Positions 1 through 36,942 of a stretch of DNA of 36,942 nt are shown piece after piece; within the stretch, counting starts at the first letter, position 1, and each line of letters starts with the position of its first letter. The notes beneath the pieces were generated by a model that saw nothing but the letters and a program-made list of their open reading frames with translations, did not search any database and was not told the origin of the DNA. Source of the DNA: a virus; the IMG/VR virus record IMGVR_UViG_3300046167_000324, positions 1 to 36,942 of that record; one strand, given 5' to 3'. The translations under genes were made by a program, and so were the position numbers.

Positions 1-31
1 CGCTGGTGATTTAGACGTAACATTAGCTTAA
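1..31 (+). CDS. C-terminal end of the virion protein that begins at 36581 (circular junction)
   Basis: Bases 2-31 read AGDLDVTLA and a stop. Base 1 completes the codon left open by the last two bases of the window (aa + c = AAC, Asn). The joined C-terminus reads TGDVFRFNAGDLDVTLA, the usual ending of a family of about 130-residue phage tail proteins. The exact in-frame fit is the main evidence that the window is one full circular or permuted genome. See the entry at 36581 for the rest of the gene. Confidence 0.88.
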   Translation, partial: AGDLDVTLA

Positions 32-35
32 CGTC

Positions 36-872
36 ATGGCCAGTATAGGCTATAACAAAGGCTATTATTCCAGGTCAAAATTTAACGACTTAGCTTTTCA
101 AGCTGAAGCAACCGTATCCGCAACATCTGGCGCAACCGCTAGAAATACTGTATCAGGTGTAGCAACCATTCAGGCAAATTCTAACTTAACAGGATTTGCT
201 AGAATACTATTCCAAGAGTCTGCAACCATACAGGCAAACACAAACTTCTTAGCTGTTGGTGCTAACACAGAGATAGCGACTGCAACCATACAATCAGTTA
301 CTAACTTTACAAGTATTGGTAGTAGAAAGCGTGGTGGTATTGCAACCATATCAGCAGTATCAAGTGTTACTGCGATTGCTAGAGATGCTGAAGAACTAAA
401 AGCAACTATTGCAGCAGTATCAAATGTTACAGCAATCGCTAGGGATGCTGAACAGTTACAAGCAACTATCCAAGCTGTATCAGACTTTGATGCGGTAGGC
501 AGAGATACCGAACTAGGAAGTGCAACTATAGCTGCAACATCTAATGTTATAGCGATAGCAAAAGACACAGACCTAGGTAAAGTTACTATCGCAGCAGTAT
601 CTAACGTATCTGCACAGTCTGAAGTATTTAAGAAGATGGAAGCCACCATCAACCAAACAAGTGGCTTTAATGCAGTCGGTGGTTTAAAATGGGAAGACAT
701 AATAGTTCCAGGCGAAGACTGGACAGACCAAGTTGTTGGTAGTGAGAATTGGCAAGAGATAGTTGTATCATCAGCAACATGGACAGAAAATACAGCTCCT
801 AGCAATACTTGGACAGACGCAACCAATCCATCTACGAACTGGGAAACACTTGATAAACAAGAGGCAGCTTAA
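36..872 (+). CDS. Repeat-containing tail/virion protein, 278 aa
   Basis: I do not recognise a named family. After a short N-terminus (MASIGYNKGYYSRSKF) the protein is built of about eight imperfect repeats of roughly 22-27 residues, with the core ATIxAVSNVTAIARDxE, between about residues 40 and 215. A tail of about 55 residues follows in which Trp recurs about every 10 residues (WEDIIVPGEDWTDQVVGSENW). This pattern suggests a beta-repeat rod with a separate C-terminal cap. It starts 4 bases after the preceding tail gene and is followed directly by the large fibre gene, so a tail, fibre-adaptor or fibre-assembly role is inferred. The long antisense reading frame across it is a by-product of the repeats. 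Confidence 0.8.
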   Translation: MASIGYNKGYYSRSKFNDLAFQAEATVSATSGATARNTVSGVATIQANSNLTGFARILFQESATIQANTNFLAVGANTEIATATIQSVTNFTSIGSRKRGGIATISAVSSVTAIARDAEELKATIAAVSNVTAIARDAEQLQATIQAVSDFDAVGRDTELGSATIAATSNVIAIAKDTDLGKVTIAAVSNVSAQSEVFKKMEATINQTSGFNAVGGLKWEDIIVPGEDWTDQVVGSENWQEIVVSSATWTENTAPSNTWTDATNPSTNWETLDKQEAA

Positions 873-3800
873 ATGGCAGATACATATACAACCAATCTAA
901 ACTTAACAAAACCAGAACCAGGTGCAGCAGAGGATACCTGGGGTATTTCGCTTAACGCTGACTTAGACTCTCTTGATGCAATTTTTAAAGCAGATGGTAC
1001 TGGTAGTAGCATTGGTCTTAATGTTGGATCAGGAAAAACTTTAGCAGTTGGTGGAACGCTAAATGTCACTGGTACATTTTCTTTAGGAGGTACAGCAATT
1101 ACCGCAACTGCTACTGAATTAAATTATGTAGATGGTGTAACAGGTAGCATACAAACACAACTAGGCACAAAAATAGAAAATAGTGATGATGTCACTTTAG
1201 GTACTATCAACTCTGGTGCAATTACCTCTACTGGCAATTCACAAATGGCCAACTTGGTTGTTACTGGGGATCTAACAGTACAAGGCACTACAACAACTGT
1301 AAACACAGATGATCTAAACGTAAAAGACAAAAACATTACCCTAAACTATTCAACAGGTGATTCATCTGCTTCAGCTAATGGTGCAGGTATTACCATTCAA
1401 GATGCTGTAAGTGTAGGTAATGATGCGACTATTCTTTGGAATACTAATTTTGATAATTTTGATTTTTCACACACTATAAGAATTCCAGACAGTCAAAAGG
1501 TAGAGTTTGGTGCTGATGCAGATTTACAAATTTACCATGAGTCTGGAAACAACCATAGTGTCATAAAAGAAACAGGCACAGGTAACTTAAAAATCCAAGC
1601 AGCCAATATTGAAATGCAGATTCCAAATGGCACACAAAATTATTTACAAGCTATCAATGGTGGTGCAGTAACCCTATACAATAATGGTTCACCAAAAATC
1701 GCAACCACTAGCACAGGCATAGACGTAACAGGCACAACTGTAACTGACTCTTTAACAGTAAGTGATGGCACGAATGGAATAATGCAATTAGGTGCATCAA
1801 ACACAAGAAGAATAGCAGGTGGTGCAGACTATGGTGGTATTCGTTATTATTCTGATAATGACCATATTTTATATACAAATAATGTTCAAAGATTAGCAAT
1901 TAACTCAGGCGGAGACATATCCTTCTATGACGACACAGGCTCAACTCAAGGTTTATTTTGGGATGCTAGTGCTGAGAGATTAGGTTTGGGTACAACTTCG
2001 CCAAGTTCATATAATTCAAGAGGTAGAAATTTAGTTGTAAATTCAGCTTCAGGTAACTCAGGTATTTCTATTGTTGCTAGTGATACAACAAGTTCTAGTT
2101 CTGTTATGTTTGCAGATGGTACAGGCGGTACAGCAGGGTATAGAGGTTATTTGGAATACAATCACACTAGCGATGCTTTACTTATAGGTACAGCAGGTTC
2201 TGAAAGAGCTAGGTTTGATAGTAGTGGTCTGTTTCTAGTTGGTAAAACGAGTGGAGATTTTGGGACTCAAGGTAGTAATCTTGTTGGGGGTGGGCATTTT
2301 GTAAAAGATGGAAACACAGCACTTTACCTCAATCGTTTATCAAGTGATGGCAGTATCTTAGCGTTCTACAAAGATAGCTCTTTGAAAGGAAGTATTGGTA
2401 CTTACGGGGGTACTTTCTATGTGAGTGGTGCAGGTACATTGGGCGGTTTCATGTTTAATGGAAGCATTGAGCCTACGCGTGGTGCTACAAGGATAGACGG
2501 GGCACATGACTTAGGCTCTGCATCATATCGCTTCAAAGACCTCTACCTTTCAGGAACAGCTAATGTTGGTGGTGTTACATCTACAGGAGCTATATCAGCA
2601 GAAGATAATATCTACCTAACTGATGCAGGAACTACAAGAGGTAGAATTGAACTTAACGCAAGTGATAGGGATGATTTAGATATTGTAGCCGTATCTTTAA
2701 GTTCAAATCTAAAATTCTTTACGCAAAATACAGAAGTTGGGCGTTTTGATGCGTCAGGACGATTCTTGGTGGGTACTACTAATATTATTCCAGGCATAAG
2801 TAATACAGATGCAGGTGTATCTTTATCTGCCTCTCTTGGGGTTTTTGCTTCTCGTGCTAACGAAGCACCTATCAACCTATCTAGAAACTCAAGTAACGGA
2901 GACATTGCTTTATTTAGAAAAGATGGAACAACCATTGGAAGCATTGGTGTAGGCAGTTCTAATAAAATGACCATTATTGGTACAAATGCTAACCTACAAT
3001 TAGGTGCAAGTAATGCAGCTCTACTTAACTTAGATACAAATAAGTTCTACCCACAGACTGATAACTCAGTAGACTTAGGTTTTAGCTCATCTGCAAATAG
3101 ATTCAAAGACCTCTACCTTTCAGGAACAGCTAATGTTGGAACTTTAAAAGTAATTAGAACAGATAACACTACTCAGTATGGTATTTTTGGACAAGACAGC
3201 TCTGGTGGATATTTAACACAACATAGAAATAACTCATCACTTTATGAAAACTTTAGATTTTTAGCATCTAACACTTCAGGAACAGTTGAAAGAGCTAGAA
3301 TAGACTCATCAGGTAATGTTGGCATAGGGAAAACACCATCAGGAGCAAAACTTGATGTTACTACACCAACAACAGGACAACTAGCTGCAAGATTTGCAAA
3401 TACACATAGTTCAGGCTCTTATGGTATATCAGTAGCAGCAGGAGATGACTCAGGAAATTATACTGCATCCTTTACTGACAAATCAGGCAATTCGTTAATG
3501 TATATTAGGGGAGATGGAAATATTGGAATCGGCACAACTTCGCCAAATGCATTAGCTGATTTGCATGTTGCAGATACTACAGATGCAAGAATATGGTTAG
3601 ATGCAACTTCAGGAAATACACTAGAGCTATATGCAGGTTCAGGCGTAGGATTATTTAATAGGTCTAATAGTTTTTTAAACTTTGGAACTGATAATGTAGA
3701 ACGCATGAGAATAGACTCATCAGGTAACCTGTTAGTAGGTACTACTACATCTCAACCAGGAACAAAATTACAAGTAGCAGGTGTTTTTGATGTTTGGTCA

Positions 3801-6404
3801 AGTACCAATACTTTATTAAGGTCAAGGCATGATGGAACAAGAGGCATTATTGAAACCTTTACAGGTGGTGCATACGCCAATACTGCAATAAATCCATCAG
3901 GTGGCAACGTTGGTATCGGAACAACTTCACCTACTCATTTACTCCACGTTAATGGAACAACAGCTACTATTCTTGCTCAATCAACTAATGCAGGTTCAAA
4001 TGCTTCTATTTGGTTTAACTCAAACGTAGGTGGTACTCAAGCAAACAGATGGGAAGTTGGTACAAATATATCAGCAGGTTCTTCTTTTGAAGTTTACGAC
4101 AGAGTTAATGGTGCTTCAAGAATGGTTATTAACAGTTCAGGAAATGTTGGCATAGGCGCAACCTCACCAAGCGTTAAATTAGATGTAAGAACTTCGGCAA
4201 GTGCTGCTGCGGCATTTTTTACTTCTACAGGCGACCAAGTACCTGTATCTATAATTAGTGGACACAATTCAAACATATCTACTCTTGGATTCAAAGGTCT
4301 TAACTCATCAACTACTTATGGTGTTAGAGTGGGCGCACATACTAATGACTTTGTGGCATTTACGTCAAACACAGAAAGAATGCGTATTGATTCTTCAGGT
4401 CGTGTTGGAATTGGTACGACTGCACCAAGTGAAAAACTACATGTTCTTGGTAACACTAAAATAACTGGCACTATCACTGTTGGTGCAAGTCATACCATTG
4501 GTGATGTAAGTTCTGTTGATGACAACTTCCTTATTGCATCAGCAGATAATAAAGACTTAACTATTAAAGCAGGGGTTGATTCTAGCACCCTAAGACTTAA
4601 AACAACCAATACAGCACTAACTATTAATCCTGAAGGTTTGGTAACAATAGAAGAAGAAACAACGATTAATGATGATCTTACTATTAATGCAACCACACCA
4701 AGTCTTAACCTTATTGATACTAATAACAACTCAGACTATGCGGTAAACAATGCAAATGGTGTATTCCAGATATTTGATAAGACCAATGATGTAAGTAGGT
4801 TAAGTGTTACATCCGCAGGAAACGTTGGAATTGGGATGACACCTACTACCAATAACATTAGTAAATCAATAAGTTTAGTCAATGGTGGTAGTATTTTTGG
4901 ATATGGGAATGGTACATATATTACAGGAAACAGTAACTATAATGGAGCATGGAATACTGTAGCAACTGGTGTTGATTCTAGGATGGTACTAGATGGAAAT
5001 GTTATTTTTTCAAGGTCTACATCAGCTTCAGCAGGTTCGGCAGGAGCAGCTACCGAATCCATGAGAATAGACTCTTCAGGTAATGTTGGAATAGGTACAA
5101 CTTCTCCTGATAATAAATTAGACATTAAAGGGACTGTAGGTTTTGAAGCAACAAACAGTACAAACAAATGGTTGGCTTACACTTATACAGATAATACATT
5201 TAGACTTAATTACAATGGTGCAGGTGCAGATGAGATAACTGTGACGTCATCAGGTAATGTTGGTATAGGAACTGATTCGCCAAGTACAAAACTTGAAGTA
5301 AATGGGTATGGTAAATTTACCAATAGTGATAATTCACCAAGACTTCATTTAACTGGTGGTAGAGATTATTTTCTTACAGCAACATCTAGCGGTCTTTTTG
5401 GACTTTATGATAACACTGCTAGTTCTTATAGGTTAGCTGTAGATACCTCAGGCAACATTGGAATTGGAGACACAGCACCTCAGGATTATTTAGAGATTAA
5501 TGGTTCAGGAAAAGGTTTGGGTGGTTTAACTATTTCAAACTCTTCAGCATCTCATGCAGCTTTAAGTTTTGCAAGAAGCTCTACTGCTACAGCAAGAATA
5601 TACGCAAATGAACCTGCTGCTTTACATACAAGCGGACTTAGATTCCAAACAAGTGATGCTAGTGGCGGTGTTCCAAACTTAGTCACAGCGATGTTCATTG
5701 ACGAATATCAAAAAATTGGAATTGGGACGACTGCACCCGAAACACCTTTACATGTTTCAACAGCTAAGTCATCTGTAACAGATAGCGTACTAACTTTACA
5801 AGACACTACAGAAACTTTTGGTAAAATGATAGAGTTTGTGGGTGCAGGTTCTACAGATTGTAGAGGTATTATAGGTTTCCAAGAGCCTCAGGGTAATGCA
5901 CCAGAACTTTACATAGCTAATGGAGGAACTGAGTCTGCTGGAAATGGAGTAGGGTTAGCTTTCTGGAGCTACATAACTGTAAATAGAATAATACCGTGTG
6001 ATAATTTAGGAGCTTTACGAGACAATGCAATTGATTTGGGTTCATCAAGTGCAAGGTTTGATGACATCTATGCAACTAACGGAACTATACAAACTTCTGA
6101 TGAAAACGAAAAACAAGACATACAAGCATTAACAGATGCAGAGCAAAGGGTTGCTACAGCATGTAAAGGTTTGATAAGAAGATTCAGATGGAAAGATGCA
6201 GTAGCAGAAAAAGGCGATGATGCTAGATTACACTTCGGAGTTATAGCTCAAGACTTACAAGATGCATTTACAGCAGAAGGCCTTGATGCAGGTGACTATG
6301 GTATGTTTATATCACAGACCTGGGAAGATGATGACGGAGTAGAGCAAACTAGGCTCGGAGTAAGGTATAATGAACTCCTAGCTTTCATAATAACAACTTT
6401 ATAG
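873..6404 (+). CDS. Large tail fibre with repeated GIGTTSP motifs and a C-terminal S74 self-cleaving chaperone
   Basis: An 1843-residue fibre, about 15% of the genome. Residues 1-60 (MADTYTTNLNLTKPEPGAAEDTWG) match the start of the second fibre at 6884 and are the likely virion anchor. The shaft holds about 14 copies of a motif like RIDSSGNVGIGTTSPxxKLDV, typical of trimeric phage fibres that wrap as beta-solenoids or beta-helices. From Ser1742 (SDENEKQDIQ) to the end is an intramolecular chaperone of the Peptidase_S74 type, with HFGVIAQDLQDAF and RYNELLAFII as expected. In this family the domain drives trimerisation and then cuts itself off just before the Ser. The fibre probably binds the host surface. 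The exact cut site is inferred from the family. Confidence 0.93.
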   Translation: MADTYTTNLNLTKPEPGAAEDTWGISLNADLDSLDAIFKADGTGSSIGLNVGSGKTLAVGGTLNVTGTFSLGGTAITATATELNYVDGVTGSIQTQLGTKIENSDDVTLGTINSGAITSTGNSQMANLVVTGDLTVQGTTTTVNTDDLNVKDKNITLNYSTGDSSASANGAGITIQDAVSVGNDATILWNTNFDNFDFSHTIRIPDSQKVEFGADADLQIYHESGNNHSVIKETGTGNLKIQAANIEMQIPNGTQNYLQAINGGAVTLYNNGSPKIATTSTGIDVTGTTVTDSLTVSDGTNGIMQLGASNTRRIAGGADYGGIRYYSDNDHILYTNNVQRLAINSGGDISFYDDTGSTQGLFWDASAERLGLGTTSPSSYNSRGRNLVVNSASGNSGISIVASDTTSSSSVMFADGTGGTAGYRGYLEYNHTSDALLIGTAGSERARFDSSGLFLVGKTSGDFGTQGSNLVGGGHFVKDGNTALYLNRLSSDGSILAFYKDSSLKGSIGTYGGTFYVSGAGTLGGFMFNGSIEPTRGATRIDGAHDLGSASYRFKDLYLSGTANVGGVTSTGAISAEDNIYLTDAGTTRGRIELNASDRDDLDIVAVSLSSNLKFFTQNTEVGRFDASGRFLVGTTNIIPGISNTDAGVSLSASLGVFASRANEAPINLSRNSSNGDIALFRKDGTTIGSIGVGSSNKMTIIGTNANLQLGASNAALLNLDTNKFYPQTDNSVDLGFSSSANRFKDLYLSGTANVGTLKVIRTDNTTQYGIFGQDSSGGYLTQHRNNSSLYENFRFLASNTSGTVERARIDSSGNVGIGKTPSGAKLDVTTPTTGQLAARFANTHSSGSYGISVAAGDDSGNYTASFTDKSGNSLMYIRGDGNIGIGTTSPNALADLHVADTTDARIWLDATSGNTLELYAGSGVGLFNRSNSFLNFGTDNVERMRIDSSGNLLVGTTTSQPGTKLQVAGVFDVWSSTNTLLRSRHDGTRGIIETFTGGAYANTAINPSGGNVGIGTTSPTHLLHVNGTTATILAQSTNAGSNASIWFNSNVGGTQANRWEVGTNISAGSSFEVYDRVNGASRMVINSSGNVGIGATSPSVKLDVRTSASAAAAFFTSTGDQVPVSIISGHNSNISTLGFKGLNSSTTYGVRVGAHTNDFVAFTSNTERMRIDSSGRVGIGTTAPSEKLHVLGNTKITGTITVGASHTIGDVSSVDDNFLIASADNKDLTIKAGVDSSTLRLKTTNTALTINPEGLVTIEEETTINDDLTINATTPSLNLIDTNNNSDYAVNNANGVFQIFDKTNDVSRLSVTSAGNVGIGMTPTTNNISKSISLVNGGSIFGYGNGTYITGNSNYNGAWNTVATGVDSRMVLDGNVIFSRSTSASAGSAGAATESMRIDSSGNVGIGTTSPDNKLDIKGTVGFEATNSTNKWLAYTYTDNTFRLNYNGAGADEITVTSSGNVGIGTDSPSTKLEVNGYGKFTNSDNSPRLHLTGGRDYFLTATSSGLFGLYDNTASSYRLAVDTSGNIGIGDTAPQDYLEINGSGKGLGGLTISNSSASHAALSFARSSTATARIYANEPAALHTSGLRFQTSDASGGVPNLVTAMFIDEYQKIGIGTTAPETPLHVSTAKSSVTDSVLTLQDTTETFGKMIEFVGAGSTDCRGIIGFQEPQGNAPELYIANGGTESAGNGVGLAFWSYITVNRIIPCDNLGALRDNAIDLGSSSARFDDIYATNGTIQTSDENEKQDIQALTDAEQRVATACKGLIRRFRWKDAVAEKGDDARLHFGVIAQDLQDAFTAEGLDAGDYGMFISQTWEDDDGVEQTRLGVRYNELLAFIITTL
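2532..2569 (+). repeat. Copy 1 of a 38-bp perfect direct repeat inside the fibre gene
   Basis: Identical over 38 bases to 3102-3139 and in the same reading frame (encodes FKDLYLSGTANVG). The copies are 570 bp (190 codons) apart, so recombination between them would delete or duplicate shaft sequence without breaking the frame. Confidence 0.95.
3102..3139 (+). repeat. Copy 2 of the 38-bp perfect direct repeat inside the fibre gene
   Basis: Second copy of the repeat at 2532-2569. Identity stops abruptly on both sides, although the surrounding protein repeats are similar. That suggests recent gene conversion or duplication rather than general codon similarity. Confidence 0.95.
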
Positions 6405-6413
6405 GAGAACAAG

Positions 6414-6770
6414 ATGGCAAATACATACGAATGGGACTGTAAAACAGTAGACGTGTACCCAGAATACGAGGATCACACAGACACAGTTTACAACGTCCAC
6501 TGGAGACTTAACGCAACAAGCAGTGAAACACACGAAGTAGATGGTCAAGAAGTACCATACACCGCTAGTGTTTATGGTACTCAATCACTATCATTAGAAG
6601 ATGTCGGTACAGACTTTTTACCTTTTGAGGATTTAACCAATGAAATAGTTACTGGTTGGGTTGAGGGTAATATGGGTGAAGAGGAAGTAGCAAACTTAAA
6701 GTCTGCTTTAGATGCTAAGATAACAGAAGAGATAACACCTACTACTGAAACAAAAACTATAGGCGAGTAG
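6414..6770 (+). CDS. Conserved small phage protein between the two fibre genes, 118 aa
   Basis: Function unknown. It is an acidic soluble protein starting MANTYEWDCKTVDVYPEYED, with a beta-rich first half (VYNVHWRLNATSS, VPYTASVYGTQSL) and a Glu/Thr-rich tail. Proteins of this type commonly sit next to tail-fibre genes in marine phages, so a fibre chaperone or small virion component is possible, but that is inference. A good ribosome binding site (AGGAGAAC) overlaps the stop codon of the fibre gene 10 bases upstream, so the two are probably cotranslated. Confidence 0.8.
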   Translation: MANTYEWDCKTVDVYPEYEDHTDTVYNVHWRLNATSSETHEVDGQEVPYTASVYGTQSLSLEDVGTDFLPFEDLTNEIVTGWVEGNMGEEEVANLKSALDAKITEEITPTTETKTIGE

Positions 6771-6878
6771 ATGGAAACACTTTTTCAAGTTGTTATCATA
6801 ATTGGGATAATATACTTTATAATAAATAAAAAGAAACCAGAATGGATAGATACAATACTATCCAAATTTAAGAAGTAA
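6771..6878 (+). CDS. Single-pass membrane micropeptide, 35 aa
   Basis: The ATG follows the previous stop codon immediately. It encodes METLFQVVIIIGIIYFIINK and then a basic, amphipathic tail ending in SKFKK. Residues 4-18 form one clear hydrophobic membrane segment. It lies between two fibre genes and ends 5 bases before the next start. A membrane-active accessory peptide is plausible; there is no family match I can name. Confidence is moderate because of the size. Confidence 0.55.
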   Translation: METLFQVVIIIGIIYFIINKKKPEWIDTILSKFKK

Positions 6879-6883
6879 ACATT

Positions 6884-7771
6884 ATGGCAGATACCTACAC
6901 CACCAATTTAAACCTTAGAAAACCACAAGTAGGAGGCGCTACTAATGAATGGGGTGGCAGATTAAATAATGATTTAGATATCATTGACGGTATTTTTGCT
7001 GCTAACGGCGCAGGTACTAGTGTAGGTCTTAATGTTGGTAATAATAAAACCTTAACAGTAACAGGCACATTAACCTCTACTGGTACAGCATCTTTTACAA
7101 CTATTGATGTAAATGGTGGTGCAATTGATGGATCTCCAATCGGTGCAAATTCAGCATCAACTGGGGCGTTTACTACTTTATCAACAACTGGTTTAGCCAC
7201 ACTAAACAGCGCAACAATAACTGGAACATCTACACTAACCACAGTAGATATAAACGGTGGCGCTATTGATGATACTGCTATCGGTGCTACTACAGCCTCA
7301 ACTGTTGCAGCAACTACAATAACAGGAACTACTGTTACAGCTAGTGGTAATGTAAATACTACTGGTGGAGAGCTACAGATCAATGGTACTAACGTACTAG
7401 AAAAAGTATATCCAGTTGGATCTATCTATATCAATGCAACTAGTGCAACCAATCCAGGTACATTACTTGGTTTTGGCACATGGGTAGCTTTCGGAGCTGG
7501 TAAGGTTGTAGTTGGTTTAGATTCTACTGATACAGACTTTGACACAGTAGGAGAGACTGGCGGTGCAAAAACACACACATTAACAACTAGCGAAATTCCA
7601 TCACATACACATGCTTTAGATGCTAGTGATAATCCAGGTGGATCTGGAGCGATTGAGGTTGCTGGTGGTTCACCAACATCAACACAGTCAACACAAGCCA
7701 CAGGTGGCGGAAGCGCGCATAACAACTTACAACCATACATAGTTGCTTATATGTGGAAACGTACAGTATAG
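6884..7771 (+). CDS. Second tail fibre / tail-collar protein sharing the anchor of the large fibre, 295 aa
   Basis: Residues 1-60 (MADTYTTNLNLRKPQVGGATNEWG) are a paralogue of the N-terminus of the 1843-residue fibre. The middle is Thr/Gly/Ala-rich with two copies of a VDINGGAIDDTAIGATTAST-like unit. The C-terminus from about residue 168 (YPVGSIYINATSATNPGTLLGFGTW to SHNNLQPYIVAYMWKRT type ending) is a phage tail-collar / short-fibre tip domain (PF07484-like), with a TSEIPSHTHAL metal-binding-type HxH motif. The two proteins probably compete for or share the same attachment site on the tail, one carrying an S74 tip and one a collar tip. The role is inferred from family and context. Confidence 0.9.
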   Translation: MADTYTTNLNLRKPQVGGATNEWGGRLNNDLDIIDGIFAANGAGTSVGLNVGNNKTLTVTGTLTSTGTASFTTIDVNGGAIDGSPIGANSASTGAFTTLSTTGLATLNSATITGTSTLTTVDINGGAIDDTAIGATTASTVAATTITGTTVTASGNVNTTGGELQINGTNVLEKVYPVGSIYINATSATNPGTLLGFGTWVAFGAGKVVVGLDSTDTDFDTVGETGGAKTHTLTTSEIPSHTHALDASDNPGGSGAIEVAGGSPTSTQSTQATGGGSAHNNLQPYIVAYMWKRTV

Positions 7772-7780
7772 GAGCTGACA

Positions 7781-9295
7781 ATGGCCCTATACCCAATCAC
7801 ACCACCCGCAGGAATAGTAAAAAACGGTACTGATTACGCCAACAAAGGACGTTGGGTAGATGGTGATTTAGTACGTTTTGAAAACGGTTATCTGAAACCT
7901 ATTGGCGGTTGGACAAACTTTGAAAATACTACCCTAGCAGGCACGCCGATAGCCATGTATTCTTATAGAACTAATGACGGAGACAAGGTTCTGGTTGTTG
8001 GTACAAGAACAAAAGTTTATGTATTTTATGATGATGCCTGGATAGATATCACACCATCGGGTTTTGTTGGCGATTCTGTCAATACTTCAAATGGCTATGG
8101 TACATACGATTATGACGAAGAGAATTATGGAGTTGCAAGATCAGCGTCTACGCTTGCGTTAAAAACAGATCATTTCTCATTTGATAACTGGGGAGAGCAT
8201 TTAGTATTTTGCTGTTCTAGTGACGGTAAAATATATCAATGGCGACCAGATGCAGGTTCAGGATCTCCAGATACTATAGCTACACAAATAACAAACTCAC
8301 CAATAGGATGCCAGGCTATTATAGTAACCAATGAAAGACACTTGGTAGCTATTGGTTCATACAGCGATCCTAGGAAAATATCCTGGAGCGATAGAGAAGA
8401 CAATACCAACTGGACCGCAACAGCAAGAAACACAGCTGGAGACTTGCAAATACCTACTGGTGGTAGAGCCTTGTATGCAGTTAAGTGGCAGAACAGCGTT
8501 ATTATATTTACCGATATTGGTATTAATAAAATGTATTATGCTGGTTCTCCATTTGTATATGGAATACAAGACGCTGGAGTTAACTGCAAGGCTATCTGTC
8601 CTAGAGGCATAGTTGCTTCTGGTGACTTCATATCATGGATTGGCGAGAACTCATTTTTCACATACTCAGGTACTGTAAAAGAACTAAAATCAAATGTGCA
8701 TGATTTCATTTTTGATAACATACAATCTGGTACACAAGAAAATACTTTTGGTACACATAACGTAGACTTTAATGAGATATGGTGGTTTTTCCCAGTTGGG
8801 GATGACTACCAACCAACACCAAACAAATATGTTATCTGGAACTACTTAGATAATGTATGGTCCATAGGATCTATGGATAGAACATGCTGGATTGACCAGG
8901 GAGTGTTTGCTAATCCAATAGCATGTGACGCAAGTGGTAATGTATATGAGCATGATAAAAGACCATTGTTTGACTCACCAGGCATAGGCAACCAAGTGCC
9001 ATTTTGTACTAGCGCACCTATAGAGATAGGCAACGGTGACAGAGTTATACAGGTAAACCAAATTATTCCAGACGAAGAGTCTGCAAACTTGCCAGGTATA
9101 ACTATAGGATTTACTGGTGGCTTTACACCTTTAGGATCTCAAACAGATTTTGGTAACTTTACCTTCCAAACAGACGGATATACTGATGCAAGGTTTAGCG
9201 CAAGACAGGTACAAATGAAAATTACAGGATCTTTAACAGAAGACTTCCAGGTTGGAGTCATAAGAGTTGATGGTAAACCAAGAGGTAGAAGATGA
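7781..9295 (+). CDS. Tail stabilisation protein, P22 gp10-like, 504 aa
   Basis: The N-terminus (ITPPAGIVKNGTDYANKGRWVDGDLVRFENGYLKPIGGW) is the signature of the phage stabilisation / packaged-DNA stabilisation family (P22 gp10 type, PF11134-like). The rest reads as a beta-propeller with repeated W/F-containing blades (ISWSDREDNTNWTA, SFFTYSGTVKEL, IWWFFPVG, YVIWNYLDNVWSIGSMDRT). In P22-like phages it sits under the portal and adaptor and carries the fibres and needle. The length fits the family (about 470-510 residues). The start has the ribosome binding site AGGAGCTGACA. The gene lies directly after the fibres and overlaps the next gene by 4 bases (ATGA). Confidence 0.88.
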   Translation: MALYPITPPAGIVKNGTDYANKGRWVDGDLVRFENGYLKPIGGWTNFENTTLAGTPIAMYSYRTNDGDKVLVVGTRTKVYVFYDDAWIDITPSGFVGDSVNTSNGYGTYDYDEENYGVARSASTLALKTDHFSFDNWGEHLVFCCSSDGKIYQWRPDAGSGSPDTIATQITNSPIGCQAIIVTNERHLVAIGSYSDPRKISWSDREDNTNWTATARNTAGDLQIPTGGRALYAVKWQNSVIIFTDIGINKMYYAGSPFVYGIQDAGVNCKAICPRGIVASGDFISWIGENSFFTYSGTVKELKSNVHDFIFDNIQSGTQENTFGTHNVDFNEIWWFFPVGDDYQPTPNKYVIWNYLDNVWSIGSMDRTCWIDQGVFANPIACDASGNVYEHDKRPLFDSPGIGNQVPFCTSAPIEIGNGDRVIQVNQIIPDEESANLPGITIGFTGGFTPLGSQTDFGNFTFQTDGYTDARFSARQVQMKITGSLTEDFQVGVIRVDGKPRGRR

Positions 9296-9657
9296 TATCA
9301 CCAGAAAGTAAAGCCCAATATATACAAAGAGTAACTAATTCTAAACTGACTGTATCTGGAACAACGTCTTTAGAAACAATATATACAGCACCGACTGGTA
9401 CGGATTTTGATTTTGCCATTGTAGAGTCTATTTTAGTATGTGACCACGGCAACCAACAAACAAACATAGATATATCAATAACTACTGGTGCATCTAACTT
9501 TTACATTTTTAAACAACATAATATAACAGCACACGCAACTGACGAATTATTACAAAATGATTTAGTGTTAACGGCTGGACAGGTCCTAAAAATACAAGTA
9601 AGCCATGCAAACATTAATGTCATTGCAAGCCTAGTAGAGTATGCAAAAGGCGATTAA
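9292..9657 (+). CDS. Small beta-sandwich virion protein, 121 aa
   Basis: No firm name. The sequence alternates beta strands (LTVSGTTSLETIYTAPTGTDFDFAIVESILVCD, NIDISITTGASNFYIF, LTAGQVLKIQVSHANINVIASLVEY), as expected for a small jelly-roll or virion-decoration protein. Similar genes follow gp10-like stabilisers in marine podoviruses. It is translationally coupled to the upstream gene by an ATGA overlap and overlaps the next by 17 bases, so it is part of the tail operon. Confidence 0.75.
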   Translation: MISPESKAQYIQRVTNSKLTVSGTTSLETIYTAPTGTDFDFAIVESILVCDHGNQQTNIDISITTGASNFYIFKQHNITAHATDELLQNDLVLTAGQVLKIQVSHANINVIASLVEYAKGD

Positions 9658-10018
9658 TGAAAGTTGGCAAGAGGAATGGATAAGAACCAAGCCTCTTATA
9701 GCAAAAGCGGTTAAACATCAAGATGCCTATACAATTGATGACATAGAAGATAAAATAAGAGAAGGAATATTCCTACTTTGGGCTAGCAACAATGCAGCAT
9801 TTGTAACAGAGTTTGTAGTATTTCCACAGCACACCGCAATGAACTTACTCTTTTGTGGTGGTGACTATAAAGAGTTAGAGGCGATGTTGCCACACATAGA
9901 AGAGTACGCAAAGAAATGTGGAGTCAAAAGGCTTTACGGTGGTGGCAGAAAAGGATGGACAAGAAAGCTTAAACATCTTGGATTTGTAACAGAACATTTA
10001 ATTAGAAAAGATTTATGA
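9641..10018 (+). CDS. GNAT-like small virion-associated protein, 125 aa
   Basis: Reads as a compact GNAT-fold acyltransferase-like protein: an N-terminal helix (WIRTKPLIAKAVKHQ), a strand pair (GIFLLWASNNAAFVTEFVVFPQH, AMNLLFCGGD), then EYAKKCGVKRLYGGGRKGWTRKLKHLGF, which resembles the end of the GNAT fold. In other podoviruses such proteins sit among the internal virion genes (the T7 gp13-like group). No clear acetyl-CoA loop (Q/RxxGxG/A) is visible, so catalytic activity is doubtful. Overlaps both neighbours by a few bases. Confidence 0.6.
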   Translation: MQKAINESWQEEWIRTKPLIAKAVKHQDAYTIDDIEDKIREGIFLLWASNNAAFVTEFVVFPQHTAMNLLFCGGDYKELEAMLPHIEEYAKKCGVKRLYGGGRKGWTRKLKHLGFVTEHLIRKDL

Positions 10019-11148
10019 GTAAAGGAAAAACAAAAACAGAAGCCACGGCAACGCTACCAGATTGGCAGAAAGATGCCTATCAAGACTATCTAGCTAGAGC
10101 GCAAGAAGCAGCCGACATGCCATTCCAAGGTTATACTGGAGATAGGTTTGCTGGTTTATCTCCAGAAGAGATGCAAATGGGTGCTGGTATACAGGGTTTG
10201 TTTGGTAGTGCATTTGGTGGATTTGATCCCACAAGACAATTACAGCAATTGGCTGGTCAACAAGCTCCACAAATGGGAGATGTGCAATCTTTATTAGATG
10301 TAGATATTGGTGCATATCAATCACCTTACCAACAACAAGTTATAGACCTAACAGAGCAAGACTTTGCTAGACGTAGAGATTTACAACAACAGCAAGCGCA
10401 AGATGTAGCAATGCGATCTGGTGCGTTTGGTGGCTCAAGAGGAACTATATACGAGCAAGAAGCATTAAGACCTTTACAAGAACAAGAAGCCAGGACAGTT
10501 GCTGGTTTACGACAGTCAGGATTTGAGCAAGCGCAAAGAGCTGCTGAGTCTGACATAGCAAGACAACAACAGATGGCCATGCTCGCCCCCGAGCTGGAGC
10601 TAAGAAGCAGACAACAACAAGCTGGACTCCTGGGTGGTTTATTAGGCGGACAAACGCAAGCACTAGGATTACTTGGTGGTTACGGTGGTTTGGCCAGAGG
10701 ACTAGAGCAACAAGGCAGAGACTTTGACTTCAGCGAGTTTATGAGAGAGCAACAATACCCAGCATATCAATTAGGATTGTTTGGACAGGGTATACAAGGT
10801 ATGCCAGCTTTAATTGGTAGAAACACAGTTGAAGAAAAATTTGGATCACCATTGGGAGCATTAGGTGATGCAACAAAATTAGCTGGAGCTTTGGCATCTG
10901 GTGGATATTTTAACCCAGCAGCACCAGCAGCACCATCAGACGAAAGATTAAAAGAAAACATAAAGAAAATTGGTAAGTCTAAAAATGGACACAACCTATA
11001 TACATGGGACTGGAATGACAGGGCCAAAGAACTTGGTGTGAACAGTCCAACAACAGGTGTAATAGCACAAGAAATAATAAAATATATGCCAGAGGCGGTT
11101 ACTAAACACGCTGATGGTTATTACATGGTTAATTACGGAGCTTTGTAA
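10015..11148 (+). CDS. Gln/Gly-rich virion protein with a C-terminal S74 chaperone, 377 aa
   Basis: Residues 1-300 are rich in Gln, Gly, Ala and Arg with helical, amphipathic stretches (QQQAQDVAMRSGAFGGSRG, LRQSGFEQAQRAAESDIARQ). This resembles marine podovirus internal or tail-tube-associated proteins. From Ser308 (SDERLKENIKKIGKSKNGH) to the end is a second Peptidase_S74-type intramolecular chaperone, with NLYTWDWND and TGVIAQEIIKYMPEAV. Self-cleavage before Ser308 is predicted. Here the chaperone is on a non-fibre protein that also lacks the solenoid motifs. The gene overlaps the previous stop by 4 bases. Confidence 0.85.
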   Translation: MSKGKTKTEATATLPDWQKDAYQDYLARAQEAADMPFQGYTGDRFAGLSPEEMQMGAGIQGLFGSAFGGFDPTRQLQQLAGQQAPQMGDVQSLLDVDIGAYQSPYQQQVIDLTEQDFARRRDLQQQQAQDVAMRSGAFGGSRGTIYEQEALRPLQEQEARTVAGLRQSGFEQAQRAAESDIARQQQMAMLAPELELRSRQQQAGLLGGLLGGQTQALGLLGGYGGLARGLEQQGRDFDFSEFMREQQYPAYQLGLFGQGIQGMPALIGRNTVEEKFGSPLGALGDATKLAGALASGGYFNPAAPAAPSDERLKENIKKIGKSKNGHNLYTWDWNDRAKELGVNSPTTGVIAQEIIKYMPEAVTKHADGYYMVNYGAL

Positions 11149-11153
11149 ATATC

Positions 11154-12335
11154 ATGGGAATAGGAAAACCAAAAACACCCTTAACGCAAGAGGAATACGA
11201 TCAAGCAATTGCAAAACAAAGAAGACTTGGTATGGCGCTCTCTGCAACAGGAACTGCGCTAAAAGGTGGAGATCCTTTCGCAACAGTATCTGGTATACAA
11301 AAGCAATATGCAGCAGAAGATGCAGAAGATGCAAGAATTAGAAATGAAAGAACTTTAAACGCATCAATTGACGCCCTGGACATTCCAGAAACACAAAAGA
11401 ATTTTTATAAACAACTAAGTACACCACTGAAGTCTCAAGCAGTAATGCAGTCTTTTAAACAACAACCCAGGAAAACGGTTCAGCAAGGCGGTATTCATTA
11501 TTATGTTGATACTGGCAAGCCTGTATTAGACGTAGACGCTCCCGCGGACGAGGGAGATGACACAGCTGCAATACAAAATTATGAATATGCGCAAAACATA
11601 ACTGATCCAGGGCTAAAAAATCAGTTTTTGGCTATAACTGGAGCTTTAAAATATGATCCAACCGCAATGGCAAAACTTGAAGAATCAAAACAAAAAGCTA
11701 AATCTGGTGGTTTGCTTTTAACTCCAGGACAGGAAAAACTTGATGATAGGTTTACAATAACAGCAGAAAAATGGCTTGCCAGCGGATCTGCTCAAGCGGA
11801 TGCAAACTTAGCTAACATAGAAAACAAAATCGCTAGATTATATTCTGGCGAGGAAAATTTGTCTGGCCCTGGATTTGCTTTTATTCCAGAAAGATTAAGG
11901 CCTGTACTAGCTCCAGCGGCTTCTGGATTTTTAGATGATATAAGTGAGCTTACATATCAATCATTAAGGGAAACTTTAGGTGCGCAATTTACTCAAAGAG
12001 AAGCTGAAAGACTTGTAAATACCAGTTTTAATATAAGTCTTCCAGAAGAGCAAAATGTAAACAGGTTACAAAGACTCAAAGCAAAATTAGAGTCAATTAA
12101 ACAAAATAGAAATAACCAGATTGCTTTTTTTATGGAAAAGGGAACACTTCAAGGTTATGAAAAAGAAGATGTTACTTTTGACAACATCTTAGATTCAGTA
12201 TTGTTTGATGAATATAAATCCATGACAAGCGAAGAGGTGCTTAATAGATATAAAGAAGCTCCTACCACAGAGGAAAAACAGTCTATTTTAAGATATGCAA
12301 CACTATTAAAAGAACAAGAAAGCGGAGGGCGATAG
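11154..12335 (+). CDS. Internal virion / DNA-ejection protein, 393 aa
   Basis: Mostly helical. Residues about 195-330 hold the block ITAEKWLASGSAQADANLANIENKIARL and a LRETLGAQFTQREAERLVNTSF...LPEEQNVNRLQRLKAKLES segment. This block recurs in ejection proteins of many podoviruses and P22-like phages. The N-terminus contains a small-residue-rich segment (LGMALSATGTALKGG) that might insert in a membrane. It sits between the S74 virion protein and a second large helical protein, as the ejection-protein pairs of podoviruses do. Function is inferred from motif and position. Confidence 0.75.
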   Translation: MGIGKPKTPLTQEEYDQAIAKQRRLGMALSATGTALKGGDPFATVSGIQKQYAAEDAEDARIRNERTLNASIDALDIPETQKNFYKQLSTPLKSQAVMQSFKQQPRKTVQQGGIHYYVDTGKPVLDVDAPADEGDDTAAIQNYEYAQNITDPGLKNQFLAITGALKYDPTAMAKLEESKQKAKSGGLLLTPGQEKLDDRFTITAEKWLASGSAQADANLANIENKIARLYSGEENLSGPGFAFIPERLRPVLAPAASGFLDDISELTYQSLRETLGAQFTQREAERLVNTSFNISLPEEQNVNRLQRLKAKLESIKQNRNNQIAFFMEKGTLQGYEKEDVTFDNILDSVLFDEYKSMTSEEVLNRYKEAPTTEEKQSILRYATLLKEQESGGR

Positions 12336-12340
12336 TATAA

Positions 12341-13867
12341 ATGTCTTTATATGATGATCTTTTAAAGGTACAGGAGGTTGAAGAGGTTGTTGCTACAGCA
12401 CCTAAAGTTGAGCAGCCAGTTTTAAAACAAGCTATACAAAATTTACCAGGAAGCACACTACAGCTTGGTAAAGATATAGTGACCCCATTATTACAACCCA
12501 TAACAACAGCAAAATCAGTTTACGCATTAGGAAAAGGAATAGTACAATTGGCAATACCTGGGGAGCAAAAAGACGAAAAGACAGCCAGGGCTGTAGGTCA
12601 ATACTTTGCAAATAGATATGGTGGTTTAGAAAATATAAAACAAACCTTTGCTAAAGATCCTGCTGGTTTTTTAGCTGACGCATCAGTTGTATTGACAGGT
12701 GGAGCTACTATTGCAGCAAAAGCACCAAAATTAGCATCAGCAGCAGAAAAGGTTGGTAAGGTTGGACAAGCCATAGATCCAGTAAGATTATCATTAAAAG
12801 GCGCACAAAAGGTAGCTGGTCCTGTAAGCACCGCAGCAAAAGAAACTTTGGGATTAACAACTGGTGTTGGATCAGAAGCAATAGGCCAAGCTTTTAAAGC
12901 TGGCGCAACAGGCGGATCTGCTCAAGAAAGATTTATAAGAAACATGCGAGAAGACACAGGGCAATTAGATGTTGTTGATAGAGCATTTGTTGCTTTGAAA
13001 GACATGGGATCACAAAGAGCTGCTGAATATACAAGTGGTATAAAAGGATTGAAGCTTGCGGAACAACCCATAGACTTTGCACCAATACAAAAACAAATGA
13101 GCGAGCTTGTCGCTGATTCTTTTTATGAAGGCATACCAAAATACGACACTCCTACAATTAAAAAATTACAAGATGTAAAAAATGTTGTTGATGAGTTTGC
13201 ATCAAATCCAAAAACCCATACCGCAGAAGGTTTAGATATATTAAAAAGAAAAATAGACGATCTATATCCATTACAAGCAAAGGCAAAGGGTGAGCAAAGA
13301 ATTATTGCAGACATAAGATCTAAAGTAAAAAATGAAATTTTAGATCAAGTACCAGGATATGCAGATGTTATGAGGCCTTATGAAGAGGCGTTAAACTTAG
13401 AAATACAATTAGCAAAAGAATTATCATTAAATAAAAAAGGTGCAGCTGGAACTACTTTAAGAAAATTACAGTCAACGATGAGAAATAATGTCAACACATC
13501 TTATGGCAATAGATTGGACATGCTAAATAAATTAGATCCAGATCTTTTACCAGATCTCGCTGGACAAGCTTTAAGTGAGTTCCGACCAAGAGGTTTACAG
13601 GGTGCAGTTGGCTCTGGGACAGCCATAGCATCATTTCTTGAACCAGGATTGGCAGCAACCTTACCTTTTCAATCACCCAGGCTTATGGGTGAGGCTGCAT
13701 TAAAAGCAGGGCAAACGAGAAGAGCTTTTGGAGCAATACCACAACAAGCCGTGTTGCCAACCGCCAGGGCATCAAGATTGGGATCCGCAATAGGTAGAGA
13801 GCAAGAAAAACAAATGACTCCAGAAGAGCTACAAAGGTTGGAGTATTTAAACAGCCTGCTGAATTAG
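12341..13867 (+). CDS. Internal virion / DNA-ejection protein, 508 aa
   Basis: Unnamed large helical protein. Residues 100-160 contain a small-residue, hydrophobic segment (GFLADASVVLTGGATIAAKAPKLASAAEKVGKVGQ) typical of ejection proteins that cross or line a membrane. The middle is a long charged helical bundle (LDILKRKIDDLYPLQAKAKGEQRII). The C-terminal 100 residues are Ala/Gly/Leu-rich (GSGTAIASFLEPGLAATLPF). No lytic transglycosylase motif is visible. It is the last large gene of the late operon. Its ribosome binding site is weak and it starts 5 bases after the upstream stop. Confidence 0.7.
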   Translation: MSLYDDLLKVQEVEEVVATAPKVEQPVLKQAIQNLPGSTLQLGKDIVTPLLQPITTAKSVYALGKGIVQLAIPGEQKDEKTARAVGQYFANRYGGLENIKQTFAKDPAGFLADASVVLTGGATIAAKAPKLASAAEKVGKVGQAIDPVRLSLKGAQKVAGPVSTAAKETLGLTTGVGSEAIGQAFKAGATGGSAQERFIRNMREDTGQLDVVDRAFVALKDMGSQRAAEYTSGIKGLKLAEQPIDFAPIQKQMSELVADSFYEGIPKYDTPTIKKLQDVKNVVDEFASNPKTHTAEGLDILKRKIDDLYPLQAKAKGEQRIIADIRSKVKNEILDQVPGYADVMRPYEEALNLEIQLAKELSLNKKGAAGTTLRKLQSTMRNNVNTSYGNRLDMLNKLDPDLLPDLAGQALSEFRPRGLQGAVGSGTAIASFLEPGLAATLPFQSPRLMGEAALKAGQTRRAFGAIPQQAVLPTARASRLGSAIGREQEKQMTPEELQRLEYLNSLLN

Positions 13868-13871
13868 TTAA

Positions 13872-14285
13872 ATGTCCCGCCAATCAGAAAGAGTTGGCCG
13901 TTCTGGAGAATATTTAGTAGCCTCGGTGCTTTCTGCTTTTTCGGACACCGTTACCGTGATGCCACACGGATCTAAAGCCGACATCATCTTTGAGGTTGAC
14001 CACACTCTTTACAAGTGCCAGGTCAAAACACAAAAACAAATAGAGAAAGCTAGAAAAAACTGGAGGTTTGATTTGCGTTGTGGTTCTCATTCTAAAAATA
14101 GGTTTTATAAGAAGGGTGATATAGATGTGTATGCTTTGGTAGCACTAAATTGTCAAAAGGTTTTATTTGCTTTCCCTTGTGGTAAAGGACAGATAACCGT
14201 TGAAGACAAAGATATCCAAGCAACAGATTCGTTGCAAAATACAGAAGATCTATTTAAAGAGCTTCGATGTCCAGAAGAACTTTAG
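13872..14285 (+). CDS. PD-(D/E)XK nuclease, Holliday-junction-resolvase-like, 137 aa
   Basis: A compact restriction-like fold. Visible catalytic set: Glu13 in the first helix (GEYLVASVL), Asp37 (SKADIIFEV) and Gln50-x-Lys52 (YKCQVKTQ). The QxK variant of the ExK motif is common among archaeal-type resolvases and related nucleases. Length fits a stand-alone resolvase. It may resolve recombination intermediates or trim branched DNA before packaging. It ends the late rightward block and runs into a convergent leftward gene with a 32-base overlap. I see no terminator between them. Confidence 0.75.
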   Translation: MSRQSERVGRSGEYLVASVLSAFSDTVTVMPHGSKADIIFEVDHTLYKCQVKTQKQIEKARKNWRFDLRCGSHSKNRFYKKGDIDVYALVALNCQKVLFAFPCGKGQITVEDKDIQATDSLQNTEDLFKELRCPEEL

Positions 14286-14484
14286 GATCTTCATAATGCT
14301 CTATAGTATTAATACCCAAAGATATTAAATACTCAGCAACTTTATGTTGATCCTTTTTTTGGTTCTCACAGAAATCAGCAAACTTTTTAGCCAGATGTTT
14401 ATTTATATATACAGGCTTCCTTCCATTTCTCTCAATGAAAATTGGATCTTCAAACTCGCATAAATTCATAATTACCTTACTCAT
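14254..14484 (-). CDS. Small unknown protein of the short leftward pair, 76 aa
   Basis: No family recognised. The middle (KPVYINKHLAKKFADFCENQKKDQHKVAEYLISLGI) looks like a short strand followed by two helices, which could be ribbon-helix-helix-like, so a DNA-binding regulator is possible but not shown. It overlaps the upstream DUF3310 gene by 8 bases and the convergent nuclease gene by 32 bases. The pair probably shares a promoter in the 14795-14881 region. Confidence 0.65.
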   Translation of the reverse strand: MSKVIMNLCEFEDPIFIERNGRKPVYINKHLAKKFADFCENQKKDQHKVAEYLISLGINTIEHYEDPKVLLDIEAL

Positions 14485-14794
14485 TTATTGATACTTCTAC
14501 AGAATATTTGCCAATGTCGTTACCATCGCAATCAACACCATGTACCATTTCTAATTCAAGACAGATAAAATGTATGGCTTTTTGTAGATCCTTTATCCTG
14601 TCTTCCCTTTCTCCTTTATTTCTAGTTATGTACTTCAAACAACTACCTAAGTTATAGGATAGCTTATTAGCATATATATAATCAATTGGTTGTATTTTCA
14701 AATGGTTATAGTGTGTGCCACCTACCTGGTTGTTTGTAGCCAACTTATCTATTGATTGATCCCATTGCTCTGGTGTTATATTATCAATGCTCAT
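14477..14794 (-). CDS. DUF3310 family protein, 105 aa
   Basis: The central motif GGTHYNHLKIQPIDYIYANK then LSYNLGSCLKYITRNKGE and DLQKAIHF is diagnostic of DUF3310 (SaV-like), a very common phage protein. It is sometimes described as nucleotide-kinase-like, but its biochemical role is not settled. It has a strong ribosome binding site (AGGAGGAATT) and diverges from the early rightward operon across an 87-base control region. The position suggests early expression. Confidence 0.9.
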   Translation of the reverse strand: MSIDNITPEQWDQSIDKLATNNQVGGTHYNHLKIQPIDYIYANKLSYNLGSCLKYITRNKGEREDRIKDLQKAIHFICLELEMVHGVDCDGNDIGKYSVEVSINE

Positions 14795-14822
14795 AATTCC
14801 TCCTATATTTTTAAATTAATGC

Positions 14823-14851
14823 TTGATAACGAGTATATTAGCGTATATGAT
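14823..14851 (+). promoter_or_regulatory. Sigma70-type promoter for the early rightward (replication) operon
   Basis: TTGATA at 14823-14828, a 17-base spacer and TATGAT at 14846-14851: 5/6 matches to each consensus box at the ideal spacing. Transcription would begin near 14858, about 24 bases before the ATG at 14882, with the ribosome binding site AGAGGAG in between. The same 87-base gap also contains the leader of the leftward DUF3310 gene, so this is a divergent control region. Confidence 0.75.
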
Positions 14852-14881
14852 TATAAAAATCAAAACAAAGAGGAGTAAAAC

Positions 14882-15085
14882 ATGAGTAATAGTGAAAAAA
14901 AGTTTATTGATACTAAGCAACTCGCTGAACGCTGGATGAGATCACCTAGAACAATAGAAAACTGGAGAAATAAAAAGATGGGGCCAGACTATGTAAAGTT
15001 GGCTGGAAAAGTTGTCTATGACATGGAAGAGATCTTAAAGGTAGAGGAAGAGTCAAAGGTATCAAATGAAGCACGCACTACTTAG
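14882..15085 (+). CDS. Excisionase/MerR-type helix-turn-helix protein, 67 aa
   Basis: FIDTKQLAERWMRSPRTIENWRNKKMGPDYVKLAGKVVYDMEEI is a complete small winged helix of the HTH_17 / excisionase type: helix LAERW, turn, recognition helix RTIENWRN, wing with GPDYVKLAGKVVY. There is no integrase in the window, so a transcriptional regulator at the head of the early operon is more likely than a true excisionase. It is the first gene after the early promoter and overlaps the next gene by 20 bases. Confidence 0.85.
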   Translation: MSNSEKKFIDTKQLAERWMRSPRTIENWRNKKMGPDYVKLAGKVVYDMEEILKVEEESKVSNEARTT

Positions 15086-15797
15086 CCCATCTGCATCAGA
15101 CAAATGGACAAAATGTCCAGGGATGCCAAAGCTAGCAGCAAAGGTTGACTACCAGGTTGGAGTACCTGCTGCTGTCGGTACATTAATACATTCCATGACT
15201 GAACAATTACTAAAAGGTTTTTTAGTAGACGTTAGCCTGGAGGATTATTGGCTAGGCAAAAAAGAATTTGTAGAGGATTTTGAAATAGAGGTAGACCAGG
15301 ACATGATAGATTGTGCCAAGGTTTATGTAGATTATGTGCAAAATCGCACTAAAGAAATTGACGGGAGATTGCTTGTTGAACAAAAGGTTAGACTGGAAGA
15401 GATTTCAGATAATCTATATGGATACGCTGACGCACTTATCGTAACCCCTAAGAGAATGTGTGTCATAGATCTAAAGACTGGTAAATATCCCGTCAGTCCA
15501 GATCAAAACAAACAAGCAATGATTTACGCTTTGGGAGCGTTATCAAGATATGGTAGTGAAGACACTGAGGTTGAAATTACCATAGTGCAACCTAGAGCAA
15601 CTTGGGGCGGTGGCCCCATCAAGACATGGCATACAACCGCTGAGTATTTAGTGGATTGGGCCTACGATTTCTTACAGCCCGCAGTTGATGCGTGTGAAGA
15701 GGAAAACCCTAAATATGTATTTGGGGATCATTGTCGCTGGTGTAACGCAAGAAGCATCTGCGATTTATATAAACTTAATAACAAGGAAAAAAAATGA
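15066..15797 (+). CDS. DUF2800 / RecB-Cas4-like Fe-S exonuclease, 243 aa
   Basis: PD-(D/E)XK nuclease of the RecB/Cas4 lineage. Visible residues: His42 (GTLIHSMTE), Asp122 (LYGYADALIV), Asp135-Leu-Lys137 (VIDLKTGK) and the QAMIYA helix. Cys17 plus Cys223, Cys226 and Cys232 (CRWCNARSIC) form the four-cysteine set that holds a 4Fe-4S cluster in Cas4 and AddB. It probably resects DNA ends to make single strands for the Sak4-like ATPase encoded two genes downstream. Fully in line with DUF2800 in length and motif order. Confidence 0.9.
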   Translation: MKHALLSPSASDKWTKCPGMPKLAAKVDYQVGVPAAVGTLIHSMTEQLLKGFLVDVSLEDYWLGKKEFVEDFEIEVDQDMIDCAKVYVDYVQNRTKEIDGRLLVEQKVRLEEISDNLYGYADALIVTPKRMCVIDLKTGKYPVSPDQNKQAMIYALGALSRYGSEDTEVEITIVQPRATWGGGPIKTWHTTAEYLVDWAYDFLQPAVDACEEENPKYVFGDHCRWCNARSICDLYKLNNKEKK

Positions 15798-16039
15798 GTG
15801 AAGTACAACAAGAACCTATAAAGTTTAGCTTTGAAGAGGGTGGAACTGAATATGCTTATGACGATCTTACTGAAGAGAATAAGATACATTACAACAAACT
15901 AGCTAATGTTGAGAGACAGAAAAATGAATTAGTTGGTAATGCAAATTTTGAACTAGAAAAGCTTGATATTTTAAGAGCTGAATATAGTAAAAGATTACAA
16001 GATGCAGTTGAGTCTGAATCAGTTATAGAGTCTGCATAA
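15794..16039 (+). CDS. Small conserved early protein, 81 aa
   Basis: Function unknown. A beta-hairpin-like start (KFSFEEGGTEYAYDDLTEE) is followed by a helical half (NKLANVERQKNELVGNANFELEKLDILRAEYSKRLQDAV) likely to form a coiled coil. Similar small proteins lie between DUF2800 and Sak4-type genes in other phages. It overlaps the upstream stop by 4 bases and the downstream ATG by one base (TAATG), so expression is coupled to the recombination genes. Confidence 0.75.
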   Translation: MSEVQQEPIKFSFEEGGTEYAYDDLTEENKIHYNKLANVERQKNELVGNANFELEKLDILRAEYSKRLQDAVESESVIESA

Positions 16040-16764
16040 TGGGTTTAGCTGATATAAGAAAAAAGAGCAAACAGAAGCCACCTAGAATTATTGTTCACGG
16101 TGGCCCTGCTGTTGGTAAAACACATTTAGCTTCACAAACCAAAAACCCTATCTTATTAGACGTGGAAGACGGTTTGGGAAAGATTGAAATGGACAATATA
16201 CGTTGCAAATCTTTTGAAGATGTAATGGAGAACCTAAACGAGCTAGCGCAGGAAACACACGACTATAAAACAGTTTGTGTTGACTCCTTAGATTGGTTAG
16301 AAAATTTATTGTGGGAAAAAGCATGCCAGGACAATGGTTGGAAATCGATTGACCAGCCAAGTTTCGGGAAAGGCTATACCGAAACATTGACGTACTGGCG
16401 CAAGTATATACACGCGTTAAATGTGCTTAGAGAAAAGGGCATGATGATATTCCAGATATGTCATAGCGAAGTCAGAAAGGTAGAAGATCCCAGGATTGAA
16501 CCTTATGACCGTTACTCTCTCAAGTTGCACAGAAAAGCATCTGCATTGTTGTTAGAACACTCAGACGCATGTTTTTTTGCAGCTAAGAAACTTGGTACTA
16601 TCAAAGTACAAGGCAAGAGCGGTGGCATGACTACTAAAACTGTAAGTGGCGATAGAATCATTTACACAAATGAAGAGCCAGCATTTTTAGCTAAAAACAG
16701 GTACAACTTACCTGACGAGATACCAATGGACTGGGAAACAATAAGAGGGGAGATGTTGAAATGA
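16039..16764 (+). CDS. Sak4-like RecA-fold ATPase (recombination/annealing), 241 aa
   Basis: Walker A GGPAVGKTH at residues 21-29, an acidic motif DVEDG at 41-45, a Walker B-type strand TVCVDSLDWLE at about 78-88, and a sensor strand GMMIFQICHSEV. This arrangement matches the phage AAA_24 / Sak4 group, which supports single-strand annealing together with a phage SSB. The SSB-like gene is two genes downstream and the DUF2800 nuclease two genes upstream, so the trio forms a complete recombination set. The stop overlaps the next ATG (ATGA). Confidence 0.87.
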   Translation: MGLADIRKKSKQKPPRIIVHGGPAVGKTHLASQTKNPILLDVEDGLGKIEMDNIRCKSFEDVMENLNELAQETHDYKTVCVDSLDWLENLLWEKACQDNGWKSIDQPSFGKGYTETLTYWRKYIHALNVLREKGMMIFQICHSEVRKVEDPRIEPYDRYSLKLHRKASALLLEHSDACFFAAKKLGTIKVQGKSGGMTTKTVSGDRIIYTNEEPAFLAKNRYNLPDEIPMDWETIRGEMLK

Positions 16765-16889
16765 ACGAGATAATCTCTGAGGAATATAACGAGCATAACC
16801 CTGGAGAAGATCCGCAATTTACTGATGGTTATTGTAACTATTGCGGATCTGAAGAGGATGATTGTGTTGAATATAAATGTTGGATTTAA
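16761..16889 (+). CDS. Micro zinc-binding protein, 42 aa
   Basis: Encodes an acidic peptide with the cysteine pattern YCNYC, then Cys35 and Cys40 (DDCVEYKCW), enough for one zinc site. It overlaps the Sak4-like gene by 4 bases (ATGA) and is followed 14 bases later by the SSB-like gene, whose ribosome binding site (AAGGAG) begins 1 base after this stop. No function can be assigned. Confidence 0.6.
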   Translation: MNEIISEEYNEHNPGEDPQFTDGYCNYCGSEEDDCVEYKCWI

Positions 16890-16903
16890 ACAAGGAGTAA
16901 ATT

Positions 16904-17398
16904 ATGGATCTAAGTAATTATAAGGTTGACGTCACAAATGACGATAGAATAAATTTAAAACCTGGTAGGCATGTGTTGCACTTCCAGGGCGAAACAGTAT
17001 TAACAAGCGAAAGAAACCAGAACTGGGAAGGATATAGCGCAAAATTTGAAGTTGGTGATACAGCTCAAACCGTTGACGCGTTATTTACAACCAGGCATGA
17101 AAATGAAAAAGTAGTGCAAAATGGTCTAAAGTCATTACTTGCAATGTGTAAAGCAATGGGCTTGAAAGAATTGCCTAGTGATACTGAAACCGCATTTATG
17201 GGTAAAAGTGTATCTGCCGTTATCAAACAAAAAGAAGGAAGTACCTTTTTTGAAGTTGACCAGGACTGGGGCCGAACATGGGAACCTACTGATAAAAAAC
17301 CAAAAGTGGTAAGTGAGAAGCCTATAGAGGCATCTCCGTCTGCGGAAGATCTTGATAAGATGGGATCAACTACGCTAGACGATGACGCACCATTTTAA
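16904..17398 (+). CDS. Single-stranded DNA-binding protein candidate, 164 aa
   Basis: An OB-like beta-rich core (KPGRHVLHFQGETVLTSERN, YSAKFEVGDTAQTVDALFTT, GKSVSAVIKQKEGSTFFEVDQDWGRTW) is followed by a flexible linker and an acidic tip, TLDDDAPF. A terminal DDDxPF is the classic protein-docking tail of bacterial and phage SSBs. The gene follows the Sak4-like ATPase, as SSBs do in this recombination system. The fold resembles the DUF669 group. It likely coats single strands made by the nuclease or helicase and recruits partners through its tip. Confidence 0.8.
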   Translation: MDLSNYKVDVTNDDRINLKPGRHVLHFQGETVLTSERNQNWEGYSAKFEVGDTAQTVDALFTTRHENEKVVQNGLKSLLAMCKAMGLKELPSDTETAFMGKSVSAVIKQKEGSTFFEVDQDWGRTWEPTDKKPKVVSEKPIEASPSAEDLDKMGSTTLDDDAPF

Positions 17399-17774
17399 TT
17401 TTGACAACAACGACAGGCCAACGCTGTGTGCATATTGTAAAACACCAGCGGGGCCTTTATTAAAGAAAGACAAAGAACATTGGCTTGGAGCATGCTGTAT
17501 GGCTCATTTAAAAAAACTAGGTGAAGGCGAACGCCTCCCTAACAAGGCGCAACTTAATGACATTGGTACTGAGTACGCTATAGCATCCACCAAAAATTTA
17601 TACAAAAAATTATTGATTGACAACAAAGGCGAACCCTTGCATGAATGGGAAAGGGACGATAGAAAAAAAATATTTGTTTCAATCATTAGAGAATATCTAA
17701 ACTGGGCCAACGCCAGGGCCAGGGAAGATGACGAAAGGCTTATAAATGGATCTAAAAAAATACTGCAAAGATAA
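17382..17774 (+). CDS. Zinc-finger-like replication-operon protein, 130 aa
   Basis: CAYC at residues 16-19 and a second pair, ACCMAH, at 37-42 form a probable zinc site. The rest is helical and charged (KNLYKKLLIDNKGEPLHEWERDDRKKIFVSIIREYLNW). It overlaps the SSB-like gene by 17 bases and the primase-helicase by 29 bases. A zinc-finger domain just before a Toprim primase that lacks an obvious zinc domain of its own could supply template recognition. That role is inference. Confidence 0.7.
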   Translation: MTHHFNFDNNDRPTLCAYCKTPAGPLLKKDKEHWLGACCMAHLKKLGEGERLPNKAQLNDIGTEYAIASTKNLYKKLLIDNKGEPLHEWERDDRKKIFVSIIREYLNWANARAREDDERLINGSKKILQR

Positions 17775-19578
17775 CAATATAATACCAGAACTTAAAAATA
17801 CAAATACACATAAAAAAACAACAAACGACTTAATACATGAGATGCAGGCACAAGGTTTGCAAATCAATCACCTGGAATCAACAGGTAAAATTGTTAGGGT
17901 GCCAGTCGCTCTCCCTGGAATGAAACCAGACCTAGGCGGTTCTAAGTCTGGTTATTATGTTGTTAATGAATTACACGGTCACTACTTCGCAACATTTGGT
18001 AATTGGAAAACAGGTTTTGAGGGTAAGTGGAGTTCAGTTGATTCTAATACTTTAAGCCAGGTGGACAGAGAAGCTTTACATAAACAAATGCAAGAAGCAT
18101 CTGAGCAAGCGAAAATTGATAGAAAAATTAAGCAAGATGAGGTGGCAGAAGAGATACGGGAAAAATTTAATAAATGCAACGATGTTGTCGAGCATGAGTA
18201 TCTCACAAATAAAAAGGTTAAAAACTATGGGTTGAAACAATCTAACGGTAGTTTAATTGTTCCCGTGTATTCTACTACAGGTGCCATCAGATCTATACAG
18301 TACATAGATAAAAAAGGGGGTAAAAAGTTTGCCTCCGCATCAGAAATTAAAGGTAATGTTTTTCTTATTGGAATTACATTTAACGAATTAGCTAATTGTG
18401 AAAGATTGGTAGTAGCTGAAGGTTACTCAACATCCGCAACAATATATGAAGCTACCCAGATTCCCGTGGCTTGCGTATTTAGTGCCAATTTTACATTGGA
18501 TGCAGTCTCTAAATTGCGCAAGTTAACGGGTGCTAGAATTATTTTAGCCCTGGATCACGATGATAACGGCGTGGGTGAAAAGAAAGCCCAGGAATGTGCA
18601 GCAGCAATACCCAACGTGGCCGTGCGTCTGCCCAGCGAGCGTGGCGATTACAATGACTTATATTTAAAGCATGGTTTAGATAAAGTGAAAGCTGAGTTGA
18701 TGGAACACAAGCTTGGTATACAAAAGTATGCTATTCGTAACCTGGTAGGCACACCAGAACCACAAAAGTTTTTAGTAGAGGGATTGATACCAATGGGTAA
18801 ACCAGGACTCCTGGCAGCGTCTGGTGGAGTTGGTAAATCATTGAGTGTAATCCAATTGGCATTGTGCATAGCTTGTGGTGGAAGATGGTGGGGAAAAGAT
18901 GTTACTGAGCGTGGTAACTCTATTATATTTGCCAGTGAAGATGATCTTCCAGAGATCCACAGAAGACTAGAACTCCTGGATCCCCTGGGAAAAAGATTCC
19001 AATCAGAGCATGAGGTTTATATCTTTCCGATTCCAGAGCAGAAAGAACCAATGATTTTATTGAGGGAAGAAGGTGTCACGGATCTTGCAATGGAATTAGT
19101 GGAAGAAATTAAATCAATACCAAATATTAAATTGGTTTGTTTTGATCCGCTCCAGGCATTTACCACTGGTAATGTTTCTAGTAGTAACGAGGTTGGCCAG
19201 TTGTGGGGATCTTACTGTGCAAACATAAGCGCAAGGTTACAGTGTTGCACGCTAACCGTACATCATTTAAACAAACAAGGTTTAACCGTAGATTCAGATG
19301 ACCAGATGGTTCAGAGAACCAGCGTGAGGGGCGCCTCGTCACTCGTCGATTCGCAGAGGTTCTGCCTCACAATGGCCCTGGCAAGTGCAGAGGATTGTGA
19401 AAGGATTTGTGAAGAGCAACATGTACCCTACGACAGAATGGCGGTGGTAAGAGGCGCACTTGTAAAATCCAACAGCGGAGGCGTAGACTATTCTGCAAAA
19501 ACATTATTTAGACGCAACGGTGTTTTAGAACCATTAAATGAACCGCTAGATACCAGTAATTTATATGACAATTTTTAG
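17746..19578 (+). CDS. Primase-helicase: Toprim plus RepA/RecA-fold ATPase, 610 aa
   Basis: Residues about 150-300 hold a Toprim primase domain: acidic Glu225 in LVVAEGYSTSATIYEA and Asp270/Asp272 in ALDHDDNGVG. Residues about 340-560 hold a RepA/AAA_25-type hexameric helicase: Walker A ASGGVGKS at 358-365, the SEDD motif at 397-400, Walker B LVCFDPLQAF at 463-472, and a sensor with paired His (LTVHHLNKQG). No N-terminal CHC2 zinc finger is visible in this protein; the preceding gene may provide one. It probably unwinds and primes at the replication fork started at the origin near 19755. Confidence 0.92.
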   Translation: MDLKKYCKDNNIIPELKNTNTHKKTTNDLIHEMQAQGLQINHLESTGKIVRVPVALPGMKPDLGGSKSGYYVVNELHGHYFATFGNWKTGFEGKWSSVDSNTLSQVDREALHKQMQEASEQAKIDRKIKQDEVAEEIREKFNKCNDVVEHEYLTNKKVKNYGLKQSNGSLIVPVYSTTGAIRSIQYIDKKGGKKFASASEIKGNVFLIGITFNELANCERLVVAEGYSTSATIYEATQIPVACVFSANFTLDAVSKLRKLTGARIILALDHDDNGVGEKKAQECAAAIPNVAVRLPSERGDYNDLYLKHGLDKVKAELMEHKLGIQKYAIRNLVGTPEPQKFLVEGLIPMGKPGLLAASGGVGKSLSVIQLALCIACGGRWWGKDVTERGNSIIFASEDDLPEIHRRLELLDPLGKRFQSEHEVYIFPIPEQKEPMILLREEGVTDLAMELVEEIKSIPNIKLVCFDPLQAFTTGNVSSSNEVGQLWGSYCANISARLQCCTLTVHHLNKQGLTVDSDDQMVQRTSVRGASSLVDSQRFCLTMALASAEDCERICEEQHVPYDRMAVVRGALVKSNSGGVDYSAKTLFRRNGVLEPLNEPLDTSNLYDNF

Positions 19579-19587
19579 GAGAAAATT

Positions 19588-19749
19588 ATGAACTGTTGGC
19601 AATGTAACCAAAAATTAATTTGGGGTGGCGATCATACAGGCGAAGATTATGACAATGAAGATTACGAAATTGTAACTAATCTATCTTGCTCTAAATGCGA
19701 TGCCTTGGTTCTCGTATATCACCAAAAAAAACAATTTAATACAGAATAA
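19588..19749 (+). CDS. Small zinc-ribbon protein, 53 aa
   Basis: Begins MNCWQCNQKLIWGGDHTGED and has a second CxxC pair in LSCSKCDALVLVYHQ, so one four-cysteine zinc ribbon. This type of tiny protein is common in phage early operons. It has a ribosome binding site (AGGAGAAAATT) overlapping the end of the primase-helicase gene. It ends 5 bases before the first iteron. Confidence 0.75.
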   Translation: MNCWQCNQKLIWGGDHTGEDYDNEDYEIVTNLSCSKCDALVLVYHQKKQFNTE

Positions 19750-19754
19750 CCATA

Positions 19755-19816
19755 GGGAGTGTTAGGGACATAGTATGGGAGTGTTAGGGACATACCTTGA
19801 CCAAGATAGGGACATA
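19755..19816 (+). repeat. Three iterons at 22-bp spacing: candidate replication origin
   Basis: The 10-mer TAGGGACATA occurs at 19763-19772, 19785-19794 and 19807-19816, each exactly 22 bp (about two helical turns) from the last. The first two copies extend to an identical 18-mer, GGGAGTGTTAGGGACATA, at 19755-19772 and 19777-19794. Direct repeats on one face of the helix, next to an AT-rich palindrome and directly upstream of a winged-helix protein gene, are the layout of an iteron-type theta origin. Confidence 0.75.
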
Positions 19817-19843
19817 ACTCTAGTAAGAGGCTCCCATATATCC

Positions 19844-19863
19844 ATATCATACTCATATGATAT
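19844..19863. repeat. AT-rich 8-bp inverted repeat in the origin region
   Basis: ATATCATA, a CTCA loop and TATGATAT: a perfect 8-bp palindrome with a 4-base centre inside an AT-rich stretch (ATATATCCATATCAT). It could be the strand-opening element or a dimer binding site for the protein encoded just downstream. Confidence 0.7.
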
Positions 19864-19864
19864 A

Positions 19865-19896
19865 GGAAGCGAACCCCTTGAGGGGGTTCAGCTTCC
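19865..19896 (+). other. Long GC-rich hairpin before the initiator gene
   Basis: GGAAGCGAACCCC at 19865-19877 pairs with GGGGTTC-A-GCTTCC at 19883-19896. This makes a 13-bp stem with one bulged A and a 5-base loop. No T-run follows on either strand, so it is not a standard terminator. It could act at the origin, or in the leader RNA of the gene at 19920. Confidence 0.75.
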
Positions 19897-19919
19897 AGGG
19901 AAAAAAGAGAAGTAAAGAA

Positions 19920-20351
19920 ATGAAAAGATTTAAAACAATAGACAAGGACCACTGGTGGATCACGGCACACACGAGCGAGCGGGAGCGAGCGGGAGTCTTT
20001 GTCCCGTTAGAGCTAGCCAGGAGAGACGGAGACTTCTCCAGGGTGAGAGCAGTGGTATGGGCTTGGTACAGGCGCGAGTGCGGGCGGACGGATCTATCCG
20101 TGAGTGCGAAGCTTATTATGTGGGCGCTATGCGAGCGGTGGAGATATGAAACCTGGAGCAGCCATGATGCAATTAGTTATTATGCAAAGATGACTGGTGT
20201 TAATAGAAAAACATCTGGTAGAGCTATGACTGAGTTGATTGAGAAAGAGGTGGTGTGGTGTGTCCTGGAAGGTGAGCAGAAAAGATTAAGGAAATCACAA
20301 CCTGGTGGTAAGAAGCATTTTTTGTTAGTGGGCCTGGTAGATCTATTGTAG
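19920..20351 (+). CDS. Winged-helix replication-initiator candidate, 143 aa
   Basis: Residues about 57-115 (DLSVSAKLIMWALCERWRYE then SYYAKMTGVNRKTSGRAMTELIEKEVVW) form a winged helix of the type found in the N-terminal domain of lambda-O-like and RepA-like initiators: helix, turn, recognition helix NRKTSGRAM, wing. It lies immediately downstream of the iterons, as origin-binding initiators often do, and in the same operon as the primase-helicase. I chose the ATG at 19920 over the upstream TTG at 19878 because the latter lies in the hairpin. Codon use is unusually GC-rich here and includes a tandem 10-bp repeat GAGCGAGCGG at 19973-19992. A transcriptional regulator is the alternative. Confidence 0.72.
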   Translation: MKRFKTIDKDHWWITAHTSERERAGVFVPLELARRDGDFSRVRAVVWAWYRRECGRTDLSVSAKLIMWALCERWRYETWSSHDAISYYAKMTGVNRKTSGRAMTELIEKEVVWCVLEGEQKRLRKSQPGGKKHFLLVGLVDLL

Positions 20352-20407
20352 GTGAGCGCACACGGAAGGTTGTAATGGAGGAGTTCCCGCGCGCGCTCGT
20401 GAGAGGA

Positions 20408-20512
20408 TCAATCAGAGCGATCAATCCATCTAACTATTAACTCTACAACAAGTAGAGCTGTAATGGTAGTTAAAGCCATTGTTAAAATTATTAGTTTAAT
20501 TGCCTCAATCAC
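20408..20512 (-). CDS. Single-pass membrane micropeptide at the end of the leftward operon, 34 aa
   Basis: A GTG start overlaps the upstream stop (GTGA). It encodes MIEAIKLIILTMALTTITAL then a second hydrophobic part LVVELIV and a charged end RWIDRSD, so one clear membrane helix. The 57 bases between it and the convergent gene at 20351 contain a GC-rich GCGCGCGC stretch and no terminator I can recognise. Confidence is limited by length and start codon. Confidence 0.5.
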   Translation of the reverse strand: MIEAIKLIILTMALTTITALLVVELIVRWIDRSD

Positions 20513-20634
20513 TTCTTTTCTTTTTTATCTTTGGTTTCTTTTTTCTTTTTGTTTTTGCCGAAGATGCGATCAAACTCAGATTCATATTTTTTACGATCTG
20601 GTATTGGTCTTGGCGTACTTCCTTTTCCTGACAT
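20509..20634 (-). CDS. Small basic phage protein of the MSGKGSxPRP type, 41 aa
   Basis: Starts MSGKGSTPRPIPDRKKYESE and continues FDRIFGK followed by a Lys-rich tail. The MSGKGSxPRP...FDxIFGK pattern recurs in many phage genomes as a tiny conserved protein of unknown role, which makes this call firmer than its length alone. It has the ribosome binding site CCAGGAG, which lies in a junction repeat shared with the next gene upstream (see 20638-20823). Confidence 0.75.
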   Translation of the reverse strand: MSGKGSTPRPIPDRKKYESEFDRIFGKNKKKKETKDKKEKK

Positions 20635-20637
20635 TGG

Positions 20638-20823
20638 TTACTCCTGGTTGTTTAAAATTGATTCAGCAATGAGCTGTAATATTTCGTCTCGGTCATCATC
20701 TGCATGTAAGCCGTAGTTAATGACCATATCTGTTATTTCTATTTCTAATAATCCTTTGTTATCCATTTCAACAACCTCATCATATATATTTTCTAGTTGT
20801 TGCTCGTTGTATATTACGCTCAT
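20638..20823 (-). CDS. Small acidic protein, 61 aa
   Basis: Unknown function. Acidic, helical (MSVIYNEQQLENIYDEVVEM) with a Leu/Ile-rich second half (LLEIEITDMVINYGLHADDDRDEILQLIAESIL). It ends NNQE-stop within the 14-base sequence GGTTACTCCTGGTT (plus strand, 20636-20649), which is identical at the junction upstream of this gene. Acidic small proteins in this location can be DNA mimics, but nothing here proves it. Confidence 0.7.
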   Translation of the reverse strand: MSVIYNEQQLENIYDEVVEMDNKGLLEIEITDMVINYGLHADDDRDEILQLIAESILNNQE

Positions 20824-20825
20824 GG

Positions 20826-21005
20826 TTACTCCTGGTTAATATGTTTATAGCGTTTATCTTTTGCAAACGCCCTGGTTAGTTTCGTGCGGTCATCTTTAGA
20901 TACGATCCTTAATAGTTTCTCTGGTGTTAAACCATTTTTCCATCCACCGCTTTGGTTTAAGCCGTATTTATCGCGCATTTGTTTCATTATTTGTTCTGTG
21001 GTCAT
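20826..21005 (-). CDS. Small protein with GGWxNGLTPEKL motif, 59 aa
   Basis: Encodes MTTEQIMKQMRDKYGLNQSG then GWKNGLTPEKLLRIVSKDDRTKL and ends HINQE. The motif order suggests a small helical DNA- or protein-binding unit; no family recognised. It starts 3 bases after the upstream stop with the ribosome binding site GAGAGG. Its last codons lie in the same NQE-stop junction sequence as the following gene. Confidence 0.65.
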   Translation of the reverse strand: MTTEQIMKQMRDKYGLNQSGGWKNGLTPEKLLRIVSKDDRTKLTRAFAKDKRYKHINQE

Positions 21006-21007
21006 TT

Positions 21008-21190
21008 CTAAAGCCTCTCAACGCCATGTTTGTCAACGTAGGCTATGTTGTCCCCGTCTATGTCTTTAAGTAACCACGCGCCTTCTGTGTTCGTTTTAGA
21101 GGTATCTTCTGAAATGTAGGCATAATCGCCAGTGATTCCATTGTCTGCCATATGAGCTTTATATTTTGCTAATGCTTGGTCAAATGTCAT
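21008..21190 (-). CDS. Small beta-type protein, 60 aa
   Basis: Encodes MTFDQALAKYKAHMADNGIT, then DYAYISEDTSKTNTEGAWLLKDIDGDNIAYVDKHGVERL. The second half reads as a three-strand sheet. No family recognised. It overlaps the upstream micro-ORF stop by 4 bases (ATGA) and ends 3 bases before the next start, so it belongs to the coupled leftward operon. Confidence 0.7.
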   Translation of the reverse strand: MTFDQALAKYKAHMADNGITGDYAYISEDTSKTNTEGAWLLKDIDGDNIAYVDKHGVERL

Positions 21191-21282
21191 AGTCTTTCCG
21201 TGAATAATAAAATTAATAATTGTATCTGGTCATCTCTTAGATTTCTCAAATGCTTTGGTATTCGTCTTCTGTCTATCTTCAT
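21187..21282 (-). CDS. Basic micropeptide, 31 aa
   Basis: Encodes MKIDRRRIPKHLRNLRDDQI followed by QLLILLFTERL. It has the strong ribosome binding site GGGAGG, and both ends overlap neighbouring genes by exactly 4 bases (ATGA). That coupling is the main evidence it is translated. Function unknown. Confidence 0.5.
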   Translation of the reverse strand: MKIDRRRIPKHLRNLRDDQIQLLILLFTERL

Positions 21283-21377
21283 TTGTCTTGGTCCTCCCTG
21301 GTAATTATTAAATATGCTCCATGTAGGCAAAAGACCATGAATGAAAGCACGATTAGAATTTCTATACAGTCAATCAT
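21279..21377 (-). CDS. Membrane micropeptide, 32 aa
   Basis: Encodes MIDCIEILIVLSFMVFCLHG then AYLIITREDQDK: a single membrane helix at about residues 5-25 with a charged C-terminus. ATGA overlaps on both sides and a good ribosome binding site (CCAGGAGGG). Its likely topology is N-out or N-in single pass; no family known. Confidence 0.55.
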   Translation of the reverse strand: MIDCIEILIVLSFMVFCLHGAYLIITREDQDK

Positions 21378-21649
21378 TGAGCGGCCCTCCTGGCTTTTGC
21401 TTTCTCGTTGTTATGATGCCTTGTCTCTTCGTTAAGTGGAGCGTGTAGATCGTCTAAGTAGTCCAGGGCTAGTTTTTTCTGGTCTTTGGTTAATTGTATT
21501 AAGATCTTGTAATCTGATCTTTTCCACATCGGCCATTGGTAAAAACACTTATCTTTGTTTTTGTATTCCCAGAGAACTGGTTTATCTATACCAGGGATAT
21601 GATCTTCCCAGGTGTAAAAGTCATTTTGAAATTCGTTTGCAAATGTCAT
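21374..21649 (-). CDS. Small protein of unknown function, 91 aa
   Basis: Aromatic-rich first half (MTFANEFQNDFYTWEDHIPG, VLWEYKNKDKCFYQWPMWKRSDY) and a helical, basic C-terminus (KLALDYLDDLHAPLNEETRHHNNEKAKARRAAQ). No recognised family. The ribosome binding site AGGAGG lies in the end of the preceding micro-ORF. Its size and clean coupling to both neighbours support a real gene. Confidence 0.75.
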   Translation of the reverse strand: MTFANEFQNDFYTWEDHIPGIDKPVLWEYKNKDKCFYQWPMWKRSDYKILIQLTKDQKKLALDYLDDLHAPLNEETRHHNNEKAKARRAAQ

Positions 21650-21660
21650 TGTCTAACCTC

Positions 21661-21750
21661 CTAGTTTTTTAGAAAATGATTAATTAAATAAGAACCATGC
21701 CAAGCTTTACGCCTGGCTGGTTTTCTGAATAGTTTTTTTAATAAGTTCAT
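21661..21750 (-). CDS. Basic micropeptide, 29 aa
   Basis: Encodes MNLLKKLFRKPARRKAWHGS and YLINHFLKN, strongly basic and amphipathic. The ribosome binding site TAGGAGGAATT is close to ideal and lies 6 bases before the ATG. It fills an otherwise empty 108-base gap between two coupled genes. A membrane- or RNA-binding peptide is possible. Confidence 0.5.
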   Translation of the reverse strand: MNLLKKLFRKPARRKAWHGSYLINHFLKN

Positions 21751-21758
21751 AATTCCTC

Positions 21759-22040
21759 CTATCCTGGGTAAGCCATCAAAGTTCCAGCATCATAAGGGCA
21801 AGCTTCCCACCCAGCCTTATCTAAAATATTGCATATCTCTGGGGCTATCTCGTATCCAGCTTCCTCATAAATATCATAAAGAGGCAAGCCATCAATAGCC
21901 ATGCTATCTTCACTGCCTCTGAACCAGATGCCAGCCTTGTTTGGATCATCATAGTATTCACACAATGGCGTTGCCTTTGCTTTTGGATAGATCTTGTTGA
22001 TCTTGTTTATTAAAGTTTTCTCCTTCATTATTCTAGTCAT
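21759..22040 (-). CDS. Small acidic protein, 93 aa
   Basis: Unknown family. Contains INKIYPKAKATPLCEYYDDP, GIWFRGSEDSMAIDGLPLYDIY and ICNILDKAGWEACPYDAG. This resembles small phage proteins with an alpha/beta fold that appear in other marine phage early regions. The ATG at 22040 is preceded by GGAGGTAGCGTA, one of four identical junction sequences in this operon. An internal ATG (MKEKTL) is 12 bases further in but lacks that ribosome binding site. Confidence 0.72.
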   Translation of the reverse strand: MTRIMKEKTLINKINKIYPKAKATPLCEYYDDPNKAGIWFRGSEDSMAIDGLPLYDIYEEAGYEIAPEICNILDKAGWEACPYDAGTLMAYPG

Positions 22041-22219
22041 TACGCTACCTCCTTTATTACAATTTTAGCTTTTTTGTCACCGATTATTTTTCTTGCTCTG
22101 TTAATTGCTTTTCTGTCAGTACCACAATTCATGTTGTGAATTTGAATATAGTTGCCATGTTGAGGCAAGTCCTCAAAGTTAAACCAGCCATTGCCATGTG
22201 TTCTAATTACATATTCCAT
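22040..22219 (-). CDS. Small protein ending in EVA, 59 aa
   Basis: Encodes MEYVIRTHGNGWFNFEDLPQ then HGNYIQIHNMNCGTDRKAINRARKIIGDKKAKIVIKEVA. A beta-strand start and a basic helix are visible. Start and stop both fall in copies of the junction repeat GGAGGTAGCGTAATG, with the stop TAA overlapping the next ATG (TAATG). Function unknown. Confidence 0.68.
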   Translation of the reverse strand: MEYVIRTHGNGWFNFEDLPQHGNYIQIHNMNCGTDRKAINRARKIIGDKKAKIVIKEVA

Positions 22220-22503
22220 TACGCTACCTCCTTTTTATTGTGGCTTGGCCACATGCTTTGGTTGATAATCATATCAACTGTGTTTTTATCTAAACCTTGA
22301 TTAGTATTCCAGGCATTAATCTTTTCTTGGTTCCAATTCGCACAATCACCAATCTCAAGATCAACACAAGGATAATAACCACCCTCATAATCAACGACAG
22401 CAACAGTACCTGGTAAACCAATATCAGCTCCATCGTACAGCGCAACCCTCTTGCCTTCTGCTTTTTTCTTATCAACAAAGTGATTTATTTTATTAATATC
22501 CAT
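22219..22503 (-). CDS. Small protein of unknown function, 94 aa
   Basis: Encodes MDINKINHFVDKKKAEGKRV, then ALYDGADIGLPGTVAVVDYEGGYYPCVDLEIGDCANWNQEKINAWN and ends in KKEVA. The middle looks like a small beta-barrel (a SH3-like alternation of strands). It is bounded on both sides by the 15-base junction repeat. No family recognised. Confidence 0.72.
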   Translation of the reverse strand: MDINKINHFVDKKKAEGKRVALYDGADIGLPGTVAVVDYEGGYYPCVDLEIGDCANWNQEKINAWNTNQGLDKNTVDMIINQSMWPSHNKKEVA

Positions 22504-22673
22504 TACGCTACCTCCTCAAGTGCTTTTTTTAACAATTCTATTTTACCCTTCGTTATCAATCTCCAGTTCTTGTTGATGTATTTTTCAGGGTAGCCATTGG
22601 CCACAGCCTTATCTTGTTCAGCCATCAACCTTTCAAGATAATTTAATAATTGTTTTTTATCGTCTCTATCCAT
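22503..22673 (-). CDS. Small helical protein ending in EVA, 56 aa
   Basis: Encodes MDRDDKKQLLNYLERLMAEQ and a helical body ending in GKIELLKKALEEVA. I chose the ATG at 22673 rather than the upstream ATG at 22688, because the sequence between them (GGGAGGTAGCGTA) is the ribosome binding site and junction repeat used by the neighbouring genes. Function unknown. Confidence 0.68.
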   Translation of the reverse strand: MDRDDKKQLLNYLERLMAEQDKAVANGYPEKYINKNWRLITKGKIELLKKALEEVA

Positions 22674-22966
22674 TACGCTACCTCCCATGTTTTTTTGTAA
22701 GCCATCACATGTCTTTGTAAACCACCCTGGTTGTAGATTGGTTTATCAACCTCGGTCTGACAACCTAACATGTAAGGGTTGACATTCTGAACTCTTCCAT
22801 CTTCCAACTCAATAGTTACTGTTTTGTGGTAATACTCACAAGGCACAACCTTGGTAACAGTTCCCCAACCAGGTATGTTGGCCATGTCACCTTTGTAATA
22901 GATCTTGTCACCAGCATCAATGCCACCAACATATCTTTCATCGTTCCATTTGTGTTTATTAGTCAT
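22673..22966 (-). CDS. Small beta-rich protein, 97 aa
   Basis: Encodes MTNKHKWNDERYVGGIDAGD, then KIYYKGDMANIPGWGTVTKVVPCEYYHKTVTIELEDGRVQNVNPYMLG, and ends KTWEVA. The strand pattern GWGTVTKV...TVTIELEDGRVQNV suggests a small SH3- or Tudor-like barrel. The ATG at 22966 is preferred over the one at 22993 because AAGGAGG lies just upstream of it. It is the first gene after the internal leftward promoter. Confidence 0.72.
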   Translation of the reverse strand: MTNKHKWNDERYVGGIDAGDKIYYKGDMANIPGWGTVTKVVPCEYYHKTVTIELEDGRVQNVNPYMLGCQTEVDKPIYNQGGLQRHVMAYKKTWEVA

Positions 22967-23002
22967 TTTTTCCTCCTTATTTAACAACCTCATTACCCAC
23001 TA

Positions 23003-23030
23003 AGTATAGCATGTACAATGCACATGTCTA
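23003..23030 (-). promoter_or_regulatory. Internal leftward promoter with a palindromic operator candidate
   Basis: On the minus strand, TAGACA (23030-23025) and TATACT (23008-23003) are separated by 16 bases; each matches the sigma70 consensus at 5 of 6 positions. The spacer is filled by an imperfect palindrome, CATGTACAATGCACATG (23010-23026, 14 of 17 positions self-complementary). A bound dimer there would block the polymerase. It lies in the only sizeable gap (69 bases) inside the leftward operon. Confidence 0.6.
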
Positions 23031-23035
23031 CTCTT

Positions 23036-23503
23036 TTATACTATTAATTTAAGTTTTTTGATAGTGTCCTGGGCGTCTTTGTGTAGGATCCCAATACCAC
23101 CAGCTTGTATCCAGGCGTTGATGTTATCTGCTCTATCATCAATTAGTATGTGGTCCTCCCTGGCATAAACGGCCTTATGTTTGCCTTTGATGGTGCATGT
23201 TACAAGAACTCCAGGATCAACATTTTTTCTAATCCAGAAATATTTATCAGCTGCAACTCTTTTCCTGTTTACGTCACCAGTTGCTGTTAGGATCTCCCAA
23301 TACAAACCAGTGCCTTTTACATAATTAATTAGATCTTGCATACCTGGCATAATTGGTAACTCCAGGAACAGTCCCTGGTCGCTTAAATCTTTTTTTCTAT
23401 CATCATAGGTACCAGGATCTAAAGGGCCGTTTAAAAACTTTGGCCCTTCTACTCCTTTGACAAAATCAGCTAACACTCCGTCCATGTCTATAAATATGTT
23501 CAT
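23036..23503 (-). CDS. 5'(3')-deoxyribonucleotidase, HAD superfamily, 155 aa
   Basis: HAD motif I DMDGVLADF with Asp6 and Asp8, motif II-type ILTATG at residues 71-76, a Lys-rich segment TIKGKHKA for motif III, and motif IV LIDDRADN with Asp122/Asp123. The order and length match the NT5C deoxyribonucleotidase group (PF06941), which dephosphorylates dNMPs. In a phage it could rebalance nucleotide pools or act on host nucleotides. The stop lies just before the internal promoter; the ATG overlaps the upstream stop by 4 bases. Confidence 0.87.
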   Translation of the reverse strand: MNIFIDMDGVLADFVKGVEGPKFLNGPLDPGTYDDRKKDLSDQGLFLELPIMPGMQDLINYVKGTGLYWEILTATGDVNRKRVAADKYFWIRKNVDPGVLVTCTIKGKHKAVYAREDHILIDDRADNINAWIQAGGIGILHKDAQDTIKKLKLIV

Positions 23504-23760
23504 GCTACTCCCTTGTCATATCTGGTCATTTTATCTTTTGGTATTTCCTTGTGAATCCAGTCAATAATCATTGGATCTCTTTGGGTTGCTTTGTATGTAT
23601 TCATAAACATATAAGCATCACAATCTTCCTCCAGGTAAACTTTGTTACCCATTTGGTAGCTGAACGGGCTGATCTTGTTGGCTATGCCTAGATCGTCTAG
23701 CTCTCTATCTTTAACAACCAGGTATCCATGGCTGCCTGTTATGTAAAATTTATATTCCAT
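23500..23760 (-). CDS. Conserved small phage protein, 86 aa
   Basis: Encodes MEYKFYITGSHGYLVVKDRE, then DDLGIANKISPFSYQMGNKVYLEEDCDAYMFMNTY. The pattern HGYL-V...ELxxLGIxxKIS-x-FSYQ-x-G-x-x-YLEED-x-D recurs in diverse phages as a short protein of unknown function, so I am confident it is real. It ends GVA-stop in a degenerate form of the operon's junction sequence. It overlaps the nucleotidase start. Confidence 0.8.
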   Translation of the reverse strand: MEYKFYITGSHGYLVVKDRELDDLGIANKISPFSYQMGNKVYLEEDCDAYMFMNTYKATQRDPMIIDWIHKEIPKDKMTRYDKGVA

Positions 23761-23936
23761 TATTTATCCTCCTTATTTTTTAATGCTCCAAGTATCATCT
23801 CAAGCATCACAAGATCGTCCCAAAAAACTTTGTTCTTTTGGAATTTGATATTCCCAATAGTCATTTCAAGTCTTTCAGCTAAAGTATATCCACCAATCTT
23901 TTCCATATAATTAATAAATCTAGTTACTGGTTTCAT
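23760..23936 (-). CDS. Small helical protein, 58 aa
   Basis: Encodes MKPVTRFINYMEKIGGYTLA, then ERLEMTIGNIKFQKNKVFWDDLVMLEMILGALKNKEDK. Helical, neutral. It has the ribosome binding site TAGGAGG and its stop overlaps the next ATG (TAATG), with AAGGAGG serving that next gene. Unknown function. Confidence 0.65.
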   Translation of the reverse strand: MKPVTRFINYMEKIGGYTLAERLEMTIGNIKFQKNKVFWDDLVMLEMILGALKNKEDK

Positions 23937-23939
23937 TAT

Positions 23940-24458
23940 CTATCCTCCTATGTTGTTTTTAACCAGGCACTTACCATAAACATGGTTGGCATAGTTAGTT
24001 AGTTTCTTTGTTATCTTTTCTTGCTCAGCATCTTTCTTTGCTATCTCTTCTTTATCCATCATTGTTGTGTTGACAATCTGAACATCAACCATTTTTCTCA
24101 CATGGTGTATTGTCTTCATTTCGCAGATCTTTGCTTTTTGGGCATCAGTTAACTTGGTAACATCAACAATCTCCTGGAACTCAGCAAGCCATTCTTTGCT
24201 ATCCCAGACAGGATCTAATGTGTAAGTCTTGATGTGTCCCTGGTCATCTTCATAAAGAACTTTAATACCAGCATAAGTGCTTTTCTTAACAGCGCACCAT
24301 TTATCAGTCTTGGGGTTTAGAGTCTGGTAACAAAGTCTGTCACCTCTCTTAGTTGTCTCAATCCAATATTTTCTCTTGGTTTTAAGAGTGTATCCCCAGG
24401 GATAATTTTCAACTGTCACAGCGTTGTCAGCTGCATCCTTGTTATAAATAATAGTCAT
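23940..24458 (-). CDS. Unknown leftward early protein, 172 aa
   Basis: The largest gene of the leftward block besides the nucleotidase. The N-terminal half is beta-rich with many aromatic and Lys residues (NYPWGYTLKTKRKYWIETTKRGDRLCYQTL). The C-terminal half is helical and charged (KEEIAKKDAEQEKITKKLTNYANHVYG). No family recognised. It shares one base with the upstream gene stop and is followed closely by the 58-residue gene. Confidence 0.78.
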   Translation of the reverse strand: MTIIYNKDAADNAVTVENYPWGYTLKTKRKYWIETTKRGDRLCYQTLNPKTDKWCAVKKSTYAGIKVLYEDDQGHIKTYTLDPVWDSKEWLAEFQEIVDVTKLTDAQKAKICEMKTIHHVRKMVDVQIVNTTMMDKEEIAKKDAEQEKITKKLTNYANHVYGKCLVKNNIGG

Positions 24459-24676
24459 TATTTCTCCTCCTCATAATTGTAGGGAATACCACAATCTTCA
24501 TTAGTGTTACAGCCGCCACAAGTATATTTATAATTAAGCCAATCTTCCGCAGGTGTGAATTTTTGACCGCCGCACTCATAGAATTCCCACTGGTTATCCC
24601 AAAACCATCTATAACCTGTTGGTTTACCAAGTTTGATTTTTTTGTTGCATTTGTTGCAAATTGTTTCTTTAGTCAT
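24458..24676 (-). CDS. Zinc-ribbon protein with two cysteine clusters, 72 aa
   Basis: CNKC near residues 7-10 pairs with later cysteines (YECGGQKF; then TCGGCNTNEDC). That gives at least four, and up to seven, candidate zinc ligands. A duplicated or paired zinc ribbon is likely. Phage early proteins of this type may bind nucleic acid or host RNA polymerase, but this is inference. It overlaps both neighbours by one base at TAATG-like junctions. Confidence 0.7.
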   Translation of the reverse strand: MTKETICNKCNKKIKLGKPTGYRWFWDNQWEFYECGGQKFTPAEDWLNYKYTCGGCNTNEDCGIPYNYEEEK

Positions 24677-24873
24677 TAGTCAACCTCCAACTCTAACTCG
24701 CCGTTATTAGCTAACTTGGCTACCACAGGATCTTCTAATAAATAGTTCACTGTCTTAGTCCAGTTGGCCTTTGGCTCTATCACATAACATGTCTCACATG
24801 TCTTAACCAAGATTCCGCAATCTTCGTAAAGATCACCCCAACAAACAACATTCTTAATTGTCACATTTTTCAT
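24676..24873 (-). CDS. First gene of the leftward operon, 65 aa
   Basis: Encodes MKNVTIKNVVCWGDLYEDCG, ILVKTCETCYVIEP and an acidic tail ending LELEVD. Cys11, Cys19 and the CETC pair could bind a metal. It has a ribosome binding site (AAAGGAG) and is the promoter-proximal gene of this block, hence probably among the first phage proteins made. Unknown family. Confidence 0.7.
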   Translation of the reverse strand: MKNVTIKNVVCWGDLYEDCGILVKTCETCYVIEPKANWTKTVNYLLEDPVVAKLANNGELELEVD

Positions 24874-24907
24874 TTTTTACTCCTTTTAAATTAACAACCA
24901 CATTCAT

Positions 24908-24935
24908 ATATTACACTATACTACTCTATTGTCAA
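24908..24935 (-). promoter_or_regulatory. Main leftward early promoter with a consensus -35 box
   Basis: On the minus strand TTGACA (24935-24930) is a perfect -35 box; TAATAT (24913-24908) lies 16 bases downstream as the -10. Transcription would start about 30 bases before the ATG at 24873. The -35 faces away from the terminase genes, so the 130-base gap separates leftward early from rightward late transcription. Confidence 0.7.
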
Positions 24936-24949
24936 CACTCATACTGCAA

Positions 24950-24993
24950 TTAATAGTAATAAATAGTTAATAGTGTTGTATTTAAGCTATAAT
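24950..24993 (+). promoter_or_regulatory. Late rightward control region: TATAAT box and TTAATAGT direct repeats
   Basis: A perfect TATAAT at 24988-24993 lies only 10 bases before the small-terminase ATG at 25004, so a transcript from it would be almost leaderless. No good -35 box sits 16-18 bases upstream. Instead there are two copies of TTAATAGT (24950-24957 and 24967-24974), 17 bases apart, where an activator might bind. Activator-dependent late transcription is inferred. Confidence 0.45.
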
Positions 24994-25003
24994 TAATCGG
25001 ATT

Positions 25004-25441
25004 ATGACAAATAAAATGCCAAAAAAACGAGGAAGGAAACCCATAAATATTGACCTGGAAAGGGTTGAATATCTGGCGTCTTTGAACATGGGAATCATGG
25101 ATATATGCCGTAGCCTGGGGATAGGATGGGACACGTTCAATAAACATAGAAACAAAAAAAACTCGGAATTAAAGGAGAGATTGGACTCAGGGAAAGCGCG
25201 AGGACTTCAGCTCGCCACGTCCAAGCTCATGGAAAAAATCCAGGACGGTGACTTCAACTCCATCCAGCTCTACCTCAAATCAGCTGACAGAGACACCTGG
25301 GCGGAAAAACAAACAGTTGAACATAATCTAAATTTAAGTGACGTACTCACGCAGGCTCGGGCGCGCGTGATAGATCACAAGCCAGGCAAACCCGAGCAGC
25401 TAATCAAGATCCCGCGCGAGAGCGAAGGCGCGAAGGAGTGA
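25004..25441 (+). CDS. terS: Terminase small subunit, 145 aa
   Basis: The N-terminus KKRGRKPINIDLERVEYLASLNMGIMDICRSLGIGWDTFNKHRNKK is a DNA-binding helix-turn-helix of the phage small-terminase type. A helical oligomerisation region follows (LQLATSKLMEKIQDGDFNSIQLYLKSADRDTWAEKQTVEHN), ending in a basic/acidic tail. It recognises the packaging site and feeds the large subunit encoded 88 bases downstream. An internal ATG at 25016 is an alternative start. The 3' end of the gene is strikingly GC-rich compared with the rest of the genome. Confidence 0.88.
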   Translation: MTNKMPKKRGRKPINIDLERVEYLASLNMGIMDICRSLGIGWDTFNKHRNKKNSELKERLDSGKARGLQLATSKLMEKIQDGDFNSIQLYLKSADRDTWAEKQTVEHNLNLSDVLTQARARVIDHKPGKPEQLIKIPRESEGAKE

Positions 25442-25529
25442 GCGTGCTAGCTAGCCCCCCCCCGTGTGTTTTTTCCTGGGCGCTTTATATAGAGAACTAC
25501 TGAACTAAAATTTTTTAATTTTTTTTAAT
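25442..25529 (+). other. Intergenic region between terS and terL with a GC palindrome, C9 tract and T-rich leader
   Basis: Contains GCTAGCTAGC (25446-25455, a 10-base palindrome), a run of nine C (25455-25463), and a T/A-rich leader directly before the terL ATG. There is no Shine-Dalgarno sequence. It may hold the packaging start site. No gene is visible. Confidence 0.5.
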
Positions 25530-27062
25530 ATGAAATATGGAATAAAACAAGAACGAGAACTGATGACCGAGCTATGGTCAGGACCAATTAAAGACAATCC
25601 AGTAAACTTTGTTAAGTATGTCTTCCCATGGGGACAGAAGGACACCCCCCTGGAAGAGTTTAAAGGACCAAGAAAGTGGCAAGAAAAAATTTTAATGGAA
25701 ATGGCGGTTCACATACAAAGAAACAATGTCCTGGATCTACCAGAGATGTTCAGGTTGGCAGTGGCATCTGGACGTGGTATTGGAAAGTCAGCTTTAGTTG
25801 CCTGGATCATTGTATGGATGTTATCAACCAGGTTGGGATCAACCATTATTGTTACCGCTAACACCGAACAACAGCTCAGATCAAGAACATGGGCAGAGCT
25901 AGGTAAGTGGCTTACGCTGTCTATAAACTCTCATTGGTTTACCAAGACTGCCACCACGATTAAACCAGCTCCCTGGTTTGAAGAGGCGCTCATTAACGAC
26001 CTCAAGATAGACACTGGTTACTACTACGCCCAGGCACAGCTCTGGAGCGAAGAGAATCCAGACGCCTTCGCGGGTATTCACTCCTCCTACGGAGTTTGCT
26101 TAATTATGGATGAGGCTTCTGGTATTCCCGCGCCCATCTACTCTGTCTCCGAGGGTTTCTTTTCAGAGCCTACAGCAAATAGATACTGGCTTACCTTCTC
26201 CAACCCGCGCCGAAACACTGGGCCATTCTACGACAGCTTCAACTCCGCGCGTGCGTTCTGGAAAAATGAACAGATAGACTCGCGCACCGTAGAAGGCACA
26301 GACCAAAAACTATTCCAAACCATGATTGAGCAGTACGGCGAAGATTCCACAGTCGCGCGCGTGGAGGTGATGGGCGAGTTTCCATCCGCGGATGATGATA
26401 CTGTAATACCAATGGGATTGGTTAAGTCAGCGATTGATAGGGATGTCTCGCTAACTGCTAACGCACCGATTATCTGGGGACTAGATGTAGCGCGATTCGG
26501 CGGTGATAACTCTGCGCTGTGTATACGCCAGGGAAACCATGTAATGAGTATCAAGTCATTTAAGTCTATGGATCTTATGCAATTGTGTGGTGTTGTTAAG
26601 AACCAGTACGATGAGTGTACGGCGATTGAACAACCACAAGAAATATTAATTGACGTTATAGGCCTGGGAGCGGGCGTGGTGGACAGGCTTGCGGAGCAGA
26701 ACCTGCCCGTGCGTGGGATCAATGTTTCAGAAGCGCCCTCTAGCAAAAAAAATTATTTAAACTTGCGTGCGGAATTATGGTTTGCAATTAAAGACTGGCT
26801 AACGCAACGTGATTGCAGACTGCCACACGATGACGAGCTAGTCGCAGAACTAGCAGCACCGCTTTATAAATACACTTCTACTGGTAAAATAAAAATAGAA
26901 TCCAAAGACGAAATGCGCAAGCGCGGAATTAAATCGCCCGACAAAGCAGATGCACTTGCATTGACCATGGCATCCTCCGCTGCAAGTTTTGGTGGAAGCA
27001 CTAGTTTTTTAGGTTATAATTTCAAAAAACCACTGAAGTCTAGGATAATCAGAATAGGATAA
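25530..27062 (+). CDS. terL: Terminase large subunit, 510 aa
   Basis: ATPase domain: Walker A ASGRGIGKSA at residues 79-88, Walker B CLIMDEAS at 190-197 with Asp194 and Glu195, and coupling motif TFSNP at 222-226. Nuclease domain: Asp319 in WGLDVARFGGDNSAL, a second acidic motif ILIDVIGLGAGVVD, and the last in SPDKADALALTMA near the C-terminus. The size is normal. It is the motor that translocates DNA into the prohead through the portal encoded next. The start codon has no Shine-Dalgarno sequence and is preceded by a T-rich leader, so translation may rely on ribosomal protein S1-type binding. Confidence 0.95.
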   Translation: MKYGIKQERELMTELWSGPIKDNPVNFVKYVFPWGQKDTPLEEFKGPRKWQEKILMEMAVHIQRNNVLDLPEMFRLAVASGRGIGKSALVAWIIVWMLSTRLGSTIIVTANTEQQLRSRTWAELGKWLTLSINSHWFTKTATTIKPAPWFEEALINDLKIDTGYYYAQAQLWSEENPDAFAGIHSSYGVCLIMDEASGIPAPIYSVSEGFFSEPTANRYWLTFSNPRRNTGPFYDSFNSARAFWKNEQIDSRTVEGTDQKLFQTMIEQYGEDSTVARVEVMGEFPSADDDTVIPMGLVKSAIDRDVSLTANAPIIWGLDVARFGGDNSALCIRQGNHVMSIKSFKSMDLMQLCGVVKNQYDECTAIEQPQEILIDVIGLGAGVVDRLAEQNLPVRGINVSEAPSSKKNYLNLRAELWFAIKDWLTQRDCRLPHDDELVAELAAPLYKYTSTGKIKIESKDEMRKRGIKSPDKADALALTMASSAASFGGSTSFLGYNFKKPLKSRIIRIG

Positions 27063-27065
27063 TTT

Positions 27066-29190
27066 ATGGCAAAAGATATAGATGACAATAACATAGAAAC
27101 CCTAGCAGGCGTTCTTAAATCAGAGATGGACGATGCTAGTGATTTTATACACATGGTTGGCGCGGAAAGAGCTGAATCAACAGAATATTATTTAGGCGAC
27201 TCGCCAGAGGGAACTAGCTCGCTACAGTCAGAGTTCATATCTACCGATGTTAGGGAAAGCATATTATTTATGTTGCCGTCTATCATGCGTACATTCTTTG
27301 GCACTAAAAAAGTTGTAGAGTTTGTACCTAAAGGTCCAGAGGATATCCAACTTGCCGAACAGCAAACTGATTATATTAATTATATTATCCAACAAAAAAA
27401 TAACGGTTTTCCAAGTTTTGTATGATGCGTTTAAAGATGCACTAGTTAGAAAGACTGGTTTTGTAAAAGTATTCTGGGATGACAGCATTGTTGCTACCAC
27501 GCACGAATATACAAATTTAGATCCGCAATCTTACCAGGCATTAATCATAGACAAAGACGTGGAAATTGTAGAAGAGTCAATCACAATGGAAAGCATGACT
27601 GTGATAGATCCTATGAGCGGTGAGGAAGTCACCCAGGAAATACCAGCAAGTTATGATCTTACCATCAGAAGACTGAAAGAAAAGAACCAGGTATGTATAG
27701 AGGCTATACCACCAGAAGAGGTATTGCTTTCCAGGCACGCACGGGATCTTGAGTCTTCGTCTTATGTTGCTCACAGAATGATTAAGTCTGTATCTGATTT
27801 AGTTGCAATGGGTTACGACCAGGACGAAGTAGAACAACATGCTGGCTACGGCGGAAGTGCGGTAGATCCAGAAGCATACGAAGAGATAGAAGCAAGAAAC
27901 CCATTTGACAATATGATATATCCAAACCGCGGGGATTCAGGCGGGAAAGATGTTTTATATGTAGAGCATTACTTATTCTATGATTATGACGGAGACGGCA
28001 TAGACGAAAGAGTTAGGGTTTGCACCATTGGCAACGGCATACATGTTGTAAATGTAGAGCCTTGGGACGAGCTACCAATATGTATGTTCTGTCCAGATCC
28101 AGAACCACACACAGCAATAGGATCATGTCCTGCTGATTACCTAAAACCAATACAGGCAGCTAAGTCACAAATCATGCGTGATACGTTAGACTCGCTAGGT
28201 CATTCAATCTTCCCACGCATGGGTATTGTTGAAGGACAAGTAAACATCGACGATGTACTAAACACCGACATAGGGCAACCTATTAGGATGCGTGCGCCAG
28301 GAATGGTACAACCATTTGCTGTGCCGTTTGTGGGTAAAGAAGCGTTCCCAGTATTAGGGTATTTGGACGAAGCCAAGGAAAATAGAACTGGCGTATCTAA
28401 AGCATCAGCTGGCCTCAACGCAGACGCTCTACAATCTAGCACCTCACAAGCTGTATCGGCTACTATGAGTGGCGCACAAGGAAGAGTAGAACTTATTTGC
28501 AGACATTTTGCAGAGGGTGGACTCAAAGACATGTTCAAGACTGTTAATAACCTGGTGATAAAACACCAAAACGCGCAAGATGTGTACAGATTAAACAATA
28601 AATTCGTGCCAGTAGATCCAAGATACTGGGATAATGACAAGGATATCGTAGTAAATGTAGCTATATCTAAGTCTTCAGACCAAGAAAAGTTCTCAGTTCT
28701 ACAGAATGTAGCGCAAAAACAAGAGCAAATCATGCAATTACTAGGGCCTCAAAACCCATTGGTTTCATTACAGCAATATGCTAATACTTTAACTAAAATG
28801 ATAGAAATGGCTGGGTTTAAAGACTCATCATCTTTCATAAATACAGAAGTTCCGCCTATGCCACCGCAACAACAAGAAGATAGTAAGCCCTCACCAGAGG
28901 AAATGCTCGCTCAAGCAGAAATGCAGAAGGCACAGGTTACTGCTCAGAAGGCTATGATTGATGCTGAAACAGATAGAATGAAGATTATCATGGACGATGA
29001 CAGACAAAGAGATATTGAAGAGGCGCAACTTAAAGTTAAGGTTGTGGAAATGCAAGCTAAATACGGCGCACAGATCAATGTTGCAGAAATAAATGCTATT
29101 ATGGAAAGAGACAGAGAAAACATGAGGCAAAGTGCAAAAGATCAAGCTCAAGGATTATTTACAGGAAATGTCCCACCACAAAATTTTTGA
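27066..29190 (+). CDS. Portal protein, P22-like, about 707 aa, read through a +1 frameshift
   Basis: Frame A (27066-27425) gives the N-terminal 119 residues and stops at TGA; frame B, offset by one base, gives the remaining portal body. Removing C27411 joins them as NNGF-QVLYDAFKDALVRKTGFVKV, which reads as the normal portal sequence at this point. The joined protein is about 707 residues, close to P22 gp1 (725). Other portal features are KPIQAAKSQIMRDTLDSLGH, the barrel-like C-terminus rich in Gln and helical charged sequence (MQKAQVTAQKAMIDAETDRM), and a position directly after terL. Either the shift is programmed or this is a sequencing or real mutation. Confidence 0.85.
27405..27414 (+). 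other. Candidate +1 frameshift site GGT TTT C CAA in the portal gene
   Basis: The P-site codon UUU is followed by C. Phe-tRNA with anticodon GAA can slip from UUU to UUC, moving the frame +1 onto CAA (Gln). Frame A would otherwise read CCA, a potentially slow Pro codon, and stop at 27423. The same UUU-C shift is known for influenza PA-X. An A7 run (27394-27400) 8 bases upstream could also move the frame, but the peptide produced there (QQKITVF) fits the portal less well than NNGFQVL. Confidence 0.55.
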
Positions 29191-29344
29191 TATTGAGGTA
29201 ATTGTTGACGACATGGTTTATGTGGGTAAAGAGATACGAGCAAAAGACAGAAAGCATGCTCTGAAGATCATGTCCCTTATGTCTGGTGGCGAAGTTACCC
29301 AGGATGCAGAAATAATTTACTACGAAGAGAGAGCAGTACATTGA
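29168..29344 (+). CDS. Small beta protein after the portal gene, 58 aa
   Basis: Encodes MSHHKIFDIEVIVDDMVYVG, then KEIRAKDRKHALKIMSLMSGGEVTQDAEIIYYEE. Alternating strands and one helix; a small conserved phage protein of unknown function that often follows portals. I chose the ATG at 29168 inside the portal end (23 bases of overlap) because the upstream extension reads through portal codons. Its stop overlaps the next TTG start. Confidence 0.65.
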   Translation: MSHHKIFDIEVIVDDMVYVGKEIRAKDRKHALKIMSLMSGGEVTQDAEIIYYEERAVH

Positions 29345-30333
29345 AATACAACAACTCACAAGATAAATTAAGGCAACTCCTGGATTCTCCAGTTCAAACA
29401 CCTTTCTCTAAACCTAAAAACCATACTGGTATTGCTGCTCCATTATCCCCAATGGATCTTGAAAAGATAAAAAGAGAGCAATACTCTCCAGATCCAGTTA
29501 TAGCTAATTTACAAAAACTAGGACGAGGAATAAAAGACTTTGTTGTGCCAGACACTCCAATGGAAGCACTTGGTTTTATAGGCGCTCCAGCCAAAGCAGC
29601 TGCAACCGTTGGATCTGGTTTATTAAAATCTGCACCAAGTAAAAAACAATATATGTTTACTCCAGATATTCCTAAAAGCCAGGAACTAGATTTTATAACA
29701 TCTACCCAGGCTACAATAAAAAGCCCAGAAGATCTATACAACACAAGCACTAAACTAAATCCAGGGTTCCAGGCAGAAGTTAAGTCTATAGCTGACAACC
29801 TGGGACTAGAAAAAGCTCCTAAGTTTAAAATGTCTGGTGGAAAAACAATTGATGTTGAGGTTAAGTCTTTGGAAAGCATCCAAGACAAAGCTTTAAGAAA
29901 AAAAGGAAACGTACAAGAGATAACAGATGGAATAAGAACCAGGATATATGTAAATAATCCAGCTGACGCAGACAAGGTTGTTGCCCAGCTTAATAAAAAA
30001 TATGATGTTATAGATGAGGGAGAAAAGCTAATTAAAAAAACTGGCTTCCAATCCAGGGGCGCAAAAATTAAGTACGTTGATGATGCTGGTGATTCCGTTA
30101 TAGCAGAGGTGCAACTTATATCCAAGCCAATGGCGGAAGCTGGCGACAAAACTCATAAGTATTACACAATGCAAAGATCTTTGAGGGAAAAAGCCTTTTC
30201 TCAGGGTAAAGAATTATCAGAAGATCTGATTAAGAAAGAAGAACAACTAATAAATATACAAAGAAAAATATTTAGCGATGCCCGTAAAAAGATGGATCCA
30301 TCTTTTGAAAAAAGAATTGTTACCAGAAAATAA
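29341..30333 (+). CDS. RelA/SpoT-like (alarmone synthetase fold) protein encoded next to the portal, 330 aa
   Basis: TTG start overlapping the upstream stop. Residues 1-100 form a Pro/Ala-rich region with a small-residue hydrophobic segment (MEALGFIGAPAKAAATVGSG, about 74-93). Residues about 150-275 match the RelA/SpoT nucleotidyltransferase pattern: VKSLESIQDK at 174-183, EITDGIRTRIYV at 193-204 with acidic Asp196, a GFQS loop at 235-238 where the family has G-Y-x-S, and AEVQLIS at 255-261 with acidic Glu256, then MAEAGDKTHKYY. The guanine-stacking Tyr is Phe236 and the usual following His is absent. So it may be a modified alarmone or pyrophosphate-transfer enzyme, or an inactive fold. The position in the head operon hints that it could be packaged and delivered with the DNA, an untested inference. 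Confidence 0.7.
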   Translation: MKYNNSQDKLRQLLDSPVQTPFSKPKNHTGIAAPLSPMDLEKIKREQYSPDPVIANLQKLGRGIKDFVVPDTPMEALGFIGAPAKAAATVGSGLLKSAPSKKQYMFTPDIPKSQELDFITSTQATIKSPEDLYNTSTKLNPGFQAEVKSIADNLGLEKAPKFKMSGGKTIDVEVKSLESIQDKALRKKGNVQEITDGIRTRIYVNNPADADKVVAQLNKKYDVIDEGEKLIKKTGFQSRGAKIKYVDDAGDSVIAEVQLISKPMAEAGDKTHKYYTMQRSLREKAFSQGKELSEDLIKKEEQLINIQRKIFSDARKKMDPSFEKRIVTRK

Positions 30334-30558
30334 TTAACCTGGTATTTTGGGAAGTTTTTTGCCTATACCGCCAAACCTTTTGTCAAACTCTCCTTTATTT
30401 AACATCTCTCCGTCATCAAAGAAATCACCGACCTGTAAGGCATTGGCAGTTTCCCAGTTGTTATCTTTTATGTAATAACCAAAGTAAGTTTTTTTACCAG
30501 TAGGCATTAAAACGGCTGGGCTGTCTTCCCACTCAAAATAAAACGTTTTGTTCTGCAT
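30334..30558 (-). CDS. Lone leftward gene inside the late block (moron-like), 74 aa
   Basis: Encodes MQNKTFYFEWEDSPAVLMPT, then GKKTYFGYYIKDNNWETANALQVGDFFDDGEMLNKGEFDKRFGG. Beta-rich, acidic, no known family. I preferred the ATG at 30558 over an upstream TTG. A perfect TATAAT box (minus strand, 30573-30568) lies 9 bases before the ATG, so it could have its own, nearly leaderless transcript. Its stop abuts the stop of the RelA-like gene with no gap. Opposite orientation and a private promoter are marks of a moron gene. Confidence 0.55.
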   Translation of the reverse strand: MQNKTFYFEWEDSPAVLMPTGKKTYFGYYIKDNNWETANALQVGDFFDDGEMLNKGEFDKRFGGIGKKLPKIPG

Positions 30559-30579
30559 CCGATTATTATACAATAAGTT

Positions 30580-30831
30580 ATGGCATTAACATATAGAGGC
30601 GAACGATTCGCTGGTTATAACAAACCAAAAAGGACACCAGGAAAGTCTAAGAAATTTGCTGTATTAGCAAAAGTTGGTGAAAAGATTAGACTCATAAGAT
30701 TTGGAGATCCTAAAATGACCATAAAAAAAGACCAACCAAAAAGGCGTAAGTCTTTTCGCGCTAGGCATAAATGTGATACCAATCCACCTAGCAAATTAAC
30801 CGCAAGATATTGGAGTTGTAAAAAATGGTAG
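30580..30831 (+). CDS. Small basic conserved protein (TYRGERFAGYNKPKRTP type), 83 aa
   Basis: MALTYRGERFAGYNKPKRTP and LIRFGDPKM, then SFRARHKCDTNPPSKLTARYWSCKKW, is a highly conserved pattern in cyanophages and marine podo- and myoviruses. It is a Lys/Arg-rich protein often encoded in the head region. Function unknown; a nucleic-acid-binding virion or assembly role is likely from its charge. Its stop overlaps the next ATG. Confidence 0.82.
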   Translation: MALTYRGERFAGYNKPKRTPGKSKKFAVLAKVGEKIRLIRFGDPKMTIKKDQPKRRKSFRARHKCDTNPPSKLTARYWSCKKW

Positions 30832-30986
30832 ACGTATGGGATATGAAATACAAAGGCAAGAAGACAACCTTAAAAGGTAAGAAAGGTTACTCTTCTGCAA
30901 AATCACAAGCAGATAAAAAGTTTGGTAAAAAACCATCACTTGTTAAAAACATGTGGATAAGTAATAAAATGAAAAAAGGTAAGTGA
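30825..30986 (+). CDS. Lys-rich small protein, 53 aa
   Basis: Encodes MVDVWDMKYKGKKTTLKGKK, then GYSSAKSQADKKFGKKPSLVKNMWISNKMKKGK. About one third of the residues are Lys. It overlaps the upstream gene by 7 bases and the next GTG by 4. A DNA-binding or condensing role is suggested by composition only. Confidence 0.68.
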   Translation: MVDVWDMKYKGKKTTLKGKKGYSSAKSQADKKFGKKPSLVKNMWISNKMKKGK

Positions 30987-31096
30987 AGCAAATAGCCAAA
31001 TTAATAGATAAACTTTTAGAAAGATCTTTACAGAGACAAGCAAATAAACAGTTCTTAAAATCACAAGGAGAAAAAAATGCCAAAAGTAGGAAATAA
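30983..31096 (+). CDS. Basic micro-ORF, 37 aa
   Basis: A GTG start overlaps the upstream stop (GTGA). Encodes MKQIAKLIDKLLERSLQRQA, then NKQFLKSQGEKNAKSRK: one amphipathic helix and a basic tail. It overlaps the next gene by 20 bases in another frame. Its codons also carry the ribosome binding site (AGGAG) of that next gene. Moderate confidence. Confidence 0.42.
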   Translation: MKQIAKLIDKLLERSLQRQANKQFLKSQGEKNAKSRK

Positions 31097-31190
31097 AAAG
31101 TTCTCATACACATCAAAAGGTATGAAAGCAGCTAAAGCAGCAGCTAAAAAAGCTGGTAAAAAAGTAACGTACAAGAAAAAGAAAAAGTGA
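31077..31190 (+). CDS. Ala/Lys-rich small protein, 37 aa
   Basis: Encodes MPKVGNKKFSYTSKGMKAAK, then AAAKKAGKKVTYKKKKK. This matches a recurrent phage pattern, MPKVGxKxFxYTxKGMxxAKxxAKKxGKKV, found in marine phages. Strong ribosome binding site AAGGAGA. It resembles histone-H1-tail-like basic peptides, so DNA binding is a reasonable guess. Confidence 0.72.
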   Translation: MPKVGNKKFSYTSKGMKAAKAAAKKAGKKVTYKKKKK

Positions 31191-31552
31191 GGCCATCGTC
31201 TGCAAAGGCAAAAGGCAGAGCTTTACAACAATGGGTTGTAGATAAACTCATTGAACTATTGGGCTTTGATCCAGAAGATCTTGAATCCAGGCCAATGGGA
31301 TCTAATGGAGAAGATGTCATCATGGGAGTTCTATCCCGAAGACAGTTTCCATATTCTATAGAGTGTAAGAACCAAGAAGCGGTAAACGTGTGGAAAGCAT
31401 ACGAACAATCGCAAGAAAACTGTAAAGGTTATGAACCTTTGGTTATAATAAAGAGAAACAGAACCAAGCCGTTGGCTTTGGTGGACGCTGAATACTTTAT
31501 AGGATTACACAATGATAGAAAAACTGATAAAACCAGTAACGAAGATACTTAA
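31187..31552 (+). CDS. Second PD-(D/E)XK / resolvase-like nuclease, 121 aa
   Basis: A GTG start overlapping the upstream stop. Residues 1-25 form the lead helix (KAKGRALQQWVVDKLIELLG), followed by Asp43 (SNGEDVIMG) and Glu59-Cys-Lys61 (YSIECKNQEA), the D-ExK core of a small restriction-fold nuclease. Sequence and length are like the phage resolvase or VRR-like group. It lies just before the lysis cassette, as the head-maturation resolvase does in some podoviruses. The first resolvase-like gene is at 13872. Confidence 0.75.
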   Translation: MRPSSAKAKGRALQQWVVDKLIELLGFDPEDLESRPMGSNGEDVIMGVLSRRQFPYSIECKNQEAVNVWKAYEQSQENCKGYEPLVIIKRNRTKPLALVDAEYFIGLHNDRKTDKTSNEDT

Positions 31553-31883
31553 TAAGGTCATTCCAGACGCAGATAAAAGACAGCAAATAGCTCACGAAAT
31601 CGCAACCATGTCTGAAAAACATGTTCACGAAATAGCAAAAGCACAAATAGAAGTCAACAAAGAAGAGGCCAAGGGTAATTGGTTTCAATCATCTTGGCGA
31701 CCAGCTACAGCATGGATATGTGTTGCAGGATTTGCAGTCAACTTTTTAATCAGCCCTCTCGCTGCACCTTTTGGTATTGTTGTACCTCAAGCAGATACAT
31801 CAACGATGCTACCTGTCCTTATGGGTATGCTTGGTCTTGGCGGTATGCGATCTTATGAAAGGGTAAAAGGCGTTGGAAAATAA
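31512..31883 (+). CDS. 3TM holin-family protein, 123 aa
   Basis: Signature SWRPATAWICVAGFAVNFLI at residues 61-80 matches the GTA_holin_3TM family (PF11351). An amphipathic N-terminal region (KPVTKILNKVIPDADKRQQIAHEI) precedes two hydrophobic segments and a C-terminal LPVLMGMLGLGGMRSYERV. It probably forms the membrane lesion that releases the M15 endolysin encoded two genes downstream. It overlaps the nuclease by 41 bases and shares one base with the next ATG. Confidence 0.87.
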   Translation: MIEKLIKPVTKILNKVIPDADKRQQIAHEIATMSEKHVHEIAKAQIEVNKEEAKGNWFQSSWRPATAWICVAGFAVNFLISPLAAPFGIVVPQADTSTMLPVLMGMLGLGGMRSYERVKGVGK

Positions 31884-32167
31884 TGAACCAAATAGCCAAA
31901 GTAGATGATAAATCTTCTTTAAGCATATCGCTTCCTTACCTTGCACAAATAGTAGTTGCTATATCTTTAGGAGTTTGGGGTTATGCTAGCATTACCGAAA
32001 AGATAGATACAAACGCACAAGAAACTAGAAACCTCAGAGGAAATCAAAACAACTATATCTTCCCAGATATTAGAACACTTGAGCAACAAGTAGTAGAATT
32101 AGAAAAGGAAGTATTAATCTTAAAAACAGAAATAGAATTTTATAAAAAAGAGTTAGAAAAAAAATGA
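31883..32167 (+). CDS. Membrane-anchored coiled-coil protein (lysis accessory/spanin-like), 94 aa
   Basis: One membrane segment (ISLPYLAQIVVAISLGVWGYAS, about residues 14-35) is followed by a long coiled coil ending RTLEQQVVELEKEVLILKTEIEFYKKELEKK. That i-spanin-like architecture, and the position between the holin and endolysin, suggest a role in outer-membrane disruption or holin regulation. No outer-membrane lipoprotein partner with a lipobox is visible. The start overlaps the holin stop at one base. Confidence 0.7.
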   Translation: MNQIAKVDDKSSLSISLPYLAQIVVAISLGVWGYASITEKIDTNAQETRNLRGNQNNYIFPDIRTLEQQVVELEKEVLILKTEIEFYKKELEKK

Positions 32168-32195
32168 TTAAATTAATAGTAAAAGGCTATATAAG

Positions 32196-32567
32196 ATGAC
32201 TTGGGAGAATTTTAGTTTAGAAGAGTTCGCTTGCAAGCATTGTGGTGAAAACAAGATTGAAAAAGAACTTGTTGATAAGCTACAATTGCTGAGAACAGAA
32301 GTTGGATTTCCGTTTAAGATTACAAGCGGTTATAGATGCGCAGATCATCCTATAGAAAAGAATAAATCCGCCCCAGGCACGCACGCTTTAGGTTTAGCAG
32401 CTGACATATATTTAAGAGGCAACCAGGCTTTACAAGTATTATCAAAAGCTACTGACTATGGTTTTACTGGAGTTGGGGTTAATCAAAAAGGAGATGCGAG
32501 GTTTATACACTTGGATATATCTAAGGATGCAAACGGCAGGCCAAGACCTCACATTTGGAGCTACTAA
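32196..32567 (+). CDS. Peptidase M15-type endolysin, 123 aa
   Basis: Zinc peptidase of the M15A/PF08291 type. The Zn/His ladder: HxxxxxxD as GTHALGLAAD (His63, Asp70) and FIHLD (His105, Asp107), preceded by the conserved ITSGYRCADH. It is a single catalytic domain with no signal peptide and needs the holin to reach the cell wall. It would cut peptide stems in murein. A CxxC (CKHC) near the N-terminus may stabilise the fold or bind metal. Confidence 0.9.
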   Translation: MTWENFSLEEFACKHCGENKIEKELVDKLQLLRTEVGFPFKITSGYRCADHPIEKNKSAPGTHALGLAADIYLRGNQALQVLSKATDYGFTGVGVNQKGDARFIHLDISKDANGRPRPHIWSY

Positions 32568-32809
32568 TGATGGACATTACTACATTGTTATTTTGGAATG
32601 TAATGATTACACTTGTAATCATGCCAATCATTCATAGCATTAGGTCTAACGCGACAGAAACCAAAAGAATTGATATACTGGTAAACAAGACTCGGGAAGA
32701 GGTTGCTAGCAAATACGTTACTAAAGAGGAATTTGCAATAAGCATAGATAGAGTTATAGACCGTTTAGATAAACTAGACGAAAAAATGGATAGATTAATA
32801 ACAGGCTAA
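32567..32809 (+). CDS. Second membrane-anchored coiled-coil protein, 80 aa
   Basis: A hydrophobic helix MDITTLLFWNVMITLVIMPI followed by a charged coiled coil (TKRIDILVNKTREEVASKYVTKEEFAISIDRVIDRLDKLDEKMDRL). I chose the ATG at 32567, which overlaps the endolysin stop, over the upstream TTG. It has the same architecture as the gene at 31883, so the endolysin is flanked by two anchored coiled-coil proteins. They may be partner spanin-like subunits. Confidence 0.68.
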   Translation: MMDITTLLFWNVMITLVIMPIIHSIRSNATETKRIDILVNKTREEVASKYVTKEEFAISIDRVIDRLDKLDEKMDRLITG

Positions 32810-32810
32810 T

Positions 32811-33272
32811 ATGAGTAAAGGCGCTTTTCAAACAAGACTAGGACAAATGGGAGAGATCCCAAACTTCCAACAAACTCCTCCAATGGCTCATACTGGTAAT
32901 TATTTTATGCCACCAAAGCCAAACTATTTACCTGTAGAAAAACAAGCTATGGCTAGGGTTGACCAGCCAATGTCTATACAACAGCCTATAGCAAACATTA
33001 TGGCTAGTGGTATATCTCAACAACCAAGAGAAACTCCAGTACCAATATCGCCTCCCATAACACAACCCATAGCACCGCCCATAGCGCCTCCTGCAAGACA
33101 AACGCATATACAAGTTCCTTCACTATTGATGCAACCAGAAATACCAGGAGCGCCAATACAAACACCTCCACAGTCTTTACTACAACCCCAAGACTATAGA
33201 ATGGAAAGCCAGGGCGCTTACGGCAGACCAATGTCCAGGGGATCTTTACCACCTATAAACTTATTTAGATAA
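32811..33272 (+). CDS. Pro/Gln-rich low-complexity protein, 153 aa
   Basis: Disordered, rich in Pro, Gln and Ile: PISPPITQPIAPPIAPPARQ at about residues 78-97, with a short folded start (FQTRLGQMGEIPNFQQTPP). No family. It stands in front of the scaffold gene and is coupled to the next gene at TAATG, so a minor head or assembly role is possible. The antisense frames over it are shadows of the low-complexity sequence. Confidence 0.65.
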   Translation: MSKGAFQTRLGQMGEIPNFQQTPPMAHTGNYFMPPKPNYLPVEKQAMARVDQPMSIQQPIANIMASGISQQPRETPVPISPPITQPIAPPIAPPARQTHIQVPSLLMQPEIPGAPIQTPPQSLLQPQDYRMESQGAYGRPMSRGSLPPINLFR

Positions 33273-33538
33273 TGTCTATTACACACGAAGAAGCCATACA
33301 GGCAGAACAAGCAGAAATATTACTTAAATCAGATGTCTTTAAAAATGCTATGGAAAACTTAAAAAATGAGTACATAACTCATTGGTTAAATTCCAGAGAT
33401 ATAAAAGATGTAAACATCAGAGAAGACTTACACAGGTCTTTATTACTATTGCCAGAGGTTGAAAGACATCTGCGCATCCTTGCAGAGAAAGGAAAGCTGA
33501 CAAAAGCAAATATTAACAAAATTAGAAATATTGGTTAA
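33272..33538 (+). CDS. Helical head-region protein, 88 aa
   Basis: Encodes MSITHEEAIQAEQAEILLKS, then ENLKNEYITHWLNSRDIKDVNIREDLHRSLLLLPEVERHLRIL. All-helical, no family recognised with certainty. Analogous short helical proteins lie just before the scaffold in related phages. The start overlaps the preceding stop by one base. It ends 60 bases before the scaffold start. Confidence 0.68.
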   Translation: MSITHEEAIQAEQAEILLKSDVFKNAMENLKNEYITHWLNSRDIKDVNIREDLHRSLLLLPEVERHLRILAEKGKLTKANINKIRNIG

Positions 33539-33548
33539 TACTTCCCTT

Positions 33549-33580
33549 TTCACACATTCTTGATATAAAATACTTATAAA
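33549..33580 (+). promoter_or_regulatory. Possible promoter in front of the scaffold and capsid genes
   Basis: TTCACA (33549-33554) and TATAAA (33575-33580) are 20 bases apart, longer than ideal, in the only notable gap of this stretch (33539-33598). The ATG at 33599 has a strong AAGGAG. A capsid-boosting promoter would make sense, but the match is weak. Confidence 0.3.
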
Positions 33581-33598
33581 TACATTTAAGGAGTATTT

Positions 33599-34600
33599 AT
33601 GAGCAATAACGGAAAACCGACTGCTTTACAAAGCGACACAGAATTAGCTGCGTCTGCGTTTGAAAGCATGTTAACACCTGAAGAGGATAATGTTGAGAAT
33701 GTTTTAGAAGAACAAGATGTGGCACAAGAAGAAGTCATTGAAGATGATTCTGAATTTGTTGAAGATGAATTAGATCAAGAAATTATAGATGAGTTAGAAG
33801 ATGGCGAAGAGGTTGAAGATGAACACACAGATGTTGAAGAGGAAGCTCCGCAACTTCAAACATTTACCGTAAAGGTAGATGGCCAAGAGGTAGAAGTCAC
33901 GCAAGAGGAACTCGTCAACGGATATTCTCGTCAGCAAGATTATACGCGTAAAACTCAAGAACTCTCTCAGCAGCGTAAAACTATTGAGCAGAAACAATCA
34001 GAGTTAGAGCAAAGGGATGCGATCTATTCGCAGTTATTACCGAAAATGGAAGCACAGTTGAATAGTGCTTTAGGCGAAGAGCCAGATTGGAACGCATTAT
34101 ATGAAGATGATCCAGTTGGTTATGTAAGACAACAGCAAGTTTGGAATGAACAAAAGCAAAAGCTAGACGCTGTCCAAGCTGAACAACAAAGACTCCAACA
34201 AGAGTCATTTGTAGAACAGCAAAAACTTATTCAACAACAAGTTGAAGAGGGACAAACAAAGCTACTTGAGGTTATTCCAGAATGGCAGAACCAAGAGGTT
34301 GCCAATAAAGAAAAAGCTGAGATTGCGTCTTATGCAACTGAGGTCTTGGGATATACCCAAGAAGAGATCAACTCTGTATATGACTGGAGAGCTTTACTTG
34401 GTTTAAGAAAGGCATGGTTAAGTGATAAAATTGCTGAAACTGTCAAGAAAAAACCAACACAAAAAGCACCAGCTAGAGTTGCAAGGCCTGGTACTGCTAA
34501 CAAAAGAAAATCGGTAGCACCTGTAAAGAGAGCAACACAAAGATTAGCTAAGTCTGGCAAATTGCAAGACGCAGCTAAAGTTTTTGAACAATTAATATAA
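33599..34600 (+). CDS. Scaffolding protein, 333 aa
   Basis: Very acidic N-terminus (NVLEEQDVAQEEVIEDDSEF and so on), then a small folded element, FTVKVDGQEVEVTQEELVNGYSRQQDYTRKTQELSQQR, a common scaffold marker. A long Gln/Glu coiled coil follows, and a basic C-terminus (KKKPTQKAPARVARPGTANKRKS, KRATQRLAKSGKL). Acidic body, coiled coil and basic tail are what P22-like scaffolds have, the tail being the capsid-binding end. It directly precedes the capsid gene. It is expected to guide prohead assembly and then leave. Confidence 0.87.
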   Translation: MSNNGKPTALQSDTELAASAFESMLTPEEDNVENVLEEQDVAQEEVIEDDSEFVEDELDQEIIDELEDGEEVEDEHTDVEEEAPQLQTFTVKVDGQEVEVTQEELVNGYSRQQDYTRKTQELSQQRKTIEQKQSELEQRDAIYSQLLPKMEAQLNSALGEEPDWNALYEDDPVGYVRQQQVWNEQKQKLDAVQAEQQRLQQESFVEQQKLIQQQVEEGQTKLLEVIPEWQNQEVANKEKAEIASYATEVLGYTQEEINSVYDWRALLGLRKAWLSDKIAETVKKKPTQKAPARVARPGTANKRKSVAPVKRATQRLAKSGKLQDAAKVFEQLI

Positions 34601-34622
34601 ATTTTAAATATAGGAAAATATC

Positions 34623-35570
34623 ATGGCTCAAATAAATAATGTCTTTGATACATATGATGCGCAGGCTGATAGAGAACAATTAAGTAATGTTATCTATAAC
34701 ATTTCTCCAACAGCAACGCCTTTTATGTCATCAATCGGTAAAAACTCAATTAAGAACGTAGTTTTTGATTGGCAAACAGAAGCTCTACCAACAGTAGATG
34801 CAACTGGTGAAATTGAAGGATTCAGATTAGATGGAGCAACATCTGCTTCTACTGCAACAGTAAGAAAAACTAATGTTGCAATGATCTCAAAAAGAGATGC
34901 AACAGTATCTGGTTCTCAAGAAACAAGTGATCCTGCTGGTAAAAAGTCAGAAATGGCACACCAATTAGCTATTATGGCTAAAGCTTTGAAAAGAGATATG
35001 GAAACAGCTCTTTGTCAAAAAGGTGCTAGAACAACTGGTAGTAATACTCAAGCTAGGGTAACTGGTGGTTTTGAATCTTGGATGACTTCAAACGTATCAA
35101 GAGGAACTGGCGGTTCAAGTGGTGGTGACGGTGTTGCTCCAACTGACGCAACAACTGGTAACAGAAGAGCTTTAACTGAACCTTTATTAAAGTCAGTTTT
35201 ACAATCTTGCTTCCAAAACGGTGGTGAGCCTTCACTAGCGATTTGTGGTCCAGTAAACAAGCAAGTTATTTCTGGTTTCACAGGTAGATCTCAGGCTAGA
35301 CAATTTGTTGATGCAAACACAGTAGAAGCTTCTGTTTCTATTTACGCATCAGACTTTGGCGAGCTAAAAATCGTACCATCTAACTTCAGTAGAGATAGAT
35401 CACTATTATTAGTAGATCCAGAATATGCTAAAGTTTCTTACCTAAGAGACTTTAAAACAGTTGATATCGCTACAGTAGGGGATGCAACTTCGAAGATGCT
35501 CTTGGTAGAATTCGGTTTGGAAGTAGGTAACGAAGCTGCACACGGCATCGTTGCTGACTTAACTACTTAG
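34623..35570 (+). CDS. Major capsid protein, DUF5309/SU10-like, 315 aa
   Basis: MAQINNVFDTYDAQADREQL, then VIYNISPTATPFMSSIG and FDWQTEALPTVDATGEIEGF, is the N-terminal pattern of the DUF5309 / SU10 major head protein (HK97-like fold). SKRDATVSGSQETSDPAGKKSEMAHQLAIMAKALKRDME continues the long spine helix. The C-terminus YLRDFKTVDIATVGDATSKMLLVEFGLEVGNEAAHGIV is also typical. The gene has a ribosome binding site (AGGAAAA), strong codon bias and a terminator right behind it, all consistent with very high expression. Confidence 0.92.
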   Translation: MAQINNVFDTYDAQADREQLSNVIYNISPTATPFMSSIGKNSIKNVVFDWQTEALPTVDATGEIEGFRLDGATSASTATVRKTNVAMISKRDATVSGSQETSDPAGKKSEMAHQLAIMAKALKRDMETALCQKGARTTGSNTQARVTGGFESWMTSNVSRGTGGSSGGDGVAPTDATTGNRRALTEPLLKSVLQSCFQNGGEPSLAICGPVNKQVISGFTGRSQARQFVDANTVEASVSIYASDFGELKIVPSNFSRDRSLLLVDPEYAKVSYLRDFKTVDIATVGDATSKMLLVEFGLEVGNEAAHGIVADLTT

Positions 35571-35592
35571 TAGAGTTAGTCAATAACTTTAA

Positions 35593-35618
35593 GGGAGGCT
35601 TCGGCTTCCCTTTTTTTT
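35593..35618 (+). terminator. Rho-independent terminator after the capsid gene
   Basis: GGGAGGC, a TTCG loop, GCTTCCC, then eight T. The stem is 7 bp (one G-U pair) closed by C(UUCG)G, the most stable tetraloop. It lies 23 bases past the capsid stop and would lower expression of the tail genes relative to the capsid. Confidence 0.92.
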
Positions 35619-35633
35619 GTGCTAAAATTAAGC

Positions 35634-35924
35634 ATGGCAAAAACCACAGTTATAGATCATAAGAGAAACTTTAAATCTGTATTTGCAACAGAGGATGATA
35701 AGTTTATATACCATACTAAACAGGATGTTAATCCTACTTTAGAGTATGTAAAACAATTGTCTGAGCAAGCCCCAGGCAAAGATCTTAGACATATAGCAGA
35801 AGTTCCAATGATTGTATATCAAAGAGCTGTAAGAGAAGGATGGGCGCAAGATCCAGCAAAGTGGAAAGACTGGTTAAACCATTCAGACAACAAACCATTT
35901 AGAACATGGAAAGGTAAAGTATGA
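35634..35924 (+). CDS. Small virion-region protein, 96 aa
   Basis: Encodes MAKTTVIDHKRNFKSVFATE, then FIYHTKQDVNPTLEYVKQLSEQAPGKDLRHIAEVPMIVYQRAVREGWAQDPAKWKDWLNHSDNKPFRTW. A short conserved protein seen between the capsid and adaptor genes in related podoviruses; role unknown. I used the ATG at 35634 instead of the GTG at 35619, which would sit in the terminator's T-run. The ribosome binding site is weak. It overlaps the adaptor gene by 4 bases (ATGA). Confidence 0.72.
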   Translation: MAKTTVIDHKRNFKSVFATEDDKFIYHTKQDVNPTLEYVKQLSEQAPGKDLRHIAEVPMIVYQRAVREGWAQDPAKWKDWLNHSDNKPFRTWKGKV

Positions 35925-36571
35925 CATACGATGAATTAAAAACTAACATTGCAAGTTTTCTTAATAGATCTGATTTGACTAACCAGTTAGATTTTTTCAT
36001 TGATGCAACAGAGGCAGAGTTAAATAGAAGATTAAGAAATAAAGACATGGTAAAAAGAGCTACTGCAACAGCAGATGGCCAGTATTTATCATTACCAACC
36101 GATTGGTTAGAAGCTATCAATGTGCAAATAGATAGCAACGACTTTAGCCCATTGTTCCAACAGTCTATAGAATCAATGGATGTGTACAGAAAAAGCAAAG
36201 GTAATGCTACAGGACAACCTGTTTACTTTGCATTGGTAGATAACACAATTGAATTAGCACCTACACCAGACTCAAGTTATACGTTACAATTAACATACTA
36301 CGGCTCTATAGATGCTCTAAGTGATACGAATACAACGAATTTTATTTCTACATCATATCCAGACGCATACCTATATGGTGCTTTAAAACACGCATCTATC
36401 TTTCTTATGGAAGATGATAGAGTTGCTTTATTCACATCACAGTTTGAAAAAGCTTTAGAAGAGATGAGAATGGAACAAGAAAAAGCAGAGTTTGGTAAGG
36501 GATCTTTAATGCAAAGACGAAAAACTTACGGAAAAACTGGCAGAAATACTTACATTTTTAAAAATAATTAG
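35921..36571 (+). CDS. Head-tail adaptor (SU10/gp4-like), 216 aa
   Basis: MTYDELKTNIASFLNRSDLT, IDATEAELNRRLRNKDMVKRATATADGQYLSLPTDWLEAINVQI, YFALVDNTIELAPTPDSSYTLQLTYYGSIDAL and SYPDAYLYGALKHASIFLMEDDRV are the successive conserved blocks of the phage adaptor family near P22 gp4 and the SU10 adaptor. It forms the ring below the portal and joins it to the tail. Length normal. The tail genes that follow continue across the window ends. Confidence 0.9.
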   Translation: MTYDELKTNIASFLNRSDLTNQLDFFIDATEAELNRRLRNKDMVKRATATADGQYLSLPTDWLEAINVQIDSNDFSPLFQQSIESMDVYRKSKGNATGQPVYFALVDNTIELAPTPDSSYTLQLTYYGSIDALSDTNTTNFISTSYPDAYLYGALKHASIFLMEDDRVALFTSQFEKALEEMRMEQEKAEFGKGSLMQRRKTYGKTGRNTYIFKNN

Positions 36572-36580
36572 GAGAACAGA

Positions 36581-36942
36581 ATGGCAGGATTTAGTGATTA
36601 TTTAGAGGACAAGATCTTAGAGCATGTCTTTGGTGGCAATGCTTATTCAGCACCGTCAACATTATATGTTGCTTTATATACAGTAGCACCAACTGATACA
36701 GGTGGTGGAACTGAAGTATCTGGTGGCGGTTATGTAAGAAAGGCATCGGCATTTACTGTGTCTGGAACTAACCCAACAACAGCAAGTAACACAGGTGCAG
36801 TTGAATATCCAACAGCTACAGCAAACTACGGAACAGTAGTTGCAGTTGGTATCTTTGATGCACTATCATCAGGAAACTTGTTAGCATACGCAAACTTAAC
36901 TACATCAAAAGTTGTAAGTACAGGAGATGTGTTCAGATTCAA
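36581..36942 (+). CDS. Tail/virion protein, about 130 aa, continuing across the end into position 1
   Basis: Encodes MAGFSDYLEDKILEHVFGGN, then AYSAPSTLYVALYTVAPTDTGGGTEVSGGGYVRK, and near the end VGIFDALSSGNLLAYANLTTSK. This is a widespread phage tail-associated protein, always ending in a FxxxAGDLDVTL type sequence. Here the first 31 bases of the window supply exactly that ending. Ribosome binding site AGGAGAAC. Total length about 130 residues, as in homologous proteins. Confidence 0.85.
   Translation, partial: MAGFSDYLEDKILEHVFGGNAYSAPSTLYVALYTVAPTDTGGGTEVSGGGYVRKASAFTVSGTNPTTASNTGAVEYPTATANYGTVVAVGIFDALSSGNLLAYANLTTSKVVSTGDVFRF

Follow-up and report, generated by a model that had tools for sequence, protein, structure and literature searches.

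Background

In bacteriophage lambda, gene O contains the iterons of the replication origin, and host DnaB, brought in via P, serves as the helicase. In the IncQ plasmid RSF1010, RepC binds the iterons of oriV, RepA unwinds the DNA and RepB' recognises the ssi hairpins by reading their base and 5' tail (PMC4234260, PMC4434180, PMC4538821, PMC6925257). The alpha protein of phage P4 unites in one polypeptide Toprim primase, helicase and winged-helix functions that act on repeats, while pRN1 has an origin stem-loop of about 100 nt beside its replication gene, kept in structure and not in sequence, with an AEP primase and no iterons (PMC4234260).

The 36,942 bases analysed here (the window) make up an entire IMG/VR virus record. 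Its TerL stands at 36% to that of the podovirus epsilon15, its capsid protein shares 41.5% identity with its counterpart in Pelagibacter phage HTVC106P, and it also encodes a portal, a scaffold and a large tail fibre. The 1843-aa tail fibre (873-6404) is specified by a gene full of degenerate internal repeats, and a separate protein (10015-11148) carries a C-terminal Peptidase_S74 chaperone domain. A 15-nt block, GGAGGTAGCGTAATG, comprising a ribosome-binding site and start codon, occurs four times before successive small minus-strand genes at 22038-22699. No terminal overlap was found in the window or in contig 3300021378_000071, so that their ends give no sign of circularity, and a search for an end repeat likewise found none.

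A rightward replication operon runs from a DUF2800 exonuclease through a Sak4-type protein and a 610-aa primase-helicase to a last gene encoding a 143-aa protein. Between these last two genes lie a 53-aa gene and a non-coding gap, ending at the ATG at 19920, that bears a repeat array and two hairpins. The operon opens with a 67-aa HTH_17/excisionase-like protein (14882-15085; phrog_66, E 1.2e-6); no integrase was found in the record. Family searches of this record alone found no PolA (DNA polymerase A), tyrosine recombinase or resolvase. The features are as follows:

17746-19578, + strand: primase-helicase, 610 aa (Pfam: Toprim at about residues 221-310, RecA-like AAA_25 at 329-512)
19588-19749, + strand: gene for a 53-aa CxxC protein, between primase-helicase and iterons, like short pelagiphage ORFs
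19751-19772, + strand: iteron unit 1, core TAGGGACATA at 19763-19772
19773-19794, + strand: iteron unit 2, core at 19785-19794
19795-19816, + strand: iteron unit 3, core at 19807-19816
19817-19838, + strand: degenerate iteron unit 4, GGCTCCCATA at 19829-19838, in register and abutting the junction; register kept in relatives
19835-19845, + strand: conserved junction CATATATCCAT (consensus CAWATATCCRT, from the alignment of relatives)
19844-19863, no strand assigned: hairpin H1, ATATCATA-CTCA-TATGATAT, AT-rich, 8-bp arms, loop CTCA
19865-19896, no strand assigned: hairpin H2, GGAAGC.GAACCCC-TTGAG-GGGGTTC.A.GCTTCC, stems of 6 and 7 bp, loop TTGAG
19920-20351, + strand: winged-helix protein, 143 aa, proposed iteron-binding initiator
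25004-27062: terminase genes, about 5 kb from the array

Comparison with described origins

RSF1010 oriV, compared via its published descriptions (PMC4234260, PMC4434180, PMC4538821), is the closest functional parallel because of the RepA-like helicase encoded next to the phage array and the two structured hairpins after it. Both loci have iterons of about 20-22 bp, a separate initiator (in the phage, a candidate), a RepA-type helicase domain and neighbouring hairpins preceded by a short constant 5' tail, and presumably leave elongation to the host polymerase. The constant TATCC tail with a hairpin of unconstrained sequence after it recalls what RepB' reads in ssiA, which may be regarded as a parallel but not as homology. 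There are also differences. RSF1010 is a plasmid and the present element belongs to a phage; the phage primase is of the Toprim (DnaG) type and fused to the helicase, whereas RSF1010 has the AEP primase RepB'; ssiA and ssiB provide one hairpin per strand, recognised by the primase, and the two conserved hairpins of the phage lie in tandem and need not be one per strand; and no homology between the phage candidate initiator and initiators of plasmids was detected. By its primase class the locus falls outside the RSF1010 family.

The locus resembles the lambda and Stx-phage origins in having several iterons beside an AT-rich unwinding region, a putative DNA-binding initiator and no phage polymerase (PMC7466680). 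Unlike lambda, however, it has its array in a non-coding gap, a phage-supplied primase-helicase and structured hairpins after the array. With P4 it shares Toprim primase, helicase and winged-helix functions, here divided between a RecA-fold helicase-primase and a separate candidate initiator. It shares with pRN1 a stem-loop conserved in structure beside a replication gene, but differs from it in stem-loop length, in its iterons and in its primase.

The repeat array and the hairpins

Three exact copies of TAGGGACATA lie at a step of 22 bp, and an 18-mer, GGGAGTGTTAGGGACATA, is common to two of the repeat copies. No further copy with 0 or 1 mismatch occurs elsewhere in the window. Chance repeats were rejected as an explanation: the expected number of exact 10-mer triplets with equal spacing (lag 11-60) is about 5e-6, and none was found in 20 Markov genomes. 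The sole other triplet observed in the window, at 221, belongs to the 60-nt repeats of the first gene.

The 13 bp of H2 are divided between two stems by a single bulged A at 19890 on the + strand. Positions 19838-19905 fold as DNA with -19.2 kcal/mol (z -6.4). H2 occurs once per genome, adjoining the array, in the window and in the relatives searched with an H2 model; no convincing second copy was found elsewhere in the window, where the next best place has E 0.09. No intrinsic terminator was found in the region. A three-way junction, in which the window fold pairs TCC with a downstream GGG, was rejected, being absent in relatives such as L014.

The initial annotation had described most of these elements, and they stand: the three repeats at exact 22-bp steps, the 18-bp identity of two copies, the perfect AT-rich palindrome (H1), the 13-bp GC hairpin (H2, its 13 bp interrupted by the bulge), the winged-helix gene after them, the position at the end of the replication operon and the lack of an integrase. 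It overlooked the degenerate fourth unit, the conserved junction and the continuation of the element through both hairpins as one unit.

Conservation of the element and divergence of the repeats

Relatives were collected as IMG/VR homologues of the 143-aa protein, together with loci reached via the primase-helicase, and 101 distinct upstream sequences were aligned on the junction with TATCC[AG]T as anchor. In these sequences an array of 21-22-bp repeats ends at the near-invariant CAWATATCCRT, after which come H1, H2 and then the winged-helix gene. Outside the anchor, the junction has C at -4 and A at -3 in 100 sequences each and A at -1 in all. The AT-rich CATATATCC and the AT-rich hairpin abut the array in all relatives, as expected of an iteron origin, and the winged-helix gene is linked to the array in every one.

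The sequences fall into seven groups that follow the initiator protein tree, with these repeat cores:

Group A (window): TAGGGACATA
Group B: TTGGACATAACTATAGTA
Group C: TAGGGACATACTAGGG
Group D: GGACANNNTGTACC
Group E: GCGACAAAAGTGGTA
Group F: TTTAGGGACATACATGCGAAG
Group G: the inverted repeat TGTAGCNNNNCGCTACA

The repeat sequence thus differs between groups, but the period, that is, the fixed helical spacing of direct repeats typical of iteron origins, is kept in all seven. The autocorrelation peaks at 21 bp in F and in C, where the steps are 21 and then 22; the other five groups peak at 22 bp. Conservation of the repeats in homologues had been named beforehand as a test able to refute the idea of an iteron origin, and the idea survived it. 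In isolates with related capsids, the searched stretch of HTVC106P has no 22-bp repeats, and the H2 model matched none of three genomes at E 1.

The gap between primase-helicase and iterons is a single cargo position, occupied in the window by the 53-aa gene and in relatives by other genes or none. The genes found there differ in L145, L146, L159, L167 and L185, and the cargo in relatives, judged by eye, apparently includes two types of DNA methyltransferase.

The winged-helix protein

The 143-aa protein has a weak HTH_36 match, below the Pfam cut-off, and matches phrog_6643, 'replication initiation protein', with E 1.8e-4. Its predicted model is of moderate confidence (pLDDT 58.6, with most of the core at about 70-85), the core consisting of helices 61-72, 81-92 and 96-108 and strands 112-116 and 133-137. 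No match was obtained with Rep families of Pfam/NCBIfam or in a PDB sequence search with the initiator profile, and searches of 50,697 phage records, 72,556 plasmids and the GTDB genome contigs yielded no homologue. The two-winged-helix initiator of Rep_3/RepA iteron plasmids was considered and rejected: the protein has 143 residues, one predicted winged helix and no Rep_3 match.

Around the predicted recognition helix the sequence is KMTGVNRK in groups A, B and F, KMTAVNRK in C, KMIG(T/A)NRR in D, KMIGVSRR in E and KMIGVHRT in G. These changes track the changes in repeat sequence between groups.

The protein could instead be a transcriptional regulator, with the iterons serving only as its autoregulatory operator and replication starting elsewhere. 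The array does lie directly upstream of the winged-helix gene, and a PDB fold search returned generic winged-helix and regulator matches, although missing Rep families in that search prove nothing. Moreover, iteron initiators usually autoregulate too, so that operator and origin functions could coexist. However, no sigma70-like promoter was found in the region, and an operator leaves unexplained both the fixed linkage to the primase-helicase and the presence of two covarying hairpins and a junction in phase with the array. We consider it unlikely that the array is an operator only.

Covariation in the hairpins

H1 begins directly after TATCC and has perfect arms of at least 7 bp in 99 of the 101 sequences, compared with 0.6% of shuffles, although about 20 different arm sequences occur. 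Indeed L038, L041 and L042, whose initiators are near-identical, carry three different versions of H1, each self-complementary. In every group but E, H2 keeps an outer and an inner stem with a single unpaired purine between them, on the 3' side as read on the + strand; some group C rows are parsed without the bulge under neutral scoring and with it in another parse, and group E has an altered H2 with a variant stem. In a 19-sequence alignment of H2, 97.9% of cells are paired and 12 of the 13 pairs show double-sided changes; three one-sided cells probably belong to rows L195 and L035, which a shorter loop puts out of step with the named structure. None of 500 shuffles reached the H2 covariation score, and slid structures pair at 34-64%. 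Mapped on the initiator tree, which is poorly resolved, the arms changed at least 26 times in H1 and at least 21 times in H2. The number of apparent compensatory changes may be inflated by palindrome recombination or by template-switch correction or repair.

Might the hairpins act in RNA, be it in a leader at the 5' end of the winged-helix mRNA, in an antisense RNA or in a primer RNA, and control translation or copy number? The junction lies about 70-120 nt upstream of the winged-helix start codon across relatives, which would place the hairpins within a leader, and both also fold well as RNA. Yet the compensatory changes in the arms are almost free of G·T wobble, and no G-T pairs occur among the distinct hairpin variants of groups A-C, where the changed pairs of an RNA helix would usually tolerate their G-U equivalents. 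This absence favours DNA over RNA hairpins. In addition, the region matches no Rfam family or tRNA and has no promoter-like site, and a leader leaves the upstream repeats unexplained. An RNA function appears quite improbable. The comparison suggests that the hairpins keep only their shape, while iteron specificity and initiator diverge together.

An exchangeable replication module

The helicase half of the primase-helicase (residues 334-596) matches RSF1010 RepA (1g8y) with a phmmer E of 3.3e-9, which places it with the RepA family; in the other half Pfam finds Toprim_3 and no AEP primase of the RepB' kind. In each of 14 relatives checked, from groups C-G, the gene precedes the array, as it does in group A and B loci, and its co-occurrence with the initiator extends to identities of 53% and 54% in the two proteins. 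L130 is 94% identical to the window in TerL, 72% in the primase-helicase and 65% in the initiator, and its array differs; L195 is 91% identical in the exonuclease and 62% in the primase-helicase. Therefore primase-helicase, array and initiator behave as one exchangeable module.

Repeats and hairpins can also make up a site at which terminase or recombinase binds for packaging (pac/cos-like) or resolution, and 28 of 80 IMG/VR contigs end at most 1 kb downstream of the primase-helicase gene, more than in the following bins, but such a site is very improbable here, with terminase genes 5 kb off and an array that co-varies with the initiator, travels with the replication genes and differs in L130 despite the 94% identical TerL. 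The contig ends themselves may be genuine, or may come from assemblies that broke off at a variable site.

A proposed origin and its mode of action

Taken from sequence comparison and from the analogy set out above, 19751-19896 is probably a phage replication origin working like RSF1010 oriV. Its iteron type is well supported by the 21-22-bp period, the linkage to candidate initiator and primase-helicase, and the kept hairpins. To this extent the comparative evidence upholds the reading of the initial annotation; its two models did not hold, the lambda O-type layout being rejected with the array outside the initiator gene and the Rep_3 plasmid family for want of a match. The initial annotation had also called such an origin unexpected in a short-tailed phage with no integrase or lysogeny genes, but phages with iteron origins are known (lambda, Stx phages, P1 and P4); in the literature collection searched, no paper on iterons in podoviruses was found. 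The GC skew, suggested as a check, does turn near 20-21 kb, but this is not independent evidence because the turn coincides with the switch to minus-strand genes. As skew follows gene orientation, we rejected it as proof of an origin.

We propose that copies of the winged-helix protein bind the 22-bp iterons on one helix face, and that the bound protein strains or opens the AT-rich junction CATATATCC/H1. The primase-helicase, as its gene linkage and RepA homology suggest, would then load on the opened strands. H1, H2 or both would fold on single-stranded DNA and serve this enzyme as structure-specific loading or priming signals, a role suggested by their covariation, their Watson-Crick-only pairs and their constant 5' tail. 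Primers would be extended by the host DNA polymerase, since no phage polymerase was found.

More tentatively, these loci might represent a class of origin undescribed so far, in which two tandem DNA hairpins, under selection for shape rather than sequence, are read as single-strand initiation sites by a Toprim primase-RepA-like helicase, and the identity of the origin rests with an exchangeable iteron array and the winged-helix protein matched to it. If this is true, coexisting marine phages carry mutually incompatible (orthogonal) origins on one shared type of priming machine. An origin at 19751-19896 would also provide a defined start of replication for a large group of marine podophages that are uncultured. 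Its natural variants, in which iterons and initiator are matched and the hairpins keep their shape, offer candidate orthogonal origins and make it possible to test directly how iteron specificity evolves and what use primases of the DnaG type make of DNA hairpins.

Follow-up and report, generated by a model that had tools for sequence, protein, structure and literature searches.

A RelA/SpoT-fold protein and its convergent partner in an exchangeable, portal-linked cassette of podovirus-type phages, with a predicted effector role

The window analysed here is the whole of a 36,942-nucleotide stretch (positions 1 to 36,942 of the virus record IMGVR_UViG_3300046167_000324). Its portal protein is 30-45% identical to those of Sinorhizobium phage phiM5, Pelagibacter phage HTVC106P, Methylophilales phage Venkman and many Pseudomonas podoviruses, and it is these named relatives, rather than sample data, that suggest marine phages. 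Other products encoded in the record are a major head protein, tail fibre proteins, a primase/helicase, an endolysin and that of a DNA-ejection-protein-like ORF. The Phage_integrase and Resolvase families were not found in the record, which may be incomplete, and a search of the whole record for the MuF family PF04233 was likewise negative. The locus behind the portal is organized as follows.

27066..29190, plus strand: portal gene, broken in this record by an additional C near 27411; relatives have an intact ORF of 707 aa
29132..29344, plus strand: conserved 70-aa ORF overlapping the last part of the portal gene; borders the cassette slot on the left
29341..30333, plus strand: effector gene (330 aa), N-domain followed by a RelA/SpoT-like C-domain
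29341..29628, plus strand: constant N-domain (residues 1-96), common to proteins with unrelated C-terminal domains
29671..30333, plus strand: RelA/SpoT-like nucleotidyltransferase domain with helical extensions (residues 111-330); Pfam match at 29860-30165
30334..30573, minus strand: convergent partner gene (79 aa, TTG start), candidate antitoxin or immunity protein
30580..30831, plus strand: conserved 83-aa ORF (MALTYRGERF...); right border of the slot

Only the overlapping 70-aa ORF lies between the portal and the gene that we call the effector. The effector ORF with its TTG start, as reported in an earlier note on this DNA, is real: its start overlaps the TGA stop of the 70-aa ORF. The gene is under purifying selection (omega about 0.1-0.3 in most pairs). 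The hydrophobic N-terminal segment described in the same note is present in a mild form (best 19-mer at residues 77-95, mean Kyte-Doolittle value 1.23) and does not amount to a clear signal peptide or transmembrane helix. Three features had been missed there: the frameshift in the portal ORF, the conserved partner gene on the minus strand (30334-30573) and the modularity of the N-domain. The portal is read in the record as two overlapping frames (27066-27425 and 27322-29190), with GGTTTTCCAAG in the window and GGTTTTCAAG in intact relatives; this split is probably a sequencing or assembly error. A promoter and terminator scan of the effector locus gave no more matches than were found in shuffled sequences.

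The C-domain of the effector almost certainly has the RelA/SpoT fold. The Pfam profile RelA_SpoT (PF04607) matches residues 174-275 with an E value of 7.2e-7 and 29.9 bits (curated cut-off, 27 bits), and it matched 6/6 homologues scanned. The more distant L296 protein scored 20.9 bits, under the cut-off, and the L299 protein had no PF04607 match in the Pfam scan. An AlphaFold model of the effector, made from ten homologues, is mostly confident over residues 111-325 and has pLDDT values below 50 over residues 1-110. Foldseek comparison of this model with the PDB returned matches at probability 1.00, of which SaEAS (8vx3), Tas1 (6ox6), RelP/SAS2 and RelQ/SAS1 were the best, with Rel/RelA/SpoT and FaRel2 lower. 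The best E value was 1.7e-6, 46 chains had E <= 0.001, and RelSeq was among the matches. SaEAS is an exported synthetase, and Tas1 is a type VI effector. Among predicted viral structures, the best matches were polyvalent proteins of uncultured phages (labelled DdrB, ART-PolyVal or RelA/SpoT) and Tas1-like phage proteins. Structure prediction against the alarmone synthetases, which had been proposed as a check, thus gave a matching and not a different fold, and the Pfam profile and the Foldseek result together back the RelA/SpoT nucleotidyltransferase assignment that had been made from motifs. The identity to known enzymes in the Foldseek alignments is low (12-20%), and a sequence-profile search of the PDB with six homologues gave no match, so that the solved relatives were found by structure only. 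These two results would suit a chance resemblance of motifs in a protein of another fold, a reading that is scarcely credible against a Pfam match over the curated cut-off and a structural match, at probability 1.00, to dozens of alarmone synthetases.

Inspection of the active site confirmed the motifs quoted earlier (E173-V-K175, D196, G235-F236-Q237 and E256-V-Q258). Ten homologues, with identities down to 40%, all keep K175, D196, R199, R201, F236, Q237, R239, E256, Q258 and H272; the two acidic residues on which the earlier reading had turned, Asp196 and Glu256, are therefore kept in 10/10. A profile alignment with E. coli RelA places D196 at D275 and E256 at E335. In the same alignment F236 stands at Y319 and G240 at H323, so the exchange of the Tyr for Phe236 and the missing His are both real. 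The ATP-side Arg252 of E. coli RelA is replaced by the invariant Glu173, and Arg339 by Ile260. The RxK Arg, the guanine-stacking Tyr and the following His, all features of canonical (p)ppGpp synthetases (RelA/SAS), are absent. Judged from its sequence, the putative active site keeps the catalytic acids and an aromatic residue at the stacking position and differs in its ATP-side features.

Because of the replacements Arg252 to Glu173, His323 to Gly240 and Arg339 to Ile260, activity could be altered or lost. A comparable deviation from the canonical motif is seen in the RelA/SpoT-like proteins of phages phiM12 and V45v66, suggesting a phage subtype rather than an enzyme in decay. We predict that the C-domain is catalytically active, and consider this quite probable; candidate substrates may be (p)ppGpp, (p)ppApp or tRNA. 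A catalytically dead domain with a binding or structural function, for instance as a decoy for host RelA regulation, would account for the loss of the ATP-side Arg and His and for the Arg339 to Ile change. It is highly improbable in view of the invariance of D196, E256, K175, the aromatic residue 236, Q258 and H272 over the same range of identity, the purifying selection on the effector, and the like departure in the phiM12 and V45v66 proteins.

A first homologue search returned two viral contigs that matched residues 1-96 only. We then scanned with four queries (portal, N-domain, RelA domain and downstream gene) and compared the resulting panel of nearly 300 loci, many of which are overlapping views of one contig. 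The core motif of the N-domain is SxDPVIxNxQKxGRGxKxxxxPxTPxxxL, and the N-domain profile, run over 9059 stop-to-stop frames of the window and the panel, had significant matches only to members of the effector family. The N-domain is joined to these C-domains:

RelA/SpoT: window, L001, L002, the L003 group, L026, L077 and L296-298
Zeta_toxin: L006 (E 3.5e-16), also L039
ART-PolyVal: L071, over the cut-off (E 8.6e-11)
Weaker ART-PolyVal-like: L184, L277, L189 and L190, under the cut-off or by mutual similarity
phrog_2579-type, an ART-like phage family: L187 (E 2.2e-25) and L078, 85% identical to L187
PBECR5 nuclease: L188 (E 2e-24), in other genomic surroundings
C-domains without an assigned family, three types: L093/L182; L007; L094/L095

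The family thus has the layout of polymorphic toxins, a constant N-terminal part with exchangeable C-terminal toxin domains. Since zeta-toxin, ART and nuclease domains are swapped on the same N-domain, an effector role is strongly supported. A second N-domain, in L299 and L223, is joined to the same RelA and ART-PolyVal types, indicating that both halves recombine. By gene position and analogy, the N-domain itself is a candidate packaging or trafficking module; it has no known homologue, and residues 1-110 have no confident model. Searches of a phage collection with the full window protein gave no named relative, nor did those with L190 or L299, and the RelA domain alone gave weak matches only, to Variovorax V45v66 and Sinorhizobium phiM12-type phages. 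Bacterial genomes searched with the N-domain and C-domain alignments contained no relatives. A ParB-like reading of the L093/L182 C-domain, made by eye, was dropped after Pfam and PHROGs gave nothing, and a 362-aa gene directly behind the portal of phage C72C1 showed no resemblance to the effectors. The zeta-toxin allele ends in an out-of-frame 61-aa ORF (L006:6061-6246, also in L039), which may be either a remnant of a frame or a small partner gene.

The effector is an exchangeable cassette. L016, which is the same contig as L006 and so carries the zeta-toxin allele, is about 98.6% identical to the window over 23905-29628 (codon 96 of the effector), is unrelated until 30574, and is then 98.6% identical again. 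L012 lacks exactly 29341-30570: it aligns to 29340 and resumes at 30571, with flanks that are 93.9% and 98.2% identical. L012 is among the relatives, 94-98% identical on both flanks, from which the cassette is precisely absent. The stop of the 70-aa ORF overlaps the ATG of the next conserved gene in empty sites such as L012 (TAATG), and the TTG of the effector in occupied ones (TTGA). The named phages phiM5, HTVC106P and Venkman, and a Manatee Spring relative, have no effector at this site; their portal and scaffold genes are separated by just one or two small ORFs. Among distinct portal-anchored loci, the slot appears empty of any ORF of at least 150 aa in 80 and is occupied in 21, L152 holding a different, non-adjacent ORF. 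Unrelated genes occupy the slot in two of these 21, L048 and L069, which indicates a general insertion hot-spot. They encode, both without the N-domain, a 301-aa protein with a HEYIH metalloprotease-like motif (L048:6906-7811) and a 165-aa protein (L069:3376-3873). L002 (1-1452) is a recombinant: the first ~280 residues of its effector are nearly identical to those of the window, and part of the effector's C-terminal tail and of the partner gene are L077-like, with a partner 63% identical to the window's.

The convergent partner gene is obligately linked to the RelA allele. It was present in all 11 RelA loci whose sequence is long enough to show it (window, L001-L005, L077 and L296-L299), with a length of 75-79 aa, and in no non-RelA panel locus. 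L299 carries it in another genomic context and with the other N-domain; there the partner gene and the effector ORF overlap on opposite strands. Among the portal-anchored loci, a subset whose choice took no account of RelA, the partner occurs in 4/4 RelA and 0/87 non-RelA loci (Fisher p 3.7e-7, which is only a guide because the loci are related by descent); a stricter length filter leaves 3/3 and 0/86. The gene is under purifying selection as read on the minus strand, with pairwise dN/dS of 0.03-0.42 and changes mostly at third positions. There are 23 invariant residues and a shared motif, YFEW..GPA..P...W..AN..QVGDFFDNG...K..F...FG.IG..LP. Pfam, PHROGs and PADLOC gave no family match for the partner, and the phage collection no convincing one. 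It is a new family, found only beside RelA/SpoT-type phage effectors. Classical polymorphic toxins usually have partner genes; here one stands beside the RelA alleles only, and none is obvious beside the zeta, ART and other alleles. The simplest reading makes the partner a candidate cognate antitoxin or immunity protein, to which its poor structure model (pLDDT 52) lends no structural support. A toxin-type role for the effector, with the partner as its neutraliser, is on balance probable.

We interpret the locus, with some though not high confidence, as a portal-linked polymorphic effector cassette that is like the MuF toxins but MuF-less, with virion delivery, catalysis and neutralisation as predicted properties. 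The gene would be one allele of this cassette, which marine podovirus-type phages would carry within their late head operon. The N-domain of about 96 residues would be the targeting part, most likely bringing the protein into the capsid beside the portal, and the packaged effector would enter the next host together with the DNA. Delivery in the virion, argued here by analogy, seems to us nearly as plausible as its opposite. The exchangeable C-domain would be the weapon, in this allele a RelA/SpoT-type pyrophosphotransferase. The acceptor of the pyrophosphate, taken from ATP (or a related donor), would be a nucleotide or the tRNA 3' end, and this transfer would arrest host growth or translation. 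The 79-aa partner may keep the enzyme silent during synthesis or after the phage has taken over.

The obligate linkage to a small partner gene, and a cassette that is dispensable and exchangeable, would also suit a toxSAS-like toxin-antitoxin module that works inside the infected cell and not from the virion. Such a module would be made late, held by its partner and released against superinfecting or competing phages, like prophage toxSAS/CapRel-type defence, and phage toxSAS with antitoxins are known (PMC12691689, PMC9712102). We consider this unlikely: the N-domain also occurs in partnerless alleles with zeta, ART or PBECR5 domains, which suggests a common targeting step, and the gene is part of the late head operon, where it is coupled to the ORF next to the portal. 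A PADLOC match was lacking and no integrase was found in the record, which also argues against such a module. A third reading is an auxiliary metabolic gene, which would make (p)ppGpp to tune the host stringent response, with neither toxin nor delivery. The RelA/SpoT fold is consistent with it, as is the stand-alone RelA/SpoT family protein annotated in Sinorhizobium phage phiM12. However, it would account neither for the small partner, which is obligate, nor for the swaps that put zeta toxin, ARTs and nucleases in place of the C-domain on a shared N-domain, and is very unlikely.

The earlier suggestion of a new type of takeover protein was overstated, as the concept is already known. Iyer et al. 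2017 (PMC5512222) described RelA/SpoT domains both in polyvalent proteins of phages and in fusions with MuF, and MuF toxins, with RelA-like, ART or nuclease C-domains, adjoin the portal in temperate phages (PMC5576092). Apk2 combines MuF with a (p)ppApp synthetase and has two immunity proteins, IapK and Aph1 (PMC12226406). The present cassette shares with the MuF toxins, including Apk2, a gene beside the portal, a constant N-domain with variable C-terminal toxins (RelA-like, ART and nuclease among them) and a small immunity-type gene adjacent to the RelA-type allele. It differs in that Pfam scans found no MuF domain (PF04233, PF06152) at E up to 10 for the effector and 1 for its relatives, in its short, unrelated N-domain and in its podovirus-type phage, in which no integrase was detected. 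Unlike in Apk2, the partner gene runs convergently and belongs to no known family, and a hydrolase gene was not seen beside it. The toxSAS systems and effectors (FaRel2, PhRel, CapRel and Tas1/Apk1) have the same synthetase fold and a dedicated small partner gene; here there is an extra phage N-domain, the partner is convergent and matches no family in Pfam or PHROGs, and some canonical ATP-side residues are replaced. The injected ADP-ribosyltransferase Alt of T4 is alike in its mode of working, as a phage enzyme that is proposed to travel in the head and to act when infection begins. Alt is not known to belong to a C-terminally swapped family with a partner gene.

Portal-linked polymorphic toxins have so far been described for temperate phages with a MuF domain, and the literature searched gave no description of the N-domain, the podovirus setting or the partner family. 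We tentatively propose, at somewhat less than even confidence, an undescribed non-MuF family of portal-linked polymorphic toxins in virulent marine podoviruses. Here a new domain of about 96 residues would load alternative toxins (with RelA/SpoT, zeta, ART, PBECR5 or unassigned domains) into the capsid, the RelA allele would come with a new convergent antitoxin family, and a lytic phage would inject and then neutralise its own toxin. If true, swappable effectors that are loaded into the head would have arisen more than once, and they may be frequent in the ocean. The presence/absence and swap pairs among 94-98%-identical phages make the delivery part and the action of each effector testable, and the partner family offers a concrete antitoxin candidate for toxins of the alarmone-synthetase kind.

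The polyvalent proteins (PMC5512222) have the same C-terminal repertoire (RelA/SpoT, ART-PolyVal and PBECR) and include the nearest viral structural matches. They are predicted to be packaged and injected, as is the effector. They carry 2 to 15 domains per polypeptide, whereas here one catalytic domain sits on a short dedicated N-domain, and the C-domains are alternative alleles at one fixed site. The 517-aa N-domain and PBECR5 protein of L188 (L188:2-1555) also matches a long phage family, phrog_22978, which is a possible link to the polyvalent proteins.
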